Of a stretch of DNA of 38,274 nucleotides, positions 1 through 38,274 are shown one piece after another (within the stretch, counting starts at the first letter, position 1; each line of letters starts with the position of its first letter). The DNA lies in contig JANXAZ010000033.1 in assembly GCA_025062095.1 (NCBI GenBank), forward strand, positions 1 through 38,274, given 5' to 3'. This stretch comes from Geminicoccaceae bacterium. Lineage in GTDB: Bacteria; Pseudomonadota; Alphaproteobacteria; Geminicoccales; Geminicoccaceae. The notes below the pieces were generated by a model. The model had not been told where the DNA came from and did no database searches. It saw only the letters and a program-made list of their open reading frames with translations. Both the position numbers and the translations under genes were made by a program.

Positions 1-123
1 CGTGCGGCCGTCGGCGCGGGCTCCTGGTCCTGCGCCGCGGGGAACATCGGCCCATCTTCGCGCGCTCGCGGCCCGATCCGCCGCCGTTCGGCCATTCCCA
101 CCCGAGCGTGCTGTGAGGGTGGG

Positions 124-924
124 ATGCAGGAGCCCGGAACCGTTCGGCGACGGGTGCTCTCGGGCGCGGCCGTCGGGCTCGCGCTCGCCGGCGAGGCGGC
201 GGTCCACGGCGGCGGCGACGGAGGCGGAGGCGGAGGCGGGGGAGGCGGCGGTGGCGCACCCGAAGAATCGCTCGGCGGGATCCGGCTCGGCCCGCCCGAT
301 CGGTACGGCCCGCCGGCCTTCGATCCGCCCGAGCCCGGCGGCGGGATCGCCGGCGGCACGGCCGGGCTGCCGCCGCTCACGCCGCGGGAGCGAGCCGCGC
401 GGGAGGCCCGGAAGGCCGGCCTCGAGGGCAGTCTCTGGGAAACGCTCGAGACGATCGCGAGCGGCCTCGATCGGCTCGGGAGCCGGGCCCGATACGGCTC
501 GAACTTCGTCTCCGGTCTTTCCGACACCGATACCGCGCTCACCGGCGGCCGCGCCTTCGTCGAGGCCTGTGCCGAAGCGATCGACCGGGGCGCCCCGCGG
601 GCCGAAGCCACCGAGAAGGGCCTCCGGGGCGGTGCCATCGGCGCCGGGCTCGACCATCTGGCCCGCAACGCCTTCGGCAAGGCGACCGACGGCACGTCGA
701 AGAACGCCAAGGACGCCACGAGCACGATGAACCAGATCGGCGCGCCGACCCCCGAGGGCGTCGCCAGGCTCGTGCCGAACGGGGTCGGCTACGTCGTCAC
801 CGAGGCCGGGGTCGAGAAGGGCAAGGAGCTCGCCCATCCGGTGCTGGTGAGCACCGCCGACCGGATCGGCGAAGCGCCGGGCAAAGGCGTGCCGAACCAG
901 AGCCCGCCTTCGGGCGGCGGCTGA
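124..924 (+). CDS. Hypothetical glycine-rich protein, possibly exported
   Basis: 266 aa; I do not recognise the family. The ATG at 124 follows a purine-rich GAGGGTGGG that could serve as ribosome binding site. The N-terminus has a basic start (RRR near residue 9) and a short hydrophobic stretch (SGAAVGLALAG, about 13-23) that may be a signal or anchor, although no lipobox cysteine follows. Residues about 29-44 are almost all glycine. A Pro/Gly-rich linker follows, and from about residue 80 to 245 the sequence looks like an ordinary folded, partly helical protein with balanced composition. The tail is again Pro/Gly/Ser-rich. The next candidate gene downstream carries a very similar hydrophobic stretch, so the two may be related secreted products. 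The composition of the middle part argues that this is truly coding, but function is unknown. Confidence 0.5.
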   Translation: MQEPGTVRRRVLSGAAVGLALAGEAAVHGGGDGGGGGGGGGGGGAPEESLGGIRLGPPDRYGPPAFDPPEPGGGIAGGTAGLPPLTPRERAAREARKAGLEGSLWETLETIASGLDRLGSRARYGSNFVSGLSDTDTALTGGRAFVEACAEAIDRGAPRAEATEKGLRGGAIGAGLDHLARNAFGKATDGTSKNAKDATSTMNQIGAPTPEGVARLVPNGVGYVVTEAGVEKGKELAHPVLVSTADRIGEAPGKGVPNQSPPSGGG

Positions 925-967
925 CCGCCGGGCCGCACGAGCCTTCTCCCGGCGGCGCGCCGAGAAG

Positions 968-1707
968 GGGAACGCGGCCTCGATCCCCCTCCCCTCGCGT
1001 CTCGTTTCGGGTGCGGCCGTCCTGGCGCTCGCCGGCTGCCCGGGCGAGCCGGGCGGAGCCGGACCCGCCGGCTCGCCGGCGCGGCAGCGGGCCGCGCCCG
1101 AGCCGCTGCGCCCGGAGGATCTGCCGGCGGCGACCCGGGGCGCGCTCGCCGCGGCGATCCGCGCCATGCGCGGCGCCCCCCGAGAGCGCCCGTCCCGGCA
1201 TTCGCTTCGCGCCGGGGGCCGCGGCCCGGCTGCGGGAGCCGTTCGATCATCGCGGTTTCTCGGCGGCGAGCCCGACTCTCCTGCAGCACGACCTCGCGGC
1301 CGACGGCGCACCCGGGCTCGATTCTCGCGGCCGCGATCGGTTTCGTCGATCTGCTCGATCGCCGCGCGCTCGCGGGGGTGACGCCGACCTTCGGGCCCGA
1401 GCGCGAGGCCGTCCTCATCCGCTCCGCGACCGCCACCCGCCTGCCGGCGCGGATCCGGGCCACGGAGCCCGGCCGGCACCGAGCGGTCGTGCTCCACCGG
1501 GCCCAGGCGCGCGGCTGGTTCGGCGGCGGCAAGAGCGCGACGGTGGCGCGCTTCGATCCGCTCGACCCGCGGCCGAGCGGTGCCCGGGCGATCCCCGATG
1601 CGCCGCCCGCGCGGCGCGCACGGGTCCGAGCGCGGGCGCGTCGAACGCGGGGAGCGCGCCGAACGGTCCGTGCCGCGTCGGTTGCGGTGGCGGAGGCCAG
1701 CCACTAG
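968..1707 (+). pseudogene. Frame-broken remnant of a putative lipoprotein gene
   Basis: No single frame reads convincingly through this stretch, but three consecutive pieces in three plus-strand frames look protein-like. About 968-1190 encodes a hydrophobic segment ending in LALAGC, a possible lipobox, followed by a Pro/Ala-rich region. It has no start codon in its own frame after the upstream stop. About 1190-1310 continues in the GTG-1011 frame (GIRFAPGAAARLREPFDH). About 1310-1707 continues in the third frame (ILAAAIGFVDLLDRRALAG, then GVTPTFGPEREAVLIRSAT) and ends at TAG 1705-1707. A six-C run near 1180 is a plausible slip site for the first break. It could be a decayed gene or a gene hit by two assembly indels; alternatively the region is simply non-coding GC-rich DNA. 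Family not recognised. Confidence 0.35.
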
Positions 1708-1741
1708 AGTGCGCCGGCCTTCCCGCGGAAGCCCGTGACCC

Positions 1742-3031
1742 ATGCGCCTGACGCGTTACTTCCTGCCCGTCCTCAAAGAGGCGCCGGCCGAAGCCGAGAT
1801 CGTCTCGCATCGGCTCATGCTCCGGGCCGGCATGATCCAGCAGCTCGCCGCCGGCATCTACAACTGGCTGCCGCTCGGCTTCCGCGTGCTCAAGAAGGTC
1901 GAGCGGATCGTGCGGGAGGAGATGGATCGAGCGGGGGCGATCGAGATCCTGATGCCGACCATCCAGCCCGCCGATCTGTGGATCGAGAGCGGGCGCTGGG
2001 ACGCCTACGGTCCCGAGATGCTGCGCGTCCTCGACCGCCACGAGCGCAGGATGCTCTACGGACCCACCAACGAAGAGAACGTCACCGACATTTTCCGTCG
2101 GCACGTCAAGAGCTATCGCCAGCTTCCCCTCAACCTCTACCAGATCCAGTGGAAATTCCGGGACGAGATCCGCCCGCGCTTCGGCGTCATGCGCGGCCGC
2201 GAGTTCCTCATGAAAGACGCCTACAGCTTCGATCTCGATGCGGAAGGCGCGCGCCGGTCGTACGACACCATGTTCGTGGCCTATCTGCGCACTTTCCGCC
2301 GCATGGGCCTCACCGCCATTCCCATGCAGGCCGAATCCGGCCCCATCGGCGGCACCATGAGCCACGAGTTCCAGATCCTCGCCAAGACCGGGGAGAGCCA
2401 CGTCTTCTACGATCAGGCGTTCGAGGAGATCGATTTCTCGGCGGCCGAGCTCGACATCGAGAAGCTCAAGAGCCTCTATGCCGCCACCGACGACAAACAC
2501 GATCCGGCCCGCTGCCCGGTTCCGCCGGAGCGGTTGCGCACCGGACGCGGAATTGAGGTGGGGCACATCTTCTATTTCGGAACCAAGTATTCGAAGCCGA
2601 TGCGCGCCACCGTGACCGGCCCCGACGACCGCGAAATCGAGGTCGAGATGGGATCGTACGGGATCGGCGTCTCGCGGCTCGTAGGCGCGATCATCGAGGC
2701 TCACCACGACGAGCACGGCATCGTCTGGCCCGAATCGGTCGCTCCCTTCCGGGTCGGGCTCGTCAACCTGCGTCCGGACGATCCTTCGTGCACGGCGATG
2801 GCCGAGGAGCTCTACGCGCGGCTGTGCAACGCCGGGGTCGAGGTGCTCTACGACGATCGCGACGAGCGCGCCGGGGTCAAGTTCGCGACGATGGACCTCA
2901 TCGGGCTGCCCTTCCAGATCACCGTCGGCCCGCGCGGGGTCAAGGAAGGCAAGGTCGAGCTCAAGGAGCGCAAAAGCGGCGCGCGCACGGACCTCGATCC
3001 GGAGGCCCTGCTCGCGCGCCTTCTCGCCTGA
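1742..3031 (+). CDS. proS: Prolyl-tRNA synthetase (short alphaproteobacterial type)
   Basis: 429 aa class II aminoacyl-tRNA synthetase that charges tRNA-Pro with proline in the cytoplasm. It opens [20 protein letters not shown], typical of ProS, with the class II motif 2 region [19 protein letters not shown] around residue 155 and the motif 3 region [13 protein letters not shown] around residue 305. The C-terminal anticodon-binding domain follows (from about residue 335, [21 protein letters not shown]). The length matches the short form common in Alphaproteobacteria, which lacks most of the large editing insertion found in the E. coli enzyme. The ATG at 1742 gives the expected N-terminus. Its TGA (3029-3031) abuts the ATG of the next gene, so it is probably cotranscribed with the lipoprotein-release genes. 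Confidence 0.96.
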
Positions 3032-4276
3032 ATGTTCGCGCCGGCCGAACGGCTCGTCGCCTTCCGCTATCTGCGGCCGCGCAAGGGCGAAGGCTTCGTC
3101 TCGCTCGTCGCCGGCTTCGCGCTCGTGGGCATCGCGCTCGGGGTCGGCACGCTCATCGTCGTGCTCGCGGTCATGAACGGCTTCCGCCACGAGCTCTTGG
3201 GCCGCGTGCTCGGCTTCAACGGCCACGCCTCGGTCGTCGCCGGCCCCGAAGGCCTCGCGGACTTCGACCTCCTCGCCGAGCGGCTGCGCCGCGTGCCGGG
3301 GGTGATCGAAGCCGTGCCTTACGTCGAAGGCCAGGTCATGGCCACCGCCCACGGCGTGGCGGCGGGGGTGGTGGTGCGCGGGGTGCGGCCGCAAGAGCTC
3401 GCCGCGCGCGCGATCTTCGCCGAGGCGGTCAAACAGGGGCGACTCGAAGCGCTCGCCGGCCGCGGCCGCATCGCCGTGGGCTCGCGCCTGGCGCTGCGCA
3501 TGGGTCTGGGGCTCGGCTCCAAGATCGCGCTGATTTCGCCCAAGGGCACCGCCACCCCCTTCGGCACCGTGCCGCGCATCCAGAGTTTCGAAGTCGCGGC
3601 GATCTTCGAAGTCGGCATGTGGGAGTACGATTCGAGCTTCGTCTTCGTCGGTCTCGAAGACGCCCAGATCTATTTCGAGCTCGACGGGCGCGTGTCGGCG
3701 ATCGAGATCATGGTCGAAGATCCCGAGGCGATCGGCCGCTTGCGCCCTCTGCTTCTCGCCACCGTCGCCGGTGCCGGCCGCCTGGTCGACTGGCAGCAGC
3801 TCAACCGCCACTTCTTCGCCGCGCTGGAGACCGAGCGCAACGTCATGTTCCTGATTCTGACCCTGATCATCCTGGTCGCCGCCTTCAACATCGTCACCGG
3901 CCTCACCATGCTCGTCCGCTCCAAGGGCCGCGACATCGCCGTGCTGCGCACCATGGGCGCCACCCGCGCCGCGATCGTGCGGATCTTCGTGCTCGCGGGC
4001 TCGACCTTGGGGGTGGTCGGGACGACCGCCGGGCTCCTGTTGGGCCTCGCCTTCGCTCTCAACATCGACACCATCCGGCAGTGGCTCGAGGCCCTGAGCG
4101 GAGCCGAGCTCTGGGCGGCGGAGATCCGTTTTCTCTCGCAACTGCCCGCACGGGTCGAATTCGCGAGCACCGCGCGGGTGGTGGCCATGGGGCTCCTGCT
4201 CTCCTTCCTCGCCACCATCTATCCGGCCTTCCGGGCCGCGCGGCTCGATCCGGTCGAGGTGTTGCGCTACGAATGA
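3032..4276 (+). CDS. lolC: Lipoprotein-releasing ABC transporter permease (LolC/LolE family)
   Basis: 414 aa inner-membrane permease of the LolCDE complex, which extracts outer-membrane-destined lipoproteins and hands them to LolA. It begins with the family signature around RYLRPRKGEGFVSLVAGFA and has one N-terminal membrane helix (about 20-48, ending VLAVMNGFRHELL). A large periplasmic domain follows, then three C-terminal FtsX-type membrane helices (about 270-300, 320-350 and 385-405) with the usual VLRTMGATRAAIVRIF coupling region. Only one permease gene is present beside lolD, as is common in Alphaproteobacteria where a single LolC/E-like protein probably forms a homodimer. The ATG directly follows the proS stop and its own stop overlaps the lolD start by four bases. 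Confidence 0.93.
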   Translation: MFAPAERLVAFRYLRPRKGEGFVSLVAGFALVGIALGVGTLIVVLAVMNGFRHELLGRVLGFNGHASVVAGPEGLADFDLLAERLRRVPGVIEAVPYVEGQVMATAHGVAAGVVVRGVRPQELAARAIFAEAVKQGRLEALAGRGRIAVGSRLALRMGLGLGSKIALISPKGTATPFGTVPRIQSFEVAAIFEVGMWEYDSSFVFVGLEDAQIYFELDGRVSAIEIMVEDPEAIGRLRPLLLATVAGAGRLVDWQQLNRHFFAALETERNVMFLILTLIILVAAFNIVTGLTMLVRSKGRDIAVLRTMGATRAAIVRIFVLAGSTLGVVGTTAGLLLGLAFALNIDTIRQWLEALSGAELWAAEIRFLSQLPARVEFASTARVVAMGLLLSFLATIYPAFRAARLDPVEVLRYE

Positions 4277-4965
4277 CCGCCTCCGCCCCGGTGCTGCGGC
4301 TCGTCGGCATTCGCCGCAGTTTTCTGCAGGGGACCGTGACGCTCGAGGTCCTCAAAGGCGTCGATCTCGAACTCGAGGCCGGCACGCTCGCCGCTCTCGT
4401 GGGTCCTTCGGGCTCCGGCAAGTCCACGCTCCTGCACATCGCGGGCCTGCTCGAGCGGCCGAGCGCCGGCGAGGTGGTGATCGAAGGGCGCGCGGCCGGC
4501 GACCTCTCGGATGCCGAACGCACGCGGCTCAGGCGCGCGCGCATCGGCTTCGTCTACCAGTTCCACAATCTCCTCGCCGACTTCAGCGCGCTCGAGAACG
4601 TCGTGCTGCCCCAGCTCCTGGCCGGGGTCGGATGGCGAGCGGCCGAAGCCCGCGCACGCGCGCTGCTCGCCCGGCTCGGGCTCGCCGAGCGCCTCCACCA
4701 CCGCCCGGGCCGGCTGAGCGGGGGCGAGCAGCAGCGGGTGGCGATCGCGCGCGCGCTCGCCAATCGTCCCGCGCTCCTTCTGGCCGACGAGCCCACGGGC
4801 AATCTCGACCCGCACACCGCCGAGGAAGTGTTCGCGCTCCTGCTCGAGGTCGTGCGCGAGGCCGGCGCCGCGGTGCTGATCGTGACGCACGACGCCGAGC
4901 TCGCCCGGCGCACCGACCGCATCTGGCGTCTGGTGGAGGGGCGGGTGGAGCCCGTGCCGTCGTGA
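4273..4965 (+). CDS. lolD: Lipoprotein-releasing ABC transporter ATP-binding protein LolD
   Basis: 230 aa ABC ATPase that powers lipoprotein release with the LolC/E permease. Walker A is GPSGSGKST (about residues 44-52), the signature is LSGGEQQRVAIARAL (about 146-160), and Walker B with its catalytic Glu is LLLADEPTGNLD (about 166-177). A switch His follows in VTHDAE. The Q-loop is in FVYQFHNLLADFSALENV, typical of the LolD/MacB subfamily. The ATG at 4273 overlaps the lolC TGA (ATGA), and its own TGA overlaps the GTG of the next gene, so translation of the three genes is probably coupled. Confidence 0.95.
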   Translation: MTASAPVLRLVGIRRSFLQGTVTLEVLKGVDLELEAGTLAALVGPSGSGKSTLLHIAGLLERPSAGEVVIEGRAAGDLSDAERTRLRRARIGFVYQFHNLLADFSALENVVLPQLLAGVGWRAAEARARALLARLGLAERLHHRPGRLSGGEQQRVAIARALANRPALLLADEPTGNLDPHTAEEVFALLLEVVREAGAAVLIVTHDAELARRTDRIWRLVEGRVEPVPS

Positions 4966-5903
4966 TCTTGCCCGTCTGGCTGTGGATCCCCGCGACCCTC
5001 GTCGCCGCCGCCGCTCAGACCGCGCGCAACGCGCTCCAGCGCGGCCTCGTGCGCGAGCTCGGCGGGGTCGGCGCGACGTCGGTGCGCTTTCTCTACGGGC
5101 TGCCGGCCTCGGCCGTCTTGTTCGCCCTCGCCGCGTCGTTCGCCCCTTCCGAGCTCGAACGCTTCCCGCCCGCGCTTCTCTTCTGGCTGCCGATCGGCGC
5201 CGTCGCTCAGATCCTCGCCACCTTCTTTCTCCTCGAGGTCATGGCGCGGCGCAACTTCGCGGTCGCCGTCGCCTGGTCGAAGACCGAGATCCTGCTCGTC
5301 GCCCTCGCCGGCTGGCTTCTGCTCGGCGATCGCCTCGGGCTCGGGGGCTGGCTCGCGGTGCTCTCGGCGACCGCCGGCGTGATCCTGCTCTCGGCCGAAG
5401 GCGTGCGCTTGCGCGAACTCTTCGGCGCCCGGGCACGCGCCGTCGCCTGGCGCGGCTTCGCGATCGGTGCCGGTTTCGCCCTCGCCGCCGTCGCCTACCG
5501 CGCCTCCGTCCTCGCCGCGGGTGGCCCGGGGTCCTTGCTCGCCGCGACCTGGACGCTCCTGCTCGCTCAGGGATTGCAGAGCCTTCTCCTCGCGGTTTGG
5601 CTCCTCTTCCGCGATCCGGGCGTGCTCGCCGCCGTCGCGCGCGCCCGGCGCGGATCGCTTTTCGCCGGAACCGCGGGCGCCTTGGCCTCGGCCGGATGGT
5701 TCGTCGCCTTCTCGCTCGCCCCCGCCGCGGCGGTGCGCACCCTCGGCCTCGTCGAGATGCTCTTCGCGCTCGTCGTCGGTCGACGCCTGTTCCGGGAACG
5801 CCCGAGCGCGCGCGAGCTCCTGGGCCAGCTCCTCGTGGCCGCGGCGGTGGTGCTCGCGGCCGGAGCCCCGCCTCTCGAGATTTCGCGGTCGCCCGACCGA
5901 TGA
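4962..5903 (+). CDS. EamA/DMT-superfamily membrane transporter
   Basis: 313 aa, almost wholly hydrophobic, with about ten predicted membrane helices in two homologous halves of five, the arrangement of EamA (drug/metabolite transporter) proteins. The end of the first half carries VAVAWSKTEILLVALAGWLL, and the end of the second carries AAAVRTLGLVEMLFALVVGR, both like the helix-4/5 regions of EamA repeats. The start is taken as GTG 4962, which overlaps the lolD stop; TTG 4968 is a close alternative. Substrate cannot be read from sequence. It sits at the end of a proS-lolC-lolD run with tight overlaps, suggesting cotranscription, although nothing shows a functional link to lipoprotein export. 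Confidence 0.82.
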   Translation: MILPVWLWIPATLVAAAAQTARNALQRGLVRELGGVGATSVRFLYGLPASAVLFALAASFAPSELERFPPALLFWLPIGAVAQILATFFLLEVMARRNFAVAVAWSKTEILLVALAGWLLLGDRLGLGGWLAVLSATAGVILLSAEGVRLRELFGARARAVAWRGFAIGAGFALAAVAYRASVLAAGGPGSLLAATWTLLLAQGLQSLLLAVWLLFRDPGVLAAVARARRGSLFAGTAGALASAGWFVAFSLAPAAAVRTLGLVEMLFALVVGRRLFRERPSARELLGQLLVAAAVVLAAGAPPLEISRSPDR

Positions 5904-5934
5904 CGCCGCGCGGCGGGTCTGGTAGACGTTTCCC

Positions 5935-6315
5935 ATGCTTCGGGACCGTCCGCGTTTCGGGCCGCTTCTGCTCGCCGTCGTCCTGCTCCTCTGTTTCCCG
6001 CTCGCGCTCGCGCGGGCCTGTCCGCACGCCCGAGCCGAGCGACCGGCCGTCGATCGCCCCGGTGTCGAGCCCGTCGCGGCGCCTTCCGTCTCCGGGCCGG
6101 ACGCCGGGGCTCCGCTCGCCGAGCGAGAGGCGATCCGTTGCGCGCGCGAACTCTGCGCCTGGCACTGCGCCCTCGCTCTCGCGCCCGTACCGGCGGCCGG
6201 GCCGGCGGTCGTCGACCACGACCGCGGACCTCTCGCCGATGCCCGCGTGCGTCTGCGGCCGCGCGCTTCGGTTCCGTGGCGACCACCCCCGGGTTTCCCG
6301 CTCGAGCGCTCGTGA
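5935..6315 (+). CDS. Small putative exported Cys-containing protein, possibly metal-related
   Basis: 126 aa, not firmly recognised. The N-terminus MLRDRPRFGPLLLAVVLLLC is a basic start plus a strong hydrophobic segment, followed by ALARA, which would suit signal peptidase cleavage. The mature part has four Cys and two His (for example RCARELCAWHCALAL) and a Pro/Arg-rich end (PWRPPPGF). Small proteins of this general build occur beside copper-handling genes in other proteobacteria, and the next gene encodes a Met/His-rich DUF305 protein only 57 bases on. A metal-related role is therefore an inference from build and neighbour, not from a recognised domain. Confidence 0.5.
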   Translation: MLRDRPRFGPLLLAVVLLLCFPLALARACPHARAERPAVDRPGVEPVAAPSVSGPDAGAPLAEREAIRCARELCAWHCALALAPVPAAGPAVVDHDRGPLADARVRLRPRASVPWRPPPGFPLERS

Positions 6316-6372
6316 CCGGCGGACGTCGCGCGCGTCCGCCTCGTGAAGGCACCCGATCTCGAAGAGGGAACC

Positions 6373-6879
6373 ATGAAGTATGCCGCGTTCCTCGCGACCG
6401 TCGCGATCGCCTCGTCGCTCGCCGCGGATCCGATCTTCGCGCAAGCCGACCCCCGGCCGCCCGCGGGCCCGGGCTTCGGGCCGCCGGCGATGCCGGGCGC
6501 GATGCCGCACGGAGCCGAAACGCGAGGCCCGATGCCGATGACGCAGGGCCAGATGCCCATGATGCACGGACCGATGATGCACGGACCCGGACCGGTCCCC
6601 GGGGGGACGCCGTCGACGGCCGATCCGCCGGCGACCGCCGCCTTCAAGGCGGCGAACGCCAAGATGCACCGCGACATGGACATCGCCTATTCGGGCGATG
6701 CCGATGTCGATTTCTTGCGCGCCATGATCCCGCACCATCAAGGCGCGATCGACATGGCCCGCGTGGTCCTCGCTTTCGGCAAGGATCCGGAAGTCAAGAA
6801 GCTCGCCGAAGAGATCGTCCGCGCCCAAGAAGCCGAGATCGTCCAGATGCGGGCCATGCTCCGACGTTTGGCTCGCTGA
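6373..6879 (+). CDS. DUF305 domain protein, Met/His-rich, periplasmic
   Basis: 168 aa. The ATG at 6373 is preceded by GAGGGAA; an upstream in-frame GTG (6343) would spoil the signal peptide. Residues 1-25 form a signal peptide ending in IFAQA. Residues about 40-75 are rich in Met, His, Gly and Pro, including a tandem MMHGP repeat, which resembles copper- or silver-binding tails. The C-terminal domain (about 95-168) has the DUF305 hallmark FLRAMIPHHQGAIDMA, with two His suited to metal coordination, and a helical EEIVRAQEAEIVQM end. DUF305 proteins are ferritin-like helical bundles often found in copper-resistance loci, so a periplasmic metal-binding role is likely. A strong hairpin terminator follows. 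Confidence 0.85.
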   Translation: MKYAAFLATVAIASSLAADPIFAQADPRPPAGPGFGPPAMPGAMPHGAETRGPMPMTQGQMPMMHGPMMHGPGPVPGGTPSTADPPATAAFKAANAKMHRDMDIAYSGDADVDFLRAMIPHHQGAIDMARVVLAFGKDPEVKKLAEEIVRAQEAEIVQMRAMLRRLAR

Positions 6880-6888
6880 ACCGGGCCC

Positions 6889-6911
6889 GGGGACGGCGGG
6901 GAGCCGTCCCC
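6889..6911 (+). terminator. Hairpin terminator after the DUF305 gene
   Basis: A perfect 9-bp stem (GGGGACGGC / GCCGTCCCC) with a GGGGA loop starts ten bases after the DUF305 stop codon. The T-tract is weak (GCTT), as is usual in high-GC genomes. It separates the putative metal operon from uvrC. Confidence 0.6.
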
Positions 6912-6949
6912 GCTTGACCGCGCCGGCCCGTCATCCCAAAGAACGACCG

Positions 6950-8866
6950 ATGGCTCAGGAGCTTCTCGAGCGCAGCGGATCGGAAGAGGAGGGCGCGCCG
7001 GCCGCGGAAGGGGGCGCGGCGCCGGCCCGAGGGGCGGAGCTCGTCCGCCGCCGGCTCGCGATCCTGCCCAACGAGCCCGGGGTCTACCGGATGCTCGACG
7101 AGAAGGGCCAGGTCCTTTACGTCGGCAAGGCGAGCTCGCTCAAAAAACGGGTCGCGGCCTACGCCAATCCGCACAAGTTGCCGGCACGGCTGCAGCGGAT
7201 GGTGGCCCTCACCCGCGACCTCGAGGTGGTCACGACGAACAGCGAAGTCGAAGCGCTGTTGCTCGAAGCCAACCTCATCAAGCGTTATCGCCCGCCCTTC
7301 AACATCGTCCTCCGCGACGACAAGAGTTTCCCTTACATCGCGCTGCGCTGCGATCATCCGTTCCCGCAGCTGTTCAAATACCGCGGCCCGAAACGGCCGG
7401 GCACGGAATATTTCGGGCCCTTCGCCTCGGCCGGGGCGGTCAACGCCACCTTGAACGCTCTGCTGCGCGCCTTCCCGCTGCGATCCTGCGCCGATACGGT
7501 CTTCGAGAGCCGCTCGCGTCCCTGTCTTCTTTATCAGATCAAGCGCTGCTCCGCCCCCTGCGTGGGGCGCATCGGCCCCGAAGAGTACACCCGACTCGTC
7601 GCCGAGGTGCGCGATTTCCTCTCGGGCCGTTCGCGCGAGGTCCACGAGCGGCTCAAGCGCGAGATGACAGAAGCGGCGGATCGGTTGGATTTCGAGACCG
7701 CGGCGGTGTACCGCGACCGCCTGCGCGCGCTCGCCCACGTCCAGAGCCAGCAAGAGATCAACACCGAAGCGGTGGCCGATGCCGACGTGATCGCGCTCGC
7801 CGTCCAAGGAGCGCAGGCGTGCATCCAGGTCTTCTTCTATCGCGACGGGCGGAATTACGGTAACCGGGCCTATTTCCCGGCCCACACCAAGGACAGCGAA
7901 CCGGGCGAGATCCTCCAGGCGTTCGTCGCCCAGTTCTACGCCGAGCGCACGGCACCCCCCCTCCTGCTCCTCTCCGATCCGGTCCCCGAACCGGATCTGC
8001 TGAGCGAGGCTCTTTCGGTTTCGGCCGGGCGCAAGGTGGAGATGCGCGTCCCGCGGCGCGGCGAAAAGAGGCGGCTGCTCGAGCTCGCCCTCAGGAACGC
8101 CAAGGAAGCCCTCGCCCGGCGGATCGCCGAGCTCGGGACGCAGGCCGAGCTCCTGGCCGAGCTCGCCGAGCGCCTCGGGCTCGACGCGCCGCCCGAGCGG
8201 ATCGAGGTCTACGACAACAGTCACGTGCACGGGGCCCACGCCGTGGGCGTGTTCGTCGTCGCCGGGCGGGAGGGCTTCGATCGTCGCGCCTATCGCACCT
8301 TCGCCATCAAGAGCACCGAGCTCGCCCCGGGCGACGATTACGCCATGCTGCGCGAGGTGCTGCGGCGCCGTTTCGGTCGCCTGGCGAGCGCGGAGGGGGC
8401 GCGCGAGAGCGGCGAGTGGCCGGATCTCGTGATCGTGGACGGCGGCGCGGGCCAGCTCGGGGCCGCCCTCGCCGTGCTCGAGGAGCTCGGGATCCGAGAC
8501 CTGCCGGTTCTCGCCATCGCCAAGGGACCCGAGCGCGAGGCCGGGTGCGAGCGTTTCTTCATGGCCGGTCGCGAACCGTTCACCCTGGACCCGCGCGATC
8601 CCGTCCTCTACTTCCTGCAGCGGCTGCGCGACGAAGCTCACCGCTTCGCCGTCGCCACCCACCGCGGGCGACGGGCGAAAGCGGCACGGCGCTCGCTGTT
8701 GGACGCCATCCCGGGCGTCGGCGCGCGGCGGAAACGGGCGCTCCTGCAGCATTTCGGCTCGGTGCGCGCGATCGCGCAAGCCGGTCTCGCCGATCTCGAG
8801 CGGGTGCCCGGCATCAACAGAGCTGTCGCGAGGGCGATCTACGATCACTTCCACGACAGCGGCTGA
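6950..8866 (+). CDS. uvrC: UvrABC excinuclease subunit C
   Basis: 638 aa nuclease that makes the 3' and 5' incisions around bulky DNA lesions in nucleotide excision repair, working with UvrA and UvrB. The GIY-YIG domain starts near residue 40 (NEPGVYRML, then VLYVGKA). A UVR domain that contacts UvrB lies at about 230-262 (EAADRLDFETAAVYRDRL). The RNase H-like endonuclease domain spans about 410-580 (IEVYDNSHVHG, LVIVDGGAGQL). A tandem helix-hairpin-helix ends the protein (IPGVGARRKRALLQHFGS, VPGINRAVARAIY). The ATG at 6950 is preferred over an upstream GTG at 6914, which only adds a non-conserved tail and lies close to the preceding terminator. It heads the run uvrC-pgsA-moaD-moaE seen in many Alphaproteobacteria. 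Confidence 0.96.
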   Translation: MAQELLERSGSEEEGAPAAEGGAAPARGAELVRRRLAILPNEPGVYRMLDEKGQVLYVGKASSLKKRVAAYANPHKLPARLQRMVALTRDLEVVTTNSEVEALLLEANLIKRYRPPFNIVLRDDKSFPYIALRCDHPFPQLFKYRGPKRPGTEYFGPFASAGAVNATLNALLRAFPLRSCADTVFESRSRPCLLYQIKRCSAPCVGRIGPEEYTRLVAEVRDFLSGRSREVHERLKREMTEAADRLDFETAAVYRDRLRALAHVQSQQEINTEAVADADVIALAVQGAQACIQVFFYRDGRNYGNRAYFPAHTKDSEPGEILQAFVAQFYAERTAPPLLLLSDPVPEPDLLSEALSVSAGRKVEMRVPRRGEKRRLLELALRNAKEALARRIAELGTQAELLAELAERLGLDAPPERIEVYDNSHVHGAHAVGVFVVAGREGFDRRAYRTFAIKSTELAPGDDYAMLREVLRRRFGRLASAEGARESGEWPDLVIVDGGAGQLGAALAVLEELGIRDLPVLAIAKGPEREAGCERFFMAGREPFTLDPRDPVLYFLQRLRDEAHRFAVATHRGRRAKAARRSLLDAIPGVGARRKRALLQHFGSVRAIAQAGLADLERVPGINRAVARAIYDHFHDSG

Positions 8867-8882
8867 ACGAAGTGGTCGTGCG

Positions 8883-9482
8883 ATGCTCACGAGCCCGCCC
8901 AATCTCTTGACCTTCGTGCGGATCGGCCTGATCCCGATCCTGGTCGCGCTGTTCTATCTCGAGGGCGCGTGGGCGCGCTGGTTCGCCTGCGCGGTGTTCG
9001 CGATCGCCGCCACCACCGATTACCTCGACGGCTGGCTCGCCCGGAACCGCAAGCAGCAATCGCGCCTGGGACGTTGGCTCGATCCCGTCGCCGACAAGCT
9101 CCTCGTCGCCGCCACCGTGCTCGCGCTCGTGGCCTTCGACCGCGCTCCCCTCCTTCCTTCTCTCGTCATCCTGTTGCGCGAGATCCTGATCTCGGGCCTG
9201 CGCGAATATCTCGCCGAAGCGCGGCTCGACTTGCCGGTGAGCCGGCTCGCCAAGTGGAAGACCGCGATCCAGATGATGGCCTTGGGCTTCCTCATCGTGG
9301 GCGATGCCGGACCCGCCTGGCTGTACGTCGAAGAGGTGGGCTTTTGGGGCCTGTGGCTCGCCGCCTTCTTGACGATCGCGAGCGGTTGGGATTATGTTCA
9401 TAAAAGCGTCGGACACATGCTCGACGAACCCGTCCGCGAGCCCCGCCTCCGTCCGGCGCGCGGGGCGAGCCCGTGGTCGTGA
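8883..9482 (+). CDS. pgsA: CDP-diacylglycerol-glycerol-3-phosphate 3-phosphatidyltransferase
   Basis: 199 aa inner-membrane enzyme that makes phosphatidylglycerol phosphate, the committed step to phosphatidylglycerol and cardiolipin. The CDP-alcohol phosphatidyltransferase signature D-x2-D-G-x2-A-R-x8-G-x3-D-x3-D is complete at about residues 46-71 (DYLDGWLARN, then GRWLDPVADK). The N-terminal NLLTFVRIGLIPILV and four to five further hydrophobic segments fit the family. The C-terminal Arg/Pro-rich tail (about 182-199) is not conserved. It begins 16 bases after the uvrC stop and is probably cotranscribed. Confidence 0.94.
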   Translation: MLTSPPNLLTFVRIGLIPILVALFYLEGAWARWFACAVFAIAATTDYLDGWLARNRKQQSRLGRWLDPVADKLLVAATVLALVAFDRAPLLPSLVILLREILISGLREYLAEARLDLPVSRLAKWKTAIQMMALGFLIVGDAGPAWLYVEEVGFWGLWLAAFLTIASGWDYVHKSVGHMLDEPVREPRLRPARGASPWS

Positions 9483-9495
9483 GGATCTCCGGGTC

Positions 9496-9747
9496 ATGCG
9501 CATACGCTATTTCGCCTGGCTCAAGCAGCGCGTGGGGCGCGGCGAGGAGGAGATCGAGCTGCCCGCCGAGGTGCGCACGGTGGGCGACCTCAAGGCCTGG
9601 CTGGGCGCGCGTCATCCGCGTTTCGCCGAGGCCTGTGCCGCGACGGGCGTGGTCAAGGCCGCGGTCGACCACGAGTTCGCCGAAGACGACCGGCCGCTCG
9701 CCGGCGCCCGCGAGGTCGCCTTCTTCCCGCCGGTGACCGGGGGATGA
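9496..9747 (+). CDS. moaD: Molybdopterin synthase small (sulfur-carrier) subunit MoaD
   Basis: 83 aa ubiquitin-like protein whose C-terminal Gly-Gly is thiocarboxylated and donates sulfur to precursor Z in molybdopterin synthesis. The sequence starts MRIRYFAWLKQRVG and ends EVAFFPPVTGG, both typical of MoaD. The ATG at 9496 fits the family; an upstream in-frame GTG would add residues overlapping pgsA. The last codons overlap the moaE start (9744) by four bases, as expected for subunits of one heterotetramer. Confidence 0.93.
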   Translation: MRIRYFAWLKQRVGRGEEEIELPAEVRTVGDLKAWLGARHPRFAEACAATGVVKAAVDHEFAEDDRPLAGAREVAFFPPVTGG

Positions 9748-10196
9748 CCGTCCGCGTCGTCGACGGCCCCTTCGATCCCTGGGCGGAGCTCGCCGCCTTC
9801 TGCCGCGGCCGCACCGAGGCGGGAGCCGTCGCCAGTTTCACCGGACTCGTGCGCGGGGAGCACGGAGGCGAACGGATCCTCGCCATGACCCTCGAGCACT
9901 ATCCCGGGATGACCGAACGCCAGCTCGCGCGCCTCGAGACCGAGGCGCGGGCGCGCTGGCCGCTCGCCGACGTCCTCGTCGTCCACCGGGTGGGCCGCAT
10001 GCTGCCGGGCGAGCCGATCGTGCTCGTGGCGACGGCGAGCGCGCACCGCGCGGCCGCGCTCGAGGCCTGCGCCTTCCTCATCGATTGGCTCAAGACCAAA
10101 GCGCCTTTCTGGAAGCTCGAAGAAACGCCCTCGGGCGAACGCTGGGTGCAAGCGCGCAGCGAGGACGAACGCGCCGCCGCGCGGTGGGAACGCTGA
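9744..10196 (+). CDS. moaE: Molybdopterin synthase catalytic subunit MoaE
   Basis: 150 aa large subunit that converts precursor Z to molybdopterin using the MoaD thiocarboxylate. Recognisable segments are GAVASFTGLVRGEHGGERI, LTLEHYPGMTE-like MTLEHYPGMTERQL, VVHRVGRMLPGE and FLIDWLKTKAPFWKLEE; the last carries the lysines expected at the active site. The start overlaps the moaD stop (ATGA). The two genes together give a complete synthase; moaA, moaC and moeB are not in the window. Confidence 0.95.
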   Translation: MTVRVVDGPFDPWAELAAFCRGRTEAGAVASFTGLVRGEHGGERILAMTLEHYPGMTERQLARLETEARARWPLADVLVVHRVGRMLPGEPIVLVATASAHRAAALEACAFLIDWLKTKAPFWKLEETPSGERWVQARSEDERAAARWER

Positions 10197-10248
10197 CCGC
10201 GGTTCGAGCCCCGCGATCAACGCAACATTAAGGACTTCGCCGTACCGT

Positions 10249-10269
10249 CTCCTCGGCTTCACCGAGGAG
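10249..10269 (+). promoter_or_regulatory. Hairpin covering the Shine-Dalgarno of the c-di-GMP gene
   Basis: A perfect 8-bp stem (CTCCTCGG / CCGAGGAG) with a CTTCA loop. The 3' arm contains GAGGAG, the only good ribosome binding site for the ATG at 10280 (10 bases away). As drawn, the fold would hide the site, so a temperature-, protein- or RNA-dependent opening could set expression. That regulation is inferred; the pairing is directly visible. Confidence 0.5.
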
Positions 10270-10279
10270 AACGGGCGCC

Positions 10280-12955
10280 ATGATCGGGACGGGATCCCGG
10301 ACGGGAAGAGGCGGGGCGGGACTGGGCGTGATCTTCACGCTTTCCGCCCTCGTCCTCGCCGCCTCGATCGGCGCCGCTCTGCTCCTTCTCGCCGGCACGC
10401 GGGAGCAGAACCGGCTCCAACTCGCACACGAACAGGAGCTCGTGCGCTCGATCCTCCTCACCATCGAGGACATGGTCGTCAAGTCCACCAAGGACTATGC
10501 GAATTGGGACGAAGCTTATCTCGCACTGGCCCGTGGACCCGATCAGGACTGGATCGAGCTCAATCTTCACGGCGCTCACGCCAATCTCGGCTTCGAATAC
10601 AGCGGCGTGGCGGACTTTTCCGGGACGACGCACGCGCTTTTCGTCGAAGGTCGGCGGCTCGAGTCCGCGGCCGAAGAGGTGCTCGCCGGTGGTCTGCACA
10701 CCCTTTTCGAGCACGCCCGCGGCCGCATCGGCGAGAGCGCCGAGCCGGTGGCGGGTCTGTTCGCGGACGCGCGCGGCGCGGTGGTGCTCGCCGCTGCGGT
10801 CGTCGTGCCGCAGACCAGGAACTTGCTCGCGGAGCACGGGCCGCCCGCGTATCTGTTCTTTTTCGGACAGCGCTTGCGTTCCGATCTTCTGGAGGAGGCA
10901 AGCGCGCGGTTGAAACTGCGCGATCTCCGCTACCTTCCCCCCGAGGTCGAGGTCGGCGGAGGCGAGGCCTTCTTGCCGCTCGTCGCGGTCGACGGATCGG
11001 ATCTCGGCCGGCTCGCGTGGATCGCGGCGACGCCCGGGGATCGGCTCGCCCGGACCGGCCTTCCGATGCTCGGAGCGACGACGGTCGTGACCACCGTTCT
11101 CGTCCTGCTGGCACTTTCGCAGATGCGCCGGGCGACGGCCGAGCTCGCCGCGAGCGAGCAGCGCTTCTTCGATCTCGCCACCGTCTCCTCGGACTGGATC
11201 TTCGAGACAGACGCGGAAGGTCGGCTCGTTTTTCTCTCGGAGCGATCGGAAGAGATCCTGGGGCGCGAGGCCGCGGGTCTTCTGGGTGCGCGTCTTCCCG
11301 ATCTCCTCGTTCCCATCGGCGAAGGGGGCCGAGCCGAAGGATCCCTGGAAGCCAGGCTCGCGCATCCCTCCGCGTTCCGCGATCTCCTGTGCCGACCGAC
11401 CGCTTCCGAGGCGAAGGCGCGCCTGCTCCGCTTGGCCGCGCGCCCGGTCCGCGATCGCAAGGGACGTCACGCGGGCTGGCGCGGGACCGCCACGGACGTC
11501 ACCGCCGAGCGCCGGGCGCTCGAGCGCGCACGATATCTCGCCTCGCACGATCCCCTCACCGGCCTCGCCAACCGAGCTCGGTTCGGGCAATCGCTCGAAG
11601 AGCGGCTCGCCCTGAACGCGCGATCCGATCGTCGGCTCGCCGTGTTCCTGCTCGATCTCGACCGTTTCAAGGACGTCAACGACACGCTCGGTCACGCCGC
11701 CGGCGACGAGCTCTTGCGCATCGCCGCGGCGCGGTTGAGCGCCGAGCTGCGCGCGAGCGACGTCCTCGCGCGACTGGGCGGCGACGAGTTCGCGATCCTC
11801 GTTCCCGACCTCGCGGAGGCGGAGCAGGCCCTCGCGCTCGCCGGGAGGCTCTTGCGTGCGCTCGCGGAACCTTTCGCGATCGAGAAGCAGACGGTGCGTG
11901 CCGGCGGCAGCATCGGCATCGCCCTGGCGCCCGAGCACGGCCGCTCGGCCGGCGACCTGCTGCGGAACGCCGACATCGCGCTCTATCGGGCGAAGGCGCT
12001 GGGGCGCGGGCAAGCCTGTCTGTTCGCCGCGCCCATGGCCGAAGAATACCGCGAGCGCCAACGCCTGGAGGCCGACTTGCGGGCGGCGCTCGAGCGCGGC
12101 GAGCTCGCGCTCCACTACCAGCCCAAGTTCGACGCGCGCACGGGCGCGCTCACGAGCTGCGAGGCTCTCTTGCGCTGGCGCCATCCCGAGCGCGGATCGG
12201 TGCCGCCCGCGCGCTTCGTCCCGCTCGCCGAAGAGACCGGGCTCATCCACGCCATCGGCGCCTGGGTGCTCGAAGAGGCCTGTCGCCAGGCGGTCGCCTG
12301 GGGCGGCCTCCCGGTCGCCGTCAACCTCTCGCCCGTGCAGCTGCGCGACGAGGAGCTGCCCGAACGGGTCCGCGCGGTCTTGGAAGCGACCGGTCTGCCG
12401 CCCGACCGCTTGGAGCTCGAGATCACCGAGACCGCGCTCCTCGACGAGGGGGAGCGCGCGATCCGAACGCTCCGCGCGCTCCGCGCGCTCGGCGTGCGCA
12501 TCGCCATGGACGATTTCGGGACCGGGCATTCGAGCCTCGGCCATCTGCAGCGCCTGCCTTTCGACAAGCTCAAGATCGATCGCAGCTTCGTCGACCGTCT
12601 CGAGGAGGATCCGCGCCGACGGGCGATCGTCGCCGCGATCGTCGATCTCGCCCGTGCGTTCGGCATGGCCACCTGCGCCGAAGGGGTCGAGACCGACGGC
12701 CAGCTCGACGCCCTGCGCCGCACCGGTTGCGAAGAAGTCCAGGGCTATCTGTTGGCGCGGCCCCTGCCCGCGCCCGAATTCTCCGCCCGCTTCCTCGGCC
12801 TTTCCGCGCGATCCTTCGCCCGCGGCTTCTCCGCCGAGCCCCAGCGCGAGGAGATCGCTCGTGCCGCGGAGCCGACCCGAAGCCCGGGGCGCAAAGGCCC
12901 TTCGCGAGCGCGGACACCGCCCGCGAGCGGCACCGCGGCCGTCGCCGGCTCGTGA
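10280..12955 (+). CDS. CHASE4-PAS-GGDEF-EAL membrane c-di-GMP signalling protein
   Basis: 891 aa. A membrane helix (about 14-37) leads into a periplasmic CHASE4-type sensor (about 45-255) with the recognisable DYANWDEAYLAL near residue 73. A second helix lies at about 262-282. A PAS domain follows (about 290-405, FDLATVSSDWIFETDAEGRL). The GGDEF domain (about 415-580) has an intact LGGDEFAIL with an RASD inhibitory-site motif exactly five residues before it. The EAL domain (about 590-850) keeps EALLRWRHP, NLSPVQLR, ELEITETALL, MDDFGTGHSSLG, LKIDRSF and CAEGVET. By family knowledge it could both make and degrade cyclic di-GMP in response to an extracytoplasmic signal. Which activity dominates cannot be read here. 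It is monocistronic, with convergent ccmI downstream. The C-terminal 45 residues are basic and disordered-looking. Confidence 0.93.
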   Translation: MIGTGSRTGRGGAGLGVIFTLSALVLAASIGAALLLLAGTREQNRLQLAHEQELVRSILLTIEDMVVKSTKDYANWDEAYLALARGPDQDWIELNLHGAHANLGFEYSGVADFSGTTHALFVEGRRLESAAEEVLAGGLHTLFEHARGRIGESAEPVAGLFADARGAVVLAAAVVVPQTRNLLAEHGPPAYLFFFGQRLRSDLLEEASARLKLRDLRYLPPEVEVGGGEAFLPLVAVDGSDLGRLAWIAATPGDRLARTGLPMLGATTVVTTVLVLLALSQMRRATAELAASEQRFFDLATVSSDWIFETDAEGRLVFLSERSEEILGREAAGLLGARLPDLLVPIGEGGRAEGSLEARLAHPSAFRDLLCRPTASEAKARLLRLAARPVRDRKGRHAGWRGTATDVTAERRALERARYLASHDPLTGLANRARFGQSLEERLALNARSDRRLAVFLLDLDRFKDVNDTLGHAAGDELLRIAAARLSAELRASDVLARLGGDEFAILVPDLAEAEQALALAGRLLRALAEPFAIEKQTVRAGGSIGIALAPEHGRSAGDLLRNADIALYRAKALGRGQACLFAAPMAEEYRERQRLEADLRAALERGELALHYQPKFDARTGALTSCEALLRWRHPERGSVPPARFVPLAEETGLIHAIGAWVLEEACRQAVAWGGLPVAVNLSPVQLRDEELPERVRAVLEATGLPPDRLELEITETALLDEGERAIRTLRALRALGVRIAMDDFGTGHSSLGHLQRLPFDKLKIDRSFVDRLEEDPRRRAIVAAIVDLARAFGMATCAEGVETDGQLDALRRTGCEEVQGYLLARPLPAPEFSARFLGLSARSFARGFSAEPQREEIARAAEPTRSPGRKGPSRARTPPASGTAAVAGS

Positions 12956-13189
12956 TCCCCCAACCCTTCTCGGTGCGCGCGGCGCGGGCCGCCGCTGCGG
13001 GGCTCGCTCTTCCTTTTCTGCCCGGGTCCCCGCCGCCCCGAAGCGCCGGAAATGCGCGGGGGCTCGGTGCGCGGGGCGTCGCGAGAGGCGTGCGCTCGGC
13101 GCGCTCGCGCGCCCGGAAGCCGCGAAGACCCGAGCGTTTCGCCGCGGGGAGCCGGACGCGTCGCCGCCTTCCCGTGCGCGTCGCCTTTC

Positions 13190-14584
13190 TCAGCCTCCGA
13201 TCGCGCGCAGTTTTTCTTCGATGGCGGGGCGGTCGGGATGGGAATCGGGCAAGAGCGCGAGCACGCGCCGCCAGTGCCGGCGGGCTTCCTCGGGGCGGCC
13301 GGCCTGGAGCGCGGCGATGCCGAGATACCACCAGGGCTCGGGATCGTGGGGGACGAGAAGCGCGAGTTTCTCGTAGGCCGCGCGGGCTTCCGCGCCGACG
13401 GCGGGCAGTCCCGCCCCATCGGGAGGGCCCAGGAGCGTGCCGGCGTAATCCGACAGGACCGCGGGATCGTCGGGGCGCAGCGCGAGCGCCTTGGCGAAGG
13501 CCGCCCGCGCCTTCTCGGGCTCGCCCAGCACGAGCCGCGCCCGGCCGAGCCGGACCCAGCCTTCGGCGTCACCACCCGTGGCCTCGAGCCGCGCTTCGAG
13601 GCCCTCGACCATGCCGCGGATCGCGGCCGCCCGCTCTTCCGGCGGCAGCGCCGCGATCGCCCGCGCCCGCTCCGAGACCCCGCCCTCGGGGGACCCGGAA
13701 CCGGCTTCGGTGCGCCTCGCCCGCGCGCGCTCGGCGGCCCGGGCGAGCATGTTCTCCGCCTCGATCCCGGCCTCGCGCGCCGCCGCACGGATCGCCTCCG
13801 CCACGCTCGCCCGCCAAGGCGCATCCGGAGGCGCTTCGGCCAGAAGCGTCTCCCAGATCGCGAGCGCCCTCTCCCGATCGCCGCTCTGGAGCGCGGCGAG
13901 ACCGAGGTAATAGGCGGCGCGCGGCTCGCGCGGGTCGTTCGCGCGCACCCGCTCGAGCAGCGCGCGCGCTTCCGGCGACACCGTCCCGCCTCCGGTCTGG
14001 ATCAACAGCTCGGCGAGCGCGAGAGCGGCCGCCACCGAGTCGGGGGCGAGGGCGAGGGCGCGCCGCGCGGCCGCGACCCCGCCCAGAGGATCGCCCAGCG
14101 CGGCTTTCGCGCGGGCGAGCAGAAGCCAACCGTCGAGCGCGTTGGGCTCCGCTTCCAGCCGACGCTCGAGCCGGGCCACCATCTCGCGCAGATCGGGGCC
14201 CTGCTGGGGGGGAAGCGCCCGCGCCGCCAAGGGCTGATCGGGAAGATGCGGGGAGCCCAGGCGGGCGTAGAGCGCCACCGCGAGAAGCGGGACGAGGGCG
14301 AGGCTCGCGGCGAGCAGCAGGCGTCCCGAGCGCGTGGTCGCGAGCGTCGGGGCGGACCGCGCCGCGGCGCGCAGGAGCCGGCGCTCGATCTCGCGCCGCG
14401 CGGCGGCGGCTTCTTCGACCGCGACGAGGCCGCGGGCGAGGTCGCGCTCGAGCTCGGCGAGCTGGGCTCGATACAGAGCGAGCTCGTTCCCCTCGCCTCG
14501 GCTCGGCGGCCGCCGGAAGAGCGGCAGGGCGAGGGCAGCGAGCGCGCAGGCGGTCAGGAGCGCCGCGGCGAGGATCAGGCTCAC
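13190..14584 (-). CDS. ccmI: Cytochrome c maturation protein CcmI (TPR, apocytochrome chaperone)
   Basis: 464 aa. The start is GTG (read from 14584), overlapping the ccmH stop (GTGA). Two N-terminal membrane helices (about 1-22 and 92-115) flank a cytoplasmic leucine-zipper-like loop with ELALYRAQLAELERDLARG, the classic CcmI/CycH N-terminus. The C-terminal periplasmic part has several tetratricopeptide repeats (for example NALDGWLLLARAKAALGDP and DAEGWVRLGRARLVLGEPE) that bind the C-terminus of apocytochrome c. It works with CcmF and CcmH in haem ligation. It is the last gene of the minus-strand ccm block and converges on the GGDEF-EAL gene with a 234-base gap in which I see no clear terminator. 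Confidence 0.92.
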   Translation of the reverse strand: MSLILAAALLTACALAALALPLFRRPPSRGEGNELALYRAQLAELERDLARGLVAVEEAAAARREIERRLLRAAARSAPTLATTRSGRLLLAASLALVPLLAVALYARLGSPHLPDQPLAARALPPQQGPDLREMVARLERRLEAEPNALDGWLLLARAKAALGDPLGGVAAARRALALAPDSVAAALALAELLIQTGGGTVSPEARALLERVRANDPREPRAAYYLGLAALQSGDRERALAIWETLLAEAPPDAPWRASVAEAIRAAAREAGIEAENMLARAAERARARRTEAGSGSPEGGVSERARAIAALPPEERAAAIRGMVEGLEARLEATGGDAEGWVRLGRARLVLGEPEKARAAFAKALALRPDDPAVLSDYAGTLLGPPDGAGLPAVGAEARAAYEKLALLVPHDPEPWWYLGIAALQAGRPEEARRHWRRVLALLPDSHPDRPAIEEKLRAIGG

Positions 14585-15066
14585 GGCGCCCGCTCGCTCG
14601 ATTCGCCCGCGATCAGCGTCGCGAGCACGCGCCGTTCTTCGGGATCGAGCTCGGCCGGCTCTTCGGCGCCCGCGGCGCGACGGCGCAGGAAGCCCAGAAC
14701 GAGCCCCGCCCCGGCCGCGGCGACGAGGAAGGGGCCCGCCCACAACAGCCAGGTCGCGGGCGCGAAGGGGGGTTCGAGGAGCACGAATTCGCCGTAGCGC
14801 TCGACCAGGAAGCGCTTGATCTCGGCCTCGCTCGCTCCGCTCGCCAGCCGCTCGCGCACGATCCGACGCAGATCGCGGGCGAGCGGCGCGTCCGAATCGT
14901 CGATCGACTGGTTCTGGCAAACGAGGCAGCGCAGCTCCTTGCCGAGCGCCCGCGCGCGAGCCTCGAGCGCGGGATCGGCGAGCATCTCGTCGGGTGCGGT
15001 GGCAGCGAAGGCCGCGCGGAGCGCGCACGCGAAGGCGAACACGAGGGGCGCGAGCACTCGGGTCAT
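14581..15066 (-). CDS. ccmH: Cytochrome c maturation thiol oxidoreductase CcmH
   Basis: 161 aa. Signal-like N-terminus (about 1-22), then the CcmH hallmark LRCLVCQNQSI with the CxxC pair at about Cys47 and Cys50, which reduces apocytochrome haem-binding cysteines. The SGASEAEIKRFLVERYGEFVL segment is also conserved in the family, and one C-terminal membrane helix lies at about 108-130. ATG start (read from 15066) overlaps the ccmG stop. The C-terminal extension after the helix is short, so the CcmI-like TPR part is carried by the separate downstream gene, as in other Alphaproteobacteria. Confidence 0.95.
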   Translation of the reverse strand: MTRVLAPLVFAFACALRAAFAATAPDEMLADPALEARARALGKELRCLVCQNQSIDDSDAPLARDLRRIVRERLASGASEAEIKRFLVERYGEFVLLEPPFAPATWLLWAGPFLVAAAGAGLVLGFLRRRAAGAEEPAELDPEERRVLATLIAGESSERAP

Positions 15067-15626
15067 GGCGCGAGGCGGGCGAGCAGCGGCCGGATGGTGC
15101 GCTCGAGATCGCGGGGTTGGAGCGGTCCCACGTGTCGGTAGCGGATCCGCCCCTCGCGGTCGACGACGAAGGTCTCCGGCACCCCGTAGACCCCCCAGTC
15201 GATCGCCGCCCGGCCCTCGCGATCGACACCGACGCGGGTGAACGGATCCCCGAGCGTACGCAAGAAGGAAAGCGCGTCCCGCGGGTCGTCTTTGTAGTTG
15301 ATGGCGTGGACGACGACGCCCTCGCGAGCGAGCTGCTCGAGCACCGGATGCTCGATCCGGCAGGGCACGCACCAAGAGGCGAAGACGTTGACGAGCATCA
15401 CCGCCCCGCCGAGGTCGGCGCGCGAGAAGCCGCGGTCGTCGCGACCCGGAAGCGGCGGCAGAGCGAAAGCCGGGGCCGGCTTGTCGACGAGCACCGAGGG
15501 CAAGGTGCGGGCGTCGCGCTCGAGCCCGAGCGCCAAGACCACCCCCACCGCCGCGAAGAGCAGAACGGGCAGGAGGTAGAGCCAGCCGCGCGCGAGGCCG
15601 CGCGGACGTTCGGTCCTTTCGCTCAT
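15063..15626 (-). CDS. ccmG: Thiol:disulfide interchange protein CcmG/DsbE
   Basis: 187 aa membrane-anchored periplasmic thioredoxin-like protein that keeps CcmH and apocytochrome c reduced. There is one N-terminal helix (about 14-34), then a thioredoxin fold with the active site FASWCVPCRIEHPVL (Cys86, Cys89). The conserved INYKDDP and the cis-proline segment GVYGVPETFVVD with GRIRYRHVGPL are diagnostic of CcmG. ATG start (read from 15626) overlaps the ccmF stop by four bases. Confidence 0.95.
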   Translation of the reverse strand: MSERTERPRGLARGWLYLLPVLLFAAVGVVLALGLERDARTLPSVLVDKPAPAFALPPLPGRDDRGFSRADLGGAVMLVNVFASWCVPCRIEHPVLEQLAREGVVVHAINYKDDPRDALSFLRTLGDPFTRVGVDREGRAAIDWGVYGVPETFVVDREGRIRYRHVGPLQPRDLERTIRPLLARLAP

Positions 15627-17602
15627 CGCGCCACGAGCGCCGCGCTCGCGCGCGCGGGCTTGGGGGCGCCGACGCGCAAGCGCCGATCGGAAAGCGACAG
15701 GAGCCCGCCCAAGGCCATCACCGCCGCTCCGCCCCAGATCCAGCCGGCGAGGGGATTGTGGTACAGGCGCACGGTCCAGGCCCCTTCGGGCAGCGGATCG
15801 CCGAGCACGAAATAGAGATCGCCCGAGAGCGTGGCGTGGATCCCGGCTTCCGTCGTCTGGCGCTGTTCGACGAGGTAGAAGCGCTTGTCGGAGAAGAGCT
15901 CGGTCACGAAGCGGCCGTCCCGGGCGACCGTGAAGGTCCCGCGCTGAGCGATCCAGTTGGGGCCGCGGACCTCGCGCACTCCCTCGAAGCGCACCTCGTA
16001 GCCGGCGATCTCGGCCGTCTGTCCCGGCTTCAGGGCGAGGATGCGTTCGCTCTGGGCGGTCGACACGGCGGTCACGCCGATCACCAGCACCCCGAGCCCG
16101 GCGTGGGCGAGCGCGACCGCCCAGCTCGCCCGCGGCAGGCTCGCGAGCCGCCGCCAGAACCGAGCGGGCCCGCCTCCTCCGAGCGCGGCACGGGTCAGGG
16201 GATCGGCGATCGCCCCCGCGATCACCCAGACGCCCATGGCGTAGCCGAGGCACGCGAGGCCCGCCCGCAGGTCCGTAGCGACGAGGACGAGCACGCCCGC
16301 GCCGGCGGCCAAAGCGAGGGCGCCCCACAGCCGGCGCAGCGCATCGAGAAGATCGGCGCGCTTCCAGGCGAGCACGGCACCGATCGGAAGAACCGCGAGG
16401 AGCGGAAGGATCAGCGGAACGAAGGTGGCGTGGAAATAAGGCGGCCCGACCGAAATCTTGGGCCCGCCCACGACCTCGAGCGCCAAGGGATAGAGGGTCC
16501 CCAAGAACACCGTGGCAGTGGCCGAGGCCAAGAGCAGATTGTTGAGAAGGAGCGCGCCTTCGCGCGAGACGGGTGCGAAGGAGCCCCCGCCCTGCAAGGC
16601 GGGCGCGCGCCAGGCGTAGAGCGCGAGCGCACCGCCGACGGCGATCGCGAGGAGAAGGAGAATGAACACGCCGCGGGCGGGATCGGAGGCGAAAGCGTGG
16701 ACGGAGGTGAGCACGCCCGAGCGCACGAGGAAGGTACCCAAGAGCGAAAGCGCGAAGGTGAGGATGCCGAGGAGTATCGTCCAGCTCTTGAGCGTGTCGC
16801 GTTTTTCGACGACGATGGCGGAATGCAGAAGGGCGGTGCCCGCGAGCCAGGGCATGAAGGACGCGTTCTCGACCGGATCCCAGAACCAGAAGCCGCCCCA
16901 GCCCAACTCGTAATAGGCCCAGTACGAGCCGAGCGCGATCCCCGCGGTGAGCGCGATCCAGGCGGCGAGCGTCCAGGGCCTGAGCCAACGCGCCCAGCTC
17001 GGGTCGATGCGGCCCTCGAGAAGACCGGCGACGGCGAAGGAAAAGGTCGTCGAGAAACCGACGTAGCCCAAATAGAGCATTGGCGGATGCAGCGCGAGCC
17101 CGGGGTCCTGGAGGATCGGGTTGAGGCCGCGTCCCTCGAAGGGAGCCGGATCGAGCCGCTCGAAGGGGTTGGAGGTGAACAACACGAAGGCGAGAAAGCC
17201 CGCTCCGATCAGGGCTTGGACGGCGAGCACGCGGGCGCGGAAGATCACCGGCAGATCGCGGCCGAAAGCGGCCACCGCGGCACCGAAGAGAGCCAAGATC
17301 CACACCCAGAGCAGAAGCGAGCCCTCGTGATTGCCCCACACGCCCGTGATCCGATAGACGAGGGGCTTGGACTGATGCGAATTGGCGGCGACATTGGCGA
17401 CCGAGAAATCGGACACGACGTAGAGATGGACGAGCGCTCCGAAGGCGAGCGAGATCAAGAGCAGCTGGACGAGCGCCGCCGGACCGGCCACGGCGAGGAG
17501 GGTGGCGTCCCTGCGCGCCGCCCCCCGAAGCGGCAGCGTGCCCTGGAGGAGGGCGACGGCGAAGGCGAGAACGAGAGCGAAATGGCCGAGTTCGGCGATC
17601 AT
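15623..17602 (-). CDS. ccmF: Haem lyase subunit CcmF
   Basis: 659 aa polytopic membrane protein that ligates haem to apocytochrome c. The tryptophan-rich WWD-type motif is clear at about residues 228-250 (YELGWGGFWFWDPVENASF). Conserved flanks are GVWGNHEGSLLLWVWIL, LHPPMLYLGYVGF and LLGTFLVRSGVLTSVHAFA. A large periplasmic domain near the C-terminus (about 510-620) precedes the last membrane helix. Length matches the family. ATG start (read from 17602) overlaps ccmE by four bases. Confidence 0.96.
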   Translation of the reverse strand: MIAELGHFALVLAFAVALLQGTLPLRGAARRDATLLAVAGPAALVQLLLISLAFGALVHLYVVSDFSVANVAANSHQSKPLVYRITGVWGNHEGSLLLWVWILALFGAAVAAFGRDLPVIFRARVLAVQALIGAGFLAFVLFTSNPFERLDPAPFEGRGLNPILQDPGLALHPPMLYLGYVGFSTTFSFAVAGLLEGRIDPSWARWLRPWTLAAWIALTAGIALGSYWAYYELGWGGFWFWDPVENASFMPWLAGTALLHSAIVVEKRDTLKSWTILLGILTFALSLLGTFLVRSGVLTSVHAFASDPARGVFILLLLAIAVGGALALYAWRAPALQGGGSFAPVSREGALLLNNLLLASATATVFLGTLYPLALEVVGGPKISVGPPYFHATFVPLILPLLAVLPIGAVLAWKRADLLDALRRLWGALALAAGAGVLVLVATDLRAGLACLGYAMGVWVIAGAIADPLTRAALGGGGPARFWRRLASLPRASWAVALAHAGLGVLVIGVTAVSTAQSERILALKPGQTAEIAGYEVRFEGVREVRGPNWIAQRGTFTVARDGRFVTELFSDKRFYLVEQRQTTEAGIHATLSGDLYFVLGDPLPEGAWTVRLYHNPLAGWIWGGAAVMALGGLLSLSDRRLRVGAPKPARASAALVAR

Positions 17603-18072
17603 CGCGGAGCGCTCCCGCTCGCGGCCGACCCCTCGGCCTCCGCCTTCCAGTGGCCGGTGCGTTTCAAGGCGTCGGCGACTTCTCGGGGCATGTAGGTCTC
17701 GTCGTGTTTGGCGAGCACTTCGTTGGCGCGGAAGAGCCCGCTCGCATCGAAGGCGCCCTGCGCCACCACCCCTTGTCCTTCCCGGAAGAGATCGGGGAGC
17801 ACGCCGCGATAAGCGACCGCGATTCGGTGGGCGCCGTCGGTCACCGCGAAGCGGATCTCGCCGTCGGCGCGCCGCTCGATGCTCCCTTCCGCCACGAGTC
17901 CGCCCAGCCGGAAGGGCTTGCCGGGCTCGATCGCGCGCCCGGCGAGATCGCTCGGGGACAGGAAGAGCGAGACTTTCTCGCCCAGAGCGGCGAGGACGAG
18001 CGCGGCCGATCCGCCGCCGAGAAGGAGCGCGAGCAGGACGAGGATCAGCCGCTGACGCTTGCGCAGGCGCAT
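17599..18072 (-). CDS. ccmE: Haem chaperone CcmE
   Basis: 157 aa. A basic start plus one membrane anchor (about 8-30), then an OB-fold periplasmic domain. The haem-binding motif HDETY is present with His123 (covalent haem attachment) and Tyr127. GKPFRLGGLVAEGSI and RFAVTDG are family landmarks. The protein carries haem from the CcmABCD exporter to CcmF. It ends in a flexible Ala/Ser-rich tail and overlaps ccmF by four bases. Confidence 0.96.
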   Translation of the reverse strand: MRLRKRQRLILVLLALLLGGGSAALVLAALGEKVSLFLSPSDLAGRAIEPGKPFRLGGLVAEGSIERRADGEIRFAVTDGAHRIAVAYRGVLPDLFREGQGVVAQGAFDASGLFRANEVLAKHDETYMPREVADALKRTGHWKAEAEGSAASGSAPR

Positions 18073-18090
18073 GCGACGACTCCGGAAGCC

Positions 18091-18306
18091 TCAACCCTCG
18101 CCCGGGCCCGCGCTCGGCCGACGCTCGGCGACCAGCGCGGCGCGCGCGCGGCCGCGTCGTTCGGCCACGATCCGCTCGGCTTCCGCCGTGCGCTTGCGCG
18201 CCAGGCGTCGGCTCTGCCAGAACAGGCCCACCAGAGCCGCGAGGCTGATGCCGTAGGCGGCCCATACGTAGGGCCCGTAGCCACCCATCGCCAGGAATTC
18301 GCGCAT
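18091..18306 (-). CDS. ccmD: Haem exporter accessory protein CcmD
   Basis: 71 aa single-pass protein. It opens MREFLAMGGYGPYVWAAYGI, the typical CcmD start, with a membrane helix at about 12-32 and then a basic tail (RRLARKRTAEAERI). CcmD helps release haem-loaded CcmE from CcmABC. It is the first gene of this ccm block, yet ccmC, ccmB and ccmA are not beside it. The tail is longer than many CcmD proteins. It is divergent from glnD. Confidence 0.88.
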   Translation of the reverse strand: MREFLAMGGYGPYVWAAYGISLAALVGLFWQSRRLARKRTAEAERIVAERRGRARAALVAERRPSAGPGEG

Positions 18307-18425
18307 CGCCCTCGCGCCGCTCGCGGATCCGTCCTTCTACTCTCGTGGAGGATAGCAGCCGAAGTGCGGCGAACAAGGCGATCTCGGGTGCGACCGCGGG
18401 GCGCGGTCGGCCGAGCGGATCGGCG

Positions 18426-21173
18426 ATGAACCTCGCGACCACGGCGAGCGAACTCGTCCGCGGCCCCGCGCGCCCGCCGGCTCCGGCCCTTTTCGCGCGC
18501 GAGGCGAGCAGTCTCGAGGAACTCCAGGCGGCTCTCGCCGCGCATCTCGCCGCCGGGCGAGCGAGCATCAGGACCTGGTTCGAAGCCGGCGGCTCGGCAG
18601 AAGTGGTCCACAAAGAACTCGCCGACCTCGTCGACGAGGTGGTGATCGCGGCGCTGTCTTGGGCCGATCGTCGGTTCGGCAGCGCCAACCGGACGACCGG
18701 CGAACGGCTCGCGGTGGTCGCGGTGGGCGGCTACGGGCGCGCCGAACTCGCCCCCTTCTCCGACATCGACATCCTCTTCCTGCACCCCTACAAGCCGGCG
18801 CCCTACGTCGAGCAGATGACGGAATTCCTGATGCACCGGCTGTGGGACCTCGGCTTCAAGGTCGGCAACGCCCTGCGCACGGTCCCCGAGTGCATCAAGC
18901 TCGCCAAAGAAGACCTCTCGGTCAAAACCAACCTCCTCGAGGCGCGGTTTCTCTGGGGCGAGCGAGAGCTCTTCGAAGAGCTCGTGCGCGCTTACGACCG
19001 CGAGATCCGCCAGGGTCAGGGGCCGGAGTTCATCGAGGCCAAGCTCGCCGAGCGCGACGAGCGACATCGCCGCACCGGGGACAGCCGATACCTGCTCGAG
19101 CCCAACGTCAAAGAGGGCAAGGGCGGCTTGCGCGATCTGCAGACGCTCGTGTGGATCGGCCGTTTCCTGTACGGCGCGAAAGATCCGGCCGAGCTCGTCA
19201 AAGTCGGTGTCCTCACCCCCCGGGCGCTCGCCACCTTCCGCCGTTCGCGGCGCTTTCTGTGGACCGTGCGCTGTCATCTCCATTGGCTCGCCGGGCGCGC
19301 CGAAGAAAGGCTGACCTTCGAGCGTCAACCCGAGATCGCCCGGCGCATGGGTTTTCGCGATCGCGGGCGGATGCGCGCCGTCGAGCGCTTCATGAAGCGC
19401 TATTACCTCGTCGCCAAGGAGGTCGGGGCGCTCACCCGCATCGTCTGCGCCGCGCTCGAGGACCAGCACCAGCGCCGGCCGCGCTTCAGGCTGCCGCGCT
19501 TCGGCTTCGGCCGCCGCAAGATCAACGGCTTTTGGATCCAGGGCGCGCGGGTCGACCTCGCCGAGCCCGATCTGTTCGAGCGGCGGCCGGTCGCCATGCT
19601 CGAGCTCTTCCATCTGGCGCAAGAGCGCGAGCTCGACATCCACCCCAAGGCCCTGACCGCGCTCGCCCAGAATCTCAAACGGGTGGACGCCGCCCTGCGC
19701 GCCGATCCCACCGCCAATCGGCTGTTCCTCGAGATCCTCTTGTCGCGCAAGGACCCGGCCCTCGCCCTCGCGCGCATGAACGAGGCCGGACTTTTGGGTC
19801 GCTTCGTGCCCGAGTTCGGGCGCATCGTCGCCCAGATGCAGCACGATCTCTACCACGTCTACACGGTCGACGAGCACACGATCCGGGCGATCGGCGTTCT
19901 TTCCCAGATCGAGCGCGGCGAGCTCGCCCACGAGCTGCCGCTCGCCACCGCGATCGTGCCCACGCTCGTCTCGCGCACCGAGCTCTATCTCGCGACCTTC
20001 TGCCACGACCTCGGCAAGGGGCGCGGGGGCGACCACAGTCGGATCGGCGCCGAGCTCGCCCGCGGCCTGTGCCGCAGGCTCGGAGTGTCGGAAGCGGCGA
20101 CCGAAACCGTGGCCTGGCTCGTCCGCCATCATCTTCTGATGAGCGATACGGCCTTCAAACGCGATCTCGACGAGCCCAAGACGATCGCCGATTTCGTCTC
20201 CGTCGTGCAGTCGCCGGAGCGGCTCAAGCTCCTGTTGGTCCTGACCGTGGCCGATATCCGCGCCGTGGGCCCGCAGGTGTGGAACGGCTGGAAGGGGCAG
20301 CTCCTGCGCGACCTCTACAACGCCGCGGCCGAGCTCATGGCCACGGGCGAGCTCGGCCGGCCCACGGCGCGCGCGGAAGCGGCGCGCCAGCGCCTCGCGC
20401 ACGCCCTCGCGAACCTTCCCGAGCCCTGGAGCGCAGACGAGATCGCGCGCTACGCCGAGCGCCACGATCCGCGCTATTGGGTGAGCTTTTCGCACGAGGA
20501 GCTCTTGCGCCACGCCCATCTCGTGCGCGCGGCCGATCGCGCCGACGCCAAGCTCACCATCGACTTCCGGGTCGACACCTTCCGCTCGCGCACGGAGGTG
20601 ATCATCTACACCCCCGACCATCCCGGCCTGTTCCTGGAGATCGCGGGCGCGCTCGCGCTCAGCCGGGCGAGCATCGTCGACGCCCGCATCTTCACGACCA
20701 GCGACGGGATGGCCTTCGACGTGCTCGGCTTCCAGGACGCCGAGACGGCGCGCGCGATCGACGAGCCGGAGCGGCTCGAGCGCATCCGGCGCAACATCGA
20801 GCGCGCGCTCGCCGACCCGCGGTGGCTCGAGCGCGAGCTCGCTCGGCGTGCGCCCTCCCCCCGCCTGCGCCTGTTCGAGGTCGAACCGCGCGTGCTCGTC
20901 GACAACGCCGCGAGCCGCACGCTCTCGGTCATCGAGGTCAACGGCCGCGACCGACCCGGGCTGCTCTACGATCTCGCCAAGGCCCTCAAGGATCTGGGGA
21001 TCGTCATCCAGAGCGCGCACATCGCCACGTACGGCGAGCGGGTGGTCGACGTCTTCTACGTCAAGGACGTTTTCGGCCTCAAAGTGACGGCCAAGAGCAA
21101 GCTCGCGCGGGTCGAGAAACGTTTGCTCGAAGTGCTCGCCGGGACACCGGAAACGAGCGGGGTCGGACCTTGA
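18426..21173 (+). CDS. glnD: [Protein-PII] uridylyltransferase/uridylyl-removing enzyme
   Basis: 915 aa nitrogen sensor that uridylylates PII proteins when glutamine is low and removes UMP when it is high. The nucleotidyltransferase site is GGYGRAELAPFSDIDILFL (about 101-119). The HD hydrolase site is FCHDLGKGRGGDHSRIG (about 526-542), and two ACT domains lie at the C-terminus (from about 725, TEVIIYTPDHPGLFLEIAGAL, and from about 835, LSVIEVNGRDRPGLLYDLAK). I chose ATG 18426; an in-frame GTG at 18345 would add 27 low-complexity residues and leave only 38 bases to the divergent ccmD start, too little for two promoters. Its stop overlaps the TTG of murJ. Confidence 0.95.
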   Translation: MNLATTASELVRGPARPPAPALFAREASSLEELQAALAAHLAAGRASIRTWFEAGGSAEVVHKELADLVDEVVIAALSWADRRFGSANRTTGERLAVVAVGGYGRAELAPFSDIDILFLHPYKPAPYVEQMTEFLMHRLWDLGFKVGNALRTVPECIKLAKEDLSVKTNLLEARFLWGERELFEELVRAYDREIRQGQGPEFIEAKLAERDERHRRTGDSRYLLEPNVKEGKGGLRDLQTLVWIGRFLYGAKDPAELVKVGVLTPRALATFRRSRRFLWTVRCHLHWLAGRAEERLTFERQPEIARRMGFRDRGRMRAVERFMKRYYLVAKEVGALTRIVCAALEDQHQRRPRFRLPRFGFGRRKINGFWIQGARVDLAEPDLFERRPVAMLELFHLAQERELDIHPKALTALAQNLKRVDAALRADPTANRLFLEILLSRKDPALALARMNEAGLLGRFVPEFGRIVAQMQHDLYHVYTVDEHTIRAIGVLSQIERGELAHELPLATAIVPTLVSRTELYLATFCHDLGKGRGGDHSRIGAELARGLCRRLGVSEAATETVAWLVRHHLLMSDTAFKRDLDEPKTIADFVSVVQSPERLKLLLVLTVADIRAVGPQVWNGWKGQLLRDLYNAAAELMATGELGRPTARAEAARQRLAHALANLPEPWSADEIARYAERHDPRYWVSFSHEELLRHAHLVRAADRADAKLTIDFRVDTFRSRTEVIIYTPDHPGLFLEIAGALALSRASIVDARIFTTSDGMAFDVLGFQDAETARAIDEPERLERIRRNIERALADPRWLERELARRAPSPRLRLFEVEPRVLVDNAASRTLSVIEVNGRDRPGLLYDLAKALKDLGIVIQSAHIATYGERVVDVFYVKDVFGLKVTAKSKLARVEKRLLEVLAGTPETSGVGP

Positions 21174-22753
21174 ACCTGTTGCGCGCCGCGGCGACGGTCG
21201 GCGGCTTCACGCTGCTTTCGCGCGTCCTGGGCTTCGTGCGCGACCTCGCGATCGCCGCGGTGCTGGGAGCGGGAGCCGCGGCGGACGCGTTCTTCGTCGC
21301 CTTCAAGCTCGCCAACATGCTCCGCCGGCTGTTCGCCGAAGGCGCGTTCAACGCCGGCTTCGTGCCGCTGTTCGCGCGCACCCTCGAGCAGGAGGGCGAA
21401 CAAGCGGCGCGTGCCTTCGCCGCCCACGCCCTGAGCGTCATGGCGCTCCTGCTCGCCGGCGTCGTCCTTATCGCCGAGCTCGCCATGCCCGTTCTCGTGC
21501 GCGTGATCGCCACCGGCTTCGACCCGCGAGACGAGCGCTACCGCCTCGCCGTCGAGCTCTCCCGCCTGACCTTCCCCTATCTCGCGGCGATCTCCCTGGC
21601 CGCGCTCGTCTCCGGGGTCCTGAACGGGCTCGGCCGGTTCGCCGCCGCGGCCTTCGCGCCCGTGCTGTTGAACCTCGTGCTGATCGCCGCCCTCGCGCTC
21701 GCCGTCGCGACCGGAGCGAGCGCCGCCCATCTCCTGGCCGCGGGCGTGCTCGCGGCGGGTGTCGCGCAGTTCGCCCTCGTCTTCGCGGCCGCCGCGCGTG
21801 CCGGCTTCGCGCTCCTGCCGCGCTGGCCGCGCGGGCCCGAGCGCGCGCGCTTGCGCCGGCTGTGGCACCTCGTCCTCCCGGGAGCCTTCGGCGCCGGGGT
21901 GTACCAGCTCAACCTCGTCGTCGACACCTGGTTCGCCTCGCACCTGCCCACCGGGGCGGTCTCTTACCTCTTCTACGCCGATCGGCTCGTGCAGTTGCCG
22001 CTCGGGCTCGTCGGCGTGGCGCTCGGCACGGCCCTTCTTCCCCTTCTGGCGCGCCAGCTGCGCGCCGGGCGCATCGATGCCGCGCGTCACAATTTCGATC
22101 GCGCGCTCGAGCTCGCGCTCTTCGCGAGTCTGCCCGCCGCCCTGGGTCTGATCCTGCTCGCCGAGCCGATCGTGCGCGTGCTGTTCGAACGCGGCGCCTT
22201 CGACCGCGCGGCCACCGAGGCCACGGCGGCGGCGCTCGCCGCCTTCGCCTGCGGCCTTCCCGCCTTCGTCCTGGTCAAGGTCCTCGCCACCGCCTTCTTC
22301 GCCCGCGAGGACACCCGCACCCCGGTGTTCGTGGCCGCGCTGTGCCTCGGCGCCAACGTCCTCGTCATCCTCGCCACCATCGGACCTTTCGGCCACGTCG
22401 GGATCGCCCTCGCCACCGCCCTGTCGAACTGGATCAACGCCGGGCTCCTGACCCTCGTGCTCGTCCGCCGCGGCGCCTTCGTGCCCGGTGCGCGCTTGCG
22501 CTCCCGCGTCCTTCGCCTGCTCCTCGCTTCCGGGCTGTTGAGCCTGCTCTTGTGGGCCCTGCGGGCGTTCGGCCCCGCACCCGACAGCCTCGGCGGGCTC
22601 GGTTTCGCCCTCGCCGGCGGCGCCGGCGGCTATCTCCTCTTCGCGCGCCTGACGGGGGCCTTCGCCTTTTCCGAGCTGCGCGCCGCGCTCGTGCGCGCGC
22701 CCGCCGAGCCGGCCGGGGCGGCCGCGCGGCTTGACAGGGCGAAGACCGCGTGA
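21170..22753 (+). CDS. murJ: Lipid II flippase MurJ (MviN)
   Basis: 527 aa inner-membrane protein with about 14 helices that flips lipid II for peptidoglycan synthesis. The start TTG 21170 overlaps the glnD stop (TTGA). The N-terminus has the family marks GGFTLLSRVLGFVRDLAIAA and ADAFFVAFKLANMLRRLFAEGAF. Other conserved parts are YLFYADRLVQLPLGLVGVALGTALLP and VRVLFERGAFD. The C-terminus ends in a cytoplasmic Ala-rich tail. Coupling to glnD is common in Alphaproteobacteria and need not mean a functional link. Confidence 0.94.
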   Translation: MNLLRAAATVGGFTLLSRVLGFVRDLAIAAVLGAGAAADAFFVAFKLANMLRRLFAEGAFNAGFVPLFARTLEQEGEQAARAFAAHALSVMALLLAGVVLIAELAMPVLVRVIATGFDPRDERYRLAVELSRLTFPYLAAISLAALVSGVLNGLGRFAAAAFAPVLLNLVLIAALALAVATGASAAHLLAAGVLAAGVAQFALVFAAAARAGFALLPRWPRGPERARLRRLWHLVLPGAFGAGVYQLNLVVDTWFASHLPTGAVSYLFYADRLVQLPLGLVGVALGTALLPLLARQLRAGRIDAARHNFDRALELALFASLPAALGLILLAEPIVRVLFERGAFDRAATEATAAALAAFACGLPAFVLVKVLATAFFAREDTRTPVFVAALCLGANVLVILATIGPFGHVGIALATALSNWINAGLLTLVLVRRGAFVPGARLRSRVLRLLLASGLLSLLLWALRAFGPAPDSLGGLGFALAGGAGGYLLFARLTGAFAFSELRAALVRAPAEPAGAAARLDRAKTA

Positions 22754-22792
22754 TGCTCAAGGGCGCGACTTCGACCCCTTCCGGATCCCCGC

Positions 22793-23788
22793 ATGCGTGA
22801 ACGCGTCTTCTCCGGCATCCAGCCGACGAGCGGAATCCATCTCGGCAATTACCTGGGCGCCATTCGTCACTGGGTCCGGCTGCAGGACAGCTACGAGTGC
22901 ATCTACTGCATCGTCGACCAGCACGCGCTCACCACCGTCCACGACCCCGAGGCGATGCGCGCGAACACGCGCGAAGTCGCCGCCGCGCTCTTGGCCTGCG
23001 GCATCGACCCCGCGCGCTCGATCCTCTTCGTCCAGAGCCACGTGCCGGGCCACGCGCAACTCGCCTGGGTGCTCAATTGCGTGACCCCCTTGGGCTGGCT
23101 CAACCGCATGACGCAGTTCAAGGAGAAGGCGGGGAAGGACCGCGAGGGCGCGCCGTTGGGCCTTTACGCCTACCCGGTCCTGCAGGCCGCCGACATCCTG
23201 CTCTACAAGGCCACCAAGGTCCCGGTGGGCGAAGATCAGAAACAACATCTCGAGCTCTCCCGGGACATCGCCGCCGCCTTCAACCGCCGTTTCGGCGAGG
23301 GCTTCTTCCCCCTGCCGGAGCCCATGATCATGGGCGAAGCGACGCGGGTCATGTCGCTGCGCGACGGCACCAAGAAAATGTCGAAGTCGGATCCTTCGGA
23401 CCAGTCGCGGATCAATCTCACCGACGACGCCGAGACGATCGCCTACAAGATCCGCCGCGCCAAATCCGACAGCATCGAAGGCTTGTGGGTCGACGAGGAG
23501 AAGAGACCCGAGGCCACCAATCTCTTGCGCATCTACGCCGCGCTCGCCGACCGACCGGTGGCGGAGGTGGAGCAGGAGTTCCGCCACACGCTGTTCTCGA
23601 CCTTCAAGAACAAGCTCGCCGAGCTCTGCGTCGAGAAGCTCGCCCCCATCAACGCCGAGATGCGCGGGCTTCTGGCCAATCCCGGCCACATCGACCGGGT
23701 GCTGGCCGACGGAGCGGAACGCGCCCGCGCCATCGCCGAGCCGATCCTGGCCGAAGTCTACGACCGCGTCGGCTTCCTCAAGCTCTGA
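22793..23788 (+). CDS. trpS: Tryptophanyl-tRNA synthetase
   Basis: 331 aa class I synthetase. The HIGH-type motif lies in [18 protein letters not shown] (about 7-24) and the KMSKS loop in [16 protein letters not shown] (about 193-208). QFKEKAGKD and [17 protein letters not shown] are further landmarks of TrpS. Length is standard. The ATG lies 39 bases after murJ. A small hairpin with a T-rich flank 64 bases after the stop may end the transcript. Confidence 0.97.
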
Positions 23789-24365
23789 GGTCGAGCCCCC
23801 GAGGTCGAGCCGCCGCGCGCCGTCCCCGGGCGACCTCCCACCGCCACCGGCTCGGTCGGCTCGCGACCGTCTTCTTCCCCGCCCCTCGCGCCTTCTCCGA
23901 AGACGCGGGTGCCGCCTCGCGCACCAGGACGACGAGCGCGCGAGAAGGCGCTCTTCGCCTGCGCCGGGGCGAGCCGGACGATGACGGGGGCGAAAGCTCC
24001 GGTCGGGCGAGCGAACACGTGTTCTCCGCGCGAAAGCAAGGGCTTTTCGGCGATGTCGCGATCGCGCGCCCGCCCGGGCGGGACAACGGACGATACACAC
24101 CAGACGATATCGAGAGGACGCGGCGGCGAAGCGCTCTGATCGGGGCTTCGCGCCAGCCCGCGCGGTCGCGCGCTTCCGATACGGCGAGCGATGCCGCTTC
24201 GGATGCGCGGTCCGATCCTCGACCCGCTGCGCTCGCGGCCTTCTCGGCGTCGCGGTCGCTTCCGGCTGCACGTGGTCGTCCGTATCCTGCAAGACCGAGC
24301 GAGAAGCCGCCCTTGTCGAAGCCGGCCGCGGGTGCCATCTCGCTCGCTCGAGCGGGGAGATCGCC
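23789..24365. other. 577-base intergenic stretch with no supportable gene
   Basis: Apart from the possible terminator, I see nothing I would call a gene. Reading frames on both strands here are Arg/Ser/Pro-rich and resemble random GC-rich translation. A 10-base direct repeat (GAGGTCGAGC at 23787 and 23801) lies at the trpS end. A locally less GC-rich patch (about 24080-24115, with ACGATACACACC and GACGATATCG) might hold the nfuA promoter, but no clear -35/-10 pair is visible. Confidence 0.5.
23853..23876 (+). terminator. Possible terminator after trpS
   Basis: A 6-bp perfect stem (CGGTCG / CGACCG) with a GCTCG loop is followed by TCTTCTT. It is short, but its position 64 bases after the trpS stop and its pyrimidine-rich flank make it a candidate intrinsic terminator. 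Confidence 0.35.
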
Positions 24366-24917
24366 ATGTTCATCGAGACCCAGCCCACGCCCAATCCGGC
24401 CACGCTCAAGTTCTTGCCCGGACGCCCGGTGCTTCCGCGCGGCGCGGCCGAATTCACCGATCCGCGCGATGCCGCGGTCTCGCCCTTGGCGGAGCGGATC
24501 TTCGCCGTCGAGGGCGTGACCGGCGTCTATCTGGGCGCCGACTTCGTGAGCGTCACCAAACGCGAAGACGTTCCCTGGCACGAGCTCAAGCCGGCCGTGC
24601 TGGGCGCGATCATGGAACATTATCTCTCGGGCGATCCGGTGCTGCGCGAGGGCTACGAGGCCGAGACCTCGTCCTCCGAGGACGCCGATCCCGTGGTCGC
24701 GCGGATCAAGGAGCTCATCGAGACCCGCGTGCGGCCGGCGGTGGCCCGCGACGGCGGCGACGTCGTCTTCCGCGGCTTCGAGCGCGGGATCGTCTATTTG
24801 CAGATGCGCGGGGCCTGCTCCGGCTGCCCGTCCTCGGTCATGACCCTCAAAGCGGGGATCGAGAACCTGCTGCGCTATTACGTGCCCGAGGTGGTGGAAG
24901 TCCGCGCCGTCGGCTGA
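24366..24917 (+). CDS. nfuA: NifU-family iron-sulfur scaffold/carrier (Nfu type)
   Basis: 183 aa. N-terminal Nfu_N domain (about 1-88), opening MFIETQPTPNPATLKFLPG, then a NifU C-terminal domain (about 105-180) with RPAVARDGGDVVFRGF and the cluster-binding CxxC in MRGACSGCPSS (about 148-154). It carries [4Fe-4S] clusters to client apoproteins; MiaB, encoded 2.2 kb downstream, is a typical client class, though that pairing here is an inference. The ATG has a reasonable GGGGAGA upstream. Confidence 0.93.
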   Translation: MFIETQPTPNPATLKFLPGRPVLPRGAAEFTDPRDAAVSPLAERIFAVEGVTGVYLGADFVSVTKREDVPWHELKPAVLGAIMEHYLSGDPVLREGYEAETSSSEDADPVVARIKELIETRVRPAVARDGGDVVFRGFERGIVYLQMRGACSGCPSSVMTLKAGIENLLRYYVPEVVEVRAVG

Positions 24918-24925
24918 TCCTCGCT

Positions 24926-25582
24926 GTGAACCTGCTCGCTCTGCTCGTCGGCCCGAAGGGTCCGGCCGTGGCCGCGGGCGGCGACCGCGCGGGCCCGATC
25001 GAGCGCAGCGGGACGCAAGGTGCGGTCGAACAGCTGCCGCTTCTCGTGCGCGACGCGCTCGCCGCCGCGAAGCTGAGCTTTTCCGAGCTCGACGCCTTCG
25101 CCGTGCTCACCGGGCCCGGCCGTTTCACCGCGATTCGCGCCGCCGTCGCCGCCGCCCGTGCGCTTTCGCTCGCCACGGGCCGCGGCATCTACGCGCTGAG
25201 CGCGTTCGAGCTCGGCGCCGCGGCGCGAGCGGGTCCCGCTCTCGTGGTCGTGCCGGTCGGCCGCGAGGAGCTGGCCCTGCAACCGTTCGACGGGCCGGAT
25301 GCGCCCTGTGCGGAACCCGCGCTCGCGTCGCGGTGCGATCTCGCGCGCGCAGTCGAGGGCGCGCACCGGCTCGTCCTCGTCGATCCCGATCCCGAGCTCG
25401 CCGCCCGTGCTCCCGAGGACGCCGTCTTCGTGGAGAGCACGGCCGGCTTCTTGTGGACCGCGGCGCGGGCGCGCGCGCGGAGGGGGATCGGGCCCGCGCC
25501 CGGGCCGAGCGTGCGCCCGCTCTATCTGCGCCCCCCCGATGCCCGGCTGGAGGCCGGACGGCCGCTGGTGCTCAGGAGTTAG
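24926..25582 (+). CDS. tsaB: TsaB-like tRNA threonylcarbamoyladenosine factor, divergent
   Basis: 218 aa. The start is GTG 24926, nine bases after the nfuA stop. TsaB is the non-catalytic partner of TsaD in making t6A on ANN-decoding tRNAs. Supporting parts are LPLLVRDALAAAKLSFSELD, the AVLTGPGRFTAIRAAVAAAR segment (normally GPGSFTGLR), LSAFELGAAA, and the C-terminal RPLYLRPPDARL. Oddly, the usual N-terminal ALDTS-type motif is replaced by LLALLVGPKG and the following strand is shortened. Position before rimI is the usual TsaB place, so I keep the name with some caution. The rimI start follows after eight bases. Confidence 0.78.
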   Translation: MNLLALLVGPKGPAVAAGGDRAGPIERSGTQGAVEQLPLLVRDALAAAKLSFSELDAFAVLTGPGRFTAIRAAVAAARALSLATGRGIYALSAFELGAAARAGPALVVVPVGREELALQPFDGPDAPCAEPALASRCDLARAVEGAHRLVLVDPDPELAARAPEDAVFVESTAGFLWTAARARARRGIGPAPGPSVRPLYLRPPDARLEAGRPLVLRS

Positions 25583-25590
25583 CGCCGGGG

Positions 25591-26157
25591 ATGTTCGGTC
25601 GGCTGCGCGCGAACACGCTCGCCATCCGGCCGGTGGGGCCGTTCGATCTCGGCCGCCTCGCCCGACTGCACCGGCGGTGTTTCGCCGAGCCCTGGAGCCG
25701 AGCCGATCTCGCCCATCTCCTCGCCATGCCCGGAGCGTTCGGCTTGATCGCGCGGCTCTTCGAAGGGGGGCTTTCGGGCCTCGATGCGATGCGGGGGGTC
25801 GGCTTCGCCATCGCGCGGGTGGTGCGCGACGAAAGCGAGCTCCTCTCTTTGGGCGTCGCCCCGCCCTGGCGGCGGCGCCGGATCGGCAGCGCGCTCTTGC
25901 GCGCCGCCATGGAGCGCGCGCGGGCGGCGGGGGCGCGGGTCATGTACCTCGAGGTGGCGGTCGACAATTTCTCCGCCCAAGAGCTCTACCGTGCCCACGG
26001 GTTCGAGCGCGTCGGTCTGCGACCCGATTATTACCAGCGCGCCGACGGCAGCCGGGTGAGCGCGCACACGATGCGCTGCGACCTCGACCGCGCCTGCGGC
26101 CGGTTCGAGGGCACCGCCGCCGACGCCTTCAGCGGCTCGATCGACCGCCTTTCCTGA
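25591..26157 (+). CDS. rimI: Ribosomal protein S18-alanine N-acetyltransferase-like GNAT protein
   Basis: 188 aa GNAT acetyltransferase. The acetyl-CoA-binding motif A is visible as LSLGVAPPWRRRRIGSALLRAA (about 89-110), followed by VMYLEVAVDNFSAQELYRAHGFERVGLRPDYY, a strong RimI-type signature. RimI acetylates the N-terminal Ala of S18; tsaB-rimI adjacency supports the assignment. The C-terminal 25 residues are extra, and the gene's end overlaps the convergent tusA-like gene by 29 bases. Confidence 0.9.
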   Translation: MFGRLRANTLAIRPVGPFDLGRLARLHRRCFAEPWSRADLAHLLAMPGAFGLIARLFEGGLSGLDAMRGVGFAIARVVRDESELLSLGVAPPWRRRRIGSALLRAAMERARAAGARVMYLEVAVDNFSAQELYRAHGFERVGLRPDYYQRADGSRVSAHTMRCDLDRACGRFEGTAADAFSGSIDRLS

Positions 26158-26383
26158 CCTCGAGCAACCACAAGGACTGGCCGAGCGGCTCCAGCCGCAG
26201 GATCTCGTGGCCGTGATCGGCCAGGGCCCGAGGCACGTTCACCAACGGCTCCCCGTCGCGCAGGCGGATCCGGAGGATCTCGCCTTCGTTCATCCGTTCC
26301 AGGCGAAGTTTGGTCCGCACGAAGGTCATGGGGCAGACCTCTGCCGTGATATCGAGTTCGTGCGTCGTCTGGCTCCCGTCCAT
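26129..26383 (-). CDS. TusA/SirA-family sulfur carrier protein
   Basis: 84 aa. The start is ATG (read from 26383) with GGAGAAG upstream; longer in-frame starts would run into the mucR promoter side. The single Cys at residue 17 sits in the EVCPMTFVRTKLRLE motif that defines TusA-type sulfur carriers. This Cys would hold a persulfide for tRNA thiolation, molybdenum cofactor or other sulfur transfers. The rest (GEILRIRLRDGEPLVNVPRAL) fits the small two-layer fold. It is divergent from mucR and convergent with rimI. Which TusA subgroup it belongs to cannot be set from sequence alone. Confidence 0.88.
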   Translation of the reverse strand: MDGSQTTHELDITAEVCPMTFVRTKLRLERMNEGEILRIRLRDGEPLVNVPRALADHGHEILRLEPLGQSLWLLEVRKGGRSSR

Positions 26384-26487
26384 CGACCGTCTTCTCCGCG
26401 CGCCAAGAAAGCCCTTGCGGTTTTCCCAAATTGACATATGGTGTGGAGCCGACCGCCGGTTTACTCGGCCCCGAGGGAAGCGCTGGA

Positions 26488-26919
26488 ATGACCGAGAAGA
26501 TAAGCCCCAACGAGCTGTTGTCCATGACAACGGAGATCGTCTCCGCCCACCTCTCGAACAACACGGTGGCGGTGGCGGACATCCCGCAGCTCATCAAGCT
26601 GGTGTACACGAGCCTGGCCCAGCAAGGAGCTGAGGAACAAAAGGAAGTCCAGGAAAAGCCCACTCCGGCCGTACCGATCAAAAAGTCGGTAGCCAACGAC
26701 TATATCATCTGCCTCGAGGATGGCAAGAAACTGAAGATGCTCAAGCGCCATTTGAAGACGCGCTACAACATGACCCCCGAGGAATATCGCAAGAAGTGGG
26801 GGCTGCCCGACGACTATCCGATGGTGGCGCCGGCCTACGCCAAGCAGCGGTCGGAGCTGGCCAAGAAGATCGGGCTCGGGCTCAAGCCGCGGGCCCGCGG
26901 CCGTCGCGCGACGGCGTGA
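26488..26919 (+). CDS. MucR/Ros-family transcriptional regulator with altered zinc site
   Basis: 143 aa. ATG 26488 follows GAGGGAAGCGCTGGA. An N-terminal helical segment (about 8-45), likely for oligomerisation, leads to the DNA-binding domain DYIICLEDGKKLKMLKRHL and EEYRKKWGLPDDYPMVAPAYA (about 71-118), which is unmistakable MucR/Ros. In the Ros finger the zinc ligands are Cys, Cys, His, His; here the positions read Cys75, Asp78, His88, and then Arg92-Tyr93 where a His is expected. MucR proteins are H-NS-like global regulators that bind AT-rich sites and often repress their own gene. The AT-rich patch at about 26410-26440, including TTGACA at 26431, could be its promoter or operator. Confidence 0.93.
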   Translation: MTEKISPNELLSMTTEIVSAHLSNNTVAVADIPQLIKLVYTSLAQQGAEEQKEVQEKPTPAVPIKKSVANDYIICLEDGKKLKMLKRHLKTRYNMTPEEYRKKWGLPDDYPMVAPAYAKQRSELAKKIGLGLKPRARGRRATA

Positions 26920-26924
26920 ACCGC

Positions 26925-26962
26925 GGCCGCCGGTCGGCCGCCGCGGGCACCGACCGGCGGCC
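26925..26962 (+). terminator. Strong hairpin downstream of mucR
   Basis: A perfect 13-bp inverted repeat (GGCCGCCGGTCGG / CCGACCGGCGGCC) with a 12-base loop begins five bases after the mucR stop codon. No T-tract follows, so termination is likely but not certain; the hairpin could also protect the mRNA 3' end. Confidence 0.55.
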
Positions 26963-27026
26963 CGTCGTCGCCGCCGCTCTTCGCTTCCGTCCCGGATGGG
27001 GATATGAAGGGGAAGCGGAGGCGTTG

Positions 27027-27089
27027 ATGGACGGCGACGGCTCCCCATCTCGAAGGGGGAAGACCGCGCCCCGAGCGACCGATTGGTGA
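27027..27089 (+). CDS. Candidate 20-residue leader peptide upstream of miaB
   Basis: A short frame from ATG 27027 to TGA 27087-27089 encoding a 20-residue basic peptide that opens MDGDGSP. It has a good Shine-Dalgarno (GGAGG, five bases upstream), and its TGA overlaps the GTG start of miaB (GTGA), the same coupling used by many gene pairs in this window. The first seven residues are identical to those of YbeY 2.4 kb downstream, with different Ser and Pro codons. It may be a translated leader that feeds ribosomes into miaB, or a chance frame. Confidence 0.35.
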
Positions 27090-28441
27090 GCAAGCGACTC
27101 TTCATCCGCACCTACGGCTGCCAGATGAACGTCTACGACTCCGAACGCATCGCGGAGTCGTTGGCGGTGCACGGCTGGAGCCGGGCCTCTTCCCCCGAAG
27201 AAGCCGATCTCGTGCTGCTCAACACCTGCCACGTGCGCGAAAAAGCGGCCGAGAAAGTCTATTCCGAGCTCGGCCGGCTCAAGCGGCTGCGCGAGCGCCG
27301 CGCCGCCGAGGGCAAGGAGCTCCTGCTCGCGGTGGCGGGCTGCGTCGCCCAGGCCGAAGGCGCGGCGATGCTCGAGCGCGCCCCCTTCGTCGACTTCGTC
27401 GTCGGGCCGCAGGCCTACCACCGCCTGCCGGAGCTCCTGGCGCGACGGGAGCGCGCGCGGGGCGGCCAGCTGGCCACCGACTTCCCGGTCGAAAGCAAGT
27501 TCGACGAACTGCCGGAGCGCTCCGGCGAGGGACGGGTCTCGGCCTATCTCTCGGTCCAGGAGGGCTGCGACAAGTTCTGCACCTTCTGCGTCGTCCCCTA
27601 CACCCGCGGCGCGGAGACCAGCCGCCCGGTGCGCGCGGTGCTCGAGGAGGCGCGCCGGCTGATCGAGCTCGGCGCGCGCGAGCTCGTGCTCTTGGGCCAG
27701 AACGTCAACGCTTATCACGGCGAAGGACCCGACGGGCGCAGCTGGTCGCTCGCGCGATTGCTCGAGGCCCTGGCCGAGCTGCCGGGGCTCGTGCGGCTGC
27801 GCTACACGACCTCGCATCCCAAGGACATGGACGAGGATCTCGTGCGCGCGCACGCGCGGATCCCGCAGCTCGCGCCGTATCTGCACCTGCCCGTACAATC
27901 GGGCTCCGATCGCGTGCTCGCGGCGATGAACCGCGGCTACACCGCCGACGAGTACCGCCGCATCGTCGACCGGTTGCGCGCGCTGCGGCCGGATATCGCC
28001 CTCTCCTCCGACTTCATCGTCGGCTTTCCGGGCGAGAGCGAAGCCGATTTCGAGGCGACGCTGCGGCTGGTCGAAGACGTCGGCTTCGCCCAGGCCTATT
28101 CCTTCAAGTTCAGTCCGCGGCCCGGCACGCCCGCGGCCGCGATGCGCGGTCAGATCAAGGAGAGCGTGAAGGCCGAGCGGCTCGCCCGGCTGCAGGCCTT
28201 GCTGCAGGCGCAAGCCGATGCCTTCAACCGGGCGACCGTGGGCCGCACGCTCGAGGTGCTGATCGAGGGCGAAGGCCGGTACCCCGGTCAGCTGCGCGGG
28301 CGCACGCCCTACCAGCAGCCCGTGCACCTGCCCGCGGACGGTCTCTCACCCGGCGATCTCGCGCTCGTCACGATCGTCGCTTCTCATCCGCACAGCCTCG
28401 CCGGCCGCAGGGCCGGGGCAGAACGGGAGTGCCGAGCCTGA
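27086..28441 (+). CDS. miaB: tRNA-2-methylthio-N6-dimethylallyladenosine synthase MiaB
   Basis: 451 aa radical-SAM methylthiotransferase that thiomethylates i6A37 of tRNAs. The N-terminal domain has the three cluster Cys in [22 protein letters not shown] and VAGCVAQAE. The radical-SAM site is the CxxxCxxC in [16 protein letters not shown] (about 167-182), and a C-terminal TRAM domain starts about residue 375. The start could be GTG 27086 or TTG 27083; I give GTG as the commoner codon. Its end overlaps the start of phoH by 13 bases. It probably receives clusters from a carrier such as NfuA. Confidence 0.95.
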
Positions 28442-29487
28442 AGACCGCGAGCCCGCTCGAGAGCCTGCGCGGCGCGAGCCAGCGCGTCCGTTTCGACGAC
28501 AACGCCGCTTGCGCCATTCTCTTCGGCCAGCATCACGTCAATCTCGCCCGGATCGAACAGAAACTGCCGGTGACCATCGTCAGCCGCGGCAACGAGGTGT
28601 TCATCCAGGGCGAGAGCGACGATGCGGTGCACACCGCGGCCGCCGTGCTCGAGGAGCTCTACGGCAAGCTGCGCCTGGGCATCGCCATCGGTCGCGAGGA
28701 GGTCGATGCCGCCCTCAGGATGCGCATCCCCGACGGCACGACCGAGGAGCGCTTCGAGGACTTCGCCATCCGCACCGAGCGCAAGGTGATCGTGCCGCGC
28801 TCCGCCAACCAGCTCGCCTATCTGCGCGCGCTCGAGCGCTTCGAACTCGTCTTCGCGCTCGGGCCGGCGGGCACCGGCAAGACCTATCTCGCCGTCGCCG
28901 TGGCGGTGTCCTTCTTGCGCCAGCGTCGAGCCGAGCGGCTCGTGCTCTCGCGCCCGGCCGTCGAGGCGGGCGAACGGCTGGGCTTCCTGCCGGGCGACAT
29001 GAAGGAGAAGGTCGATCCCTATCTGCGCCCGCTCTACGACGCGCTCTACGACATGTTGCCCGAAGGGAAGGTTCAGAGCCGCATCGAAAGCGGGCAGATC
29101 GAGATCGCGCCTTTGGCCTTCATGCGCGGTCGCACGCTCAGCAACGCCTTCATCATCCTGGACGAGGCGCAGAACACGACTCCTGCGCAGATGAAGATGT
29201 TCTTGACCCGCTTGGGCGACGGCTCGCGCATGGTCGTCGCGGGGGATCCCACCCAGACCGATCTGCCCCCCGGTACGCCTTCGGGTCTGGCGGATGCGGT
29301 GGCCCGCTTGCGCGGCATCCCGGGCATCGGGATCGTGCATTTCGACCGCGGCGACATCGTCCGGCACCCCCTGGTCACCGAGATCATCGAGGCTTACGAG
29401 GGTCGGAACGAGAATCCGACCGGAAGCGAAGGTGGAGCGCGGCGTCCGCAGCGGACGCCGAGCGGCGACGATGGACGGCGACGGTAG
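28429..29487 (+). CDS. phoH: PhoH family ATPase
   Basis: 352 aa. Start GTG 28429 after GGGAG, inside the end of miaB. An N-terminal KH-like region (about 20-80) precedes the PhoH ATPase domain with Walker [14 protein letters not shown] (about 144-156) and Walker [17 protein letters not shown] (about 238-253). [22 protein letters not shown]-like text ([16 protein letters not shown]) follows. PhoH proteins are cytoplasmic ATPases thought to act in RNA metabolism; the phoH-ybeY pairing is widespread. The last 30 residues are Gly/Arg-rich and overlap the start of ybeY. Confidence 0.94.
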
Positions 29488-29998
29488 TCCGAATTCGGTC
29501 GAGGTGGTGGTCGAGGCCGAGCCCTGGCGCTCGGTCCTGTCCGATCCGGAAGCGCTCTGCCGGCGCGCGGTCGAAACCGCGATCGGGCTCGTCGTCGGCC
29601 GCGGCGAGATCGGCCCCGTCACCGTGCTGCTCACCGACGACGCGCGGATCCGCGCGCTCAACCGCAGCTGGCGCGGCGAGGACAGCGCCACCGACGTGCT
29701 CTCCTTCCCCAGCGGTCCGCGACCGCCGGGCCTGCCCGCAGAGGAACCCTGGCCTCTGGGCGACATCGCGGTCGCCTTCGAGACCGCTGCCCGCGACGCC
29801 CGCGGCTCGGGCCGGCCGCTTTCCGATCATCTCGCGCATCTCCTCGTCCACGGCACCCTCCACCTCCTCGGCTTCGACCACGAGGAGCCGGAGGAGGCCG
29901 AGCGGATGGAAGCACTCGAACGGCGGATCCTGGCGGCGCTCGGGATCGAGCCCGCCCCGACGGAGGAGCCGATCGCGGCCCCGGAGACGGCGCCATGA
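29471..29998 (+). CDS. ybeY: Endoribonuclease / rRNA maturation factor YbeY
   Basis: 175 aa metal-dependent RNase involved in 16S rRNA 3'-end processing and ribosome quality control. The zinc-binding motif is complete: HLLVHGTLHLLGFDHEEPEE (about 121-140), with three His. LNRSWRGEDSATDVLSFP is the other family signature. The ATG at 29471 overlaps the end of phoH by 17 bases. A near-perfect palindrome (29441-29459) just upstream lies inside the phoH coding end. It overlaps the corC-like gene by four bases. Confidence 0.95.
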   Translation: MDGDGSPNSVEVVVEAEPWRSVLSDPEALCRRAVETAIGLVVGRGEIGPVTVLLTDDARIRALNRSWRGEDSATDVLSFPSGPRPPGLPAEEPWPLGDIAVAFETAARDARGSGRPLSDHLAHLLVHGTLHLLGFDHEEPEEAERMEALERRILAALGIEPAPTEEPIAAPETAP

Positions 29999-30915
29999 GA
30001 CCTCTACCCCGGCAGGACCGGGGCGCTCCCCCCTCGCTGCTCGAAGCCCTCGTGCGCAGGCTGCGCGACCTCGCCCTCGGCCCCGAGGCCGAAGGCTCGC
30101 TCAAGCGCACCCTCGAAGAAATCCTCGAGGAGACCGAGGTCGGCGAGCACCGCCGGCTGTCCGAAGAGGAGCGGGAACTCGTCCAGAAAGCGCTGAGCCT
30201 GGGCGAGCTCGAGGTCGCCGACATCATGGTCCCGCGCTCGGACATCAAGGCGGTCCCCGTCGAAGCCGACCTCGAGCAGGTCGTGGCGACCATGCGCGCG
30301 GCGCGCCACTCCCGCCTGCTCGTCTACCGCGGCACGCTCGACGACGTCGTCGGCGTCGTCCATCTCAAAGACCTGCTCGATTACTGGGGCAACGGCGGCG
30401 ATTTCGCGCTCGAGCGCATCGTGCGTCCGGTCCCGGTGGTCCCGCCTTCCATGCGCGCGCTCGAGCTCGTGCTCGAGCTGCGCAAGAGCCGGCAGCGCAT
30501 GGCGGTCGTGGTCGACGAGTTCGGCGGCACGGACGGGCTCGTCACCCTCGAGGACGTGGCGAGCGAGCTTCTCGGCGAGATCGCCGAGGAGCGGGTCGAG
30601 CGCGGGCCGCCGCAGCTCGTCGAACGGCCCGACGGCACGCTCGAGGTCGACGGACGGCTCGACCTCGAAACGCTCGAAGAGCGCCTCGGCATCCGGCTCT
30701 TGGCCGAGGACGAGCGCGACGAGGCGGACACCGTGGCCGGGCTCATCTTCGCGCTCGTCGATCGAGTGCCGCGACGCGGCGAGCGGGTCGTCCATCCCTC
30801 CGGCGTGGTCTTCGAAGTTTCGGACGCCGATCCGCGGCGCATCAAGCGGGTCTGCGTCCGGCCGCCTTCGGCCGGCGAAGGCGCGCGGGCCGAGATCGCC
30901 CGCCCCGCCGCTTGA
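29995..30915 (+). CDS. corC: CorC/HlyC-type CBS-domain protein
   Basis: 306 aa. Two CBS domains (about 72-195: VADIMVPRSDIKAVPVEADLEQV, HLKDLLDYWG, AVVVDEFGGTDGLVTLEDV) and a C-terminal CorC/HlyC transporter-associated domain (about 210-285, EVDGRLDLETLEERLG). There is no membrane-spanning DUF21 domain, so this is the short soluble CorC form linked to magnesium/cobalt handling or labelled hemolysin-like in many genomes. It overlaps ybeY (ATGA) and lnt (TTGA), within the usual ybeY-corC-lnt operon. Confidence 0.92.
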   Translation: MRPLPRQDRGAPPSLLEALVRRLRDLALGPEAEGSLKRTLEEILEETEVGEHRRLSEEERELVQKALSLGELEVADIMVPRSDIKAVPVEADLEQVVATMRAARHSRLLVYRGTLDDVVGVVHLKDLLDYWGNGGDFALERIVRPVPVVPPSMRALELVLELRKSRQRMAVVVDEFGGTDGLVTLEDVASELLGEIAEERVERGPPQLVERPDGTLEVDGRLDLETLEERLGIRLLAEDERDEADTVAGLIFALVDRVPRRGERVVHPSGVVFEVSDADPRRIKRVCVRPPSAGEGARAEIARPAA

Positions 30916-32600
30916 CCGCGCGCGCCTTCGCCCTGCCGGGGTTGCTCGCCCGCCAGGGCTTTCTTTCGTGTTTTCTGCTCGGCGCGGGCGCGACCCTCGC
31001 CCTGCCGCCCTTCCACGTCCTGCCGGCGCTTCTGGCCTTTTCGGTGTGGCTCGCGCTTCTCCACGCCGCCCCCGACCTCCGCGCCGCCGCCCTCCGCGGC
31101 TTCGCGTTCGGGCTGGGGTGGCATCTTTCCGGGCTGTGGTGGATCGGGATCGCCTTTTTCACCGACGCCGAGCGCTTCGGGGCCCTGGCCGTTCCCGCGG
31201 TCCTCGGCCTCGCCGCGCTCAACGCCCTGTTTCCCGCCGCCGCCGCGCTTCTCGCGCGCATCCGGCCCTTCCGCTCGCCCCTGGCCGCGGCGCTGGCGCT
31301 CGCGCTCTCCTGGAGCGTGACGGACGGGTTGCGCGAGAAGATCCTGCTCGGCTTCACCTGGAACCCGCTCGCCGTCGTCTGGACGCCCTTTCCCGCTTTC
31401 CTCCAGCCCGCCGCCTGGATCGGGGCCGAGGGCCTCTCCCTGCTCACCGCGGCGATCGCGATCCTGCCCGGTGCGGCCCTGCTCGAACGCGGCGCGGCTC
31501 CCCGCCCGGGGCCGCTGCTCGCCGCCCTCCTGCTCGCGTGTTCGGGGCTGTTCGGGCTCCTGCGGCTCGCCTTCCTCGAGGTCGCGCCGTCTCCCGGCAC
31601 GCACGTTCGGATCGTGCAGGGCAACATCGCCCAGCACCACAAATGGGACCCGCAGCTGCGCGCGCGGTGGCTCGAGCGCCATCTCGAGCTCTCGGCGCTG
31701 CCCGCGCACGCTCCCCTCGACCTCGTCGTCTGGCCGGAAAGCGCCGTTCCTTACCTTCTCGAGCGCGAACCTCGGGTCCGCGAGCTTCTCGGCCGGGTCG
31801 CGCCGGAAGACGGCTATCTGATCACCGGAGGCGATCGGATCGAGCTTTCGGCCGAGCCGCCGATCGCCTCCAACAGCGTCTTCGTGCTCGACGCCACCGG
31901 CACCATCCGCGCCCGCTACGACAAGGTCGATCTCGTTCCTTTCGGCGAATATCTGCCTTGGCGCGCGGTTCTCGAGCGCCTCGGTCTCGAGAAGCTCACC
32001 CAGGGAAGCTTCGATTTCGTTCCCGGTCCGGGTCGACGCACGCTCCGTCTTCCCGGCGCACCGTCGTTCGGGCCGCTCGTCTGCTACGAGGCGATCTTTC
32101 CCGGTCGCGCGATCGACCCCGCCGACCGCCCGGCGTGGCTCCTCAACGTGACCAACGACGCCTGGTTCGGGACCAGCCCCGGTCCTTTCCAGCACGCGGC
32201 GATGGCGCGGCTGCGCGCGGTCGAGGAAGGGCTGCCGCTCGTGCGCGCCGCCAACACCGGCATCTCCTACGTGGTCGACGCCGCCGGTCGGCTCGTCGCC
32301 GAGCTGCCCTTGAACGCGACCGGGGTGCTGGACGCGGCGCTGCCGGGGCCGACGCCGGAACCGCCTCTGTTCCGGAAGAGCGCAGGCCGAACCCCGATCA
32401 TTCTCTTTCTGGTTGTGCTCGGCGCGCTCGCGTGGCAAGAAACCCTCGGCTGGAGGAGGGCGCGCGAATGGGCGATCGGGACGAGGCGACCGGTGCCGCG
32501 GACGACGGGACGATCGCACAGCGGATCGGTCGTCGTCTCGCGCTCGGACGCACCCTCGCCGGCAAGACCCGCGAGCAGCTCGCCCGACAGCTCGGGCTGA
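30912..32600 (+). CDS. lnt: Apolipoprotein N-acyltransferase
   Basis: 562 aa inner-membrane enzyme that adds the third acyl chain to lipoproteins before LolCDE-dependent export. The start TTG 30912 overlaps the corC stop. About six N-terminal helices lead into a nitrilase-like periplasmic domain with the catalytic Glu in [10 protein letters not shown] (about 275), Lys in [16 protein letters not shown] (about 337) and Cys in [12 protein letters not shown] (about 391). [17 protein letters not shown] is also conserved. A last helix sits at about 492-512. The final 44 codons overlap the next gene by 133 bases and encode a Ser/Pro/Arg-rich tail that I doubt is conserved. Confidence 0.94.
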
Positions 32601-32956
32601 GCGCCGAACAGATCCGGCGCTACGAGCGCGGCGTCACGCGCCTCGACGTCGCGCGACTGCTGCGGCTCGCGCGGCTGATCGGCCTTCCCCCGGGGTGGTT
32701 CTTCGAGGACGAGTCCTCGAGCGACACGCCGCCTCGTCTTCTCGGCCTCGCCGAGCCGAGCTTCGGCTTCGTCTTCGATCCGCCGCGGCGCCCGGTCGCA
32801 CCGCCCGCCCCTCCCCCCGTCGACCGGCGCGAGACCCTCGAGCTCGTGCGCGCGTTCACGGCGATCGCCGATGCCGAGCTGCGGCGCTGTCTCGTCGAGC
32901 TCGTGCGCGCGATCAGCGAGGCGAGCACGTCCTCCGGGACGCGCGGCGCCGCTTGA
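32468..32956 (+). CDS. Helix-turn-helix (XRE/Cro-CI type) regulator
   Basis: 162 aa. The HTH lies at about residues 17-72: [20 protein letters not shown], then [20 protein letters not shown] and a [18 protein letters not shown] end, a standard XRE layout. The rest is a Pro-rich linker and a helical C-terminus ([28 protein letters not shown]) that could dimerise. ATG 32468 lies inside the 3' end of lnt. A small XRE gene between lnt and metK is a recurrent arrangement in Alphaproteobacteria as I recall it, so a role in controlling metK or the operon is possible but unproved. Confidence 0.85.
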
Positions 32957-32982
32957 CCCCGTCTTCGGTTCCTGCCTTAAGG

Positions 32983-33003
32983 CCGCGCGGGTGGACCGCG
33001 CGG
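32983..33003 (+). other. Hairpin in the metK leader
   Basis: A perfect 7-bp stem (CCGCGCG / CGCGCGG) with a seven-base loop, 27 bases after the HTH gene and 49 bases before metK. It may be a weak terminator or part of a leader structure. I could not match the 95-base gap to a SAM-sensing riboswitch by eye. Confidence 0.35.
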
Positions 33004-33051
33004 TTCGCCCGCGCGATCGTGTCCGCGCCGCGCCCCGGAGCTCACCCCGCG

Positions 33052-34227
33052 ATGGCCCTCAAAGATTATCTGTTCACGAGCGAGTCCGTCTCCGAAGGTC
33101 ACCCGGACAAGATCTGCGACCGAATCTCGGACGAGGTCCTCGATCTGTTCCTCGCCGAATATCCGGAGGCGCGGGTCGCGTGCGAGACGCTCGCCACTAC
33201 CAATCGGGTGGTGATCGCGGGCGAGTGCCGGCCGGGTCCGAACAGCCGCATCACGCCCGATCTCATCCGCCATACGGCGCGCATGGCGATCCGGGCGATC
33301 GGCTACGAACAGGAGGGCTTCCACTGGCAGCGCGCCCAGATCGACGTGCTCTTGCACGAGCAGTCGCCGGACATCGCCATGGGGGTCGACGCCGCCGCCG
33401 GCAAGGAGGAGGGAGCCGGCGACCAGGGCATGATGTTCGGTTACGCCTGCGACGAGACGCCCGAGCTCATGCCCGCGCCCATCTATTACGCGCACGAGAT
33501 CCTGCGCCGGATCTCGGCCGCCCGGCACGCGGGCGAACTCCCCGATCTCGGGCCCGACGCCAAGAGCCAGGTGACGCTGCGCTACGTCAACGGGCGGCCC
33601 GTGGGAGCGGCCGCCATCGTCGTCTCGAGCCAGCACCGCGAAGGTCTCACCCCGGCGGACGTCAAAGAGCTCGTCCGCCCCTACGTGGTGGCGGCCCTCC
33701 CCGAGGGCTGGATGTGCCCGGAATCCTCTTTCTACGTGAACCCGACCGGGAAGTTCGTGATCGGCGGGCCGGACGGCGACTGCGGCCTCACCGGACGCAA
33801 GATCATGGTCGACACTTATGGTGGCGCCGCACCGCACGGAGGGGGCGCCTTCTCGGGCAAGGACCCGACCAAGGTCGACCGCTCCGCGGCCTATGCCATG
33901 CGCTATCTGGCCAAGAACGTCGTGGCCGCGGGGCTGGCCAGGAAGTGCCTCATCCAGGTCGCCTATGCGATCGGGGTGAGCAAGCCGCTCTCGCTCTACG
34001 TCGACACCCTGGGCACGGGCGAGGTCGACGAGGAGCGCCTGGCGCGCGTCCTGCGCGAGATCATGGATCTCTCCCCGCGCGGGATCCGTCGCCATCTCGG
34101 GCTTTCGCGGCCGATTTACGCGCGCACCGCCGCCTACGGTCATTTCGGCCGCCCGCCCGAGAGCGACGGCGGCTTCTCTTGGGAGCGTCGTGACCTCGTC
34201 GACGAGCTCAGACGCGCCTTCTCCTGA
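33052..34227 (+). CDS. metK: S-adenosylmethionine synthase
   Basis: 391 aa enzyme that makes SAM from methionine and ATP. Signatures are [20 protein letters not shown] (about 11-30), [20 protein letters not shown] (about 121-140), [20 protein letters not shown] and the [20 protein letters not shown]-loop region (about 263-281). Length and C-terminus fit. ATG 33052 is the family start. SAM made here is the cofactor for the adjacent trmB product and for MiaB. The 3' end overlaps trmB by 38 bases. Confidence 0.97.
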
Positions 34228-34945
34228 GGGACCGCCCGCTGAGGGACGGCGCGCGGAGGCGCCGCGTCGGCTCGTCTACGGTCGGCGCATCGGGCATCGG
34301 CTCCGCCCCGGCCGCAAGCGCCTTCTCGAGGAGCTCCTGCCGGAGCTCGCGATCCGCCTGCCGGAAAGCGGCGCGCTCGATCCGCGCGCCCTGTTCGCTC
34401 GTCCCGTGGCGGGCGTGCGGCTCGAAATCGGCTTCGGCGCCGGAGAACATCTCGAAGCCGAGGCGGCCGCCCATCCCGAGCTCGGCTTCATCGGCGTGGA
34501 GCCTTATCTCGGCGGCGTGGCGCGGCTTCTGTCCGGGATCGCCGAGCGCGGTCTCGACAACGTCCGCATCCTGGTCGACGACGCGCGGCTGTTGCTGCCG
34601 CGGTTGCCGGATGCGAGCATCCGACGGATCGACGTGCTGTTCCCCGATCCCTGGCCCAAGAAGCGGCATCACAAGCGCCGGCTCGTCAACCGCGAGACGG
34701 TGGCCGAGTTCGCGCGCGTTCTCGAGCCCGGGGGCGAGTTGCGCCTGGCCACCGACGACGCCTCTTACGCGCGCTGGATGCTCGCGGCTCTTCTGGCCGA
34801 GCCGCGCCTCGCGTGGTGTGCCGAGCGGGCGGCGGACTGGCGGACGCCCTGGCCGGACCGGCCGCGCACGCGCTACGAAGAGAAAGCGCTTCGCGCCGGC
34901 CGCAGGCCGGTCTACTTGCGTTTTTCGCGGCGGGCGGAAGGGTGA
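34190..34945 (+). CDS. trmB: tRNA (guanine-N7-)-methyltransferase TrmB
   Basis: 251 aa SAM-dependent enzyme that methylates G46 of tRNA. The SAM-binding motif is [14 protein letters not shown] (about 75-88). The TrmB signature is [21 protein letters not shown] (about 149-169), and the C-terminal [19 protein letters not shown] segment is also typical. The N-terminal 25 residues are a Ser/Pro-rich non-conserved tail from the GTG start at 34190, which lies inside metK; a later start is possible but no better codon is visible before [13 protein letters not shown]. Confidence 0.94.
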
Positions 34946-34952
34946 TCGGGGC

Positions 34953-34981
34953 TTGCCTGAGGCGAAACCGAAGACCATATT
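34953..34981 (+). promoter_or_regulatory. Putative sigma-70 promoter of the rimP-nusA-infB operon
   Basis: TTGCCT (34953-34958), a 17-base spacer and CATATT (34976-34981) resemble the housekeeping promoter of Alphaproteobacteria. It lies just after the trmB stop, in a locally AT-richer patch, and would start transcription near 34988, giving a leader of about 60 bases before rimP. Confidence 0.5.
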
Positions 34982-35012
34982 GCGGTCAGCTCCGACTCGT
35001 ACCGTAAGGATG

Positions 35013-35036
35013 GAGAGTGGGTCGGCACCCGCTCTC
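35013..35036 (+). promoter_or_regulatory. Stem-loop in the rimP leader (possible attenuator)
   Basis: A 10-bp stem (GAGAGTGGGT / ACCCGCTCTC, one G-T pair) with a CGGC loop, followed by TTT. It sits between the putative promoter and the rimP start and looks like a small intrinsic terminator. Because the operon encodes NusA, a transcription termination factor, feedback through this hairpin is plausible; this is inference. Confidence 0.55.
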
Positions 35037-35050
35037 TTTGGCGTGCGCAT

Positions 35051-35548
35051 TTGAAAGGGATCTCGTCCTCGACCGACTTCGCCGCACTCGTCCGGCCGAC
35101 GCTCGCCGCGATGGGTTTCGAGCTCGTGGAAGTCCGCCTCGTCGGCGGCGGCCGCCCGACCCTGCAGGTGGTGGCCGAGCCGGCCGATCACAGCCGGGCG
35201 ATGAGCGTGGACGACTGCGCGGCGATCAGCCACGCGCTCTCGGCCGTGCTCGACGTCGCCGATCCGGTTTCCGGGCCCTACCGGCTCGAAGTGAGCTCGC
35301 CGGGGATCGAGCGGCCGCTCGTCACGGCGGAGCACTTCCGTCGGTTCGCGGGCCAGCGGGCGAGGGTCGAGACGCAGGAGCCGATCGCCGGACGCCGCCG
35401 TTTCACCGGCGTGATCCGGGCGTGCGACGACACGATCCTCACGCTCGAGACCGAAGAGGGCACGGTGTCCGTGCCGCTCGCCTCCCTGCGCCGGGCGCGG
35501 CTCGCGGCGGAGGCGGCTGCGGTGCGCGGTCGGCGATCCCGCGGGTGA
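35051..35548 (+). CDS. rimP: Ribosome maturation factor RimP
   Basis: 165 aa 30S assembly factor. Family marks are LVRPTLAAMGFELVEVRLVGGGRPTLQVV, MSVDDCAAISHALSAVLDV and YRLEVSSPGIERPLVTAEHFRRFAGQ. The C-terminal SH3-like domain follows (TILTLETEEGTVSVPLASLRRARL). The start is TTG 35051; no upstream in-frame alternative exists in the leader, and the only in-frame ATG further in (35111) would cut the conserved N-terminus. No clear Shine-Dalgarno lies at the right distance, so initiation may be weak or structured. Confidence 0.93.
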   Translation: MKGISSSTDFAALVRPTLAAMGFELVEVRLVGGGRPTLQVVAEPADHSRAMSVDDCAAISHALSAVLDVADPVSGPYRLEVSSPGIERPLVTAEHFRRFAGQRARVETQEPIAGRRRFTGVIRACDDTILTLETEEGTVSVPLASLRRARLAAEAAAVRGRRSRG

Positions 35549-35563
35549 AGGAGAGCTAAGGGG

Positions 35564-37102
35564 ATGGAGAGCACCGGGTTCGGCCGCGGCGAGATCCTGC
35601 GGGTGGCCGAGGCGGTCGCCCAGGAGAAGGGCATCAGCACGAGCGAGGTGATCGCCGCCATGGAGCAGGCGATCCAGACCGCCGCGCGCCGCAAATACGG
35701 CATGGAGCACGAGATCGTCGCCGAGATCGATCGGCGCACGGGCGAAATCCGACTCTATCGCGAGCTCGAGGTGGTCGAGCAGGTCGAAAACCCCTCCAAG
35801 CAGATCACCCTGGACGAAGCGCGCGAGCGCAATCCGGCGGCGCAGATCGGCGATCACATCCTCGAGCCCCTGCCGGCGATCGATCTCGGGCGGATCGCGG
35901 CGCAGAGCGCCAAGCAGGTGATCGTGCAGAAAGTGCGCGACGCCGAGCGCGAGCGGCAGTACAACGAATACAAGGACCGCATCGGCGAGATCGTGGTCGG
36001 GGAGGTCAAGCGCGTGGATCGTTCCGGCATCCTCGTCGACCTCGGCCGTGCCGAGGCGTTCCTGCGCCACGACGAGATGATCCCGCGCGAGATTTTCCAC
36101 GTCAAAGATCGGATCCGCGCCTATATCTACGACGTCAGGCACGAGAGCCGGGGTCCGCAGATCTTCCTTTCCAGGACTCATCCCGGCTTCATGATCAAGT
36201 TGTTCGAGCAGGAAGTTCCCGAAATCTACGACGGCATCATCGAGATCAAGGCCTGCGCCCGGGATCCCGGCTCGCGCGCCAAGATCGCGGTCTACTCGCG
36301 CGACAGCAGCATCGATCCGGTGGGGGCGTGCGTGGGCATGCGCGGCTCGCGCGTGCAAGCGGTGGTCCAGGAGCTCGGCGGGGAGAAGGTCGACATCATC
36401 CCGTGGTCGCCCGACCCGGCGACCTTCGTGTGCAACGCGCTCGCCCCGGCGGAAGTCTCCAAGGTGGTGCTCGATCCGGAGGCCAAGCGGATCGAGGTCA
36501 TCGTCCCCGACCACATGCAGCACATCGCCATCGGCCGCCGGGGGCAGAACGTGCGCCTGGCCAGCCAGCTCACCGGCTGGGACATCGACATCGTCTCGGA
36601 GAGCGAAGATTCCGAGCGGCGCCAGCGCGAGTTCAAAGAGCTCACCGAGATGTTCGTGAACGCCTTGAACGTCGACGAGGTGATCGCGCAACTCTTGGTG
36701 AGCGAAGGCATCGGCTCGGTCGAGGAGCTCGCCCTCGTGCCCGAAGAGGAGCTCGCGCGGATCGAGGGATTCGACGAAGAGATCGCGCAGGCCCTCAAGG
36801 AACGGGCGCAGAGCTGGCTCGAGGAGCGGCGCCAGGCGCTCGAGGCCGAGGCGCGCGAACTCGGCGTCAAAGACGATCTCTTGAACTTCGGGCGGCTCGA
36901 CCTCGAGACGATCATCAAGCTCGCCCGCCAGGGCATCAAATCGCTCGAAGATCTGGCCGATCTGGCCGGTGACGAGCTCGCCGAGATGTTGCCGGGTTCG
37001 GGTCTTTCCGAGGCCGAGGCGGGAGCCATCGTCATGGACGCGCGGGTCCGTCTCGGCTGGGTGGCTCCGACCGAAGCCGCGGAGGCGACGGCGTCGGCGT
37101 GA
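35564..37102 (+). CDS. nusA: Transcription termination/antitermination protein NusA
   Basis: 512 aa RNA polymerase-associated factor. Order: N-terminal RNAP-binding domain (about 1-130, [20 protein letters not shown]), S1 domain (about 138-205, [22 protein letters not shown]), two KH domains (about 205-345, with [21 protein letters not shown] and [21 protein letters not shown]), then two acidic AR-type helix-hairpin-helix repeats (about 365-500), as in most Proteobacteria. GAAGGAGAGC gives a strong ribosome binding site for ATG 35564. It overlaps the next gene (GTGA). Confidence 0.97.
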
Positions 37103-37752
37103 GCGCGAACACCCTCCTGTTCGAACCCGAACCGGCCGCGCGCGGCCGTCGCCGCTCGATCGCGACGCGCGGCGAGGGCGCGCGGGCGGGGATGATCCGC
37201 TTCGTCCTCGGCCCCGAGGGAACCGTCGTTCCCGACCTCGCCGAGCGGCTGGGCGGGCGCGGCCTGTGGCTGGAAGCCGATCGCGCGCGGATCCTCGAGG
37301 CGATCCGCAAGAACCTTTTCGCCAAAGCGGTGCGCGCCCCGGTACGGCCGGCGCCCGATCTGCTCGACTGCATCGAGCGGGGGCTCCGGCGGCGCTGTCT
37401 CGACCTCCTGGGCCTCGCCCGGCGCGCGGGCGCGGTGGTGGCCGGCCACGATCAGGTCGAAGCGGCGCTGCGCAAGGGGGGCGTCGCGGTGCTCCTGCTC
37501 GCGCGCGATGCCGCGAGCGAGGCCGAGAAGCTCGTGCGCCGCGCGGGTGCGACGCCGGCGTTCCGTATCTTCGAGCGCGACGAGCTCGGCGCCGCGCTCG
37601 GGCGCGAACATCTCGTCTACGTCGCGGTGCTGCGGGGCGCCCTCGCCGATCGGCTGCTGCGGGAGCTGTCGCGGCTTTCGGGCGTGCTCGCAGGCGCGCG
37701 CGCGGACGACCGGGGCGGAAACGGAACTCGAGTGGGCGGTGACGATCGATGA
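37099..37752 (+). CDS. YlxR (DUF448) - L7Ae-like RNA-binding fusion protein
   Basis: 217 aa. The N-terminal part (about 17-90) is a YlxR/DUF448 domain: [30 protein letters not shown], then [14 protein letters not shown]. The C-terminal part (about 98-190) is an L7Ae/S12e-like RNA-binding fold: [30 protein letters not shown]. This fusion between nusA and infB is common in Alphaproteobacteria. The usual R-x-C-I-V-T start of YlxR reads RRSIATRG here, so the conserved Cys is missing. GTG 37099 overlaps the nusA stop; the 3' end overlaps infB (ATGA). Confidence 0.9.
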
Positions 37753-38274
37753 CGGATGCGAAGAGCGAGGACAAGAACCTGCGGATCGGCATCGCCAGGC
37801 CGGTGACGCCGCGGATCGAGCTCAAGAAGACCGTGGAAAGCGGCGTCGTGCGCCAGAGCTTCAGCCACGGTCGCAGCAAGGCGGTCGCGGTCGAGGTCAA
37901 GCGCAGCCGCCCGCTCGCCGGCCGTCCCGGGGCCGTGGCCCCGACCGCGCCGCAGGCGCCGGCGGCGCCGGCCGCCGCTCCCGCCGCGCCGGTGCGGCCG
38001 GCCGCGCAACCGCCGGCGGCACCCGCCGCGCCTTCCGCCCCGATCCGGCCGGTCGCACCGGCGCCGCGTCCGACGGTCGCCCGACCCGCGGGCCCGACGG
38101 TCATTCAGCCGGTCAGCCCCGCGCCCGCGGCCAAAGCGCCGGCCGCACCCGCCCCGACCGCGGCACCGTCTCCTCCCGCCGCACCGCCCGCGGCGCCGAC
38201 CGCTCCCGCCGCGGCACCGGCCGCACCCGCGGCCCCGCCGGCGCCGCCCGCCGCGGCGGCCGCCGAGCCGGTCA
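37749..38274 (+). CDS. infB: Translation initiation factor IF-2, N-terminal part (cut by window end)
   Basis: 175 codons visible, open to the window edge. ATG 37749 overlaps the preceding stop. The N-terminus with [20 protein letters not shown] and AVAVEVKR is the typical alphaproteobacterial IF-2 start. It is followed by a long Pro/Ala-rich low-complexity linker from about residue 58 onward. The GTPase and fMet-tRNA-binding domains would lie beyond the window. Gene order nusA-ylxR-infB supports the call. Confidence 0.92.

Follow-up and report, generated by a model that had tools for sequence, protein, structure and literature searches.

The rimP operon and its leader

The window (the whole stretch of DNA analyzed, 38,274 nt) belongs to a 3.3-Mb draft genome of 143 contigs from a bacterium of the family Geminicoccaceae (Alphaproteobacteria), and the region of interest lies toward the end of the window, with all features on the forward strand. 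The trmB gene for tRNA (guanosine(46)-N7)-methyltransferase (34190–34945; TIGR00091, 127.5 bits, cut-off 112.65) is followed by rimP (35051–35548, with a TTG start), nusA (35564–37102; TIGR01953, 446.6 bits, cut-off 253.4), a gene for a YlxR/L7Ae-like RNA-binding protein (37099–37752; NF006622, 191.1 bits, cut-off 184) and an open frame that begins at 37749, extends past the window end (38274) and is presumably infB (IF-2), an assignment that follows the gene order. The rimP frame matches 27 NCBIfam models, and RimP is the name of nearly all among the 25 listed; the best of them, NF000932, scores 160.8 bits, which is below its strict cut-off of 185, and PF02576 is above its cut-off. Between nusA and infB, a single gene fits the PRK09190 'RNA-binding protein' model and contains both YlxR-like (RnpM) and YlxQ/L7Ae-like parts. 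To our knowledge, the rimP-nusA-infB arrangement is found in almost all bacteria. The leader described here occupies the 5′ UTR directly upstream of rimP in this operon (with infB placed by gene order). Searches of the window found no tRNA and no Rfam family at gathering score, and the leader itself gave only two sub-threshold Rfam matches, both to families that have no link to a rimP leader.

The stop of trmB (34945) ends 7 nt upstream of a −35 box, TTGCCT (34953–34958), which is separated by a 17-nt spacer from a −10 box, CATATT (34976–34981). The two boxes agree with TTGACA/TATAAT at 8 of 12 positions, which is why a simple promoter scan listed no promoters, and on its own such a pair of boxes could be a chance match. 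Its conservation argues for a promoter: CTTG-N19..21-CATA occurs in 27 of 30 leaders of the family, with 0.0 expected in shuffled sequences, and in six species of the genus the −35 region (34952–34957) is identical in 6 of 6 columns and the −10 box in 5 of 6, as opposed to 4 of 17 columns of the spacer. The well-spaced promoter noted in the preliminary description is therefore present and is conserved in the family. Among 77 leaders from the rest of the class, CTTG-N-CATA was seen once and a relaxed form in 40. The CTTG and the C that opens the −10 box could also suit a heat-shock sigma factor. From the spacing of promoter and hairpin, the leader RNA up to a possible termination zone is predicted to span ∼55 nt (34988–35042).

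The hairpin is composed of a 5′ arm, GGAGAGTGGGT (35012–35022), which contains a conserved GUGGG, a CGGC loop (35023–35026) and a 3′ arm, ACCCGCTCTCT (35027–35037). The stem has 11 bp and includes two G·U pairs, one of which is the outermost pair. The preliminary description had the hairpin, the loop and the TTT right, but counted 10 bp, as it omitted this outermost G·U. The remnant of a U-tract, UUU (35037–35039), overlaps the stem by its first base and continues for two bases beyond it, where GGCG follows. Folding of 39 nt around the hairpin gave −18.3 kcal/mol (z −2.69; 5 of 200 shuffled sequences were as good). The whole 101-nt leader has no unusual stability relative to shuffled sequences (z 0.07), and a terminator scan of the window did not list the hairpin at 35012–35037.

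All six species examined from this genus share the TTG start codon (35051 in the window), and pairing with the anti-Shine-Dalgarno sequence upstream of it (35030–35050) is almost nil (−1.5 kcal/mol), which bears out the TTG start with no evident Shine-Dalgarno sequence that had been described earlier. The annotated rimP of Escherichia coli K-12 also starts with TTG (L265, position 3507), and rimP may often have a weak start codon. In several alphaproteobacteria rimP seems, from its sequence, to start at AUU or AUC. By script, none of the codons ATG, GTG and TTG lies downstream of the in-frame stop and ahead of the RimP domain in L012, L016 and L133; the best candidate start in each is an AUU or AUC preceded by a brief run rich in purines. 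In the Geminicoccus group, an AUC lies 7 nt after AGGAG in L024 and L200 (L024 and L199 are the same record) and the corresponding motif in L023 is GGGAG; a TTG is also open there.

Conservation of the hairpin in the family and the class

Alignment of the six congeners shows identity in 10 of 11 columns of each stem arm, 2 of 4 columns of the loop, 12 of 26 columns of the pre-stem region and 9 of 13 columns of the stretch between hairpin and TTG. This is a clean footprint, in which the promoter and the stem arms are kept while the spacer and the loop drift. The family sample comprised 30 leaders, from 30 of 31 genomes and 16 genera, and every one of them has a recognizable hairpin where it is expected. 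A strict script that demanded a GGG/CCC core and at least 7 bp found it in 24 of 30, as compared with 4.0 in shuffled sequences; the remaining family leaders were placed by eye and by alignment, and one of these, L020, has GGCC instead of the GGG core.

In the 28 distinct family hairpins, 91.9% of the cells are paired and 32 cells are changed on both sides, and none of 500 shuffles was as high on either measure. Every control in which the family stem was slid out of register was far lower than the true register. As the shuffles ignore relatedness, these slid controls and the footprint carry more weight than the shuffles. Covariation of the stem, which the preliminary description had named as a check, was thus found. 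The rows of alignment A1 were not chosen for perfect pairing outside the core. Alignment A2 (73 rows, with L079, L165, L173, L103 and one duplicate excluded) proves little about covariation, because its rows were chosen for pairing.

For the rest of the class, 193 genomes were searched, of which 175 had rimP, and 130 leaders among the matches listed were examined (30 loci from the search and 100 fetched). Same-genus repeats were partly skipped and partly kept in this set, and the leader of L121 is only 165 nt long owing to a contig end. The strict hairpin followed by at least 4 T in 8 nt was found in 78 of the 130 leaders, whereas ten shuffles gave 1.5 on average and never more than 4; the other 52 failed the strict script. 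One of the 78, L079, was judged to be a false match and was removed for base counts, which left 77 hairpins with 72 distinct arms. We also used two models, one (R1) trained on the family alone, with this leader included, and the other (R2) on leaders from elsewhere in the class. At E ≤ 0.01, R1 detected 61 of the 130 class leaders on the rimP strand (52/100 and 9/30), and 10 further rows on the opposite strand, most of them at the same palindromes. Of 20 loci examined beyond the class, 11 carry a GGG/CCC hairpin and then U's ahead of rimP, and in 8 the base preceding GGG is U (a count made with a stem minimum of 5 bp and without a shuffle control). At the same place, E. coli K-12 has CUGGGC-UUUA-GGCCC-UUUUUUU, with a second hairpin upstream (R2, 12.6 bits, E 0.39).

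The GUGGG arm and the loss of the U-tract

Genome-wide, the models differ in how well they single out the rimP leader. In its own genome, the leader scores 44.9 bits with R1, whose training set includes it, and the next place scores 18.7 bits. The best genome-wide R1 match is the rimP leader in 29 of 31 family genomes, 30 of whose leaders are in the training set; in G016 and G027 R1 scores higher elsewhere than at rimP, and in the rest of the class many R1 matches fall away from rimP. R2 gives this leader 19.1 bits (E 0.0064 in 43 kb and 0.49 genome-wide), and two other places in the same genome outscore it (28.1 and 24.1 bits). R2 also picks terminators of the GGCGGGC type, which have C, not U, ahead of GGG.

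The base before GGG differs in most cases between the rimP hairpins and these other places. We read 20 non-rimP model matches in family genomes, chosen mostly as top R2 matches rather than at random. They resemble ordinary terminators, with GC-rich palindromes and some U's after them, and several of them lie just after a reading frame. Among the 18 that have a GGG core, 17 have C before it and one has U (by eye), and a reading of the rimP hairpin as a generic terminator was rejected on this sample. Of the 72 distinct arms of the class rimP leaders, for which T was not required at this position, 63 have U, 8 have C, one has G and none has A; the family alignment has U there in all 28 distinct rows aligned on the hairpin. 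Opposite this position, the class hairpins have A 35 times, G 36 times and C once. A mere weak pair would allow A or G in the 5′ arm as well, so the U itself appears to be preferred, and to judge from these sequences the constraint looks like what a factor that reads the nascent strand would give.

The U-tract has fared differently from the stem. Over the 12 nt examined, this leader has a T run of 3 at most, and its best 8 nt hold 5 T. Runs of 5 or 6 are found in 11 of the 30 family leaders (8 genera), and the longest run is 3 or less in the other 19 (8 other genera, including this one), some of which have almost none. In the class, a run of at least 5 is present in 66 of 77 hairpins and a run of 3 or less in 7, but these 77 had been chosen for at least 4 T in 8 nt; because the script finds 80 leaders when no T is demanded, as compared with 78, loss of the U's looks uncommon elsewhere in the class. 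On a quick tree of RimP and NusA, with 8 of 33 inner branches weakly supported and the outgroup left out, the U-tract must have changed state at least twice in the family. Among the six outgroup rows, L083 has a run of 3 and L067 has no hairpin by script. The 'terminator-like' label of the preliminary description is thus weaker here than that description implied, as the genus has only UUU ahead of GGC, and in several related genera hardly any U-tract is left.

The stem has nevertheless been maintained where the U-tract decayed. In the 17 distinct decayed hairpins, 92.0% of the cells are paired and 19 cells are changed on both sides, and no shuffle out of 500 reached these values; by number of pair types, these rows do not exceed the shuffles (186/500). 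With U-runs no longer than 3, the 19 decayed family leaders may have lost intrinsic termination, and retention of the hairpin and its covariation in these lineages points either to a role other than unaided intrinsic termination or to termination that is assisted by a factor.

Relation to known rimP leaders and possible function

A leader of this general kind is already known. Naville and Gautheret (2010, PMC2965389) described a rimP-leader in the majority of species as a terminator that precedes rimP-nusA-infB, lies 4–130 nt from the gene start and has an unusual stem, with a conserved GGGc(...)gCCC; rimP came first among the genes that they predicted to be under attenuation control, no antiterminator was visible by their account and NusA was the favored effector. 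The element described here shares the site upstream of rimP-nusA-infB, the G-rich 5′ and C-rich 3′ arms at the loop and the lack of an antiterminator, and most class leaders that carry the hairpin also have the U-stretch. It differs in that the loop-proximal core is GGGT-CGGC-ACCC, in which GGG/CCC is present and the c-g pair is replaced by a closing U-A pair (C-G, U-G or U-A across the family), in the extension of the core to GUGGG and in the U-stretch of only UUU. To judge from the sequence, the general rimP-leader attenuator is represented by this form in alphaproteobacteria. The preliminary description had left open a relation to the rimP leader of gammaproteobacteria: the relation is to the general GGGc...gCCC type and not to the gammaproteobacterial family RF01770, whose covariance model has no match in this genome and none in the leader at E ≤ 5. 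RF01770 precedes the same gene. A GGGC...GCCC-U hairpin of this kind is also present in E. coli, but within a tandem pair of terminator-like hairpins, unlike the single hairpin here. No alphaproteobacterial form, GUGGG arm or U-tract decay was found in the titles and abstract openings of the open-licence papers listed, and the 2010 list may include alphaproteobacteria.

Experimentally studied systems offer a model for how such a leader could work. In Bacillus subtilis, NusA is reported to autoregulate through NusA-stimulated termination in the 5′ leader (Mondal 2016, as told in PMC12288461 and PMC6200986), and NusA-dependent terminators of this species are described as often having distal U-tract interruptions (PMC8060035). 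Our leader resembles that case, by description, in operon, in position and in a suboptimal U-tract of the kind expected for a NusA-dependent terminator, with UUUGGCG fitting a distal interruption; the B. subtilis case rests on experiments, whereas ours is known from sequence. For the rimP-operon leader of Streptococcus agalactiae, RNA-seq is reported to place termination 31 nt after the start, and NusA feedback was proposed (PMC4448216). The likeness, again by description, lies in a short leader before rimP-nusA-infB; the S. agalactiae terminator is a predicted intrinsic one at which termination was seen by RNA-seq, and the counterpart here is a hairpin read from the DNA. In E. coli, terminators upstream of rimP and control by NusA of its own operon have been reported (PMC6511841), and expression of a rimP fusion is stated to be lower in a Rho mutant (PMC7815308). 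In these accounts, an effect of NusA is reported from experiments on the leader in B. subtilis and on the operon in E. coli, and is a proposal elsewhere.

The element is probably a NusA-responsive attenuator, in which the promoter and the GUGGG hairpin would set read-through into rimP-nusA-infB. Transcription would start ∼25 nt upstream of the hairpin with the GUGGG core, and RNA polymerase would pause or terminate at the hairpin, most likely with the aid of NusA that acts there as the hairpin emerges. A surplus of NusA would then lower read-through into rimP-nusA-(ylxR/L7Ae)-infB. Because UUUGGC is so reduced a tract, unaided termination is expected to be inefficient, and the step is thus expected to depend on a factor. 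Pairing between the pre-stem region and the 5′ arm is no stronger than in shuffled sequences (mean duplex z −0.27 for 30 family leaders and −0.17 for 77 class leaders), and antiterminator-like pairings of ∼7 bp can be drawn by hand in single members of the genus. The lack of any sign of an antiterminator leaves mainly a protein-driven mechanism as a candidate.

Other explanations account for parts of these observations. The hairpin might now act mainly on translation, or as an RNA-binding site (e.g. for RimP, NusA or a ribosomal protein), close to the weak TTG, with the ancestral termination lost in this clade. Such a role would suit a hairpin that is kept and covaries without a U-run (19 double changes, 0 of 500 shuffles), a 5′-arm U that is kept class-wide and a stem base located 13 nt from the TTG, near enough to meet an initiating ribosome. 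However, closeness to the start is not conserved, because in four leaders with intact U-runs (L019, L021, L026 and L029) the core lies 125–159 nt from the first matched RimP codon, and we regard this explanation as unlikely. It is rather improbable that the hairpin is a constitutive and unregulated weak terminator or insulator that ends read-through from metK-trmB and sets the stoichiometry of the operon. Although the hairpin comes just after trmB and U's follow it in most class leaders that have it, the promoter sits downstream of trmB and upstream of the hairpin, which means that it is the rimP transcript on which the hairpin acts; the hairpin is also kept in five leaders (L010, L013, L014, L022 and L027) that have no TrmB match (tblastn, E ≤ 1e-3) in at least 870 nt upstream, and its arm sequence is conserved, unlike that of the other terminator-like places read in family genomes.

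An open frame of 14 codons, from ATG to TGA (35013–35054), spans the hairpin, ends in TTTGA and overlaps the TTG of rimP (TTGA), as would suit attenuation by a ribosome translating a leader peptide. This frame is common only to the window and L002, is missing from the other four congeners and has comparable, but not identical, frames near rimP in few others of the 30 leaders (L020, L023, L024 and L029), which makes ribosome-mediated control exceedingly improbable. We also consider it very unlikely that the terminated leader is a trans-acting small RNA or the hairpin a mere stabilizer of the 5′ end of the mRNA. The leader is short and has its own promoter, and in enterobacteria a rimP leader is listed among ProQ-associated small RNAs (PMC5391140), but outside the promoter and the stem this leader drifts (as in the pre-stem region), and the Rfam search of the window speaks against a known small-RNA family.

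The decayed lineages also allow a further reading, which we put forward tentatively. In half of the Geminicoccaceae genera examined, the hairpin may have outlived its U-tract, and GUGGG might be a base-specific RNA site that is read by a factor such as NusA, rather than an intrinsic terminator; it might serve as a translational operator or as a place where pausing or termination depends on the factor. If this is true, these leaders would stand, as a natural intermediate, midway from an intrinsic attenuator to a control element read by a protein. The constraint on GUGGG, together with a natural series of leaders with full to almost absent U-tracts, provides a direct way to ask whether the hairpin, the U-tract or the bases of the 5′ arm are recognized.
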